Part shown: piece after piece, positions 1-64,000 of the stretch
Position numbering within the stretch: the first letter of the stretch is position 1
Layout: the number at the start of each line of letters is the position of its first letter
Source of the DNA: Liolophura sinensis
Taxonomy: Eukaryota; Mollusca; Polyplacophora; Chitonida; Chitonidae
Length of the DNA stretch: 64,000 nucleotides
Assembly (NCBI RefSeq): GCF_032854445.1
Contig: NC_088297.1
Location: 16,131,127-16,195,126, forward strand
Reading direction: 5' to 3'
The notes under the pieces: model-generated
Told to the model about the DNA's origin: nothing
Database searches by the model: none
What the model saw: only the letters and a program-made list of their open reading frames with translations
Program-made: the position numbers and the translations under genes

Positions 1-2181
1 TTTCAGAGTGGTCTTACCGACCCCCTGTGGGCTAATATGTTGACAAAAATATCTTGACTGCAATTGCAGGAAAAAACATCTAAAAAGTGGTGGTCATCTT
101 AGATCGTATCATTTGTTGTCTGGGGGAAAGTACAATTTGTCTGTAGTGCCACGCGAAAGTTACTGGACATATATTTTTGAGATTGAAGTTGACGAATATA
201 CCACATGACTGGTACGCTCATGAAACATGTAACGTTAGACGGTTTGCCAAGAACGTGATTAGGTTTGATGTTATTCTCCGCTTCCCTACACCTAAAACTA
301 TAACTTTGAACTTTCTATACATGAAATATTTTTCAGCACACGGTAAAACTCGAATAAAATAATTAACACATATGTGTATATGGGTGTTGTGTAAGTCTAC
401 ACACGGTTACTCTTAAACACTGTTAGATGAGTCATATATAGGTTAAATCTCAACTATTCAGAAAGGTATAAGTGGGAAAATCAACTGTGTGTGAAGTGGA
501 AATTCTGATCTACGATACATCTGAGAAGACAATTATAATGTTCGATAATTAATTGTCTCACAAAATCGTATACCAGCTGTTTATATTTTTATGTTCTCAG
601 ATTTGGTTAAATCCATTTGATCTGCTCGGTTGTGGCCTAATGTATAAAAAAATTACATAACAAATAAAAGATAGGTTTGATTTGAGAAATCTACTAAATC
701 TGGCGTGGTGACAACGCAGATAAATTAGAAATCAGTAGTACTATATTCATTTACGGATGCGCGGTGACCTCAGATAATTTGAAGTCCTTACACAGAGATT
801 GTAGCAGGCTGGACAGTGTTTAAGCTCGGCGCAGACGAGAGCTACATATGTGCTTAGGTTAAATTCATTCGTGACACTTGCCTTAAGCACATAACTCTAG
901 TCTGCGGGTAACTTTTCTTTAAGTTTTTGCCTTTCCTAAGGCTATGCCAAATATCTAACGTGTTAGATAATTTCTGTCATTCGTGAACGATGGCTTGTCG
1001 TGTGCGCCGAATGAAACTATCTCCTTTCAAGTAGTCGTGAATGCGCAGGCGCGTCGTGGTCTTTACATGCTACGCTGATCTAGTACAAAACTGCTTCTTA
1101 AAAAGAAATGTACAATACATCTATTAGATGTCATCTAATTTGCTTCTTAAAACACAATCCAGCCTTTGTGTCTCCGCTCTGATGGCCAGTTCAGTGACTG
1201 TATATACCTATTTATGCATTTCCGCATAATGCCGCATGTCGGCCGTCATATCCGTGAAACAAATGTGGTACGTTGTATATCCCAATCAAAAAGATAAATA
1301 AATATAATTCTGGACATTTGTGGATTGTGATACCGTGTACCAACCTTAAATGACAAATCTGCATGAAATAACAAATATTGTCATTTCATTTATTTATTTG
1401 ATTGGTGTTTTACGCCGTACTCAAGAATATTTCACTTATACGACGGCGGCCAGCATTATGGTGACTGGAAACCGGGCAGAGCCAGGGAGAAACCCACGAC
1501 CATCCACAGGTTGCTGGCAGACCTTCCCACCGGAGAGGAAGCCATCATAAGCTGGACTTGAACTCACAGCGACCCCATTGGTGAGAGGCTCCTGGGTCAT
1601 TACACTACGCTTGCGCCTAACTGAGCCTTTGTCATTTGAGGTAGTGGCCCAAAATCTATATTACCCAATTTGACTGACTCAATGACTGTTTGGGGTGATT
1701 TAACAATCATTAAGTCCGTCGAAAATTGGCTGGATGTACTGATTCTCATTCAGATCGTGAAATGGTGAGGCTGTTCGAATCGATCGGGTATTTCCGAATG
1801 TCTCGGTAATTATATGCCGTAGTGGTAGCCAATAAAACAGAGATGACTTAGAACACATTTCCCGGATCGAAATGCTGAAGCTCTTGCAGGTGTCTGTCTC
1901 ATTACACATTGGACCAAAATGAGGTAAATTACGCAATACCGGTACAGCAATTATATATTATAGTAACACTATATTTTGTAGTATATTTTACAACAAGTAT
2001 TGCGTATAACATCTAACACATCTTATGTTCAATTCTTTCAGCACAAAACCTTGTGTTAATTCAACACAAGAGAGAGTTGTTCAAATATGACACAATACTT
2101 TATTGGAATGAACACGAGTTTTTGTTCATATGACATTTTAAATGGACATTGTGTTACACCTGTTTTCTTTGTATCCCGCAG
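1..2181. other. Upstream region or first intron of the P450; no exon recognised
   Basis: The sequence is AT-rich. The first P450 exon I can identify starts at 2182 and needs two bases of a split codon from an earlier exon. That exon should encode the start codon and a hydrophobic membrane anchor. I found no ATG followed by a hydrophobic stretch and a donor of the right phase here, so it may lie to the left of the window. The one repeat I recognise is the SINE copy at 1388-1627. Confidence 0.5.
1388..1627 (-). mobile_element. SINE family A copy, head truncated
   Basis: Read on the plus strand it shows the inverted tail (TTATTTATTTGATTGG), the conserved body and the inverted tRNA-like head up to CTGAGC. 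The imperfect flanks TTGTCATTT on both sides look like a target-site duplication. Confidence 0.85.
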
Positions 2182-5100
2182 GTGGCTCAACCAGAAGTAC
2201 TGGCAGAAGGTGGGCGTTGGCGGGCCAGATCCCAATATATTTTTCGGCAATCTAAACGAATTGAGAACGAAAGTTAGTACTGAGATATAAGTTATTAATA
2301 TAATGCTTTAACGGTTCGTGTGGAACTTGTGACAAGAATCGGTCGATGATTCCTTCTTGTCACCAAAGGGCGTCGGTTTACCGCGTTCCTAAAGCTTTTC
2401 TCGTAGTCATAATCGTTTATAGTATATGTCAACACAAACTGAGGTTCTGCCGGTGAGCTAAGCATGCCAGAGGCATTATTTTCATGTTACTTTATGTTAA
2501 AAATGACAACAACATAGCATTTTAAGTGATTGTACACTAATATGTTCAATATTGATATTAGTCTGGTTAAAAAATGGCGTTAAACTACGTGTATGCTGCT
2601 ATCATTTAAGTATTTAACTAATAAAACTCCAACTGATCGTATTTGACCCGTACCTTGCCGTCGCTGCTCTGGTCTGCAACCCCTGGAGTGGTCATTTGTA
2701 GACAATATAAACCTAGTTGACAGAGGTTTCACGTCACAGCAGCTGATAAAGGAAGACAGAAGAGATACTTTGCTAACATTTCAAAGAAGTCTTTTCTATC
2801 GCAGGTTAATAGTATAAATAATAAGCGAAATGACCAAATCACAGTGTAGGTCGTTAGCCGTTAAAATTATATCCATAGAATGTTTAGTATTTACTTATCA
2901 TTCACCCAAGCCAATCTTCCTTATTCTTGTGACAGCTTCTTTTCTACATACACATGATGGATAGAGCAAAGTTACTGCCGTGCCATCTTGTATATATGGA
3001 AGTGAAAGCAGAATAAAACACGATGAGTTGACATAAATTCACCAGCCAGTATTACGTGGTCTAAACTTGTACCGCCAGCAAGGATTCTATTTGCCTCACA
3101 TTTTGCTCACGTTTCACTGCCAATGTAGATCAAACTGATGAAACATTTGAACTGACCTTGTATATCTGTAGTAAATATGTCATCGTATAACAACACGATT
3201 ACGAAAGTATGGCGCATAACAACAGCTATTTATGAACATCCCAGGCTAAGCAGTTCTTGATTAATTAGGTCACTGGTTCGAATCCAGCGCTGTCAGGTTC
3301 GGGTGCTGGTTCCTGTAAGGATTTTTTTTTTTGTCAAACAAGTGAAACAGTGCGACCGCTTAGTAAGCTTTTCTTAAACCTGGTCCCAGTGGGAAATGGC
3401 CATAATTGCTCAAGTGCAAGTTAGTGGTACGTTCCCCTATTACAGAAATGAACAGGACAAAAATTGAAAACCTAATTACCACATTTACAAACACATTTGC
3501 TCCATTGCTCCATGAAGAGATGTAGACATTTAGATATAGTTCAGAAAGAAAACTTTTTCTCTTCCCCCCCCCCCCCCCCCCCACGCTATGCGGTACCACT
3601 GTCATACTGTCGATGTGACCTGAAGTCATTATATTTCCAATATACTTTTGTGTTGATATTTGTAATATTTCCTTAAAATCTCACACAACCTTTTGTTAAG
3701 GCAGAGTTACTGATACATGTCTTCAAACCTCTCTTTCAGACGAATTATGAAGTTATCCAAGGATGGACGAAGAAGTATGGCAAAACATACGGGTATGTTT
3801 AAACTTTCTCTTATACTGAAGGGAAATGAACCGAAAACTACACTTTCGCATCATTCAAAATCAACGAGTGAGTGTGTAAGCGCTTGGGGTTTAAGATCGT
3901 ACTTAACAATTTCAGTCATATGACAGAATCAGCGAGGGTTAATGTGTCCCTTTATACATGTGTTTGTGATGACATATTACAGCATCACTGCAAATTTTAA
4001 AAATTCGTTTTAATCGGTTCCGCCAGTGTGAATAATGACCGCGAGTCATTGTTACGTCAAGAATGGAATGTAGCGCCTACACCGTTACAATGTATCAGTT
4101 TCAGTTGTAACGTCGCACTGTCTTTAATGTGACGTCATCAGGATGAGCTGGGAAAGGAACATTTGACGCCAATAAAATGACGTCTTGCTGCCAGACGTTT
4201 GACAGGTCCCCGTTAAATACACCCATTTGACCAATCATAATGAACATTGTTGCAAGAAGCTCAACGGGATGTCCCACAAATTAGTTACAACTATTCAACC
4301 TGTGTGACGTAATCACATGTGGAATTCTAGACAAGTGACCTCTCACAAATCGCTATTAACCTGACTTTTTGTTTTACCTAATTCTTCTTAAGCCATGGTG
4401 CTAGAGGGCGTGCAGTTTGCTACTATTAAAACATTTACGTGAACAGTTAGAAAAAAAACCCTGAATGAGGTGAATTGACCAGAGGCCCTATTTCACCGAT
4501 TAAATCAATCAATCAATCAATCAATCGATAATCAAACATGTAGAGAAATTTATATTGTCGCTTTCCAGGTATTATTGCGGAGAAATACCCGTGTTGGTGA
4601 CGTCAGACGTAAAACTGATCAAAGAAGCCTTCGTTGAGAAGCACCAACATTTCCATGGACGTCAGGTATTCCTAATCTGTTTTTGATTGATTATTTGTTA
4701 TTATTTTAATATAGATCGTTGATAGACTATGGATTATTAGTTAATTATCGATTAGTAATAGATTATCAATTACTTGTTGGATTAGTTGAATATCGATTAT
4801 TGATAAATTAACGACTAGTATTTGAATATGGATCACTGATTGTCAATACCGACTAGAGCAGCATACTTGGGACCATTGTCTTGACAAATACTACTTTACA
4901 TGATACATGTAACAAAACTGAACATGTGCCTGTCGTCTAGCTCCCTTTCCTAACCAGTCCGACATATTATTGTGTAGAAAACCTCAATGGCTCACCAAGG
5001 GCCTCCATGGCCTATGATTTTGCGTGTCAGTGCAACACAATGATCCAGAGGCTCTCATAAATTCGTTCGCTGTGAGTTCACATCATTCTGACTTCCTCTC

Positions 5101-8100
5101 TGGTTGTAGGTGGGCAGGTTTGTCGGGCTCTGCGAGGTGACATCTCACTATAATGCTGATCACCTTCGTATAGGTGAACTATTCTTCAGTTCGACGTAAA
5201 ACACGTCAAGTCAAATCAGTGGCTCAGTGGTCAACATCGTCGGTATCGCCGTGGACAGAACCCTGTATTGAAATGATGGTTTCTTATCAGAATGAACTGT
5301 GAAATTGTGTTATAGACATGTTCGCTAAGCTTGCCCTTTTCCTCATACGATGGGATTTCACTTAATTTCCCAAAAATATGTCTCAATTTATACTATACTT
5401 TTTTGTACACAAGGCTGGGCATTTATGTAAATCATGTATAGGAATGCTGATTTTTTTTTTCTTTTACAGCCATTACCCTTGCCAAACTCATCTGACGACT
5501 CCATCCTAGCCTTCACTTCCGGTCGCACCTGGAAGAGGCAGCGGGCGGTCGTCAGCCCCTTTTTCAGCTCCCTGATGCTTAAAGAGGTATGTGAAAATAA
5601 CTATCATTGAAGCTTCCGTTCCAAATTACTATGCTGTTTAAGAAAGGGTAATTCATTTTATGCCAAACACAAACAAGTTCTAATCATACAGAGTATTTAT
5701 CCCTATAGTATTTTTGAATGAATTTCTGGTTTTGGACTGGTAACCTGGAGATTCCTGCGGTTTCAATGTTCCTAGGGCCTTTGTTAAAGCAATCGATCGG
5801 CGACGAGCGTGGAACATTTTACAAAGTCTTACATGCTATAAAAATGGTTTGTCTAGCGGCATTATGACGTACAAGCTGCGTCATATATTTTAAAATATAT
5901 TGTTATTGTATTGCTAAAAAAACCGTACTTTATGGGGTAAAGGCTGTATGAAATGTGTGTTTTTGTATTCTTGTGACGTTGATCAGAAATACGCCATATT
6001 CCATATTATTGACATGTCCCCAAGGTTATTTTATATCTATGACATCTGCACCATTATTTCCATAGATATCAAGTGTTATATTTGTAAGCCCCTGTCCTGC
6101 CCTCAAAAGTTTACTGATTTTTATGATCGAGACTTAAAAAAATAACTTCAATTCATTTTTTAGATAACTTGTTTTTACCCGTAACCGTATCACGTGTCAT
6201 ACACACCAGCGATCACGTGCTCAACTCATACCTACTTTGATCTTTTTTCAGGTCACCCCTCGCATCGAGAAGACAGTCAATCATCTACTACGGTTGCTCT
6301 CCACTCAGTCCAATAAGGGTGGCTCTACCGAAATGCTCAGGTAGTGTTCTTCACGTGATCGTATGTAACCTGCTGTCCTATTGGCCTAAATGTTTAGATA
6401 AGCTTGAACCAATCAGATCAGATTAGATATCCCAGTTGCTTTCAGATAACATACCACAATGCAATAGCAGCATACCTCTACGAAGGTCAACACAAACTGG
6501 GGTACAAATTCGTTGTTGCCTGAATTGTACTAAGCGCTATTCTCCTCTTCACCCGTGATGACATGAAACAAATATATAGGTGTGATGTTAAAACCTTGAT
6601 GACAGGTATTACCAGATAACAGATAACATCCACGTGATTCGTATTAGACCCGCTGCTATTGTGAAATTAGTGACCTTATTGACTCAGGTACTAGGGTTTC
6701 AACCGCTAGATCAACCGATGCACGTTTCCATTTCATCCTGGAACAGAATTGTTTCAAGATTCCCTAACGTCCAATGGCCCAGTGGCCTTGGTACAAAGAA
6801 GCGCTTTTCCGCGTGGTGTTGCATGAAGTTAGCTAGATACCTGTTGAGGATAGGACGTACATGCACGTCATACACGTGGTAAGGTTTGTCAGTATCCTGC
6901 CAAAGGCTGGTGGTTTACCACTCCAGACAATCCAGTTTCCTTCAACAGTAATACAACGGCCTCCATCGAATAAGAGAAAAAATTTTGAGTATGGCCTGTA
7001 ACAACAATCAAATAAATCAATCCATAAGGGATCACGAATTAACTGTTAACTGCTTCGAAATTAGTTCTTGATGGTTTTGGTTGTGGCTGCAGTCACGTCC
7101 ACGGCTTCGGACATTATACATATTGCCAACTCGTAATAACACTAGCCCCCCAAACACGAGGAAATTTGGTTCGAGTGGGACTTTTTGTTTGGAGCTATAC
7201 GAGTGATCTGACAATATGCGGTATAATTTTCGCACAACTCTATCATTTTTCCTCAACTCATACACTAACCGTCATCATGTAGGTGATATATTCTTGAAAA
7301 TAGCATAAAGTAGCCATTAAACAAAGAATGATAGTAGGCCTATTAGTTTGTAGTAATTGTGGATTTCTTTATTTACATTTTCTTTGAAAATTGAAAAGAT
7401 TATATTGATATACAGAATAAAACAACACCCTCGAAAAATAACAATGGCCGGGTAGTACTTCAGTAGTAAAATTGGTTACTGTGTTTGCAAAACTAACCCA
7501 TGATCCTTTTCCATCATGAGAAACCACGGATGCACACAATAATTAGTGGTTCATTCGACCTTACAGTGTTTTTCAGGCATTTTCTCTGGAGGCCATCGCT
7601 CGCTGTGCGTTCAGCATGGAGTCCGAATCTCAGAAGAACAAAAATGATCTCTTCCTATCAGTTGTTAGAAATTTCTTCAAAATAGGAAATTTTGCGCGAA
7701 GAAGCTTTGTGCTAATGGTAGCAGGTGAGTTCCCAATTTCATAAACTTTGTGATCTCCATTTGCATTATATTTATGTACGTGGGAAGGTCTGTCAGCAAC
7801 CTGCGGATGGTCGTGGGTTTCCCCCGGGCTGTGCCCGGTTCACACCCACGATAATGCTGGCCGCCGTCGTATAAGTGAAATATTCTTGAGTACGGCGTAA
7901 AACACCAATCAAATAAATAAATAAATAAATATATTTATGTATGCAGTAGACGTTATTAATGAGACTTAAAGTAGATGTTGTATGCTAACTGCATATACTA
8001 AGAACACTGGCCAACACGGGCATGTAGTATTGATCTCGTAAGCCTGTCGACCTTCATGTAAGTGAAATAGTTTTCGCAGCAAGACGTATAACATTGATCA

Positions 8101-11100
8101 CATAAATAAATTCACTGATTCATTCACCCTCTTTCTTTCAGCTGCCTTTCCGTCTTGCCGCAGACTGTGGAATATTCCTATTACTCTAGTCAAATGCCTG
8201 CGGCTGTTCACGGATCCCCAGGACGCTCTCATGAAAGTCCTGCTTCCTGTCATCAACGAAAGGAGGACTCACAAGAAGGTCGGTACAAAACATTATAATG
8301 CTAAACTATATGAACGAGATTCGCAGTCAAATAGGGCACCCTTTCCCGTTCGGTGGCCGAGCAAGCCCAATTCATCTGTGTTATCTTGTTATTCACTAAG
8401 TCGTGCGTTATTAGTTTGCCCACAAATACGGAATAAACGTACGCGAGACGGTCTTGCAGCAACCTGGGGATGGTCGTGGGTCTTCCCAGGGTTCTACCAG
8501 GTTCCCTCCCGCCATAATGCTGGCCGCCGTCGTATAAGTGAAATTGAGTACGGCGTGAAACACCGATCAAATATATCAAATATATAAATAAAGAATCAAC
8601 TTTATCTGGAACAAGGAGACGATGTCCTAATATCTCAATTCAAATCATCAAATTGTGTTCAAAGCCAATTTCGAAATTTATCTATGTATGTACGTCCTTG
8701 TGTATAGTGTTGTTTCGATTGTTGTCTATTCACTCTAGTACCATCAATTTATCCTATTGACTTCTTGTGTATACCGTTATTTTGGTTGCTGCCTGTTCAC
8801 TTTAATACCATTGCTTGTTTTGACATTGATATCTCCTCAAACATATAAAAGAGCGATCCTAACAGTTCGACCTATCAGTTTTATTTCAGTAGAGAAAAAC
8901 ATGTTTGACAAATGGATAGGATCTATATCAAACCGATCAAACATCCCTGTAACGTCACTTGACAGTACTGTGTCATTATTTGCAGGGTAAGAAAGATCTA
9001 CTGCAGATCCTCGTGGAATCGGAAGTTTCCGACACAGATCGGATAACTCCGCATAGCACTGATAACGAATCGTTGGATACACTTAAAGTTCGAGTTGAAC
9101 GGAAGCTTAATAAAGAGGTAAGCTTATTTAACTTATGAATTTCTGCTTATGTGTGGGTTTTTGTCACTGGTCTGTGTTTGTTACTGACAGTTGGCATTTT
9201 GTTTGTATGTCAAAATGGAATATCAACCTATTTATGTGACCAGTTCTTGGATTTTGCGCTGATAAGTTCAAACTCAGTCAAAAGACTAAAGCAATTTGTT
9301 TTTTGTCTTTTTGGATGACTTTGGAATAGTTTTTCAAGTTATTTGCTGTTGAAATAAAACGAAAACAATAGTTCATCTCTTGAATGTACTTTACAGCTTA
9401 GTGTTTAAATCAAAATTATCTGAGTGTTAAGTTTAAAGTCAGAAAATTACTGAGATAAATGTTCGATAAAATTTGTAAAGTCCCAGGATTGCCATATCTG
9501 CAATAGGGTTCGATTAGTTGTGCAACATTATTCAGTATGGTTGTCGAATTTTCCTCGGTGTTTCATAACAACAAGATGAGTAAGTGGTACATATATAATC
9601 AAGGCTTAATGAATTATCTAGTGATGTTTATTATCATGAATAAAGCGATATTGCATAAAAACATTGTAAACCATCCCAATGTATTTGCTGATGCAGGTGG
9701 CGAAACTAATTGCAATCGAAAAAAAAGCAATTTGTGATGACCTTTTTAATGAAAAATCTGTCTGATTGTTGACATTTTATGTATGTAATCGATCGCTATT
9801 TTCCCAAACAGTTGTTGAATGTTATGATAGAATGTAGCCAAGTAGTCTCAATGTTGGAAAAGCTTACAACAGCGAATGTCACAAATTCGGTCCCTAGAAA
9901 CATTAAGAGATATCAGAGATCAAATGCTTTGGTAAGTTTAGGAATTCCCATGCATTTTGCATACTGTATAGATCCATTGCAGATATTTATAAAAGAAAAG
10001 AAGAAAAGAAAATGGTTTATCATTTTGTTTTCGTTATTACCAAAGCGGTGTGTGTTTTCCAAGTCTAAAGATTTCTATGTCAACGATGTCATTTTCTGCG
10101 TCTGAAGTCAAATTTTGAAAACATTTTTCCATTGTCTTAGACATCCCGAATATCCAAGCACGAATCCTTCCAACCATTGAGGTAATTTAGTTACGGTTTA
10201 TTATCACCTAATCCTTAATTTCAGACTTGATTTGCAATTTTATAGTAATTCAATTTACAGCATTTTTTCCAGATTCTTGTATCTACGTCCTGTATGTTTT
10301 AATAATTTGTTAACTTCTTTGTTCTTTTTTCATAAATGTGTTGTCCTTATTATTCGTTCATCTTATTTTGTTCATTGATAAAGAAAATGTGAACGTAATA
10401 TTCAAAATTAATAACATAAAAGATGGCACGACTGTAAAAACTTTTGTATCCTTCTTTAGGAAGTTGAAGCGCAGACAATGCTTATGCTGATATCTTCATA
10501 CGAAACTACGGCCAATGCCCTTGCGTACATCGTTTACGAATTGGCGGCTAATCTGGACGTGCAGAGCAAACTGATGGATGAAATAGAATGCACCATGGAA
10601 AGAAAGGTTTGTCTTATTTGAGACAATAAAACTAATCAGAATTGAAAATTTTTGTGTACGGCGTTAATTACAAATGAAACTTTTAATCATTCAAATCACA
10701 ATGCATAGCTATCCTTGTCAAATAATTCCTGATATAATCTTTGTTTTTGATTTCCATCAGATTTCCATGGCCTCGCTGAATAAATTGAATTACATGGAGC
10801 TGGTGATCAAAGAAGCTTTGAGAAAAAATCCGTTCGTCGTTGGGTAAGTAAAACATTGGGGGATGTTTTTTTCATTTTCCTAAAGCGTTCGTCACATAAC
10901 GGGAACATCTTTAAGTTATGTTTGGCGTTAAACACCTATCGAATAAATACATAAAAGTAACTAACTTTTACCCTTATGTTAGTCATGATTCGAAAGTGTC
11001 TCCTTACATATGAACATGGAACAGGCCAGTCCCAGTAGGATATATTCATAATGCTGCATAACTGAAATGCCATGCCAAATACACGTGGTCGAAGACAAGG

Positions 11101-12254
11101 AGTCAAATTGTTCTCTTTTTCTTGTAAACAGGGTGATCGCCCGTCGCTGCATGAGTGAATGTACCGTTGGGGGGATCCCCATTCCTAAGGACGCTCTAGT
11201 AGCGGTGGACTTGTGGTCGTTACACTTCGATAAGGATTATTGGGGGCCCATCGACACGAATATTCTAGCACCAGAAAGGTAGGAACTTTATTTTTATGCT
11301 TTGCTTGTAAAGTACGCTGTTCATATTGAAGCGTGGGGTTAAACTTCCAAAGCCATTTTGTCATAATCCAAAGCGAAAGCATCCAACACAGAGACTGACT
11401 GACATTTATACCAAAGATTCTTTTGGAATTTGCCAAGGAAACCAGCAATATCCAGATTTAAAACTGAAAAGAATATTTTCTGCTAAATCACGGGGAAAAC
11501 ATAAAGCCGAAATAAAAGAAAATGGGCTTTCGCTCCATATTTATCAAACGTTTTAAGAGTTAATTTAAAAATTCAAGCACAGCTTTAAAATAAAATATTT
11601 TTCTCTAGGAAGTTTAAGATTTAAAAAACTTAAAATTTTATTAGGCTGCTTGATAAATACGGGCTCTTGATTGTGGAACCATCTAGAACGGTAATGATAA
11701 CCCTTGACTAATATCGGTTACTACAGTCTAGCATATCTGCCTTTGTTTTCATCAGGTAGTTCGTGAGATACTTTTCTAATTGTGGCGGTTTCCCCAGTGT
11801 AATGTTGAGTTTCCAAAGTGCTGTGTGATTTTTCAGGAGTGCCGTGTTCTGATTCCCTAGTGCTGCTTTCTGTTTCCAAAGTGCTATCTTCTCCTCCTAC
11901 AAGCACTATGTTACTGCTTCTCCACTGCTGTGTTCCGTTTCCCCCAGTGCTTTGAACACCAATCATTTCAATACAGATCAATAATTATCCAATTTTATAT
12001 TTTCCAGATTTCTTGACAAAGAAAAAGAAGACGTTCAGAGACTGGCTTGGCTCCCTTTTGGCATCGGCCCACGCAAATGCATCGGTTCTAAACTGGCCAT
12101 GCTTCAGATCAAGATGGTCTTGGTTCAACTGCTGCAAAACTTCGACATCCGTCTGAGTTCCGAGACCAAAAGTCCACTGCCTTTGTACGAAGCCGGACTG
12201 GTAGAGCCACGGGACGGTGTTAAAGTGAATTTGTCCAGAAAGAAGTTGGCTTGA
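2182..12254 (+). CDS. Cytochrome P450, CYP3A/clan-3-like, 12 exons (first exon missing)
   Basis: Haem-thiolate monooxygenase, expected to be ER-anchored. Exons: 2182-2272, 3740-3792, 4569-4665, 5470-5586, 6252-6340, 7567-7724, 8142-8278, 8986-9117, 10460-10606, 10761-10843, 11132-11278, 12008-12254. All introns are GT-AG and the phases chain without a break, giving about 498 residues, full P450 length once an anchor exon is added. Motifs in order: C-helix WKRQR (WxxxR) in the fourth exon; I-helix SSYETT at 10493-10510; K-helix EALR (ExxR) in the tenth exon; APERF (PERF-type) across the last junction; haem loop FGIGPRKCIG with its Cys codon at 12078-12080; stop TGA 12252-12254. The acceptor at 7567, not the AG at 7576, keeps the frame. 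The order and spacing resemble CYP3A, but the subfamily and substrate cannot be told. Oddity: Ser-Ser replaces the usual (A/G)G before x-E-T in the I-helix. Confidence 0.93.
4390..4500 (+). repeat. Dispersed repeat, related to 29463-29545
   Basis: The stretch starting TAAGCCATGGTGCTAGAGGG and the one starting TAAGCCATAGAGCTAGGGGA share about 80-100 bases, including a later AAACCCT and a GAATTGAC/GAATTAAACTGAC motif. The type is unknown. It lies in P450 intron 2. Confidence 0.4.
4499..4527. repeat. (CAAT)n microsatellite
   Basis: Six to seven tetranucleotide units in the P450 intron before the third exon. Confidence 0.8.
4983..5216 (+). mobile_element. Old, diverged SINE family A copy
   Basis: It keeps the order of the family: GGCTC-type head, GCTGTGAGTTCA box-B region, a CTGACTTCCTCTC segment, TATAATGCTGATCACC and a CGACGTAAAACACGTCAAG tail. 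Many substitutions imply an old insertion. Confidence 0.6.
7779..7930 (+). mobile_element. SINE family A copy, 5'-truncated
   Basis: Only the 3' body and the AAATAAAT tail are present. It is flanked by a perfect 11-base target-site duplication, ATATTTATGTA (7768-7778 and 7931-7941). It lies in the P450 intron after the sixth exon. Confidence 0.93.
8438..8590 (+). mobile_element. SINE family A copy, 5'-truncated
   Basis: The 3' body of the family, with an internal loss of the ATTCTT segment, ends in ATCAAATATAT repeats. It lies in the P450 intron after the seventh exon. A further degenerate tail is visible at about 8035-8112. Confidence 0.8.
11755..11965. repeat. Degenerate about 21-24-bp tandem repeat
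   Basis: In the last P450 intron, blocks of the form GTTTCCnnAGTGCTGTGTT recur about eight times with varied spacing, ending at the CCCCCAGTGCTTTG block. The copies are diverged and have no obvious function. Confidence 0.55.
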
Positions 12255-13069
12255 TACTGTCTAGAGGGTTATACATCTCAGTGCCAGCGCTGGCCGTGAA
12301 TCAGTATATTTCTGCCGCATTTGTAACTTGGATCAGAGAGTTTTACCGGTGGCAAAGTGAAAGCGAAAGTAAACGTTTGGCAGGGGAAGTATCCTAAAGT
12401 GGCAAACGCTACTGAAAATATACGTTGGATAATGGCTCGAATTATTAACAACGTAGGCTTCCTGTATTGAAAAGCCCAAAGTGAATGTAACTATAATGCT
12501 GTTCAGGAAAGTGACAGTGAATGCCAAAGATTGAAGTAAACGACCAAAAGCAAATAAGGAAATGTAAGGAAAGAGCCTTAAAACAGATACGTGAAGCAAA
12601 TCAGGATAATTCATAAACTTTACTACACTTGGCACTGCATTTTCGCCGTGCAACGTGTTTTGAATATTTTGATGTGTGTATATAATTATACAGAACTCGA
12701 TGTGGATGTTTTCTTCACATTTGTTGTTGACCGTGATAACAGATTCATCACTTTCATACGTTTTGGCTGTCATCACACATAGAAGTATACAAGGCCTATA
12801 TCATTTGTTCTTTGCAGAATGTGTACGACGGTATGGTTTCAACGAACCGTTGTATGTGCTTTTATATATGTGCATGTATGCATATATGATGTAGTATACT
12901 ATAAATAGGGTATTCTTAGTTTTGTACCAAGCTGCGCACACAGCAGTAATGTGCTCCACTTTGCGTCTTATTTTTGCGGGTGAAATGATGGTTAATATAT
13001 ACTAGTCAGCCTTACAAATGTACATAAATGTCCGGTGTTTGTTACAAAATAATAAAATACATACTGCAT

Positions 13070-13585
13070 AAAGAGTAAAATCAGAGCAGCGAAGACAGTG
13101 TGATAGACGTACAGCATAGAGTAAAACCAGAGCAGTGAAGACAGTGCGATAGACGTAGAGCATAGAGAGTAAACCAGAGCAGCAACGACAGTGTGACAAA
13201 CGTACATCATAGAGAGAAAAAACAGCGCAGTGACAACAATGTGATAGACGCACAGGACAGAGAGAAAAACCAGAGCAGCGACGACAGTGTGATAGACGTA
13301 CAGTATAGAGACAAAAACCAGAGCAGTGAAGACATTGTGATAGACGTACAGCATAGAGAGTAAAACCAGAGCAGTGAAGACAGTGCGATAGACGTACAGC
13401 ATAGAGAGTAAGACCAGAGCAGTGAAGAGAGTGCGATAGACGTACAGCATAGAGAATAAAACCAGGGTAGCGAAGACAGTGTGATAGACGTGCATCATAG
13501 AGAGAAAAACAAAAGCAGCGAAGACAGTGTGATAGACGTGCATCATAGAGAGAAAAACAAAAGCAGCGAAGACAGTGTGATAATT
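13070..13585. repeat. 48-bp minisatellite, about 10-11 copies
   Basis: The unit is close to GTGATAGACGTACAGCATAG followed by AGAGTAAAACCAGAGCAGTG and AAGACA. It starts about 0.8 kb after the P450 stop. The last two units, ending near 13578, are almost identical to each other. Because 48 is a multiple of three, a 184-codon frame stays open on the minus strand; I regard it as non-coding. Confidence 0.9.
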
Positions 13586-15974
13586 GGCATATGACCTTAC
13601 GTAACCTGTGAGATATCAGAGGCCTTTAGTTAGAAGTTACAAGTTAGACGAGCTGTGGCTCAGCAGTGTCCTGTGTCTCCCATGCCGATATTAATGTCCA
13701 TATTATTGGACATTTCCCCCTGCATCCATTTTAATGAGCATTTATCTGTATGTCCACGTTAATGGAATAGTGCCAGAATTCAGTGCATGCCCTACTTCCA
13801 CCTGAATCATGCCATGGTTTGGAGACGTTATACCTTTTTAATTCCTGTACGCTAGGTCCTGATGTTTGTACATTTTGACCATTTCGCGCTATCGCGTTTA
13901 ATTTTTAGATCTGAATATTATCCAATAGCTGCTCAGTGTTACAACGAAGATATGTGATTAAATGAAAAATAAAGTGCGTACATGCACTCCCAATATGATT
14001 TAACTGTGGATATTCAATTTTTCTTCACTAAATTACAAAATAATTATGCACCTGTACAGAATATTTTGTATGATTTACTGTTCACTGTCACACATGCAAT
14101 AGAAGTTTTATGCATTTACTAAAGTTTCTATAGATTACGTTTGGTTGTAAAACATGACAGAGCTGTTTTTCTAGCATTTTGACGTAAGGAAAAGCGGCGG
14201 AAGTTGCCTTTTCGGTGTACAATATTCTGCCACAGAAATCAATGTCTTCTGGCTCGTTTATTTATACATTGGATTGGTATTTTACCGTGAACTAGAGAAT
14301 ATTTCACTTTATATGGGAGGAAAGAGGACAGAGTGTCTTGTAATGAAAAGAAAATTGAACATTTGCATGGTGTATTCATTTCTTCCATGCAATTCAATGT
14401 GTTCAAAAATAGAGGCTGCGGAAAGTCCTGGGCTCAACTGTTCAAGATCGTAAGTGATTTGTCAAATATATATGTATTAGCGTTGAGTCTCGACCGCACT
14501 TCTCAACTAGGGTTTCTAGAAAGAGCATATCTATGTCCGCGTGAAAACATTATAGGCTCTGTTCCATGCGATTTGTAGTCTTTTACTATAAATTCGCAAC
14601 ATGACCAATGATGAAACCTTGCTATTCGGTTGTATGATTCAAATTGCTTTTATACGTACCACCTACTGCGTGCATTTGCATGTCCGAACGGCCTTTGACC
14701 AAAGGGTTCTAAAGTTCGAATCCAGCTTCCGTTCTTTACTTTCTTGGGCCAGGAAGTTTGCTAAATATACATATACCTGGCGAAAGGGCGTTTTTGATCT
14801 ATGAATGTTATCCTCCGTAACTGCCTCCCATAGACCTAACCACCATCATATGATTGACAATTTATTCATTACGACGTTAAAAACCTATTGAACAAATACC
14901 CCGTCGTGTTTCATCCTTCATCTACTTTTTAGCGACGGATCTAAAACGTGCTTCTTTTAACGATGCACATTTGTGGAACGTCTCTATATACAGCTAAGGC
15001 AGTTCCACCTTCGCGTTTTTTTTATATAAACATTGCTCTGTTAATAGATTTGTATATAGAGTCTGTTTATGTGTATAGATATATTTGTGTTTAATAAAAT
15101 AAATGCTCTTTAAACTTTGTGTGAGACACTTTGTCGATGCATATACACTAGTCGGGTTAGTGTTGCCTTTTCTTTTAAATGAGGGATCTTACTTTTAAAT
15201 GAGGAAATGCTTGTGGGATTTTGTTCTTTCCTGCCGTTGCAACGACGATTTGAGGGTATACTGGCAGCAAATTACTCATGCCTCGGAAGACAGCAGTGGT
15301 CCGTTCAGCTTGGACCCGAGTTGCCATAGCTCTGAAAAAGATATCCTATACTGCTTCAGTGAAACGGTTCTCTTAATTGGTCAGACTGACACTTATATCT
15401 TGTGGTATGATTGAGATTCGCTTCACATTTTTTGTGCTGGGTTATAGTGCTGCCTCGCTGGAACACCATGCCGAAGACACGAAATATGAAAACCATTAAC
15501 TCACAATGTACCGACACCGGGCGGACCAGAACTTTCGGTATTCTAGAATAACAAACTTATTTATTTATTTATTTATATGATTGCTGATTTTACTTTCATC
15601 CGATTTATGGTTAGCGAAGAGAGGAGTCGTCCAGGCGAACCTTTCCAGCATGTCACATTTCATCTCAAATTTCGTGCGTGACTGAGTACATGTACTTACA
15701 CCAAGTAACTCATTTTGCGTGAATCTGAGTTTCATTGATCTTAGATTTGTACTTTGAGGTTTTTGTAGAATGTAGGATAGAAAAATATTTTAGCAAGTAG
15801 CAAGAAGTAATAATTAAGACCTCTACTTACGCATATATTTCCCCTTGTCAATTTTTAAATCAAATAAATATGTGATCTTCGTGAAAGACAACTGCATTCC
15901 GGTAAACTCTTTACACGACATATCACTGTTTATCGCTTATCTAAACCAAGGTATCGAGCACAATAGAATTAAGG

Positions 15975-16110
15975 GACTGTACTCCGTCGTACTCAAGAAT
16001 ATTTCACTTATACGACAGCGACCAGCATTATGGTGGGAGGAAACCAGTCAGAGCCCGGGGGAAACACACGACCATCTGCAGGCATCTGTCAGACCTTCCC
16101 ACGTACGGCA
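15975..16110 (-). mobile_element. SINE family A fragment
   Basis: It runs from CCGTCGTACTCAAGAATATT through the conserved body to CCTTCCCACGTACGGC. The tail and the tRNA-like head are both missing. Confidence 0.8.
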
Positions 16111-16289
16111 GATTGAAACTAATTATAGTAGATACAATGCATAATGTATATTTTATGGTTAAATACAGCTTGACATTTCCTATATATTAAAGTGCTATTC
16201 CTGATTATGATCATGGCACCAAGCACCAGTATATGCACTCTGTGCAATGCACTTGGCATTTTCTTGCAATAAGGTTTTTGGGGCATTAT

Positions 16290-16563
16290 GTACGAATGTA
16301 TGCTTGTGGTTTGACGTCGTACTTAACAATTTTAGGTTATATGACGACGAGGAGTCATTAGGTGTGTGTACATACGTTGTGTCTTCCTGCAGGGCGAGAC
16401 CATGTCGCCAAAGTGGAACCGCCATGCCGCCAAAGTGCAGCCGTCGAAGACACCAGATATGACAAACCGCCAAGTCAGATTATACTGACATCGGGCCAAC
16501 CAGTCATGTTTCCTTGCTCTATCCTCTCATGACTGAGCGCCAAGCGAGGCAGCAGCAAATACC
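16290..16563 (-). mobile_element. SINE family C copy
   Basis: Its minus strand shares the family C core seen at 42885-43216: a CCTCGCTTGGCGCTCAGTC-type block, ACTGGTTGGCC, TGTCATATCTGGTGTCTTCG and a tail with TTAAGTACGACGTCAAACC. Confidence 0.55.
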
Positions 16564-16564
16564 A

Positions 16565-16722
16565 TGTTTATTTATTTATATTTTTTGTATTATTTGACTT
16601 GTTTGACCAGTAATATTGTGGGAGGAAACTAGACAGAACCCAGGGGAAACCCACGACCACCCACATGTTGCTGCAGACCTTCCAACGTACGGCCGAAGAT
16701 GAAGCCAGCACGAGCTGGATTT
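16565..16722 (-). mobile_element. SINE family A fragment, diverged tail
   Basis: The body (GGGAGGAAACTAGACAGAAC to CAGCACGAGCTGGA) is clear. The region between the tail and the body is altered. Confidence 0.7.
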
Positions 16723-18366
16723 TTTGTATAATTCATCACACATGTAAAATATAAATACATAATGATCAATGCGTAAAATCGACGCATAACAAAATCAACA
16801 CAAACCACGAAAGAACTAAGAAAATTTATAAAGTATGAAAATAGGACAGAGTTTTGCAAAGAGAAGCAGTCAACAGTTTTCATTGATGAGATACGATGAA
16901 ACTATCTATGTCAACGGTCGCTTTGGGTTTACTTTCTGTGCTGTACGGCATTTTTTTTATATTTCAAAAGTTTTGTTCTGACAATTGACTATTATCGTTT
17001 TCCTGTTTTATACAACGAAATGATTCAAAACAGACTTAGGAGCTCACTAACGGATAAAAAAAAGCGAAAGAAAGGTTCATTTTTCGTATCTGGAGTACAC
17101 CGAATGTTGAGGAATATTTGGATAGGACATATTCATGTTCAGCCTAGGTTGAGCAGCCATGAATATAGCGTATTGAAATATTCTCCAAACAATATTGAGC
17201 ATACTCGAACTGCCTTTTTCGCACTTATGTCACCAGTCCCACTTTATGACCGAATGTACCATATGCAGATTACTTGTCAAGCAGGACCACTCTTATCGAT
17301 GACGTTCGGAGCTCTCATAAACCGCCTTCATGCAGTTTCACCCTGGGGAAATCAGGTTCTATACAGGGGCTGTACAGACCTACGTTCACGCGTCTATAGG
17401 TACTCCTGCAATCAGGTCAAGGAAAGGTATTTCGAGATTTCCTCGTTTTTCTATGCGAGGCACGTTTTCTTTGGGAGAGAATGAATAACCAAATACAATA
17501 ACGTTCGCGCGGTTTTGTAACTGTTCACCAGGCTACGAACAAAGATGTGCGTCATCCACAGGTGCGCACATAGAGGGCGACACCTGAAACCCGACCAATG
17601 AAATGCGACCTGCGTATGTAGATGTGCCAAGGGCAATCAGTTTCAGCTAGTCCCTACCTGAATGTGGTTGACAAAAAAGCCATTGTCGAAAATGTCTCGT
17701 CATAGCGTAGGCCTATCATTTATAGAGCTGTGTCAATATGTACTCCAATACCCCACACTCCGATTTGCAGCTGTTGCGAAATATGTCTAACTGTGAACGT
17801 CGGCCTACAATTTACAGATATGCCTCTCTTATACATGTATATATTATATAATTCCCACTTACACCAAATTGTCGAAACTAACTCCAGTATATTGGTATTC
17901 TAACAAAAACCAATGCGAACACCTGGGTCCGGTTGTTCAAAAGTTTAAGGCTTAATACCAGATTTACACTTAAGCCAAATTTTGGACTTGAAACAATTGA
18001 GTAACATTATATCAAATATGAACTACAACTGCTTCTGTCATACTTTGACCTTGGAGAACTGCATTGGCTGCTGATTGTTTTAATGCAAATTTCAAATTTT
18101 AAATGTAAAATATGACTTGTACCAGTATTAGCTAATACACAACCAAACAAGTGGGCCCTGCCTTCCCATGTGCCTTTGAGAACAATGGTAAACCACTTAA
18201 GTGAATGAAGAAACGAGCGAATTAGGGCTTACAGCTATATCGGCAGTATATTACAGCCAACTGGTGGCGAACCACGAAACAAAGCTGTAAATTAATGGCA
18301 TCTCTGTGATGACAGAGATAGGCAAAAAAAAAAAGCAGTTAACCTTTGTACCGTTAACATAAATAA

Positions 18367-18633
18367 GCCTACACTAAAAAAATTCAGTAAATTTTAACAG
18401 AAAATTTGTTATATGAGTGAGGCTACAATATGTTCTGTTAGGGGCGACAGATTGTTCTGCTAAATATAACACACATATTCTGTTAATTCAACATAAAGAT
18501 TCTATTAGACTAAAGGGACATTATGTTGAATATGACAGAATATTGTGCTATAATAACAGAACACATTCTAGCTAAGCATCACTCAGAAAACAAACTTTCC
18601 GTTAAACTTAACAGACGGATTTTTTTGAGTGTA
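18367..18633. mobile_element. MITE-like element with short terminal inverted repeats
   Basis: The left end TACACTAAAAAAATTC and the right end GATTTTTTTGAGTGTA are inverted copies of each other with two mismatches. They enclose about 265 bases with no coding frame. TA at both ends fits a TA target site, as in Tc1/mariner-type MITEs. The superfamily is not proven. Confidence 0.55.
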
Positions 18634-18780
18634 CGAGGTGGCGCGTTTAGGTATTTATCTATTTATTTGATTGTTCTTAAATTCCACACGCTACAATTTT
18701 TTGTTACCTATGTACATGATGTGAATGTATGGGGTAGCGAAACAGGTGCGGCCGGGATAAAACACGGGCTTTTTATCGGA
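18621..18780 (+). repeat. About 155-bp segment repeated at 19208-19366
   Basis: TTTTTTGAGTGTACGAGGTG starts both copies and GGGATAAAACACGGGCTTTT ends both. Identity looks around 90 percent by eye. The repeat includes the right end of the MITE-like element, so end and flank were copied together. Confidence 0.75.
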
Positions 18781-18889
18781 TCCATCCTGCCACAAGGAGG
18801 CATATTACATGCACTCTAAGGACTCCTTCGTCGTCATTTGACTAACAACTGGTATGTATGACGTTAAACCTCAAGCACTCACTCACTCC
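18781..18889 (+). mobile_element. SINE family B 3' fragment
   Basis: From TCCATCCTGCCACAAGGAGG to the CACTCACTCACT tail. A sister fragment at 20051-20152 is followed by a similar downstream flank (CTCCGTGTCnGTGATATC), so this block was duplicated together with its surroundings. Confidence 0.75.
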
Positions 18890-18950
18890 TCCGTGTCGGT
18901 GATATCATATTTTGCGAGGGGCGCTAACGCCGGATGTTCAAAGTGATTCG

Positions 18951-19121
18951 TGTCTTCCTCTCCGGCCGTAAGAGGGAAGGTCTGCCAGCAGCCTGCGGAT
19001 GGTGGTGGGTTTCCCCCGGGCTCTGCCCGGTTTCCTCCCACCATAATGCTGACCGCCGTCGTATAAGTGAAATATTCTTGAGTACGGTGTAAAACACCAA
19101 TCAAATAAAGAAATAAATAAA
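18951..19121 (+). mobile_element. SINE family A copy, 5'-truncated
   Basis: It starts at TGTCTTCCTCTCCGGCCGTA and ends in AAATAAATAAA. It is flanked by a perfect 13-base target-site duplication, TCAAAGTGATTCG (18938-18950 and 19122-19134). Confidence 0.95.
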
Positions 19122-20050
19122 TCAAAGTGATTCGCATTCATGTCTTCAAAAATCATCCATGATGTCATCTATTGGAAGGCATGAACAGAAGACATTCAAG
19201 CATCATTGATTTTTTGAGTGTACGAGGTGGTGCTTTTATGTATTTATCTTTTTATTTGACCGTTCTTAAATTCCACACACTACAATTTTTTGTTATCTAT
19301 GTGCATGATGTGGATGTACGGGCTAACGAAACAGGTATGGCCGGGATAAAACACGGGCTTTTTGGCAAGTTACTAATGAACTTTACCACCACTCAGCGAC
19401 ACAGACAAGTTACAATTCGGTGGAAATAAAATGATTTCCCACAAATGCAAGCCTGCGCAGACGGATTCACGTGATCAGTGAAGCGGGGAACTTACAAATT
19501 TCCTGTCCAAGGCCTGCGTTGAGCCTGCACCTACCGAACCCCGTGGCTATGTGTCACGCATTGTACTCACTGACCCAGTTCCACTTCCAGTATATGGCGC
19601 TTTGTGAGGTTTACTGTGTACATGTATATACACTGTACTTCAATTATGAATCGTCATGTAAGGTATTATCTGTTAATGGCAACACTGTAACACAAACCGC
19701 AACATCAAACTTAGATTCCATAATGCATGAGGTTTCTCAAATACATATAAGGTGATTTTTTGTTCTGAAAATCCATTGCACTCGTTCATAGCAGGTTTTG
19801 TGTTGCGTTCTAACAAGCTTAGCTGGGGATTCAAAGTTCCATGCGAAGAAAGACGTTGTTGGCCTATTGAAATGAACTCAAAAGTCACAACGCCAAAGGA
19901 ATCAGAACAAAAGCGATCTTAAGCAAAGCAATCATTATATAACCAGTTTTTGTCCAATCCATGGGTAACGGGCTGACGGTAATCACGGCTGGATAGGGCT
20001 GTCGTGGTAACATGGCAACATCATGGTCTGCTGTCTTCCGTGTCCGATTG

Positions 20051-20152
20051 GTCCTGCAACAAGGGGGCACATTACATGCACTCTATGGACTCCTTCATCG
20101 TCATATGACTGAAAACTTAAGTACGACGTTAAACCCCAAGCACTCACTCACT
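20051..20152 (+). mobile_element. SINE family B 3' fragment
   Basis: From GTCCTGCAACAAGGGGGCAC to CACTCACTCACT, with the tail motif AAGTACGACGTTAAACCCCA. Confidence 0.75.
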
Positions 20153-20504
20153 CCTCCGTGTCAGTGATATCGTATTGGGCAAGGCGAGTAAATGCAGGAT
20201 GCCCAAAGTCATTCGGATTCCTTTCTTCAAAAATCCCCCATGGCATCTACTGGAAGGCATGATGTTTTGTTTTCTGAACATTTGGAAGAGGGGCGAATGT
20301 TAGACTCGATGGCAATGAGAGTACCTTGAGGCCATGCCACGAAGAGAACCTCATTCATTTCTTCAAAATTCCTCACGATGCTCATCTTTTGGATGGCATG
20401 GAGTTTGGTTTTGTAGATATTTGGAATGGAACGAATGCTTGATTGGTAGACACTTTCTCTAATTTACCCATGAGGTCATCCTTGTAGTTTGGTTTGTTCT
20501 AATT

Positions 20505-20712
20505 GACTTATTTGACTGGTGTTTTACGCCCTACTCAGGAATATTTCACTTATACGTCGACGGTCAGCATTATGGCGGGACGAAACCGGTCAGAGGGAAA
20601 CTCATGAACATCCGCAGGTTGCTGCAAGACCTTCCCGCACACAACCGGAGAGGAAGCCAGCATGCGTTAGGCTTGAACTCACAGCGACCGACTGGTGGGC
20701 TGAACGGGACCG
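20505..20712 (-). mobile_element. SINE family A copy, diverged
   Basis: Tail TTATTTGACTGGTGTTTTAC, body, and head up to the box-B region (TTGAACTCACAGCGACCG). The tRNA-like 5' end is missing. Confidence 0.85.
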
Positions 20713-21374
20713 GCTCTAAAGCTGGATTTTTTCATCCTCGCAAATCTACGCTAGTATAGCCGCGGTTGAAGTGTACGAAGTTTTTATAACACTCTGTGGA
20801 TATATTGGTAATGCCACAAAGTTTAAGGACAGAAAAATAATAAGTGAACTTGAACAAAGGCGTGTTGAAAAGAAAAGGTCCTGATTTATTCGTTGGAATC
20901 AAAACGATCAGTTCATGATTGACCACAGCAAATATTACATCATGGTTTAGCTTCCCTAAATTCATTACCTCAACCGTCAGATAATTTCCATCAACATGAT
21001 ATAAACAAAATACTTCCGAATAGATTTCATTTAGAGAATATGCAATAAGAAAAGCATATTCAAGAACGCTGAACTTGTGATATACACAATACCATGGTAA
21101 CACACACAGTACCATAACCAAATCTTCATATCTTAAATAAGCATCAATACCATACGTGTCTTATACATGGGATTAAATTGATTGTCATGTTCAGAAAGCG
21201 ATTTCTTGGAGTCAAACAGCCGATACATGTACATGAGCGTGCGCAGTGACATTCAGACGATACCTGACCTATTAGTGAACACTGAGATTTCCTCGTACAC
21301 AAATTATCCATGGTCAGATGTGCAAACATTGTCAGAAAACGGTCAGCAAACTGTGAGGCGTTTGTTGCAAGAAC

Positions 21375-22655
21375 ATGATGGACACAATCATTATTACGGA
21401 TGTCATCAAGCTCACAATGGACACCACCTTCATGATGGATGTCACCAAGCTCACAATGGACACCACCTTCATGATGGATGTCACCAAGCTCACAATGGAC
21501 ACCACCTTCATGATGGACGTCACTAAGATCACAATGGACACCACCTTCATGATGGATGTCATCAAGCTCACAATGGACACCATCTTCATGATGGACGTCA
21601 TCAAGATCACAATGGACACCATCTTCATGATGGATGTCACCAAGATCACAATGGACACCACCTCATGATGGATGTCATCAAGATCACAATGGACACCACC
21701 TTCATGATGGAAGTCATCAAGATCACAATGGACACCACCTTCATGATGGAAGTCATCAAGATCACAATGGACACCATCTTCATCATGGAAGTCATAAAGA
21801 TCACAATGGACACCATCTTCATGATGGACGTCATCAAGATCACAATGGACACCACCTTCATGATGGACATCATCAAGATCACAATGGACACCATCTTCAT
21901 GATGGACGCCACCAAGATCACAATGGACACCACCTTCATGATGGACGTCATCAAGATCACAATGGACACCATCTTCATGATGGAAGTCATCAAGATCCCA
22001 ATGGACACCATCTTCATCATGGATGTCATCAAGATCACAATGGACACAATCTTCATGATGGACGTCACCAAGATCACAATGGACACCACCTTCATGATGG
22101 AAGTCATCAAGATCCCAATGGACACCATCTTCATCATGGACGTCATCAAGATCACAATGGACACCATCTTCATGATGGAAGTCATCAAGATCCCAATGGA
22201 CACCATCTTCATCATGGATGTCATCAAGATCACAATGGACACCATCTTCATCATGGACGCCACCAAGATCACAATGGACACCACCTTCATGATGGACGTC
22301 ATCAAGATCACAATGGACACCATCTTCATGATGGAAGTCATCAAGATCCCAATGGACACCATCTTCATCATGGATGTCATCAAGATCACAATGGACACAA
22401 TCTTCATGATGGACGTCACTAAGATCACAATGGACACCACCTTCATGATGGAAGTCATCAAGATCCCAATGGACACCATCTTCATCATGGACGTCATCAA
22501 GATCACAATGGACACCATCTTCATGATGGAAGTCATCAAGATCCCAATGGACACCATCTTCATCATGGATGTCATCAAGATCACAATGGACACCATCTTC
22601 ATCATGGATGTCATCAAGATCACAATGGACACAATCTTCATCATGGATGTCACCA
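21375..22655. repeat. 39-bp minisatellite, about 33 copies
   Basis: Unit: GATCACAATGGACACCATCT then TCATGATGGATGTCATCAA, 39 bases. Variants recur at 351 bases (nine units): the ACACAATCTT variant is near 22045, 22396 and 22630 (the last gap is six units). It ends about 140 bases past the NMD3 stop. Several frames stay open on both strands. The His-rich plus frame has TAA stops near 21524 and 22420 and a one-base deletion near 21662, so it is not one protein. I treat the array as non-coding. Confidence 0.95.
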
Positions 22656-22796
22656 CTGCATCACAATCACCATGAAGTTACCTTTTTCATGGTTTTACAC
22701 AAAAAGATAACACAGAATATTGTGTACTGTTAAGACCATACTACCAAGTATAACGCAAGATTATAGATGTCCACCCCAACCCTATAGCCTTTTGCT

Positions 22797-25325
22797 CTAC
22801 TCTGTCATTTCTGCCCCAGCCTCGCCCGTGGCATCTCCGCCAATATGAAGATCATCTAACATCTCCTGTAGGCTAATTTGAGGAGCCCCTTCATCATCAG
22901 TGTCATCGGTATCCACAGCAATCTTTAGTTCATCTAAAATAAGACAAGGGTTGACAATTCCATTCATAAATATGCATACAAATGGTTCACAACTTTGTAA
23001 TGAAGCACCAGTTGTAATGGTACCTTCATAAATGCTGACAGGCAGTTGCTTACACATACAAATGCTGACGTGTTTTTGCTTGCCTTCATAAATGTGGACA
23101 CACCTCTGCTTACCTTTATAAATGTTGGCACGCTGCTGCTTAGCTTGATACATGCTGGCAGCCTATTGCTTACCTTTCTAAAAGTTGATACACTGTTGCT
23201 TACCTTTAAAAATGTTGACATCCTGTTGCTTATCTTCATAAATGTTGACACACTGTTGCTTACCTTTATAAATGTTGACACCTTGCTGCTGACTTTATAA
23301 ATGCTGACATGCAGTTGCTTACACATACAAATGCTGATGTGTTTTTGCTTGTCTTCATAAATGTGGACACACCTCTGCTTACCTTTATAAATGTTGACAT
23401 GCTGCTGCTTAGCTTGATACACGCTGGCAGCCTATTGCTTACCTTTCTAAAAGTTGATACACTGTTGCTTACCTTTAAAAATGTTGACATCCTGTTGCTT
23501 ATCTTCATAAATGTTAACACGCTGTTGCTTACCTTTATAAATGTTGACACCTTGCTGCTTACTTTATAAATGCTGACATGCTTTTGTTTACACATACCTT
23601 TATAAATGTTGACATGCTGTCTGAAGGCAGGATCCTCTTCCAGATCTTCCAGAAAATCAGTGTAGTCTCTGTCAAGACATGGAAGCAGTTGAAATTAAGT
23701 CATGTTTAGTGGCAATCATTCGCTGCCATCCTAATAATTTATTAGTTTATTTAAATTTTATAGATCAGCATTTTGAGTATATGACAAGGAGCAGGCTAAC
23801 ATGGAGCTATGCTGCTCCAGCAAGTAACTCTGAATGCTGAAACCGTTTATCACAGTGGTATTACGAATAATTTTAAACAACCTATCAAAACCATTTGATA
23901 ATCTGAGAAATTTATGGCTTGAGTGAGAAACAACTAAACTAACTTTTCCACGTGTGACATGTTGATTTTTGCCTGCTTTGAGAGCTCAAAAGGTGTGGTA
24001 TATGGTTAACAGCAAGTAATCTTGAATAAACGTTATCTAAGACCATTTAAACATCTTAAATTTTACATGTGCTTTCGACTGCTTCTTGCAACCGAGGCCG
24101 AGAAAACAATGCAGGCGTGGGAATAAGATTCCCCGTCTAATGTAGGAGTAATTCAACCATCATCTCATTAGCGTAAGCAATGGGATACTGGGAGAAGTAA
24201 AAATTGGGACGCACGAAATACTAAGCGTAATGTCCGACATTCATATACCATTCGTAGTCCGTAAAGGGCGTTCCAAGTCGATAATCGCAAGATCCATTTC
24301 CAAAACAAAGTTTAACACTAGCTCTCAAAGACAGAGGTATGTAAGAAATTATACAAATAGGAAATAAAGTCGGTAACACACAAGAGAGAAGCTGTCATCA
24401 GTTTTCAATGATGCCGGGCAGACAGTGGATATTCCAGACATGAATTCCATATCAAAGTCCAAATTCGTAGTCCATAAATGAGTTCCCAGTCAAATACCAA
24501 TTAAACCAGGTATCTCAGTCGCACTTTGATTGCAACTGTTCATAAAGGCATCATGCAGATGTAATGAGCAAGGCTGCCTTTAAGCCCCTAGCTCCAGGTT
24601 AAGCAGTATTAGATACAGTTCGAAAATGACGAGCGTTACATTTGTTTATTTATTTATTTATTTGATTGGTGTTTTACGCCGTACTCAAGAATATTTCACT
24701 TATACGACGGCGACCAGCATTATGGTGGAAAGAAATCCGGCACAGCCTGGGGGAAACCCACGGCCATCCTCAGGTTGCTGACAAACCTTCCCACGTACGG
24801 CCGGAGAGGAGCTTGAGCTGGACTTGAACTCACAGCGACCGCATTGGTGAGAGGCTGCTGGGTCATCACGCTGCGCTAGCGCGCTAACCAACTGAGCCAC
24901 GGAGGCCCCCACGAGCGTTCCAGACCTTGAGCGAACAGATTGTGATTAAAAAGTAACGGACGATTATGTCCTTTCAGCGACGCTGGGCATTCCATTGCAG
25001 CGTCAACAGCGTGAGACATCACAGTGGGTAGACCAAAGACGTCACCACATGACCACGCGGCATGCAACGTATTTTTAAAAACGTGCAAGTCCCATGTCAC
25101 ACTAGCGCCACCTGTCGTGAAAGGAAAATCTGCTGGTGCCCCATTAAACAGAGAAGCACCCTAAACAGTAGGCCATCCTACCACTGCCCCTTTCAAATGT
25201 ACATGTAACTCACCTTTCTGTGCTTGCTGTCTCCATCTGAAGGTTACTGTCCAGGTGTTTCAATTTCCACTTTCTTCGCTTGATCCTTTGAGACCGATCA
25301 AACACCTTCTTAACAATGATCTACA

Positions 25326-25367
<42 letters not shown>

Positions 25368-28300
25368 ATAAAATCTTTAAAAATGTGACAAAATAACATT
25401 TGGCTTTACCTAAATAACTTAAAATTTCAACCACAAAAGTGCTTTTTAGAGGCAAAGTCATGTCAAAAACATTACTTTCAGTGCTGAAACTTACAATTTT
25501 CCACTAGAATACCATCCAATGTTCCAAACAAACTTTTAAAACACCTTTCTAAAATCAACAGAACTCTCAGAATCAGGAAAAATGGGCAAGTTAGTCGTGG
25601 ACTAAATACATAGGTAAGTAAAGCTGAGAAGTAAGCAGTTGTTCTTCAATGCACAAACCATACTGCAAGACAAAATGGTCCTGAAGGTTCTTCTGTACAT
25701 CTGGCTCATCAATGGCTACCTTACAGACATTACCATGAATCACTTTTCCACTGTGCGATTTTAGTCAATATTTGTGTGTGGTGGAAACTAGAGTGCCCTG
25801 AGTTAACTAAACCATAGGTCTCTCCCACATACCTCTACAACCAGCCTGATTTAACATCATGGCCGAACTGGTGATATCTGGAACTGACCACTGGTATTTG
25901 ACCACCATATATCCATGCTTCAGACAAGTGACCCACACTTCATTCATTTATTTGATTGGTGTTTTACGCCATACTCAAGAATATTTCACTTATACGATGG
26001 CGACCAGCATTATGGTGGGAGGAAACCGGGCACAGCCCGCGAGAAACACACAGCCATCCATAGGTTGCTGACATACCTTCCCACTTACATCTGGAGACGA
26101 AGCCAGCTAGAGCTGGATTTGAACTCACAGCAACTACATTGGTGAGAGGCTCCACACTTCAATTTGTCTGATTGTTGTTTAACATCATATTCAAATTTTT
26201 TCACCCACACCATAGGGGCCAGTGTATTGCGGGTAGAGAACACTGCAGTGCCTCAAAAAAAAAAACAAAAAAAACATGAAACCTCTGGGGTCATATAGGC
26301 ACACATTTCAATCAACGTGTACAATGCATGTTATACACAAGTCATACTGGTGTCCAGTTAACTTGCTGTTTTGAAGACTACATCAGAAAGCGCAGCTGAC
26401 GGCTATTGTCACCAAAGCCACGAGGGCAATGACTGCAGTGAGTGAGTGAGTGAGTGCTGGGGGTTTAACGTTGTACTTAACACCTTTTCCATCATATGAC
26501 AACGATGGAGTCCTTAGAGTGCATGTAATGTGCCTCCCTGTTGCAGGACGGATTTCCACCGCTCTTTTATCTAGTGCAGCTTCACTGAGACGCCTTACCG
26601 AGGGCAAGTAAGCCGTGACCATTGAGGGTGGCAGATGTCGAGGTACCTTGAATGAAGTCCATGTTTTACAGCTCGAAAGAGTTCGGCAAAGATGTCTAAT
26701 GTATTTAAATAGGGTCAGGACTTTAAAATTACCTTCAAATTGATTTAAAAAATACAGGCGTTTTCCTAGGCTTTCCAACTAATTTTACAAAATTCAAATC
26801 AGTCTCAGAGCTTGGTCTTCAACTCGTTTATCCTGATAAAACTCCTTAACTTGTCATTAGTAATATAATACTGAGGTCCACCCAACCACAGTTTACTCCA
26901 AAAAACACACCTTTTAAACGGGAGAGTGACCTCAAGGGAAGTAATTTGGTCAGCCCTATTCTAATTAAAGGCATGTATTTGGATATAAATAACAAATTTA
27001 CAATCAAAAAAAATTATCAGACATTCAACATATCCTAATTTAATACACAACATTATCATGCCAAGATGATTAATACCAAGAGGTGGTCTCAAATACTCAC
27101 CATCCAAAACATTTTCAAGTACCCTTTTGTCTTGCAGGAAACAATCCAAAACAATATTAGATTTATTATTTATTTATTTGATTGGTGTTTTATGCAGTAC
27201 TCAAGAATATTTCACTTATATGATGGCGGCCAGCATTATGGTGGGAGGAAACCTGGCACTGCCCAGGGAAAACCCACAACCATCTGCAGGTTACTGCCAG
27301 ACCTTCCCCCTTACGGCCGGAGAGGAAGCCAGCATGAGCTGGACTTGAACTCACAGCGACCACATTGGTGAGAGGCTCCTGGGTCATTACGCTACACTAG
27401 CGCACTAACCAGCTGAGCCATGGAGGCCCCACCAAAATAATATTAGAAACCATATTTACCAATAACTTTTCATGCTCTTTCATTTGATATCTGCATCATT
27501 TTCATGCTTTCTTTCCCCCATTAACCACTCAAGCACAATCGCTTCCTATCCACACCTTGCTTGTATGATCAGAATAAAAGTCATGCTGCTTACCACATCG
27601 GGGAGTTTGTCTGCTCTCATCTGCTCCAGTTGAGGATGATTCAAGTTGGAGTTAATGAGGTCAAATCTGCAAAAAGGGTCATTACATTCAGGAAAACATC
27701 TTCAGAAACATTTCCTTTGATAGTTACATTGGCCGTTACTCTTGGTGGTTACATCAAGATAAAGGAATTTCATGAAAAGCAAGCAGTAAAGGTTTTCAAT
27801 TTGCTATGCTAGCGTTCTGATTATGTTTATATCCGACTTCCATATTGGCTCTAAATTGAGACTGATTTATCAGTTCACTTGACTGATTTTTATGCTGTAC
27901 TCAAGAATACTTCCCATTATGGTGGAAGGAACCCTGGCATAGCCCGGGGGTAATACACCACTATCTGAAGCTTTCCAGCATAACCTAGATTTGAACTCAC
28001 AGTAACACACTGGTCAGAGGCTTCTAGGTCATTTGTGCTGTGCTGGCATGCTAACCACTGGGCCATACAGGCCCCAAATTGAGAACAATAATAATTATAT
28101 GATATTAATGCCTTTCATGTTGTGAGCATTGTAAAATAAAACAGTTGCAAAACATTTTTATGTCAAGCACATTAAAGCTGAAGTGTGAATGTTCTCAATT
28201 TGCTACTGGAAGTTCACGAAGTTGTTAACATTTGGTGACAACTGTACTAGGCTGTTCTATTATTTTGTACTGGTTTGTATTAAAAGCATAGCCTACATGT

Positions 28301-31300
28301 ATGTGTGACTAGAAACAAACCATACAAATCTGTGCGGTGTTATCTCATCAAGTTGCCGGGTTTAACTGGTTTTGACATTAGCTCATCCTGGCGTTATACA
28401 GTGTAGCACGGCTACATATGTTTTTAACATGTTAATTTATTTATTTAATTGATGTTTTCGCTGTACTCAAGAATATTTCACTTATACGACAGCTGCCAGC
28501 ATTATGGTGGGAGGAAGTCTGGCAGATCCCTTGGGGAAACCTACGACCATCTGCAGGTTGTTGACAGATCTTCCCATGTAAGGCCGAAGAGGAAGCCAGT
28601 ATTTTTTGGACTTGAACTCCCGCTAACAACCCGTTTTTACCATGCGTCAAGCTCACAGTTACAATCAAGTAACCGTAATTCATCAACTTTTTCGCATATG
28701 GAAGAGTAACTTTCAGTGCAATTTATTCACATTATTAATCTGATTTTGGAGACAAAAACTTCATTGATTGGACTGGCCAGTTTCAGAGTTTTCGCAAAAA
28801 GTATAATTTTCCAAGTCAGAATATGCTTGAATAATCCTTGGAAAAATGCAGAAAGGTTGAAGAATTAAAGTAGCTGTAGCCCAACAAATGGGGCAGGGCT
28901 GAATTCAAGCCTGGTAGGACCTCACTGATCAATGGCAGTCAATTTCGAACAAATTCAAATATGTCTACGTGTATATGTACATGTACTTACTGGCTGTGGG
29001 TTTCCCTCGGGCTCTGCCTGGTTTCCTCCCACCATAATGCTGGCCACAGTCGTATAAGAGAAATATTCTTGAGTATGGCATAAAACAACAATCAAATACA
29101 TAAATAAATAAATAAATAAACTTACCCTAGTACAATGTCCCCAGCGTTCAATAGGTGGCCTAAATGCGTGCGACAGTAGTACTGCTGGTCATTTGACCCC
29201 AGGTCACTCATTCTGGCCACCCACAGATCTGCTAACACATGCTGGAGAGACACAGAGAGAGAGATTGTTCGATCAGAAGTGACACTAAAGTACAGACACT
29301 GATACATGTTGATTTGCACTGCAAGTTTAACAGTTTTAATGTCTTAATGTGCTTGTATGTTAAATGTGATGACCACGACATATTGAGTAATTTTAGACCA
29401 ATGATGTCTAATAAATTGCAACTGACATAAATGCATTTTTTTTTTTTTTTCAACAAAATTTTGCTTAAGCCATAGAGCTAGGGGATGCGCAAGTTGCTAT
29501 TATCACAGAATAAAACCCTAACTGAATTAAACTGACAACAGGCTGTTGGTGGAACGCAACTGATCTCCAAAGACTTTTTTAAAGACTTTCTTTCCAACCT
29601 TACCAGCCTTACTAGCCTTATCAACCTGACCAGCCTGACCAACTTTACCAGCCTTATCAACCTGACCATCCTTACAAACCTTACCAGCCTTACAAGCCTT
29701 ATCAACCTTACCAGCCTTACCAACCTTATTAACCTGACCAGCCTTATTAACCTGACCAGTCTTATCAACCTGACCAGCCTTACAAACCTGACCAGCCTTA
29801 CAAACCTTACCAGCCTTATCAACCTTACCAACCCTACCAGCCTGACCAGCATTGCTGGTAGCATATTATCAGCAGGACCAAAGTATACTGCTAGTTAGGG
29901 AATCAGATACCAAGGCTGGCATTGAACTATTATCCACCATTAAAGACAATCATTTCAACCACCTGGTTAAAATCAGTTAAATTCTGCATTATTACTTCAT
30001 AATTAATTTATTTATCTATTTATTTATTTGATTGGTGTTTTACGCCGTACTCAAGAATATTTCACTTTTATGACGGCGGCCAGCATTATGGTGGGAGGAA
30101 ACTGGGCACAGCCCGGGGGAAACTCACGATCATCCGCAGGTTGCTGACAGACCTTCCCACTTACGGCCGGAGAGGAAGCCAGCATGAGCTGGACTTGAAC
30201 TCACAGCGACCGCACTGGTGAGAGGCTCCTGGGTCATTACGCAGCGCTAGCGCACTAACCGACTGAGCCACAGAGGCCCCAAACTTCATAATTAAAGCTG
30301 TAACCATAACAGCATCTGTTGTTACTTATGTTAATCTACTATTTATGTTACTCTATACTTAATGACCTGTGGCCCTGGGATCACAAAACAATCTTAGACC
30401 GTAGTCAAAATTCCAATCAATAAACTTGAGATGTTCCTTTCTGTTATTTGTTATACGCTGAAAATTGTTTTACAATAACTTACCCAAAATTTACCTTCTC
30501 AGGTAATATTTTGACCTTGTCACGTAGCAGAAGTAACAATTTACAGTCATTTGAAATGGTTTTGTGATCCCAGGGCCTGATATTTCGGTAGGGATTTGGG
30601 ATTTACATGTACCACAGATAATGGAAACCACTTGTTCCCAAATTCAACCACTGACGCACGAGCGAACTAAAAATGTTCAATTCCATCCCAGTAACAAACC
30701 TTGGTAGATGCATGGGCTCTGTGGGGTTTCTCTTTCTCTGGCACGGGGTCCACCTGCATCACCATATACTCAGTCATCTCTTTAGGAGAACAGAGGCTGA
30801 CAAATGGAGTCCTCCAGAAGTTTGCGCCACTCATTTCTGCCACTGGAATTAAGACAAGTGTATTAGGTATGAACAAAACTGAACACCTATCCTCAGGTGT
30901 AGTTTTAATGACTCCTTTCATATGTCTTGTTGTGTGTGGCAACAGTTGGAGGGTAGGTGATGTGGCAAAGGACATATGACAATGACCCTGGAGATCAAAG
31001 GCCTAACAAAGTGAGATTTTTAATAACTTCAAATTAAAATGTTCTTTGGCATCAAAAATGGTGGGGGGAAGACGTTCAGGCCACACTCAGTCTCACTTGT
31101 CTCTCACTTTTGCACAAGGAAACAACAATGTTTCTGATGGGAGAAGCAAAGCAACATCTACTCTATAAGTACAGGTAAGAAGAGAGAGCACTATAAAGAC
31201 TGATTTGATTATTCTTTGATTTATTTATTTGATTGGTGTTTTACGCCGTACTCAAGAATATTTCACTTATACGATGGCAACCAGCATGGGAGGAAACTGG

Positions 31301-34300
31301 GCAAAGCCCAGGGGAAACCCACGACCATACGCAGGTTGCTGGAAGACCTTCCCACGTACGGCCAGCATGAGCTGGACTTGAACTCACCACATTGGTAAGA
31401 GACTCCTGGGTAATTACGCTGCGCCAGCGCGCTAACCAACTACACCATGGAGGCCCACTTATTCTTTGAATCATAGAATATATCTTAATTCCATTTGATA
31501 TGAACCAATGAAAATTTGTACTCATTTGAAAAGGACTTTTCCTCACATGGAGCACTCAATGGCTAACACAGATGAAGTCATTATTCCCTCATATTAAAAA
31601 ACCAGTAGGTGTCTTTCAACAGAGCCAACAGAATAGATAGAGATAGAGGGTCTATTGCGGAGGAAGTGGTATAAGCTTACCACAAGATCTTCATATTTCA
31701 TGCCAATGGGGTAGAATCTAAACTCTTCATGGATGTTGAAGACTTACTCTGTAGGGTATTTGGGTCAATCAGCTGTATGGTTTGCGCCACGCGCAGACAG
31801 ATACAGAGACGGCTGATGCTTCCCAGGGACTGAGCCAGCTTCTTAGGTAGGCACACAATGTTGTCCTGGTGACAGAAAGAATTTCAATTTCACATGATCT
31901 ATGTATCCAACATTCAATGAAAAAGTATCCGCAAGAAGTTTAAAAACTTTTGACAATGTATTTTTGTGATGTTGCAGAAGATATAGCAGTTCAAAATGAG
32001 CCAAATTGTGCATGCTCAATCGAAGTTTATTACATTTAACCAATTAGGTGCGATTTCCATAGCCCCAAAGATGCAGTGCTTACGCCACCCAAACCATGTT
32101 TTGCCTATTCACTATTTGACTATGGGGTACACCTGACATAGGTGGAGGTCAATTGATCAAAGAACGTCAAGTAACATAAGATGGAAGTTTCAAGTTCTCA
32201 CTCTCTTCTCGTTAAAGGTAAAAACAGACCTACTGTATCATGTGACTAGTGAAAAATGTTAGGCAAGCTTTGCTGATTGATTGATTTACTGATCACTTGT
32301 CTTGCTGTGTTCCAGAGGCACAAATGACATATCTTTCCTTCAAAAACTTCTCAAGTTCACAAACGCTCAGTTTTTCAATTATCCCCACTGCTCATCTACT
32401 CGAAACAACTGACAGTGAAACTTTTTTCAGGCACTTACATGTATGTTACAGTAAATATCATCAGTAATCGTTGCCTAACATTTCTTATTTTTCCTTTAGC
32501 GACACAAGAGGTCTTACTTGAAACTTCCCTTCTGTCACAGCCTCATCAGCCCTATTATCAGTCGACTATTTACTTTCACCAACATCCAGAGAACAATCAT
32601 AGCGAGGAAAGAACATCATCTTTAAGAACAAAGTTTTCTTTCCCTTTCCACCTGGTCGAGTGCCTTACCTTGCATATAGGTACAATCTCTACAGAGAACG
32701 TGTTCTTGTAGTTAAACGTGTTGTTGTGGACATCATGGGACACCAGCTCCTGGGCCACCTGATATCTGGTAAAAGGGGAGAGTTAATAAGCCTCCTTCAT
32801 AGTTTGTGCAGACTCGACATAGGTTGCCATTAATTAGATTTATTTATTTGATTGGGGTTTTGATTCGAACTCAAGAATATTTCACTTATACGATGGCGAG
32901 CAGGATTATATTGGGAGGAAACTGGGCAGAGCCCGGGAAAAATCCACGACCATCCGCAGACCTTCCCACGTAAGGCCCAGCATGAGATGGTCTTGAACTC
33001 ACATTGACCATATGGGTGAGAGATTCCAGGGTCAATGCGCCACACTGGCGTGCTACCCCCCTCGGCGACGTCATTAACGCAACATGTATGCAAATAATAT
33101 GCATGCCTGCGGTCTGAACTGATGAAGTCACAAAGAGTACAGGGTCATCACACATGAACTGCGTCACAAAAAACAAGTCCTTGCTGACGCCATGATTCTG
33201 CAAAAGTATACAGACTTGCAGAATAAAACTGTTAAGATGACGAAGATCTATTCTACACTTAACAACTGATTATATGGGGGCACTATTTCTGAATAACAAT
33301 TGAAGAATACCTGCTCTTGGAACATGAATATCTATTTTCTAAGGCAACAAAGAAAATATTGGAATGGTTTGAAAAAGTGGAATACATTTGTCTAGAATAT
33401 TTTCCTTGTACATCGGCTGCCCGGCAGTGCCCAGAGTAAACCACATTATAGGGACATTTTTGTTTAGTGCCATATCATTCACCATCAATGCGATGGCTAG
33501 AGGAAACCAGTGTTCCTGTGGAAATCCAACTATCTTTGACAAGTTTATGACAAGCTTTTCTATGTGATATAAGACTAGTACATATATACATGTAAGCGCT
33601 TTAATTCTTCAACCTTTTCAACTGCCTTTGCAACCAATATTTCGAAACATTCTGAGAGAACTGTGGGTGGTGCAGATCAATAACGTGCACAGTTTTATGA
33701 AGCTTGCATCTTTAATGACACACACAAATCACTTTCAACATTATTTTCATAATAATTGCATTAGTTCCACTGAAAAAAGTACTTCAGTGGTTTGAAGATT
33801 TACAAAAGGCCATAACTGATTCAGCTAGAGTTGGATTTGAGTCTGAAGCTACATAGGACGTTGGCCCAGCAATTCAAATGAGCTACTTTAGCCAGTGGTT
33901 TCCCAGTTTCACCGAAAATAAGTTTATTTTTCAAATTCCAATGTATACAAGTTTAAGCATGTGTGACGTAAGTTTATGATGTATGACTAGAATGGACATT
34001 GCTCTACCATCAAGCTGTTGTACACGAATGTAACTTTCCAGGGTGATTTGATTACCACTGTTGGTAATATGCTATTACAGCTAACATCTTCAACCACTAA
34101 CAAACTTCTTTAGACAACTGGTGAGCAGATACTCACTTGCAAGGCACAGCTGACAACAAGAAATCAACAAGTTTTCTGGCATCTTGTTTGGCTGCATAGT
34201 AAAAGTCCAAACCCCCTAAAAACAATTACATGATACTGTTTCAGACGTCATACATGAATTCAATGATATAAAATAAAATAAATAAATAAATAAATCATTA

Positions 34301-37300
34301 TTAAATAATGATTTATTTATTTTATTTGACTGGTGTTTTATGCCGTACTCAAAAATATTTCACTTATACCATGGCAGCCAGCATTAAGGTGGGAGGAAAC
34401 TGGGCAGAGCCCGGGGGAAACCCGGGATCATCCACAGGGTGCTGGCAGATCTGATAATAATGAAATCTTTTGACCCTCTTCCCATTTTTTCGTTCAGTTC
34501 ATTTATTTGACCGGTGTTTCACACTGTACTCAAGAATATTTCACTTATACGATGGCAGCCAGCATTAAGGCAGGAGGAAACCCACGACCATCCACAGGTT
34601 ACTGACAGACCTTTTCACATACAGCCGGAGAGAAAGCCAGCGAGAGCTGAACTTGAATTCACAGCGACTGCATTGGTGAGAAACTTTTTGCGCCACACTC
34701 TCATGCTAAACCCCTTGGCCGCAGAGGCCCCTCTTCCAATTTGACATATATCCTAGCAAAAGGGCCGAAAGCTTGTGAAACCTTTTGCATTTACGTGGTG
34801 ATGCTTCACATTCCTCATCCTTTACATACCACCAAGAACATGCAATGCACATAAGTTATATCCGACGCTAAATAAATGTACCGCTATGCAAAACTTATGC
34901 ATGGTTTGAGCTTGATTTTAACACTGGGATCTGAACCATTCCCATCAATCTACTTACCATGAACTGGCTTGATGTTAACGGTGTTCAGATGTGCGCTGTG
35001 TTTCAGAATCAACTGTTCAAGGTAGAAGAAAGTCTTCTTATGAGTTGTCTGCAAAACATGAAGGAATCTCATATATATACAATTGTGCTAAGACTGACAA
35101 AGAACAGTTTATACCTTTAGAAAGTCCAGTCTCAATTCATTTTTGTGTAGTTATTTATTTTGTGATATGATTGTGCAGCACCATTTTTACATGGAAATGA
35201 TGAATGGATGGATGGAGGAAACTGGAGTGCCTGTGGTAAACCACCGACCTTTGGCATGTGTTTGGCAAGTTTCTGGCCAACTTTAACAGTACTACATGTG
35301 ACATACAGATGTGCACACTATATTGAAACATACACTGAACGCAACAAACAGCCACATGAGCATGGTTGTCACTAAGGCCCCACGAACAGTGAGTGCCAGA
35401 TTGTACAAATTCTCTATCCAAGGCTGGGTTTGAACTCTGGCGTGTCCTAGCAGTTCAAAGACCACAAGCACTCAACTATGGCCCATTCCCAGTTCAGCTT
35501 CAAGTCATAAGTTTTTGACAGGTATATTTACATCCATTTCTCTTGAGGTCATCTAAATGGAGCGCATTTTTAAGGGTGGGGGGTGGGGCATTTTTAAGAG
35601 CATGCTGTGGCTGCATGGGACCACTGAAAATGACTACTGGTGAGTTTCAAAGTTAAAGCAGCTTAAGCTGGGTAAGACCTACCTTGAAGATAGGTATTAA
35701 TTTCATAAACTGATCTGAGGAACCGAGGATATACTGTGAAATTTTTTTAAGCCAATCAGGGGGAAAATAAAACTCTGTTAATCCAAATAATACATATGTA
35801 CAAGCACAGCAGACAGCTTCAACAAACTTTGTCTGCCCGTACCTAAGCTAAAACAACGCAGACATCATTTAAGACATCCTGATAAGCTTATCTACAACTC
35901 TCAGTAGCTGATGTCAGGTTTTTCTACAGTATGTTATCTAAAAAAAAAAAAAGAACAGTTGTCACCTTCCTTGCATAATCCATACTTCAAACAAAGTGTC
36001 TCACTTCCTGTGGTTTGATGCCTCAAAAACTAATTTCGCATTATGTCATAGATACAGTAGTATGACAAGGGAGGTAATTCAGAGTAGGCACATTGGTTAC
36101 TCCTCACAGTTTTCAAGTGATGTTATAGCAGATCTGAACCAATCATCAGCACACTCTTTAGTCATGTGACTAGAGTACTGCAGGTGAAAACAAACCGAAT
36201 TTAGCTCAGGTGAAATAGGCCTTGAATATGATTTTAGCATGAATAATGATAAATATAGCTTCACCATAAGAAATTCTGCCTGGAAAAGAAATCAAATGTA
36301 CATAACCTTCAAATATGATAGTTTCATTGTCCTAGAGTACTTTAAACTTCAAAAATCAGCAAAAGTCAGCATTTCACCCATTTAGCTCCATGTTATTTAT
36401 CACCTTCTGGTCCTCAAAGCTATGAATATAAAAGCTCATGCTAATATAAATTATAGCAGAAAACTGAAACTTTAACAGTTTCCTGAGGTAATATAAGGAC
36501 AACAACTTGAACAACAACCTTTTGTCTGACTTGAACGACAGCCCGCCAGAAGTCCTTGGCCTCGACACGATGACAGTCATCGCACATGTGAAAATTCACC
36601 GTGAACTCAACGACAAACACCTGTTGGAGGACTGCACCATTCAGCACCTGGAACAAGGGAAGTAACTCTTCAAATACATGTGTACTTGTACAATCTGCTG
36701 GATTCAAAAGCAGCATTACTCTCCCTACCTCAACCCCAAAAGGTGACAGGGCATCGTATCCCATGATATATGTATTGTGATTTTTCGTCGTCTTGGAAAA
36801 ATAGAAACAGGAAGCCCTATTCATTCACATGGTTTCAACACAATAAAACTTTCAGCTCACTTTGCCAGCACAATCATGATAATCCACATACATTTATTTA
36901 TTTATTTGATTGGTGTTTTACACCGTACTCAAGAATGTTTCACTTATACGACGGCGGCCAGCATTATGGTGAGAGGAAACCCACGAGCATCTGCAGCTTG
37001 CTGAGAGACCTTCCCAGGTATGGCCAGAGAGGAAGTCAGCGTGAGAATCCCTGTATATGAATATAAACTGATACAATTGTACCAAATTGTGCAAGTACTA
37101 GCACTGAACTCTACAATCTCACACTGTGTACTACACCTCCATAGGGCAGTTTTGAGTTCAAATTCCTCTCTCGCCACAGGTAAAAATAGTCCCTCCATAT
37201 CATGTACCCCAATTCTTCAACCTTGTCAACTGCCTCAGCAACTAATATTTCCAAACATTCTGAGTGAACTCCAAGGTGTAGAGAAATAGCTTGCATCTTT

Positions 37301-40300
37301 AATGACACAACCAAATCCTTTTCAGTCTCAATTTCATAAGATTTAAGTGCATAAATTCCACTAAAAAGAGTGCTTTAGTGGTTAAAAAATGTCGAAGATT
37401 TAGTACCTTGTCAAAAATGTTACGCAACTTTTGTTGACATTCATTTGCTGATCACAGAGGCAGAAATGACACTCCTTTTTTCAGGAAGTTCACAACTGTT
37501 CATCATCTCCATTTTCTCCATTGTTTATCTACCCTCAAACCAAGGTTAGTGTTAATGTAACAAAACAAAATGTAACAAAAGTAACTACTTTCCATGTTGA
37601 GGGCAACATACACTCTGTTTTCCAAGCTCCCCCCCACAACTGATGCTGCACAACTTACACTGTTTTTCAGGCCCTCCATTGATGCTGCACAACTGCATGC
37701 TTGGTTTCTTTTTCCTGGTACTTGTTTACAGATAACTTACCTCTTTTTGGACAGTCAGTTTCACTTTGATCCTCTTCGAATGAGGCTCTGTCCACACAAA
37801 TCCAGCATCTATCAAATTGACCTGCAACAAAACTTATTTAATAAATGTCATGTAACTGCTTAATTTTTCCAGCATATTGTACTAGAACGTATGAGCAGGT
37901 GATTGCCAGTTTCTAAAAGTCTAGCCTTTTGGTTACACTAGGAAATACTTGCTTGATTTACTGGATTGGGGTTTTACGCCGTACTCAAGAATATTTCACT
38001 TATATGATGGCAGCCAGCATTATAGTAGGAGAAATCCGGGACAGCCCAGGGGAAACCCATGACCATCTGTAGGTCGCCGACAGACCTACCCACGTATGGC
38101 CGGAGAGGAAGTCAGCATTAGCTGGACTTGAACTCACAGCGACCGCATTGGAGAAAGACATTGGAGCTGCGCTAGAGCACTAACCGAGTCACTGAGGCCC
38201 CTACTAGGAAAAAAAAACACATCATAACATTATGTACTTCACATGCCTGATTAGGTTAGCTTTGAACATATTGAACTGATCATCATGAAAATTAACAAAG
38301 TCTGGTCATACATATACATGCAGGAGAGATGTAAACAAAATTTTGCAAATATCTGTGAGTGCTTGGTGAGTGCTTTGTGAGTGCTTGGGGGTTTAACATC
38401 GTGCTCAACAATTTTTCAGTCATATGACAACAAAGGAATCCTTAGGGTGCATATAATGTACCTCCTTGTTGCAGGGCGGATTTCCACCACTCTTTTATCT
38501 AGTGCTTGCTTCACAGAGACGCCTTACTGAAGACAAGTAAGCCGCCCTGCCCGAGCCATTATACTGATACGAGTTACAACTTCGTCTTTTAAAAGTCTTA
38601 GGTGTGACTCGACCCAGGATTGATCCTGGATCTACCGCTCCCGAAGCGGGCAAATATATCTGTGTGCTGCATGTATGTTCTTCAGAGTTTGTGATCAAAA
38701 CCACATCCAAAAAACCTCAAGGTACATCAAGACTTAGAGGGAGACAAATATTGAAGCAAACGGGTTTATATCATGGTGAGAATGTATGCAAATTTTTATG
38801 GAAATCGGCCTACAACAGACAAAATCAGGTCTACAGACAGACAAGGAGCTTCCAGGATGCACCAACAACTTAATTACTGAGGGCGTAAAACAGGCTTGTG
38901 TAATAAGTACTTTGACTCTACCTTATTCAGTCCTTTCAGTTTCTTAAGACAGACGCCGAGGAGTTCTCGTGACTCCAGTTGAGCAGGCACCCATTGTGCC
39001 GGAGGTTGTAGATACCTGAAACAAACCAGTATTACCTGTATATAATACAATTTTATTTTTCTTCTCTTTGGTGTGAAGGAGTGGGGGAGGCGTCTAACCA
39101 ATATAAGATATCCCAAAGTTTTGGAGAGATTCTCAAGATAGTGTTGGCCTGGAAATGGCAGAGCGGTCATAAACCTCAACAATTCCCTAAACACCAATAA
39201 AACTGTATCCCTAATATCCTGACATCCAAAACACTGCTTACAAAACAGTTCCAACATTCAGTAACCTGCCCACAGTTGCTTCTTCACAGTAGTTCAGGTT
39301 TAGTCTATTAAGTTTGAGCACCATGTAGGAGCTTATGTCTCATGTTTTTGCAGCAGAACTGCGCAGCTTTCCCCCTGTTTATAGATGGGATTTGTGCACA
39401 ATTTTTGCAGAAGTACAGGGCAGTCTGTTTGGGGATTACCTCTCAGTTTGTTCAGTAATGTATTTACCTCTAACAATTTAAACAGAAGCACAGAAAAGTC
39501 TGTCTGGGGATTCCATCTGTTTAGTCATGTACCTCTTGCAATTTTAGCAGAAGTACAGGACAGCCTGATTTGAGATTTTAGCAGAAGTACAGGACAGCCT
39601 GTTTGAGGATTCCCTCTATTGAGTCACATACCTCTCACAATTTCTGCAAAAGTACAGAACTGCCTGTTTCGGAATTCCTTCTGTTATGTCCACTCTGGTC
39701 CTCACACAACCCACGCACATGTTGGTTGGGTTCGGCTCAATCTGTGTTCCGCACTCACAACACAGACTATAGAAAAACAAACAGGGTATACATAATACTC
39801 AGATTTTGGAAAACGGCGTGCGGAATTTGGGGAAATTTTAATACAGAATCGCATATTTTGAGAAAGATGTAAACGTATCAGGGTGCTGTGTATTTAAAGT
39901 TAGGTTACCTGGTAGGCCTACTTAACTTTGGTCACATACCTTGAATGCATTAACCAAAATCAAATATGTCACATTCGCAGTTCAGGATGAACACCACTAC
40001 ATTCCCCCAAATAGGGCAGCTGTGGTCAAATTAGCACCTAAATGCGGACAATGACCTTTGAAACTTGAGGTTGCAACTGCTTTTCACGGCCAATAAAATA
40101 GCAACATTTCAAAGTAACACATTCTATTTCTCATTTTCAGTTGCCCCATTGTTTTTACCATCATTTACAGGGAATTGGCGGTACGATGTCCAATGCAGAA
40201 TTGCAATGAAACAGCTATTCAATGAAATAAGCATGCCACCACTAGGTTAGAGCACAGGCTGCCAAGTGAAAATTAGCACCCAGCTCCTGTATACTGCGAG

Positions 40301-40884
40301 ATCTCGCTAAGTTTCTATTAAAAAAAAAATGGCAGCCATATGAAAAGCGAAAGTGACTTATAGGCCTATACAAATCACATTTTTGTTTCTAAAAGCTAAG
40401 TGTTCCAAACTTGCCCCAATCAAATAAATAAATAGGAACTTTTAAGCTGAGGTTGGTAACATGTAGCAGAGTGACTGCTTCACTGAAGGCATCAACCTTG
40501 TCTTTTCAACTGTCACATACACGTAACAGCGTAATAAATTCATGACACATCTCACTCAAAACAATAATTTTTTTTTGTGAAGTTAATGACTTCCACCATC
40601 ACGCCCCCCTCGTCTCATTTCAACCTTATTTATGTTTAGCTTAAAAGTCATCATTGTTTTAGACAACAATGCTTAGTGTGGTAAATTGAGTTAGCGCAAC
40701 TGCCTGCTTTTTCCCCAAGTTAAAAATATTTACCAACGAAAACTGCGCGCTTTATAATGAACAAATTTATTAACCACGGTTTGGAACACCACTTCATTTA
40801 GTTTTGACAAAAGAATTGAGGAAATGTAAACATGTCTTACATGAAACCGATGACATTTCGGTTTGTCTCCGGCACGTATTCCAT
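22797..40884 (-). CDS. NMD3: NMD3, 60S ribosomal export protein, 15 exons, complete
   Basis: Nuclear export adaptor that links pre-60S ribosomal subunits to the exportin CRM1. Exons in coding order: 40884-40841, 39766-39632, 39015-38922, 37821-37741, 36647-36519, 35048-34958, 34215-34137, 32765-32669, 31865-31748, 30842-30700, 29241-29126, 27666-27594, 25320-25214, 23668-23598, 22933-22797. They total 1515 bases, all GT-AG, in phase: 504 residues, against about 503 in human. The start reads MEYVPETN, like vertebrate MEYMQAP. Metal-binding Cys pairs: about 17-20, 32/35, 55/58 and 140/143 (MCDDCHRVEAKDFW). A basic stretch KRRKWKLK at about 414-421 fits the nuclear localisation region. The C-terminus ISLQEMLDDLHI (479-490) fits the leucine-rich export signal. 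Two acceptors were chosen by frame and family alignment: 30842 (not four to five bases inside) and 29241 (not 29231). Orthology is near certain. Confidence 0.98.
22940..23615 (-). repeat. 30-bp minisatellite derived from the NMD3 exon 14 splice donor
   Basis: On the minus strand the unit is GTCAACATTTATAAAGGTAA followed by GCAACAGTGT, in about 21 copies filling the last NMD3 intron. The first 19 bases match the end of exon 14 (CATGTCAACATTTATAAAG); the rest matches the intron start. Many units therefore carry an AAAG|GTAAGC donor. A higher-order repeat of about 269 bases (nine units) is visible, e.g. ACACATACAAATGCTGA at 23052 and 23321. Confidence 0.93.
24638..24910 (-). mobile_element. SINE family A, full length
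   Basis: Complete from tail to tRNA-like head. On the minus strand the head reads TGGCTCAGTTGGTTAGCGCG (box A region) and GAGTTCAAGTCC (box B). Target-site duplication ACGAGCGTT (24629-24637 and 24911-24919). It lies in an NMD3 intron. Confidence 0.97.
25329..25364 (-). repeat. 36-base poly(A)/poly(T) run beside an NMD3 acceptor
   Basis: On the minus strand, T36 is followed directly by GCTTGTAG and then exon 13. It therefore serves as the polypyrimidine tract of this acceptor. Confidence 0.9.
25943..26151 (-). mobile_element. SINE family A copy, head truncated
   Basis: Tail and body are intact up to GGTGAGAGGCT. Target-site duplication CCACACTTCA (25933-25942 and 26152-26161). NMD3 intron. 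Confidence 0.93.
26436..26620 (-). mobile_element. SINE family B 3' half
   Basis: Inverted (GTGA)n tail, then GGGGGTTTAACGTTGTACTT and the conserved ATCTAGTGCAGCTTCACTGA region. The head is absent. Confidence 0.8.
27062..27540 (+). repeat. Dispersed repeat family E, split by a SINE
   Basis: AGAGGTGGTCTCAAATACTC and CAAAACATTTTCAAGTACCC resemble 59440-59500. After the SINE at 27162-27431, AATAACTTTTCATGCTCTTT resumes, matching 59540 and 44570. Confidence 0.6.
27162..27431 (-). mobile_element. SINE family A, full length, nested in family E
   Basis: Complete copy ending in the inverted head CTGAGCCATGGAGGCCCC. Target-site duplication of 16 bases with one mismatch: CCAAAACAATATTAGA / CCAAAATAATATTAGA. 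Confidence 0.95.
27877..28075 (-). mobile_element. Old SINE family A copy
   Basis: Diverged, but it keeps GCTGTACTCAAGAATACTTC, CATTATGGTGGAAGGAA, TTTGAACTCACAGTAAC and a final GGGCCATACAGGCCCC head. A segment after the tail is lost. Confidence 0.8.
28434..28622 (-). mobile_element. SINE family A copy, head truncated
   Basis: Tail TTTATTTATTTAATTGATG and body up to GGACTTGAACTCCCGC. NMD3 intron. Confidence 0.85.
28672..28872. mobile_element. Family D MITE-like element
   Basis: About 200 bases with inverted ends: left GTAATTCATCAACTTTTTCG, right AAAGGTTGAAGAATTAAA. The body matches 44908-45127 and 47056-47268 (GATTTTGGAGACAAAAAC; AAAAAGTATAATTTT). There is no coding frame. Confidence 0.65.
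28990..29118 (+). mobile_element. SINE family A 3' fragment abutting an NMD3 splice donor
   Basis: From CTGGCTGTGGGTTTCCCTCG to (AAAT)n. The tail ends at the CTTAC of the NMD3 exon 11 donor (29121-29125). ACTTAC at 28985-28990 and about 29120-29125 may be a short target-site duplication. Confidence 0.85.
29463..29545 (+). repeat. Dispersed repeat, related to 4390-4500
   Basis: TAAGCCATAGAGCTAGGGGA and following bases match the P450-intron copy. The type is unknown. Confidence 0.4.
29595..29855. repeat. 9-bp minisatellite, about 28 units
   Basis: Unit ACCAGCCTT/ACCAACCTT with T/G variants, in an NMD3 intron. It gives a false Arg-Leu-Val-rich open frame on the minus strand. Confidence 0.9.
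30007..30282 (-). mobile_element. SINE family A, full length
   Basis: Complete copy. Perfect 13-base target-site duplication ACTTCATAATTAA (29994-30006 and 30283-30295). Little divergence from the family pattern, so probably recent. Confidence 0.97.
31220..31458 (-). mobile_element. SINE family A with small internal deletions
   Basis: Tail, body and head are present; the GGCCGGAGAGGAA block and the centre of the box-B flank are shortened. Target-site duplication TTATTCTTTGA (31209-31219 and 31459-31469). Confidence 0.95.
32837..33065 (-). mobile_element. SINE family A copy, diverged head
   Basis: Tail TTTATTTATTTGATTGGGGT, body, and a shortened CCAGCATGAGATGGTCTTG region. The head is recognisable but decayed. 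Confidence 0.85.
34310..34450 (-). mobile_element. SINE family A 3' fragment
   Basis: Tail TTTATTTTATTTGACTGG to CCACAGGGTGCTGGCAGATC. It lies about 50 bases from the next copy (34497-34735), in the same orientation. Confidence 0.85.
34497..34735 (-). mobile_element. SINE family A copy, near full length
   Basis: Tail to head (GCCGCAGAGGCCCC). The flanks CTCTTCCCATTTT and CTCTTCCAATTT look like an imperfect target-site duplication. Confidence 0.85.
35160..35470 (-). mobile_element. Probable tRNA-derived SINE of another family
   Basis: On the minus strand it begins GGGCCATAGTTGAGTGCTTG, with a box-B-like AGAGTTCAAACCCAGCC. A body about 250 bases long follows. No second copy was found here to prove the family. 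Confidence 0.4.
35600..36115 (+). repeat. Dispersed repeat family F, copy 1
   Basis: Collinear blocks shared with 47397-47805: GTTTCAAAGTTAAAGC near the start; GCCTCAAAAACTAATTTCGC against GTCTCAAAAACTAATTTCGC; AAGGGAGGTAATTCAGAG at the end. It lies in an NMD3 intron. Confidence 0.65.
36893..37045 (-). mobile_element. SINE family A 3' part with internal deletion
   Basis: Tail TTTATTTATTTATTTGATTG and body to GGCCAGAGAGGAAGTCAGCG. It lacks the GGGCAGAGCCCGGG block. Confidence 0.85.
37946..38202 (-). mobile_element. SINE family A, near full length
   Basis: Tail to head (GAGTCACTGAGGCCCC). Target-site duplication ACTAGGAAA (37937-37945 and 38203-38211). Confidence 0.95.
38355..38650 (-). mobile_element. 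SINE family B, most of the element
   Basis: Inverted GTGAGTGC tail, GGGGGTTTAACATCGTGCTC, body, and a box-B-type region (GACCCAGGATTGATCCTGG). The last bases of the tRNA-like head are missing. Confidence 0.9.
39400..39631 (-). repeat. Tandem partial copies of NMD3 exon 2 end plus donor
   Basis: On the minus strand, just past the exon 2 donor at 39631, CTGTACTTCTGCTAAAATTG, AGAGGTACATGACT and related blocks recur three to four times, in units of up to about 84 bases. They copy the exon end (CTGTACTTTTGCAGAAATTG, then TGAGAG|GTATGTGACT). Frames are broken by TAA where the exon has CAGAAA. Confidence 0.85.
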
Positions 40885-41982
40885 TTTTCTTCAAGCGTCA
40901 GTCAAAAGAGATTGTGAAAACTTCTACTGAAATCCAAGGACTTCAGGCTGTTCTATTGACCATGTGTTGGGTAATGACGAATGCATCCGAAGCTAACATA
41001 GCAGATACGTCACCACTGTTTCGTATTCAGGTGATCTACGAAAATGCATTCAAAAAATTGGTAGCTGTAAATACAATTTGCACAACGTATTGAAAATTAC
41101 TCGGTAATTTAAAAAAAAGGGTGATTGAAACGACTTGTGCTCAGGGGAATCATCCCCACACCAAGTTGAGGGACTAGAACCTACCGCATACCTTTTAAAA
41201 TATGTTAAATAAAGGTCAAATCTCTAAAATACGTTATACTTATGTATGATATTAATAACAAAAAAAATCTTTTGCATTTATTCGCCCATTATTTGCTACC
41301 TATATACATGTGTTTTATAATCGATGTTATGGTGGAAACTCGATTTAAACCCTCTTTTGCCCCAGTTACATTTTTTGACCGGGGGTAAATTTCGCCAGGG
41401 TAAATCGGTACACGCGACAACCTGTACAGACTTTCAGTGGTTTGACAGAAAACAAGAAGAGAAGAAGGTGTAAAAAAAAGTGTGTACATTTTGTTTATGT
41501 TATTTTTACCATTAAGGCTAAAGTTTATGTGCTTCAGTGTGTAAGCTCATGTCATTGCCTTCTAATGTCAGTCTTACAAATAAGATAAAATTAAGTAGAG
41601 CCACAACTCGTCACTGTGTCAATAACATATGCAGAGATTACTCAGTTATCAGTTTCCGTTACTGTCCATACCAAGCACTTTTATCATTGCCAGTAGTCCC
41701 CAACCGGCGGTGGGGTGGGTAGATGAGAGTTTTTTTTGATGTTTTTCATGTAGTAACTGCTCTAGACAATGCCTGATTTTGTTAACATGATTTGCATGTA
41801 TTAAGTTGAGGTTGCGACAGTGAGTTTTACATGGCTTATATTGGTTCAAGAAGTCAAACAGTACACCATAGGCCGGCATTGCAACTTTTGACTGAGCTCT
41901 GTATAGCTTTGATTACGTATACTGACACAGCCCTGTTAAATGGATTTATGTTTGTCTACTATGTGACAGTTACTTCTGTGTA
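40885..41982. other. Upstream of NMD3; no gene supported
   Basis: The NMD3 start codon is at 40884. A plus-strand frame reads MTNASEANIADTSPLFRIQ from 40974 to a possible donor, CAG|GTGATC, at 41030. I cannot match it to a family, and no second exon follows. The rest is AT-rich with no recognised repeat. Confidence 0.35.
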
Positions 41983-42259
41983 GGGGCCTCCGTGGCTCAG
42001 CTGGTTAGCACACTAGCGCAGCGTAATGACCCAAGAGCCTCTCTCCAATGCTTTCGCTGTGAGTTCAAGTCCAGCTCACGCTGGCTTCCTCTTCTGGCCG
42101 TACGCTTCTGGCCGTACATGGGAAGGTCGACCAGCAACCTGCGGAAGGTTGTGCGTTTCCACCAGGCTCTGTCCGGTTTCCTCCCACCATAATGCTGGCC
42201 GCTGTCGTGTAAGTGAAATATTCTTGAGTACAGCGTAAAGCACCGATCAAATAAATAAA
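41983..42259 (+). mobile_element. SINE family A, full length
   Basis: Starts GGGGCCTCCGTGGCTCAGCT and ends CAAATAAATAAA. Perfect 12-base target-site duplication TACTTCTGTGTA (41971-41982 and 42260-42271). A GGCCGTACG-type block is duplicated inside. Confidence 0.97.
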
Positions 42260-42884
42260 TACTTCTGTGTAAAAAAGCCCATGGGGTTGCTGTTTACCTG
42301 CAAGAGGCACTATTGCTTATGTCAGTTCATTGAAGAATCAAGATCTGCTTCTCACAGATTGAATGAGCAATGAGTCAGCGAATAACAGCAACCTCAACTT
42401 TACAAAACCCTTGATAACATCAGAGAGATTCCCCTTTAGAAGGCATTCAAACACCATTTTCATGAATGTACAAGTAGAAAATCGTGAAATAGTCGAACTG
42501 GTGAAAGGTCTGTGGCTTACCATAATAGCGGATTTGGAGCGGATCTTCTATGGCAGTTGGTCAACGAGACCATTTAGCTGGTGGGTTCATATTTGTTCAG
42601 ATTTTGGTGAAAGAAAATATTCCATCAGTGGCTCCTAACATGTCTGAAGGGACTTTTGTCTGTGTGCCAGTGCAAACATACAGTTTGAAAATTAACTGTT
42701 ATCCTGCTTCCATGTATGTTGCTCAGGATGAATTGTATGAATTCTCATTGGTTGTTAACTAGCTTCTGTTTGGTAACTTTTGATGAAACTTGGTATGCCG
42801 ATTCTTTTAGTAAAACCTCAGATCTGGTGCAAAAATCATTAGGAGTCATGCAGTAGTTTGATTTTTATATTAAACAATTTCCTT

Positions 42885-43216
42885 GACTGGCATATAAATG
42901 TTTAGAGCATCTCTGGCGAAGTCGGGAGATTTGGGATCAGACCTGGGTTTGGTCATACCAAAGACTTTGTAAATGGTACCTGTTGCTGTTTGCTTGGAGG
43001 CTAGGACAGCGAGATTAGAACAAGGAAACAGGCAGTATAATATGAGTGGATGAGGTGTCATGTCTGGTGTCTTCGACGTAATACTTCAGTGGCGGCAGCA
43101 CTTTGGCAGCATGGATTTGTCCTGCCGCAAGAGGACACAATATATGCACAAAAAAATGCACCTAATTACCCCTCAACTTCATTTGACTAAAAGATTGTTA
43201 AGCACAACGTTGAACC
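42885..43216 (+). mobile_element. SINE family C copy
   Basis: The head region resembles a tRNA (TTTAGAGCATCTCTGGCGAA), then GGATCAGACCTGGGTTTGG and GTCATGTCTGGTGTCTTCG, and a 3' end with TTAAGCACAACGTTGAACCC and CA-rich tail. It matches 44041-44198 in its 5' part and 16290-16563 in its 3' part. Confidence 0.7.
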
Positions 43217-43470
43217 CACAAGCATGCACACATTTACCTTGACTGTGATTGGTTGTTGGTTTCTGTCATGTCCGTGGAATGACTGCTTCAAACATTTTCA
43301 AAATTTTGAGAAAGTTTTTTTGTGCAAATTCATTTTATGATGCTTAAGATCAAGTTCGTAAACCAGCTTTGTAAAGTTATTGCTAACATGTATTTAGTGT
43401 GGAATGTGATCAGGGGAATTTTCTGAATTTGACTGTTTTATTGGAACCAGTGTACACTGTATTCTAGTCA

Positions 43471-43830
43471 GTCGGACCCGATACCACAGTTGGTAGAGCG
43501 TCTGCTTCGGGAGCGGTAGATCCTGGGTCAATCCTGGGTCGAGTCACACCTAAGACCTTAAAAGAGGAAGTTGTAACTTCCTCGCTTGGCGTTCAGCATG
43601 AAGGGGGTAGTACAATGACTGGTTGACCCGTATCATTATAATGGCTCTGGCGGGGCGGCTTACTTGCCTTTGGTAAGGCGTCTCAGTGAAGCAGGACTTG
43701 ATAAAAGAGCGGTGGAAATCCATCCTGCAACAAGGAGGTACATGACATGCACTCTAAGGATTCCTTCCATGTCATACGACTGAAAAATTGTTAAGTACGA
43801 CGTTAAACCCCAAGCACTCACTCACTCACT
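43471..43830 (+). mobile_element. SINE family B, full length
   Basis: tRNA-like head CACAGTTGGTAGAGCGTCTG (box A) and GGGTCAATCCTGGGTCGAGT (box B region). The body includes GGTTGACCCGTATCATTATA, and the tail AAGTACGACGTTAAACCCCA is followed by (CACT)n. It defines the family together with 50328-50680. Confidence 0.92.
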
Positions 43831-44040
43831 GGCTGCCATGTTTTGTGTGGGTAGAGGTAATGAGACTGAGAGTAGAGTATAATACTTGCGCACCTAGTGT
43901 ATGACTCGACCCTGATCTAAAACCATAGCTTACAGCAGGTTTTGAGTACCTGATACACATGAGCGTGCAAATCAGCAATGGTGTTAGAATTTACTTTAAG
44001 TTAATACTTCAATACATGGTGTTTCTCCGGCCTGCTACAG

Positions 44041-44198
44041 GGTCGGTTTGGTGGCCCAATGACCAGAGCATCCACCTCAGAGTTGGGATCAAACTTGGGC
44101 CTGGTCATACCAGAAACTTTAAAAATGGTATTTGTAGCTGCCTCGCTTGGCGCTCAGCATTGAGAGATCAAGAAGCAGGTCTGGTTGGCCAGGTGCCA
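44041..44198 (+). mobile_element. SINE family C 5' part
   Basis: TGGCCCAATGACCAGAGCAT head, GGGATCAAACTTGGGCCTGG box-B region, then CTGCCTCGCTTGGCGCTCAG and GTCTGGTTGGCCAGG. The 3' half is missing. Confidence 0.7.
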
Positions 44199-44224
44199 TT
44201 AATAATACATAATAATGTTCTAAA

Positions 44225-44640
44225 TAAGGATGTGATGCATGTCTAATATATTTATTGGAATGTAAATATGTTGTATATATCCACACATAAGCATTTAATC
44301 TGAATTGTGATAATATTTATGACTGTATTAAAAATATAAATATGATCAGAATCCAGGTTGTACACATTTGTTAGCTGACAAGACCTACTTCTAGTGCAAA
44401 TATATTTATTAAACATGTGTTACATCCTCATTTATAACATTATAGCACGAAGACTATATGTACCAAAAGGTGGTCCTAAATAAAAGCCAAAAACAAAAGA
44501 TATTTTTAATTGGTTTTTTGTCTTTAAAGAAAAATCTAAAAACAAAAAAAATCTCAAGACCACATTTGCGACTAACTTTTCACACTCTTTCAACATGAGG
44601 TTTTCTCCACCTTTAAATTAACCCCTAACAAACAGTTACA
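44225..44640 (+). repeat. Dispersed repeat family E, copy 2
   Basis: Collinear with 59180-59600: AGGATGTGATGCATGTC, ACATAAGCATTTAATCTGAA, ATTAAACATGTGTNNCATCC, CAAAAGGTGGTCC. About 400 bases, no coding frame. Confidence 0.8.
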
Positions 44641-44907
44641 AAGAAAATCCATTCGTGCATGTACATTTCTATGCATTTTGGTTTATTGAACAGTTTCCTT
44701 TTCTAGATATATCCACAGCATTGTATGTTCCCCACCTGTGCCTACTAGATAAACAAATTTACAACTTTAGCATATTGTAGAGTACATATACACAGGAATC
44801 AATATTTGATTTTGTCAATTTTGTGAGAATTTTCTCCACCGGCTCATGTACATTTTAATACATTGTCGACAGTGACCTTGTTCTGTGATATGTGTGTATG
44901 TATGTAC

Positions 44908-45127
44908 TCTAGTTCCTCAACCTTTTTGGCATACAAAAGAGCAACTTTCAGTGAAGTTTATGCACATTTGAATTCGATTTGGGAGACAAAACTGCATTGG
45001 TCAGACTGACCAGTGTCGGGGCTTCACAAAAAGTATAATTTTGTCAGTCAACACAGAATAATGACTTCAGAATATATTTGAATAAACACCTTGTACACAT
45101 GTGAGAAGGTTGAAGAATTACAGTACA
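44908..45127. mobile_element. Family D MITE-like element
   Basis: Left end TAGTTCCTCAACCTTTTTGG and right end GAGAAGGTTGAAGAATTACA are inverted. The body matches the copies at 28672 and 47056. Confidence 0.7.
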
Positions 45128-45449
45128 CAGTATAACAGACGTTAAATTTTAAAATAATCCAATTCATCATGTTTTCAGTAATCCTGTTACATGTGCATTG
45201 CGATTCAGACCATTTCTGTTTTTGACAAATAATTTTGTCTTTCACTAAGTTAACTCATTCAGCCTCATCCTGTGTAGAATTTTTGTTCATATTAGAAAGG
45301 TGATTTGAGGTTTCTTTGAAATGTAGGATGGCACTTGTATCTTGTTTTCAAAATGTGAATTTTAACACCAAAAGTACTATTTTACAGTATTCGCCTCTTT
45401 ATTTGCTCCCCCCAAAAAATGTACTTTTACTCATTCAGCCTAATTCTTT

Positions 45450-46825
45450 ATAGAGCCAGGTACATTACACCTGTATGGTATGAGCTAGGCACATTATGCC
45501 TGTACAGAATGAGCCAGGTACATTACACCTGCACAATGTGAGCAAGGTACATAACGCCTGTACAGTATGAGCCAGGTACATTACACCTGTACAATACGAG
45601 CCAGGTACATTACACCTGTACGATATGAGCTAGGTACATTACGCCTGTACAATATGAGCCAGGTACATTACACCTGTTCAGTACGAGCTAGGCACATTAC
45701 ACCTGTACAGTATGAGCAAGGTACATTACACCTGTACAGTATGGGCCAGGTACATTACACCTGTACAGTATGAGCTAGGTACATTACACCTGTACAGTAT
45801 GAGCTAGGTACATTACACCTGTACAATATGGGCCAGGTACATTACACCTGTACAGAATGAGCCAGGTACATTACACCTGTACAGTATGAGCCAGGTACAT
45901 TATGCCTGTACAGTATGAGCCAGGTACATTACACCTGTACAATATGAGCCAGGTACATTACAGCTGTATAGTATGAGCTAGGTACATTACACCTGTACAG
46001 TATGAGCCAGGTACATTACGCCTGTACAATATGAGCTAGGTACATTCCACCTGTACAGTATGACCTAGGTACATTACACCTGTACAGTATGTGAGAGTTA
46101 CATTACACCTGTACAGTATGAGCCAGGTACATTACACCTGTACAGTATGAGCCAGGTACATTACGCCTGTACAATATGAGCTAGGTACATTACACCTGTA
46201 CAGAATGAGCCAGGTACATTACACCTGTACGGTATGAGCCAGGTACATTGTGCCTGTACAGTAAGAGCCAGGTACAGTACACCTGTACGGTATGGGCCAG
46301 GTACATTACACCTGCACCATGTGAGCAAGGTACATTACGCCTGTACCTTATGAGCCAGGTACATTACACCTGTACAGTATGAGCCAGGTACATTATGCCT
46401 GTACAATATGAGCCAGGTACAGTACACCTGTACAGTATGAGCTAGGTACATTACACCAGTACAGAATGAGCCAGGTACATTACACCTGTACAGTATGAGC
46501 CAGGTACATTACACCTGTACAGTATGAGCTAAGTACATTACGCCTGTACAATATGAGCTAGGTACATTACACCTGTAAAGTATGAGCCAGGTACATTATG
46601 CCTGTACAATATGAGCCAGGTACAGTACACCTGTACGGTATGAGCTAGGTACATTAGACCTGTGCAATATGAGCTAGGTACATTACACCTGTACGGTATG
46701 AGCCAGGTACATTACACCTTTACATTATGAGCCAGGTACATTACGCCTGTACAGTATGAGCCAGGTACAGTACACCTGTACAAAATGACCAGGTACATTA
46801 CGCCTGTACCTTATGAGCCAGGCAC
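45450..46825. repeat. 29-bp minisatellite, about 47 copies
   Basis: Unit TACATTACACCTGTACAGTA then TGAGCCAGG, with CTA/CCA, ACA/GCC and AGT/AAT variants. The unit is not a multiple of three, and frames close quickly. Each unit contains a short dyad, GTACA-7 bases-TGTAC. Confidence 0.95.
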
Positions 46826-47055
46826 AATACATACATGTACATAAACTACCTACGTAGCCAACCTTGATCCACCCCCAACCAATCCACAGCTGTTTACACG
46901 GTGACAATAATACCTATACGCACCAGTTGCAGTTCATATGTTTGTGTATGGCACTCCCACAGGCTTGTCGATAACCAGTGTTATGGTTAGGGCAGGAGAT
47001 TTGGGCTGGGAGGTCAGTTCTTTTGATATTCAGTATTGTACCATGTTGTTGTTAA

Positions 47056-47268
47056 TACCCTAATTCCTCAAGCTTTTGGCACATGAAAGAGCTACTATGA
47101 GTGCAATTTAGGAACAATTACAATTATATTTTGGAGACAAAACTATGTTGGTTGGATTGGCCAATCTCATAGCTTGGTAAAAGGTGTAATTTTATCAATC
47201 TACACAGAATAATGCCTTCAGATTATGCTTGAATAAACATCTTACAAACATGTGAAAAGGTTGAGTTA
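47056..47268. mobile_element. Family D MITE-like element
   Basis: Left CTAATTCCTCAAGCTTTTGG, right ATGTGAAAAGGTTGAGTTAC; body as in the other two copies. A fourth, incomplete copy is at 63287-63465. Confidence 0.65.
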
Positions 47269-47396
47269 CATTATACTGGTAATATAGCTTAGGTATTGCA
47301 CAGCTAATAGGACAGCACCGAATTACCCCCCCCCCCCCCCCTCGGGATCGCTCTCCCATTGCATTTCTTAAAAGGTAAGCTGTTCTTATATTGTAG

Positions 47397-47805
47397 GTTG
47401 GACCTCTGGAAATGGCTACTGCCAAGTTTCAAAGTTAAAGCTGCGTAGGCTAATGGAAGACAACTCTCTCAAGCTGAAGACATTTAGGCGAAATTTAGAT
47501 ATTCCCGAGTGTGATTTATGTAGGCTACAGTGTACAACAAACTGTTGGAGCAAGCTCAAACATGCATATATTCAGCATTTCAGCATTTCTGGAACTCGCA
47601 GTGGCTGATTTTCTACATTCTGCTGCCTAGAAAATAGTCCACACTGTCACTGTCATGATGTACATGTAACCAACATGTACATGTAGTTTCATTCGTGTCA
47701 GTAGGCAGTGTTTCACTTCCCGTAGTCAGTCGTGTCTCAAAAACTAATTTCGCCTTGTGTCATAGCTGGCATTCTGTGGAAAGGGAGGTAATTCAGAGGA
47801 GGTCT
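47397..47805 (+). repeat. Dispersed repeat family F, copy 2
   Basis: Collinear with 35600-36115; shares GTTTCAAAGTTAAAGC, CAAAAACTAATTTCGC and GGGAGGTAATTCAGAG. Confidence 0.65.
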
Positions 47806-47958
47806 ATTAGAATGTATGTCACGTTTAAAGAAATTCAGGTTTTTATGTAAAGGTTTTCACTTTGAGTTGTATTAAATGATTGTTTAAAATATATATTATA
47901 TGTATATATATATGATTTATATGTTAGGCAATTAATCCTCACAGACTCAGACATTTGA

Positions 47959-48226
47959 TTTTTTTTTATTTTTTTGATTGGTATTTTACGCCGTACTCAA
48001 GAATATTTCACTTATTCGACGGTGGCCAGCATTATGGTGGGTGGAATTCGGGCACAGCCCAGGGGAAACCCACAACCATCTGCACGTTGCTGGCAGACCT
48101 TCCCACTTACGACCGGAGAGGAAGCCAGCATGATCTGGACTTGAACTCACAGCGACCGCATTGGTGAGAAGCTCCTGGGTCAATACGCTGCACTAGCGCA
48201 CTAACCGACTGAGCCACGGAGGCCCC
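47959..48226 (-). mobile_element. SINE family A, full length
   Basis: Complete to the head GAGCCACGGAGGCCCCC. Perfect 11-base target-site duplication CAGACATTTGA (47948-47958 and 48227-48237). Confidence 0.97.
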
Positions 48227-48559
48227 CAGACATTTGAAGTGTACCTTACTCACGCCTCAGACTGTTGCTGAATATTGGCCTGATTATGGCATTGTTTAAT
48301 GTGCAATTATGTCTGATATGCCAGGCTTCCCCAATCTTTATGATTAGAATTGAATATGAAAAAAAAACCCACCAGTGTGAAAGTTACTTAGCTGTTTTTG
48401 ACTTACTTGTTTTTCCTGATAAGGCTGTAGTCTCAGTTTTCAATAATATACATGCAGGTAAAAATTAAAAGCTTAAGGTGAATTTTCTGATGTGGGGAAC
48501 AGGTAGAGGACAAAACCAGAAACCTTCCTGGTTTACCAATTGCAGTTTGGAGTTCAGCT

Positions 48560-49212
48560 CAGGGTTACTAAGTTTGGAGTTCTTGTCTGTGATACTAAGT
48601 TTGGAGTTTTCATCAGGGATACTAAGTTTGAAGTTCTGGTCAGGGATACTAAGTTTGATACTAAGTTTGGAGTTCTGGTCAGGGATACTAAGTTTGGAGT
48701 TCTTGTCAATGATGCTAAGTTTGGAGTTCTTGTAAGGGATACTAAGTTTGGAGTTCTGGTCAGGGATACTAAGTTTGGAGTTCTCATCAGGGATACTAAG
48801 TTTGGAGTTCTCATCAGGGATACTAAGTTTGGAGTTCTTGTAAGGGATACTAAGTTTGGGGTTCTGGTCAGGGATACTAAGTTTGGAGTTCTGGTCAGGG
48901 ATACTAAGTTTGGTGTTCTCATCAGTGATACTAAGTTTGGAGTTCTCATCAGGGATACTAAGTTTGGAGTTCTGGTCAGGGATACTAAGTTTGGAGTTCT
49001 GGTCAAGGATACTAAGTTTGGCGTTCTCATCAGGGATACTAAGTTTGGAGTTCTGGTCAGGGATACTAAGTTTGGAGTTCTCGTCAATGATACTAAGTTT
49101 GGAGTTCTCATCAGGGATACTAAGTTTGGAGTTCTGGTCAGGGATACTAAGTTTGGAGTTCTCATCAGGGATACTAAGTTTGGAGTTCTTGTCAGTGATA
49201 CTAAGTTTGGAC
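48560..49212. repeat. 27-bp minisatellite, about 24 copies
   Basis: Unit ACTAAGTTTGGAGTTCTGGT then CAGGGAT, with a 12-base ACTAAGTTTGAT insertion near 48650. Nine-residue periodic frames stay open on both strands (TKFGVLVRD and KLSIPDQNS types); I regard them as non-coding. Confidence 0.95.
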
Positions 49213-49292
49213 ATTAAGTGTCTACGTGTGTATATATAGATGTGTATGATTGTTTTATGTATATTCAAACGAATGACCTCAACAATAATTTA

Positions 49293-49470
49293 CATGCTGG
49301 CTTCCTCTCCAGACGTACGTGGGAAGGTCGGCCCCCAACCTGCGGATGGGTGTGGGTTTCCCCCAGGCTGTGCCTGGTTTCCACCCACCATAATGCTGGC
49401 CGCTGTCATATAAGTGAAATATTCTTGAGTACGGCGTAAAACACCAATCAAATAAATAAATAAATAAGTG
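49293..49470 (+). mobile_element. SINE family A, 5'-truncated
   Basis: Starts within the CTGGCTTCCTCTCC block. Perfect 12-base target-site duplication AACAATAATTTA (49281-49292 and 49471-49482). Confidence 0.95.
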
Positions 49471-49805
49471 AACAATAATTTAGGTCATCCAATATGATTT
49501 AAAGGGGTGAAATGTATTAGATTTCATTTTTAAAACTGTGTGAATGTGGATAAAATACAACAATAATTTGTGAGACTCAAATTATGAATGTATATTTGCT
49601 GGATACAAATTCATCTTTGTGGTGACTTGGCCTCAAATTGAGAACATCTTTTCTTGTAACTTGAGCTCTTGAAAATGAGTGACTGACCAAACATTTTGAC
49701 CCCAAGCAGTATGTACATGTACAGTATGGTCAGTGTTGACTATTGACAAGAGTTTGCGGGATTATATTCAAGATGATATGACCAGTGTTTACTAATGACA
49801 AAAAA

Positions 49806-50045
49806 AGGGGCTTGCGTGGCTCGGTTGGTTAGCACGCTAGCACAGCGTAATGACCCAGGAACCTATCACCAATGCAGTCACTGTGAGTTCTCCGGCCGTA
49901 TGTGGGAAGGTCTGCCCGCAGCGTGCGGATGGTCGCGAGTTTCCCCCAGGCTGTGCCTGGTTTCCTCCCACCATAATGCTTGCTGCTGTTGTATGAGTGA
50001 AATATTCGTAAATACAGCGTAAAACACCAATCAACTAAATAAATA
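49806..50045 (+). mobile_element. SINE family A with internal deletion
   Basis: Head GGGGCTTGCGTGGCTCGGTT is intact. The segment between the box-B region (GTGAGTTC) and TCCGGCCGTATG is deleted. Tail CAACTAAATAAATA. Confidence 0.9.
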
Positions 50046-50327
50046 TATGCAGCATTAATTGACTAGTGTGTACTAATGACAAGAATGGGTTAACACATAT
50101 AATCAGGACCCTAGCCAGGCAATTTCTAGATTCCCCCATTCTCACTCTTTGTCGGGCAGTAAGAGGTCAAAGGTCGACACTCATCAAGATCATGTTTGAA
50201 ATTAGCAGAATATACCTTTGTAACTTGTTACTGATCTGTTCTTAAATTTACATAAGAACATAAGTTTACATGTGGAATGATGTAGACGATGTACATCTTT
50301 ATACTAGCCTACTCACTTGTACTGAAC

Positions 50328-50680
50328 CAGCCCGAATAGCACAGTTGGTAGAGCGTCCGCTTTGAGAGCAGTAGATCCAGGATCAATCCTGGGTCGAGTC
50401 ACACCTTTTTCTTTAAAAGAGGAAGTTGTAACTTCCTAGCTTGGCGTTCAGCATGATGGGGATGGTGCAACGACTGGTTGACCCGTATCAGTATAATGGC
50501 TCGGGCGGGGCGGCTTACCTGCCTTTGGTAAGTTGTCTCAGTGATGCAGCACTAGATAAAAGAGCGGTGGAAATCTGTCCTGCAACGTGGAGGTACATTA
50601 CATACACCCTAAGGATTCCTTTGTCATCATATGACTGAAAAATTGTTGAGCACAACGTTAAACCCTAAGCACTCACTCAC
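50328..50680 (+). mobile_element. SINE family B, full length
   Basis: Head CACAGTTGGTAGAGCGTCCG, box-B region GGATCAATCCTGGGTCGAGT, tail ACGTTAAACCCTAAGCACTC. Probable target-site duplication ACTTGTAC on both sides. Confidence 0.92.
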
Positions 50681-50997
50681 TGACTTGTACACTAAGATAA
50701 TGGATCAAATTGTTTTTTAAATATCCCCGTTCATTTGTTCAAAGGACACAGATGTTGGCATGAGCTTGCTACAAAGTGATATTTATCTCTTTTTTTATAA
50801 CCATGCTCTCAGTTAAACACATGGTGTTTACAATTGCTTTTGGAGATTGATCAGTGACATATAGATGTTATCATGTGAGTCAGTAACTAAGGCCAGTATA
50901 TAGCTCCCATAAATCTAGACTTTTAGAGTAATGTAGAAAAGTACTCCATTCAAGATCTATTATATAGTCTTCATTTTGGTATTTAAGTATTTCAACA

Positions 50998-51425
50998 GTA
51001 GCTTTAATTTCTTGGTTTCCTCCCACCATAATGCTGGCCACCATCATATAATCAAATAAAATAAATAAAGTAGCTTTAATTTCTTGGTTTCCTCCCACAA
51101 TAATGCTGTCCGCTGTCATATAATAAATAGTAGCTTTAATTTCTTGGTTTCATCCCACCATAATGCTGGCTACAATCATATAATCAAATAAAATAATTAG
51201 AGTGTTTTTAATTTCTATGTTTCCACCCACCATAATGTTGGCCGCCGTCATATAATCAAAAAAAAATAAAGTAGCTTTAATTTCCTGGTTTCCTCCCACC
51301 ATAAAGCTGGCTGCTGTCATATAATTAAAGAAAATAAATAAAGTAGCTTTAATTTCTTGGTTTCCTCCCACCATAATGCTGGCTGCGATCATATAATCAA
51401 ATAAAATAAATAAAGTAGCTTTAAT
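50998..51425. repeat. 60-72-bp tandem array built from a SINE A fragment
   Basis: Six units and part of a seventh of the form GTAGCTTTAATTTCTTGGTT, TCCTCCCACCATAATGCTGG, CCGCTGTCATATAATCAAAT, AAAATAAATAA. The middle equals the SINE A 3' body but lacks the AGTGAAATATTCTTGAGTAC and CGTAAAACACCA segments. Confidence 0.93.
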
Positions 51426-51669
51426 TTATGGGGTTTTTAAGAATGATGGACTCTGACGGTCAACCCAAAATGGTCGCAGTAAGAACACAGCGATTTCTTT
51501 GGTATCGTTGTAGGTCATGTGTACCACATAAGTGTCTTTGAGCATACATCATACGCTGATATGCGTAACATAACACAGGAAAAAAATGAAAGAGTACGCA
51601 GCCTTAAACCGCTTTGTTAAACGTGCATGGGATCTGGAGTTATCAGAATTCCCCAGTAATTGAAGGTTT

Positions 51670-51805
51670 TAGGATCCTGTGGATGGTCGTGGGTTTCCCC
51701 CTTGCTCAGCCCCGTTTCCTTCCGCCATAATGTTGGCCACCGTCGTATAAGTGAAATGTTATTGAGTATGGCAGAAAACCTGTACCAATCAAATTGAATA
51801 AATAA
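51670..51805 (+). mobile_element. SINE family A 3' fragment
   Basis: From GGATCCTGTGGATGGTCGTG to CAAATTGAATAAATAAATG. It lies directly before the next copy. Confidence 0.88.
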
Positions 51806-51816
51806 ATGAATTGACC

Positions 51817-52073
51817 CTGGGGTCGCTCGGTGGCACATTGGCGATTAAGTTCCTAGCACAGCACAGTGACCCAGGACCCTCTCACTAACGTGATCGCTGT
51901 GAGTTAAAGTCTAACTTCCTTTCTGGCCGTATGTGAGAAGGTCTGCCAGCAACCTGTGGGTGGTCATGGGTTTCCCCTGGGCTCTGTCTGGTTTCCTCCT
52001 ACCATAATGCTGGCTGCCGTCATATAAGTGAAATATTCCTGAGTAGGGCGTAAAACATCAATCAAATAAATAA
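51817..52073 (+). mobile_element. SINE family A, full length, diverged head
   Basis: GGGGTCGCTCGGTGGCACAT head, GCTGTGAGTTAAAGTC box B, tail CAATCAAATAAATAA. Confidence 0.88.
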
Positions 52074-52217
52074 TGTAGGACGTCGCCTTATAAGATTTAC
52101 ATGTATCACATAGTTTTCTCTCACATTAACAAAAAAATAAAGTTTCCTTCAAGTTACAAATTAAAATTTGTATTTTTTTTTAAATTCTGATTTTCACACC
52201 TCATTTTTATTTTGTAG

Positions 52218-52322
52218 ATTACACCGAAAACACTTGAGAAGGATGTCCAGTTTGAAAACAGCAAGAAAATCTCGAACGTTCTACAAAATGTGACGATTGA
52301 ATACAACCACAGAAGAATTTGA
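52218..52322 (+). CDS. Possible last exon of an unrecognised gene
   Basis: A pyrimidine-rich acceptor (TTTTATTTTGTAG) at 52217 is followed by a 34-codon frame beginning ITPKTLEKDVQFENSK and ending EYNHRRI, then TGA. A second frame (LHRKHLRRMSSLKTARK, ending FYKM) is also open for 24 codons, so the frame is not certain. It is followed by over 1 kb of AT-rich, SINE-free sequence, as expected of a long 3' UTR. I do not recognise the product and found no upstream exons with confidence. Confidence 0.3.
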   Translation: MTPKTLEKDVQFENSKKISNVLQNVTIEYNHRRI

Positions 52323-55070
52323 ACGGGACCTTTGCTGTTGAATAGACTTCATAAAACACTATTATGATGCTATTAGTGAACATCAGGGATTTATCCTGAA
52401 GGATGTATTCAAGTGAATAAGTTACAGGTATAACTTTTACTCGTACATGAACTCTAGGCTGTCATTTGCTACTTTTACTTGTATTCAGGCTTTATGAAGT
52501 AATATTCATTACTTGTCACTTTCCTTAGTATTCAAACATTTACAACTTGTATCGTCATCATTTGTGTTCATATTAAGAGTTTAAAAAATAGATACAGGTT
52601 AATTAAGATATTAATTAAGAGTTTTAGGGTTGGCTATTATTCTTCAGTTCAAATTTTTGAGTTGTATTATGTAATCAGTTGGCGACATGTTAACTCGAAA
52701 CCTTTAGACTCTTGACTACTTTATATTTACATGTAGTTATTTATAAGAGTCTTTACAGAATAATTTAACATCTCTTTGTAATTTACTAACAACAGTTTCA
52801 TGTTGTTGTTTTTTTCAGAGATTGTCTTTACACATTCTTGAAAACAGATGTATTTGTCTTACATTTATAATTATGTGTGATACAGATGTTCATTAATTAA
52901 CCTAATTACACCTGACATTTTTCCTTGAAACTGAAATTATACCATACTCTTGTGGGCTTGCAGCGAGATTCTGTTAGTACTCTAATTGTTAACTGGACCT
53001 TCTCTCCCAAGTCACTTAGTAAACATATATTAAGTAGCATCTAAGCAAATTTCTGGTTTTCTGGGGGTTTTTTTCAGAGAATTTTCTCTTAAGTTTGAAA
53101 GTTTATCTATTTGATATTAGTGTCTTTAGCTTTGTACACACTTTACGTATTTAAGCAGGCCCAGTTTACTTCAGATTCTGGTTACCTTACTTTACAAGTG
53201 ATTTGATGAACTTTAAATCTGGTAGTGTAAAAGTTTATGAATACTGAAATTTAATTTATTTCAACTATATACCGTGTACAACTTTTTATTTCATATTTAT
53301 GTACAGTATCCATGCAATTTGTATAGTTATACAGTTGTAAATATGTAATGTATAATTCTTGGAGCGAAAAGATTTCTTTGTCACTTTGTCAAATGTAAGT
53401 TTCATTTTTTTTTCTTTTTTTTATTACCTGCCTGTATTGTGTTTTACTGTTAAATCAATAGCATCCATGTACTGATGCACATAGTGTTAAAGGTTACATT
53501 AGGACATCCAACAGTACAGCACTGTATGTGTTGCACTGTTAACTAATTGTTTATGGTAGAAATTAAGCCTTAGATAATAGACCTGATTGTGTGGGTGTTT
53601 GGAGTAGAGCTCTCTAGCCCCAGGGAGTGGTTGGTCCTTAATTGACTATACCCCCACCCCCACTCCCCCACCCCCAATCTTGCTGTACCCCTCCTAATGC
53701 ATGTACAGCCCTGTGATCCTGTGAACACTGCAGGCTTCACACTCACCATCTGGAGTCTGTTTAAACCCTGTGTGGTCCTGTTAGGACTGTCACACTGACA
53801 GACAAAAATCAATATTGAGCTAGGCTGACATATAAGCCTTTAAGCTGCCTATGTTAGACAGTACTGGGGAGACTTGGTAGCTGCATGCCTGTGTGTGCTG
53901 GGTGTGTGTGATACTGTGGCGCAACGCTGCATCATGCCGGGGAGCACGAAGACTGAGTAAAGGAGCCTCAAAGCTCCCACAGTGCCACAGAAGAATTTTG
54001 GGGTTTTGAATTTAACTCCACCTTGGTTCCAAGGCAAATTTTATGAGGAGCTTTCCACATGTGCTGCAAGTCCCACTTTTGCATGAAACCTATGAAATGA
54101 TCATTGATTAGAGCAGTTCTGTTAAACATCAAGGAGCAGATCAAACCGTGGCCGGCCATCTTGGATCATATCTTTAAGATTGCTCGTAAACACTGTCACA
54201 TGTTCAAGGGATACTGATGCCTTTTGGAACGCAACAAAGCGTCAAATCAGATCAAGTCAAGTCATCATTACTGTGGTGAATTAGCAGCTGCGCATTGTTT
54301 GTTGATTAGTATTGAACAGCTGCACTGCATCCCCAAATTGCATCACAGGCAGGCATCAGCAGCCGGAAATATTGGTCACCGTTGGATTATTCAGCCACAT
54401 TCGATCACGTCATTTGGTAGTTAATCATTGGTTGCCGTGGCAACTGCGTTTTTCCAGTTTGGACATTGATTAGTCGTGTGCTACTGTGGCCGGTGTAAGG
54501 CCAAATACATCTTACATGGTAACAGTCTGTGGAAGTGGACAGAGTGCAGTGTGCCTGGGCGTCAAAAGGCTTTGTGGCCGAAGTGCCAAATTTGTGTCGC
54601 TCATTAATATTGGTTATAAACCTTGCACTGTTGCCAAAAGAGCACTGGATATTTTCCATAATCAAGATCAATGAGCAGTCATTGATCCAAGGGTTTGTGT
54701 GTTGGTCCTCATTGATTTAATTGTGGAACAACATCATTGTTTTGATCGAGGGTCCACCAGTCTGTAGTCAGCTTCCATAGATCTGCCGCTTGGTGCCATA
54801 GATTGGAATCGGTTGCGGCGACCATATGGTCTTATTTCAACTGTGCCAAAGTCTTTGTTGTGTTGGAAAATCAACATTTTGCTGAATGCTTTTCATAGTC
54901 CATCGGATGTGTGCAAATCTGCAAGCAGTGAATTTTGAGTGTTAAGTATTTCCTGCCAAAAGTCTGTGGAAACCTATGATTGTTATGACAATGCTGGGAG
55001 TTCATGTATAACTGAAGGTCAAGGTCAGAAGAAGAGTTCAAGGCCATTGGCGTGGGTTGGATGTAAAAGA
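52323..55070. other. SINE-free stretch before SLC12A8
   Basis: No SINE A, B or C copy is present over about 2.7 kb, which is unusual here. The first part (to about 53470) is AT-rich and may be a 3' UTR. The later part (about 53570-55070) is less AT-rich and probably holds the SLC12A8 promoter and 5' UTR. I cannot place a promoter or a polyadenylation site. Confidence 0.4.
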
Positions 55071-58000
55071 ATGACCGATAGTTCAGATACGGAAAGTACA
55101 GTCCTGATGTCGGCCACAGCTAAGAAAGAGAAGAAGAAGCCGGATTGGAGTCGGTTTGGACTAAATCCGGAAAAACAGGAGGCGGGATCTTATCAGCGAG
55201 ACACTACCCCTTCTGATCATCACCTCGAAGGTGGCTACGATCAGTCAGACCCGGGAAAAGGCAATGAACTGTTCCACGAGGATGAGGTGAGAGTCTAGCA
55301 TGTCTAGCACGTAACTTATGTGGTTATTGCATAGCACACGCACTTTCGATATGATAAATAACCTAAAATTTCACCTATGACTACAGTAGTGGATAAGGCA
55401 ACAACTGGTTGACCCGTATCAGTATAAGGGCTTGAGTGGGGTGGCTTATTTGCCTTCGGTAAGTCATCTCATTGGTGCAGCATTAGATAAAGGAGTGGTG
55501 GAAATCTGTCCTGCAGCAAGGAGGCACATTACATGCACTCTAAGCATTCCTTCGTCGTCGTATGACTAAAACATTGTTTAGTACGACGTTAAACCCCGAG
55601 CACACACACACTCACTCACTCACCTGTGACTATAAGTTGGACATCAAAGAGCTCTTCTGATCTTAGACAGGTGATTGTAATGGAACATGTGATGATGTCC
55701 TGCTGGAAAACTATAAGTTTAAGCAACCAATAATTATTTTCTTTTATACATGCATCAGTGGACCTTCGTGGCTGAGTTGGTTAGCGCGCTAGCGCAGCGT
55801 AATGACCGAGGTGCCTCTCACCAATGTGGTCGCTGTGAGTTCAAGTCCATCTCGTGCTGGCTTCCTCTCCTGCCATATGTGGGAATGTCTGGCAGTAACA
55901 TGCAGATGGTCATGGGTTTCCACCTGGCTCTGCCCGGTTTCCTCCCACCATAATGCTGGCCGCCGTCGTATAAGTGAAATATTCTTGAGTACGGCGTAAA
56001 ACACCAATCAAATAAATAAATACATGTATCAGTGCCAACACTTTTGTGGATAAAATTTTATTTTCATTATGGATATTTGGGGTTTTATAAGGCTGGCCAA
56101 AATTTCAAACAATGAAATAAAAACTTGTTGCGTGAATTCACAAAACTATTATCAGTCCTGCTGATAATGGCCATAAAACAAGGTGCTGAAATATTGACTC
56201 ACAATTAATCCTTTTTCATAATTTCATGTGTTTCTGAGGAGTAAAACTCAGTTATTATGTGAAACTAATCAGTGGGACACAAAGTGTATTGAAAGAGCAA
56301 ATTTGCAAAGATATAAAACCATTGAACCTACTACTGAAGGTTATCCAAAAATTCATTGTGAAAAAAATCGACTTCCAATATATGTTGTTTTCATCTCTAG
56401 CACCTATCCCAGAAACCCTGGTGGAAGGCTAACTTCTTCATCTCGGAGCCAGTGTTATTCGGGACGTGGGACGGCGTGTTCACATCATGTATGATTACCA
56501 TCCTCAGTGTTGTTATTTTCCTCCGAATGGGTTGGATCGTGGTAGGTATATTTATTGTTCAAATAGCCCTTTTTGAATCATGTTGTCTAAAAAGACAAAA
56601 TGGTTGCACTAAATTCTATCCTGTTACCCGTAACATCATTGAGATACAACTCGATGATGAATCACTTGGAAAGAGAAGACATTGCGTGGTTTAATCCCAG
56701 TCTTGGCTGGGAAGTTCTCATCTGTCCACTTTAGACCTTGGCAAAAAGCAGTCCACAGTGGTCATTTATTTATTTGATTGATGTTTTATGCCGTACTCAA
56801 GAATATTTCATTTATACAACGGCGGCCAGCATCATGGTGGGAGGAAACAGGCCAGAGTGTAGCGGAAACCCACGACCATCCGCAGGTTGCTGGCAGACCT
56901 TCCACAGTGGTCAATGGGTTATTTACATGCATGTGTACAAGGGGTCGTCTTGGGCCTCCGTGGCTGAGCAGATTAAACATGCACACCAATGTGGTAATTG
57001 AGGGTCGTGCCCAGCTCGTGCTGGCTTCCTCTCCAGTCGTACATCTACCAGCTACCTGTGGATGATTGTGGGTTCCCCTGTACGCCACCCCCTCACCCCC
57101 ATCGTTGAAATTGGTGCAGTATTATGGAGTGGGGTATAAAACATGGATCAAATAAATAGATATTTAAATCAATAAATAAATAAAGGTAGTGCCTTGGAGA
57201 TCCTTTGCCGTACCGATCACCAATGTGCATACACCTTTTTTTCACTCTGCAGGGGAAGTTTTGTTAAGGGTGGAGGTGGGCAGAGGTTTTAAAATTTACT
57301 AAAAGTATTCAAGCTGTAAGTGGGGTTGAAGGTAATATGGCTTACATTTGATAGCCAGTCCTGTATGAAGAGGTATATATGTGTTCAGGAGCAAAGCCAG
57401 TTCTGTATGAAGAGGTATATAAGTGTTCAGGAGCAGCCAGTCCTGTATGAAGAGGTATATATGTGTTCAGGAGCAAAGCCAGTTCTGTATGAAGAGGTAT
57501 ATATGTGTTCAGGAGCAAAGCCAGTTCTGTATGAAGAGGTATATATGTGTTCAGGAGCAAAGCCAGTTCTGTATGAAGAGGTATATATGTGTTCAGGAGC
57601 AAAGCCAGTTCTGTATGAAGAGGTATATATGTGTTCAGGAGCAAAGCCAGTTCTGTATGAAGAGGTATATATGTGTTCAGGAGCAAAGCCAGTTCTGTAT
57701 GAAGAGGTATATATGTGTTCAGGAGCAAAGCCAGTCCTGTATGAAGAGGTATATATGTGTTCAGGAGCAAAGCCAGTTCTGTATGAAGAGGTATATATGT
57801 GTTCAGGAGCAAAGCCAGGCCTGTATGAAGAGGTAAATATGTGTTCAGGAGCAAAGCCAGTCCTGTATGAAGAGGTATATATGTGTTCAGGAGCAAAGCC
57901 AGTCCTGTATGAAGAGGTAAATATGTGTTCAGGAGCAAAGCCAGTCCTGTATGAAGAGGTAAATATGTGTTCAGGAGCAGAGCCAGTCCTGTATGAAGAG

Positions 58001-61000
58001 GTAAATATGTGTTCAGGAGCAAAGCCAGTCCTGTATGAAGAGGTAAATATGTGTTCAGGAGCAAAGCCAGTCCTGTATGAAGAGGTAAATATGTGTTCAG
58101 AAGCAAAGCCAGCCCTGTATGAAGAGGTATATAAGTGTTCAGGAGCAGAGCCAGTCCTGTATGAAGAGGTATATATGTGTTCAGGAGCAAAGCCAGTCCT
58201 GTATGAAGAGGTAAATATGTGTTCAGGAGCAAAGCCAGCCCTGTATGAAGAGGTATATAAGTGTTCAGGAGCAGAGCCAGTCCTGTATGAAGAGGTATAT
58301 ATGTGTTCAGGAGCAAAGCCAGTTCTGTATGAAGAGGTATATATGTGTTCAGGAGCAAAGCCAGGCCTGTATGAAGAAGTAAATATGTGTTCAGGAGCAA
58401 AGCCAGTCCTGTATGAAGAGGTATATATGTGTTCAGGAGCAAAGCCAGTCCTGTATGAAGAGGTAAATATGTGTTCAGGAGCAAAGCCAGTCCTGTATGA
58501 AGAGGTAAATATGTGTTCAGGAGCAGAGCCAGTCCTGTATGAAGAGGTAAATATGTGTTCAGGAGCAAAGCCAGTCCTGTATGAAGAGGTATATATGTGT
58601 TCAGGAGCAAAGCCAGTCCTGTATGAAGAGGTAAATATGTGTTCAGGAGCAAAGCCAGCCCTGTATGAAGAGGTATATATGTGTTCAGGAGCAGAGCCAG
58701 TCCTGTATGAAGAGGTATATATGTGTTCAGGAGCAAAGCCAGTCCTGTATGAAGAGGTATATATGTGTTCAGGAGCAAAGCCAGTCCAGCCTTAGATGCG
58801 GACCTGTCTTCTGGTATTCAAACTTACATGTATGTGATTGACACCCCAACAAAATGGCCGAGCTGCAGTTGCTGGTCAAGCCAGTTATACTTCATCCCTT
58901 TAGAACAGTTGCCCTTGACCAAAGAAAGTTTGATTGTGGCCTTACTTCAGGAAATTTCTGTGTGGTACATGTACATGGAGTTCCCATATAGTTTTCTCCC
59001 ATCATTAAAGGAGAAGAAAGTTAAGCAGGATGCCAAAAGCAGATGAAAAACTACAATTACAATAATGGTTTTCAATATTTTGCTCAATTTTTGTGCTCAT
59101 GAGAAAAGGTTATTTGAAAATTTTTCTGTATGGTGGGTATATGGGACCACTTTTTGGTATTTGTCATCATTGCAAATAGTGTTCCTAATTAGGATGTGAT
59201 GCATGTCAAATAAATTTATTTGAATGTAAAATTTTTGTTTATATCCAAACATAAGCATTTAATCTGAATTATGATAATATTTATGAATATATTAAAAATA
59301 TAAATATTTTCCAGAATTCAGGTTGAACATATTTGTGAGCTGAAGAGGCCAAATTCTGGTGCAGATGTATCTATTAAACATGTGTGGCATCCTTATGCAT
59401 AATATTATTGCATAAAGACTAAATGTATATGTAGCAAAAGGTGGTCCCAAATACTCTCCATACAAAAAGTATTTTCAAGTGTTAAGTTTTCTCTTTAAAG
59501 AAAAGTTGAAACACATATTGAAGACCCTATTTAGAAATAACTTTTCGCACTCATTCATCGGAACTTGATGTAATTTTTTGGTTTTCTCGGCCTTTAAACC
59601 TGACTGAGGTATGTGTGGGTTCAACCCTGGTCTTTGACAGATAAGCTCTATTTATTTGTTTGATTGGTGTTTTACGCCGTACTCAATAATATTTCACTTA
59701 TACGACGGCGGCCAGTATTATGGTAGGAGGAAACTGGCCAGAGCCCGGGGGAAACCCACAACCATCCGCAGGTTGCTGGAGGACCTACCCACGTATGGCC
59801 GGAGAGGAAGCCAACATGAGCTGGACCTGAACTCACAGTGACTGCATTGGTGAAATGCTCTTGGGTCATTACGCTGCTCTAGCCAAATAATTTCTAGATT
59901 ACCAGGGTCTTGTTGTTTGTGGGGGATTAGGGGTTAGTAAACAGTTGACAGTGGCAATGGGGACATATGGGACGTTTTTCATTCCTTGAAGACATCAGAC
60001 ATATAACTTTACTTCCACCAGTGTAGTGTGCAAGCCACTGTCTGCTATATCCTGTAGGTGAAGAATTCTGGAGAGTCATGATATACAGGCATGTACAAGC
60101 TCATGGGTGAAGCATTACTTATTTCAACCAAAAGACCATTACAATTGAGTAAACAAGTCAACAAACAATTCAGGTCATTGAGCTTGATTTTGATTTGTCA
60201 CTTTCCAGGGGAATGCTGGGATAGGCTACTCCATCTTGGTTGTGTTGATGAGTGTTTCTGTGGCGCTGATCGCGGCACTGAGTGCCATAGGTGTGTGTGA
60301 GAGATGTCGGATGGAGAGTGGCGGCATCTACTTCCTCTTATCTCATGTCCTCGGAGCTCGTATCGGGGGAGCGTGTGGAATTATTTACTGCTTCGCGCAG
60401 GTACTGTATTTTGCTTTTGCTTTAGCTCTCGTGAAGATTGCCATATCAGGAAAGCTGACAAAAATTTCTCTGTGACAATTTGTAGTAATTTTATTCAAAC
60501 GAACTTGCAATTTGTAACAAAATGCAAATTGACCTTCATAATTTTTACAAGTGGTTTTAATATGTAACCATGTATTTTATACATGTACATGTGTCAAAGG
60601 CTGTAGCTTTATGTATATAAAAACTTTTCATAATAAATTTTGACTGATGAGCTTGTACTTTGAAGCTCACTTGAACTTTGGTCATTAAAGATACTTGGTC
60701 AGAGTTTATTTATTTATTTGATTGGTGTTTTACGCCGTACTCGAGCATATTTCACTTATACGACAGCAGCCAGCATTACGGTGGGAGGAAACCGGGCAGA
60801 GCCTGGGGGAAACCCATGACCATCCGCAGGTTGCTGACAGACTCTCCCATGTATGGCCGGAGAGGAAGCCAGCATGAGCATGAGCTGGACTTGAACTCAC
60901 AGCCATGACATTGGTGAGTACATGGTCAAGGTGGTTAGCACACCAGTGCGGCGCAGTGACCCAAAAGCCTTTCACCATTGCGATCGCTGTGAGTTCAAGT

Positions 61001-63106
61001 CCAGCTCATTCTGGCTTCCTCTCCGGCCAAAGATGAGAAGGACTGGCAGCAGTCTGTGGATGGTCCTGGGTTTCCCCCGGATTCTGTCTGGTTTTCTCCC
61101 ACCTTAATCCTGGCTGCTGTCAGATAAGTGAAATATTCTTGAGTTCGTCATAATACACCAATCAAATAAATAAGAGATACGCGAAAAAGTGATATAATTT
61201 ATTTGTCAGTGTATGTATAATTTGGCTGTGTACATGTTGTGACAAAATGTAACAAAATGTGACAAATTCAGCAAACCTGTTGTGACAAAATGTAAGTAAA
61301 CTTAAGAAAACATGTTCTAGCAAATTAAACCAACATGTTGTGCCAAAAGCAAATAAATGATGCAAAATGTAAAATATTTAAATGTGTTGAAATCAACACG
61401 AGTTCCCACTGGTTGTAACAAATTTGAACGAAAAGTCTGATGATGTTTACAACCTGTCAGAGAGGCAAAGATTTTGGGAATACAAAATTTCACAAATACT
61501 GTGTACACAACCAGTATGTGTACATGTGTATACAATGTATGCTACTGAAACATTTATCTGATGTGTCAAACAAAACCAATTACCGTAAGTGACCTACCAA
61601 TTTGACCACAAAAGAGCCTTTTTGGAGGCAAATAAATGTCATGAGATATTAGTTTTGGTGCTAAAATTTACATTTTCCCAGTAGGATATCATCCTACCTT
61701 TCAAACACCTCTCAAGACAGCTTTTTGAAATCAGTAGAACTCCAAGACTCTGAAAAAAATAAGAAACTTACTCATGGACGAAACTTTAGGTCTTTTATTG
61801 TAAGTCAAGTTTTCACCTGTAATGCCTGTATTGGAGGAGATCTGAGATTGGCTTCGCTCCGTTCAGCTTAGGGGTCAGATATACACATGTACATGCACTC
61901 TAGTGCTCGAAACCATCAAGATCAAGCTCGAGAGGTTATCCTGGTGAATGGCGGTGCATGGTTTAATCTAGTTTCTCCCCCCCCTTCTCCCTCATCCCCT
62001 CAAGCAATAAATGTGTAATGACTGATTCAGTGGCCTAATGGTTAGGGCATCTGCCTCAAAGGCTTCGGGGGCCTCCATGCCTCAGTTGGTTAGCGCGCTA
62101 GCGCAGCGTAATAACCCAGGAGCCTCTCACCAATGCGGTCGCTCTGAGTTCAAGTCCAGCTTATGCTGGCTTCCTCTCCGGCCGTACGTGGGAAGGTCTG
62201 GCACCAACCTGCGGGTGGTCATGGGTTTTCCCCTGGGCTCTGCCCGGTTTCCTCCCACCATAATGCTGGCCGCTGTCGTATAAGTGAAGTATTCTCGAGT
62301 ACGGCGTAAAACACCAATCAAATAAATAAATCAGAGGCTCCGCTCTGATAAGTTAGAGCATGGAAACAGTATAATGGGACTAGGTGGGGTGTTATGTCTG
62401 GTGTCTGAGGCATTATGCTATTTTATCACATAAAAATTGCTAAGTACATGTACAGTATGAAACCCCAAGTATACTTTCATACATACATAGCATTGCATTC
62501 CATTAGTGAAAAATTGGGCCCTCTGTGGCCTAGGTGGTCAGTGTGTCAGCATGGCACAGGAGCCTCTCACCATTGTGTCACTGAGTTTAAGTCCAGCTCA
62601 TGCTGGCTTCCTCTTGGGCCACACATTGGAGGGTCTGCCTGCAGCCTGCGGATGATCATGGTTTTCCACTGGGTTCAGTCTGGTTTCCTCCCACCGTGCT
62701 GCTGGCCACCATCGTGTATGTGGAATATTCTTGGGTACGGCATAAAACAGCAATCAGATAAATTAATAAATAATGCAATAATCAAATAAATAATAGTAAA
62801 TCAAATAAATAAACGAACAACTGCATTAAACCCTGAATAAAAAAATAGTCTCATGATGATTTCCCTGCCCACAGGCCGTAAGCTGCTCCCTGGCGGTGAT
62901 GGGATTCGGCGAGTCAATCATGGTTCTGGCAGGAGAGGACAATCCATGGATCGCCAGAGGTGTGGCCATCGGTATCACCCTCCTCCTGATGGGCATCAAC
63001 GTGGCAGGGGTCAAGTGGGTAATTCGTCTCCAGCTCCTGCTGCTTATCGCGCTCTTCCTCTCCACTATGGACCTCATTGTGGGATCCTTTCTTCACACAG
63101 TGCCAG
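55071..63106 (+). CDS. SLC12A8: SLC12A8-like transporter, first four coding exons (gene continues past the window)
   Basis: Membrane protein of the cation-chloride cotransporter family (SLC12/APC fold). Mammalian SLC12A8 (CCC9) has been reported as a nicotinamide mononucleotide transporter, a claim that is disputed. Exons: 55071-55286, 56401-56541, 60209-60400, 62875-63106, all GT-AG with consistent phase; the last ends one base into a codon at GT 63107. Exon 1 gives about 72 cytosolic residues ending NELFHEDE, like vertebrate QELFHE. Exon 2 holds the family signature [15 protein letters not shown] and transmembrane helix 1. Exon 3 adds helix 2, the [14 protein letters not shown] loop and the start of helix 3. 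Exon 4 holds [14 protein letters not shown] and helices 4-5, ending TMDLIVGSF. The start at 55071 (MTDSSDTES) is preferred; an in-frame ATG at 54939 would add 44 residues. Roughly the N-terminal 40 percent of the protein is present. Confidence 0.95.
55390..55622 (+). mobile_element. SINE family B, 5'-truncated
   Basis: From GATAAGGCAACAACTGGTTG, through GGTTGACCCGTATCAGTATA, to the tail AGTACGACGTTAAACCCCGA and (CACT)n. SLC12A8 intron 1. Confidence 0.88.
55761..56019 (+). mobile_element. SINE family A, full length
   Basis: Head GACCTTCGTGGCTGAGTTGG. 15-base target-site duplication ATACATGYATCAGTG with one mismatch (55746-55760 and 56020-56034). SLC12A8 intron 1. Confidence 0.96.
56765..56900 (-). 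mobile_element. SINE family A 3' fragment
   Basis: Tail and 3' body only. Perfect 13-base target-site duplication TCCACAGTGGTCA (56752-56764 and 56901-56913), so it integrated already truncated. Confidence 0.95.
56950..57180 (+). mobile_element. Diverged SINE family A copy
   Basis: Head GGGCCTCCGTGGCTGAGCAG with an internal loss, CTCGTGCTGGCTTCCTCTCC, then a degraded 3' body and AAATAAATAAATAAA. Confidence 0.8.
57355..58795. repeat. 42-bp minisatellite, about 34 copies, in SLC12A8 intron 2
   Basis: Unit CTGTATGAAGAGGTATATAT, GTGTTCAGGAGCAAAGCCAG, TC. Frames of 491 (plus) and 478 (minus) codons run through it because 42 is a multiple of three. The block starting GGCCTGTATGAAG recurs at 57818 and 58364, 546 bases apart (13 units). 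The array lies inside an intron between two well-supported exons, so I treat the frames as artefacts. Confidence 0.95.
59180..59600 (+). repeat. Dispersed repeat family E, copy 3
   Basis: Collinear with 44225-44640 over about 400 bases. SLC12A8 intron 2. Confidence 0.8.
59648..59882 (-). mobile_element. SINE family A copy, head truncated
   Basis: Tail TTTATTTGTTTGATTGGTGT and body through the box-B region to GGGTCATTACGCTGCTCTA. Possible short target-site duplication GCTCTA. Confidence 0.92.
60704..60920 (-). mobile_element. SINE family A copy, head truncated; inverted pair member
   Basis: Tail TTTATTTATTTATTTGATTG, body to TTGAACTCACAGCCATGACA. It lies head-to-head with the copy at 60922-61170. 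Confidence 0.9.
60922..61170 (+). mobile_element. SINE family A copy; inverted pair member
   Basis: Starts in the box-A region (CAAGGTGGTTAGCACACCAG), has GAGTTCAAGTCCAGCTCATT, and ends CAATCAAATAAATAAG. Confidence 0.9.
62020..62490 (+). mobile_element. SINE family C copy split by a family A insertion
   Basis: The 5' part CAGTGGCCTAATGGTTAGGG to CTCAAAGGCTTCG stops at about 62066. The element resumes at about 62335 (GGCTCCGCTCTGATAAG) with GTGTTATGTCTGGTGTCTGA and a degraded tail. GGCTTCG/GGCTCCG flank the insertion. Confidence 0.7.
62067..62333 (+). mobile_element. SINE family A, full length, nested in family C
   Basis: Starts GGGGGCCTCCATGCCTCAGT; box-B region GAGTTCAAGTCC; tail CAATCAAATAAATAAA. 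Confidence 0.95.
62515..62790 (+). mobile_element. SINE family A, diverged
   Basis: Head TGGGCCCTCTGTGGCCTAGG, GAGTTTAAGTCCAGCTCATG, tail CAATCAGATAAATTAATAAA. It ends about 85 bases before SLC12A8 exon 4. Confidence 0.88.
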
Positions 63107-64000
63107 GTACAGTAGGGGTTATCTCCCTTTGTTGTAGCGCAATCAAAAACCCTGTCACCTTATTGTTCAGTTGAACTCCAAGGTCTGTCCAGAAAATAGC
63201 CATTGGTACCTGATACCTGTTAAAACACCCCTTTAGATAAAGTATTATAACTACTATTGTCCATGTTATGTTTTGGAGCTTTGGTGCCTAATTCCTCAAC
63301 CTTTTCGCATATGAAAAAGCAATTATGAATACGGTTTATGCACATTTTTAATTTGATTTTGGAGACAGAACGACATTGATAGGATAGGATGGCCCAGTTT
63401 TAGGACTTCACAAAAAGTATAATTTTATCAGTTAACACATGATAATGCCTTCAGAATATCAGGCATGAGGATTTCACGGTCGGTTCCCAGCTTAAAAATT
63501 CATGGAACTACAAAGTTTGTGGTCCCACTCACTCAGTACTGCTTAGTAAACATTGAACAGAGGTAATTGTCCGAAGACTTGAGTTGTTAACCTTCAAATT
63601 GTGGCCAAGATGTCAGTAGACGCTTGTACTTTGTTGCCAGGAGTGGTGTCAAGAAAAATGGACCTTTTTTAAATCTGTGTAGTGAGCCTGCAGTGCTAAC
63701 GATGGACAGGAAGTAGCACAGCCAAGGAATTACATGCAGGACAGAAAGACAGTCAAGTTCCTTGACCAAGGAAATTTCATGAGATGAAATTCAGATTCTG
63801 AGATTCGTTTGATGCAAGGCTGTTGTGGAAGTTGTACTTAACACATGCTGCAGTGTGCGCCTCTTGTAGGGGAGATAACTTAAATTGACAAAGTTTAGAA
63901 TACCAGTTCTCTCCCTTCGTTTTTCCACAGTTTGCAGTCTGATGCCTCAATCATTAAGTGACAGTTCATACATTTTAAACAAAAATGTTGAGGGATTATG
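63107..64000. other. SLC12A8 intron 4 (start)
   Basis: It begins with a canonical donor (CCAG|GTACAG). An incomplete family D element is at 63287-63465. I see nothing else in it up to the window end. Confidence 0.6.

Follow-up and report, generated by a model that had tools for sequence, protein, structure and literature searches.

The minus strand of the window (the whole stretch of 64,000 nucleotides which was analysed; G+C content 38-41%) carries an NMD3 gene which is complete or nearly so. It was recovered exon by exon by tblastn with human NMD3, a query identical in sequence to chain 3 of 6lu8. Fourteen exons between 39766 and 22797 join into a single open frame which is closed by a stop codon at 22797; upstream of these, a short exon with its end at 39940 is a plausible candidate for the first coding exon. 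Exon 14 (23668-23598, 71 bp) is followed by the last intron, intron 14 (23597-22934, 664 bp), with the donor GTATGT (+1 at 23597) and the acceptor TTATTTTAG. Exon 15 (22933-22797) codes for the C-terminal LQEMLDDLHI and the stop codon. This peptide aligns with LAEMLEDLHI of human NMD3, a segment which is a nuclear export signal. A pattern search of viral contigs with the C-terminus, for related loci, gave 24 matches and no relatives. Two Pfam matches, AP5B1_barrel (E 0.007) and Phage_G (E 0.0085), were dismissed as weak, the latter being under its cut-off.

The plus strand carries a cytochrome P450 gene (10460 to 12.3 kb, heme-binding motif at 12057), with weaker candidate exons from 2182, and the exons of an SLC12-like cotransporter (56401-63106). 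Within one intron of the latter a 42-bp unit is repeated 34 times (57353-58787), with no relation to the exon end. A 39-bp array of about 33 copies (21378-22652) starts approximately 145 bp past the NMD3 stop codon and has several frames open. Directly upstream of the acceptor of NMD3 exon 13 there is a run of 36 T residues (25329-25364, minus strand). A SINE-like element, the head of which we read as probably tRNA-like, lies at about 24910-24640 and elsewhere, and its tail motif GTAAAACACCAATC occurs 14 times in the window (6 plus, 8 minus). The tail looks mollusc-like, a likeness without weight as evidence, and scans for exact motif matches in viral and prokaryotic contigs and in a collection of papers had no hits.

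The last NMD3 intron is occupied over most of its length by an array with a 30-bp unit (23597-23021, minus strand), as delimited by TRF and by unit-by-unit alignment and described from one haplotype. TRF reported a 30-bp period in 19.1 copies and a 269-bp period in 2.1 copies. Besides the copy at the exon-intron junction, the alignment resolved 18 full units and one partial unit, close to the count of about 21 copies in the original prediction, which had been made by inspection of the letters.

The origin of the units was investigated with a query consisting of the last 50 bases of the exon and the first 12 bases of the intron. The exon 14 end scored 26 against its own intron; no score above 16 arose in 200 dinucleotide shuffles, and none above 13 in the other 12 introns. 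The longest exact match between the exon end and the array is 25 nt across the boundary (22 exonic and 3 intronic), compared to no more than 12 nt in 200 shuffles; the last 22 bases of exon 14 are thus repeated exactly inside the array. The proposal that the units descend from the end of exon 14 and its donor is confirmed. The exon is the source and the array the derivative, because the protein segment of exon 14 is common to human NMD3, with which it has 17 of 25 residues, VNIY included, in common.

Structures of this type have a precedent which the original prediction did not mention. The "mirages" of amphioxus are minisatellite-like tandem duplications of exon-intron boundaries, described for Adh3 and for two globin genes and mentioned for further loci. 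The Adh3 units are 10-72 bp long, and many, although not all, of the repeats carry AG/GT; splicing is normal as suggested by RT-PCR, according to the part of the report available (PMC3087553). The NMD3 array is likewise a tandem minisatellite, its unit lies across the exon-intron boundary of its host, and AAAG|GTAAGC is retained in 8 of the 19 copies. These structural features are those of mirages, and the NMD3 arrays (a second one is described below) may be classed with them.

The array is organized in blocks of 269 bp. The first two (23597-23329 and 23328-23060) show 258 identities over 269 positions, and the start of a third follows at 23059. Each opens with GTATGTGTAA, the first occurrence of which is the genuine intron start. 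Among the 8 units of block 1, 19 of the 30 columns are variable. Tandem arrays are easily misassembled, and this counts in favor of an artefact in which the copies were multiplied by the assembly. One mirage was apparently misassembled in a draft genome, as the amphioxus report has it in its available portion (PMC3087553). Such an artefact is nevertheless highly improbable here, since the 11 differences between the blocks and the variation among the units of block 1 show that one read was not simply repeated.

The junction copy measures 36 bp and the array units 30 bp. Removal of GTATGT from the junction leaves the core of the common unit, ATTTATAAAGGTAA; removal of ATAAAG leaves that of the block-start unit, ATTTGTATGTGTAA. 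Both unit types may be derived from the junction through 6-bp deletions, although other histories are possible. Duplication of the 269-bp block probably started at the donor or very near it. The first intronic copy reads AAA|GTAAGC and is short by one base, exactly as had been noticed from the letters.

Eight intact copies of the decoy donor AAAG|GTAAGC are located between 23535 and 23108 on the minus strand, with +1 positions at 23532, 23472, 23442, 23382, 23263, 23203, 23173 and 23113 and spacings of 30 to 119 bp. Copies of this kind had been described as "many"; they do exist, and the corrected count is 8 of 19. A donor matrix gave the genuine donor of exon 14 a score of 5.57, above 14 of 20 genuine donors (13 from NMD3, 4 from P450 and 3 from SLC12), and the eight decoys a score of 7.00, above 17 of the 20. 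The calculated pairing with U1 gave -9.5 for the decoys versus -8.7 for the genuine site. The view that the decoys are arguably stronger than the genuine donor is therefore upheld by both measures.

Over the whole of intron 14, eight sites besides the genuine donor equalled or exceeded its score, where 300 shuffles gave a mean of 0.19 and a maximum of 2; the other 12 NMD3 introns together have three. This count also bears on whether the array is an ordinary minisatellite, its likeness to the exon end being coincidental and the region merely rich in minisatellites. By TRF the window does contain seven other arrays of at least 250 bp besides that of intron 14 and a diffuse one in intron 2, but neither these seven nor the intron 2 array has, on either strand, a site as strong as the exon 14 donor. 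The 25-nt exact match already refutes coincidence, the probability of which is practically negligible.

Within the units no preferred loss of GT was seen: variation equal to or above that of GT occurs in 7 of the 29 adjacent column pairs, a number which counts GT itself. A selective disarming of the decoys is thus unsupported, the GT pair not being unusually variable among the column pairs of the unit. The predicted local accessibility of the genuine donor was 0.004, the lowest of ten sites, while the nine decoy sites ranged from 0.010 to 0.043. RNA accessibility is accordingly unsupported as the basis of donor choice.

The 3' remainder of the intron beyond the array, which includes the acceptor (22934-23020, minus strand), was compared with the array by shuffling. 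The match of the last 89 bp was not significant (38 of 500 shuffles were equally good) and the best alignment stopped short of the acceptor, though a very degenerate copy might escape detection by this comparison. The array had been taken to fill the entire intron, which has to be restricted to about 577 of 664 bp (~87%). For the same reason, the array is unsupported as the source of the whole intron.

This result also bears on intron gain, in which the intron was born of tandem AG|GT duplications, or a copy is in the course of becoming an exon. The AGGT tandem-duplication model (the Rogers model, with potato RdRp, ATP2A1, fission yeast and Drosophila as examples) shares with the NMD3 array a duplication across AG|GT, and the multiple 24-bp copies inside an intron of fission yeast are comparable to it, judging from the available sections of two reports (PMC4974935, PMC2891723). 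Models of this type have been proposed for the amphioxus globins (PMC3087553, in part), and intron gain by tandem duplication is described for potato, with ATP2A1 and fission yeast as cited cases, in the corresponding section of PMC4974935. In the model, however, duplication makes a new intron with both donor and acceptor, whereas the NMD3 acceptor is not evidently a copy of the unit and the intron is not necessarily new. Since the 3' end of intron 14 has no significant relation to the array, there is no sign of the acceptor as a copied unit, and a gain of this intron by such a pathway is unlikely.

The test for copies of the exon end was applied to the 13 modelled NMD3 introns. The donor side was positive in two of them (introns 2 and 14), and the acceptor side in none. 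Intron 2 contains a second, degenerate array (39617-39397, minus strand), absent from the original prediction, the source of which is exon 2 (39766-39632, minus strand). The exon 2 end scored 29 against this intron, with at most 15 in 200 shuffles and at most 17 in other introns. The array holds four copies of the exon end (scores 39, 29, 23 and 21), two of which extend into the donor (39532 and 39467). Three donor-like sites in it scored 0.95, 4.10 and 2.55, versus 4.66 for the genuine donor; the first two are donor copies by alignment while the third (39439) is not. All are under the genuine score, as would be expected if decoys decay. This newly recognized array appears to be an older and decayed one, made of its own exon end and donor.

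The 8 donors and 8 acceptors of the P450 and SLC12-like genes in the window were all at background; 3 of these donors and 2 of the acceptors (P450a-c) were placed by tblastn matches which are weak (E 0.08 to 1.2), and the introns of P450c and SLC12c were tested with their ends unlocated. With the three genes taken together, the test was positive for 2 of 21 donors and for none of 21 acceptors, the 3 donors and 2 acceptors on weak exon matches being included and the putative exon 1 donor (39939) left out. The closest to a positive was the donor side of intron 6 (score 14, with 3 of 200 shuffles equally good), followed by the acceptor side of intron 12 (14 of 200) and one P450 acceptor (19 of 200). 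These were treated as background among 42 tests. An 18-bp array in NMD3 intron 10 (29594-29850, minus strand) includes a moderately donor-like site, with a best score of 5.4, and in the same test it gave no sign of an origin from the exon 10 end.

The consequences of decoy use were predicted from the reading frames. All eight intact decoys would shift the frame of exon 15 and yield a product without LQEMLDDLHI. The frame of block 1 is shifted because the first copy lost a base; block 2 has this loss at its head too, which causes a further shift. The claim that later donors would put exon 15 out of frame thus holds for all the intact decoys, but not for a weaker cryptic donor, GAG|GTGTGT (23372-23367, minus strand, +1 at 23372), which would add 225 nt in frame and retain the C-terminus. 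The exon frame was also said to read on into the array for over 100 codons, and it does so for about 110, up to a stop which ends at 23266.

Four decoys, with extensions of 65, 125, 155 and 215 nt, lead to a stop 6 nt inside exon 15. An extension of 334 nt ends at a stop 2 nt upstream of the last junction, and extensions of 394, 424 and 484 nt at stops 62, 92 and 152 nt upstream of it, respectively. Junction-dependent decay usually follows a 50-55 nt rule. Of the eight decoys only three would be predicted to trigger it, the stops of the other five being located inside exon 15 or 2 nt short of the junction. Degradation of the longer mRNAs, which had been offered as an alternative to accurate donor choice, would consequently be only a partial rescue.

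These five products, all of them without LQEMLDDLHI, speak for actual use of the decoys, in which the block 1 donors would give an NMD3 without its export-signal-like C-terminus, the mRNAs would escape decay and 60S export would be tuned. In Arabidopsis, NMD3 without export signals is nuclear and is dominant negative on 60S export, 60S subunits being retained, as stated in the available part of that study (PMC3338764). The frame shift, however, results from a single lost base in the first copy and looks accidental, and the amphioxus mirages are apparently harmless to splicing, as far as their report could be consulted (PMC3087553). Such use is distinctly unlikely. A working switch, in which a stable NMD3 without its export end would act as an inhibitor of 60S export, with a dose set by the copy number of the minisatellite and varying between individuals or cells, is very unlikely.

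Most probably, the intron 14 array is a mirage-type minisatellite which is tolerated by splicing, the extra copies being removed with the intron. A short segment over the boundary of exon 14 and intron 14 would have been multiplied in tandem, and the 269-bp block, with its start at the donor or close to it, would have been duplicated later. The 5'-most, genuine donor would still be chosen, so that the extra copies stay intronic and are spliced out with little or no effect on fitness. What favors the genuine donor is probably the body of exon 14, which is rich in purines, resembles an enhancer and is not copied in the array. Purine triplets are linked to splicing enhancers; exon 14 has 10 of the type GAR/RGA in its 71 nt and none in its last 19 bases. 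Since the triplets are absent from these 19 bases, only the genuine donor would adjoin enhancer-like sequence.

Several observations count against a tolerated passenger. The eight decoys exceed the genuine donor by both scores, GT is not selectively lost and accessibility does not favor the genuine site. Furthermore, with duplicated donors in vitro the donor nearest to the acceptor is often favored (a literature search for this found none).

The likeness to amphioxus, a link for which one paper is the source in its available part (PMC3087553), extends to the Adh3, BflGb6 and BflGb9 mirages, each a tandem minisatellite over an exon-intron boundary with part of the copies keeping AG/GT. The NMD3 case differs from amphioxus in that a single gene has two arrays and each of them is at a donor, whereas the BflGb6 mirage is at an acceptor; furthermore, eight decoys outscore the genuine donor, which is also where a higher-order repeat of 269 bp begins. 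Splicing in amphioxus was judged by RT-PCR, while the NMD3 arrays are described from the genomic sequence. Minisatellites with units of approximately 30 bp, possibly at exon-intron boundaries and affecting gene structure, also occur in human duplicated genes, according to the portion of that report which was available (PMC2812944). The human case concerns variable repeats in recent primate paralogs and is transcript-based, in contrast to a single NMD3 gene read here in the genome only.

This locus stands out above all for its eight better-scoring decoys and for an older second array in NMD3. Since lancelets already show such structures, the locus is a good test case for splice-site choice and not a new kind of element. 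It presents a natural competition in which one genuine donor faces eight copies of a single 9-base site, all of them with better scores, and the gene concerned serves 60S export. Splicing errors there would give the type of NMD3 for which a dominant negative action is reported from a plant, as described in the part of the study at hand (PMC3338764). RNA from this animal would provide a direct view of how far exon context outweighs donor sequence. The decayed array of intron 2 would represent an older stage of the same process in the same gene and, if the animal is not a lancelet, mirages would reach beyond the cephalochordates.
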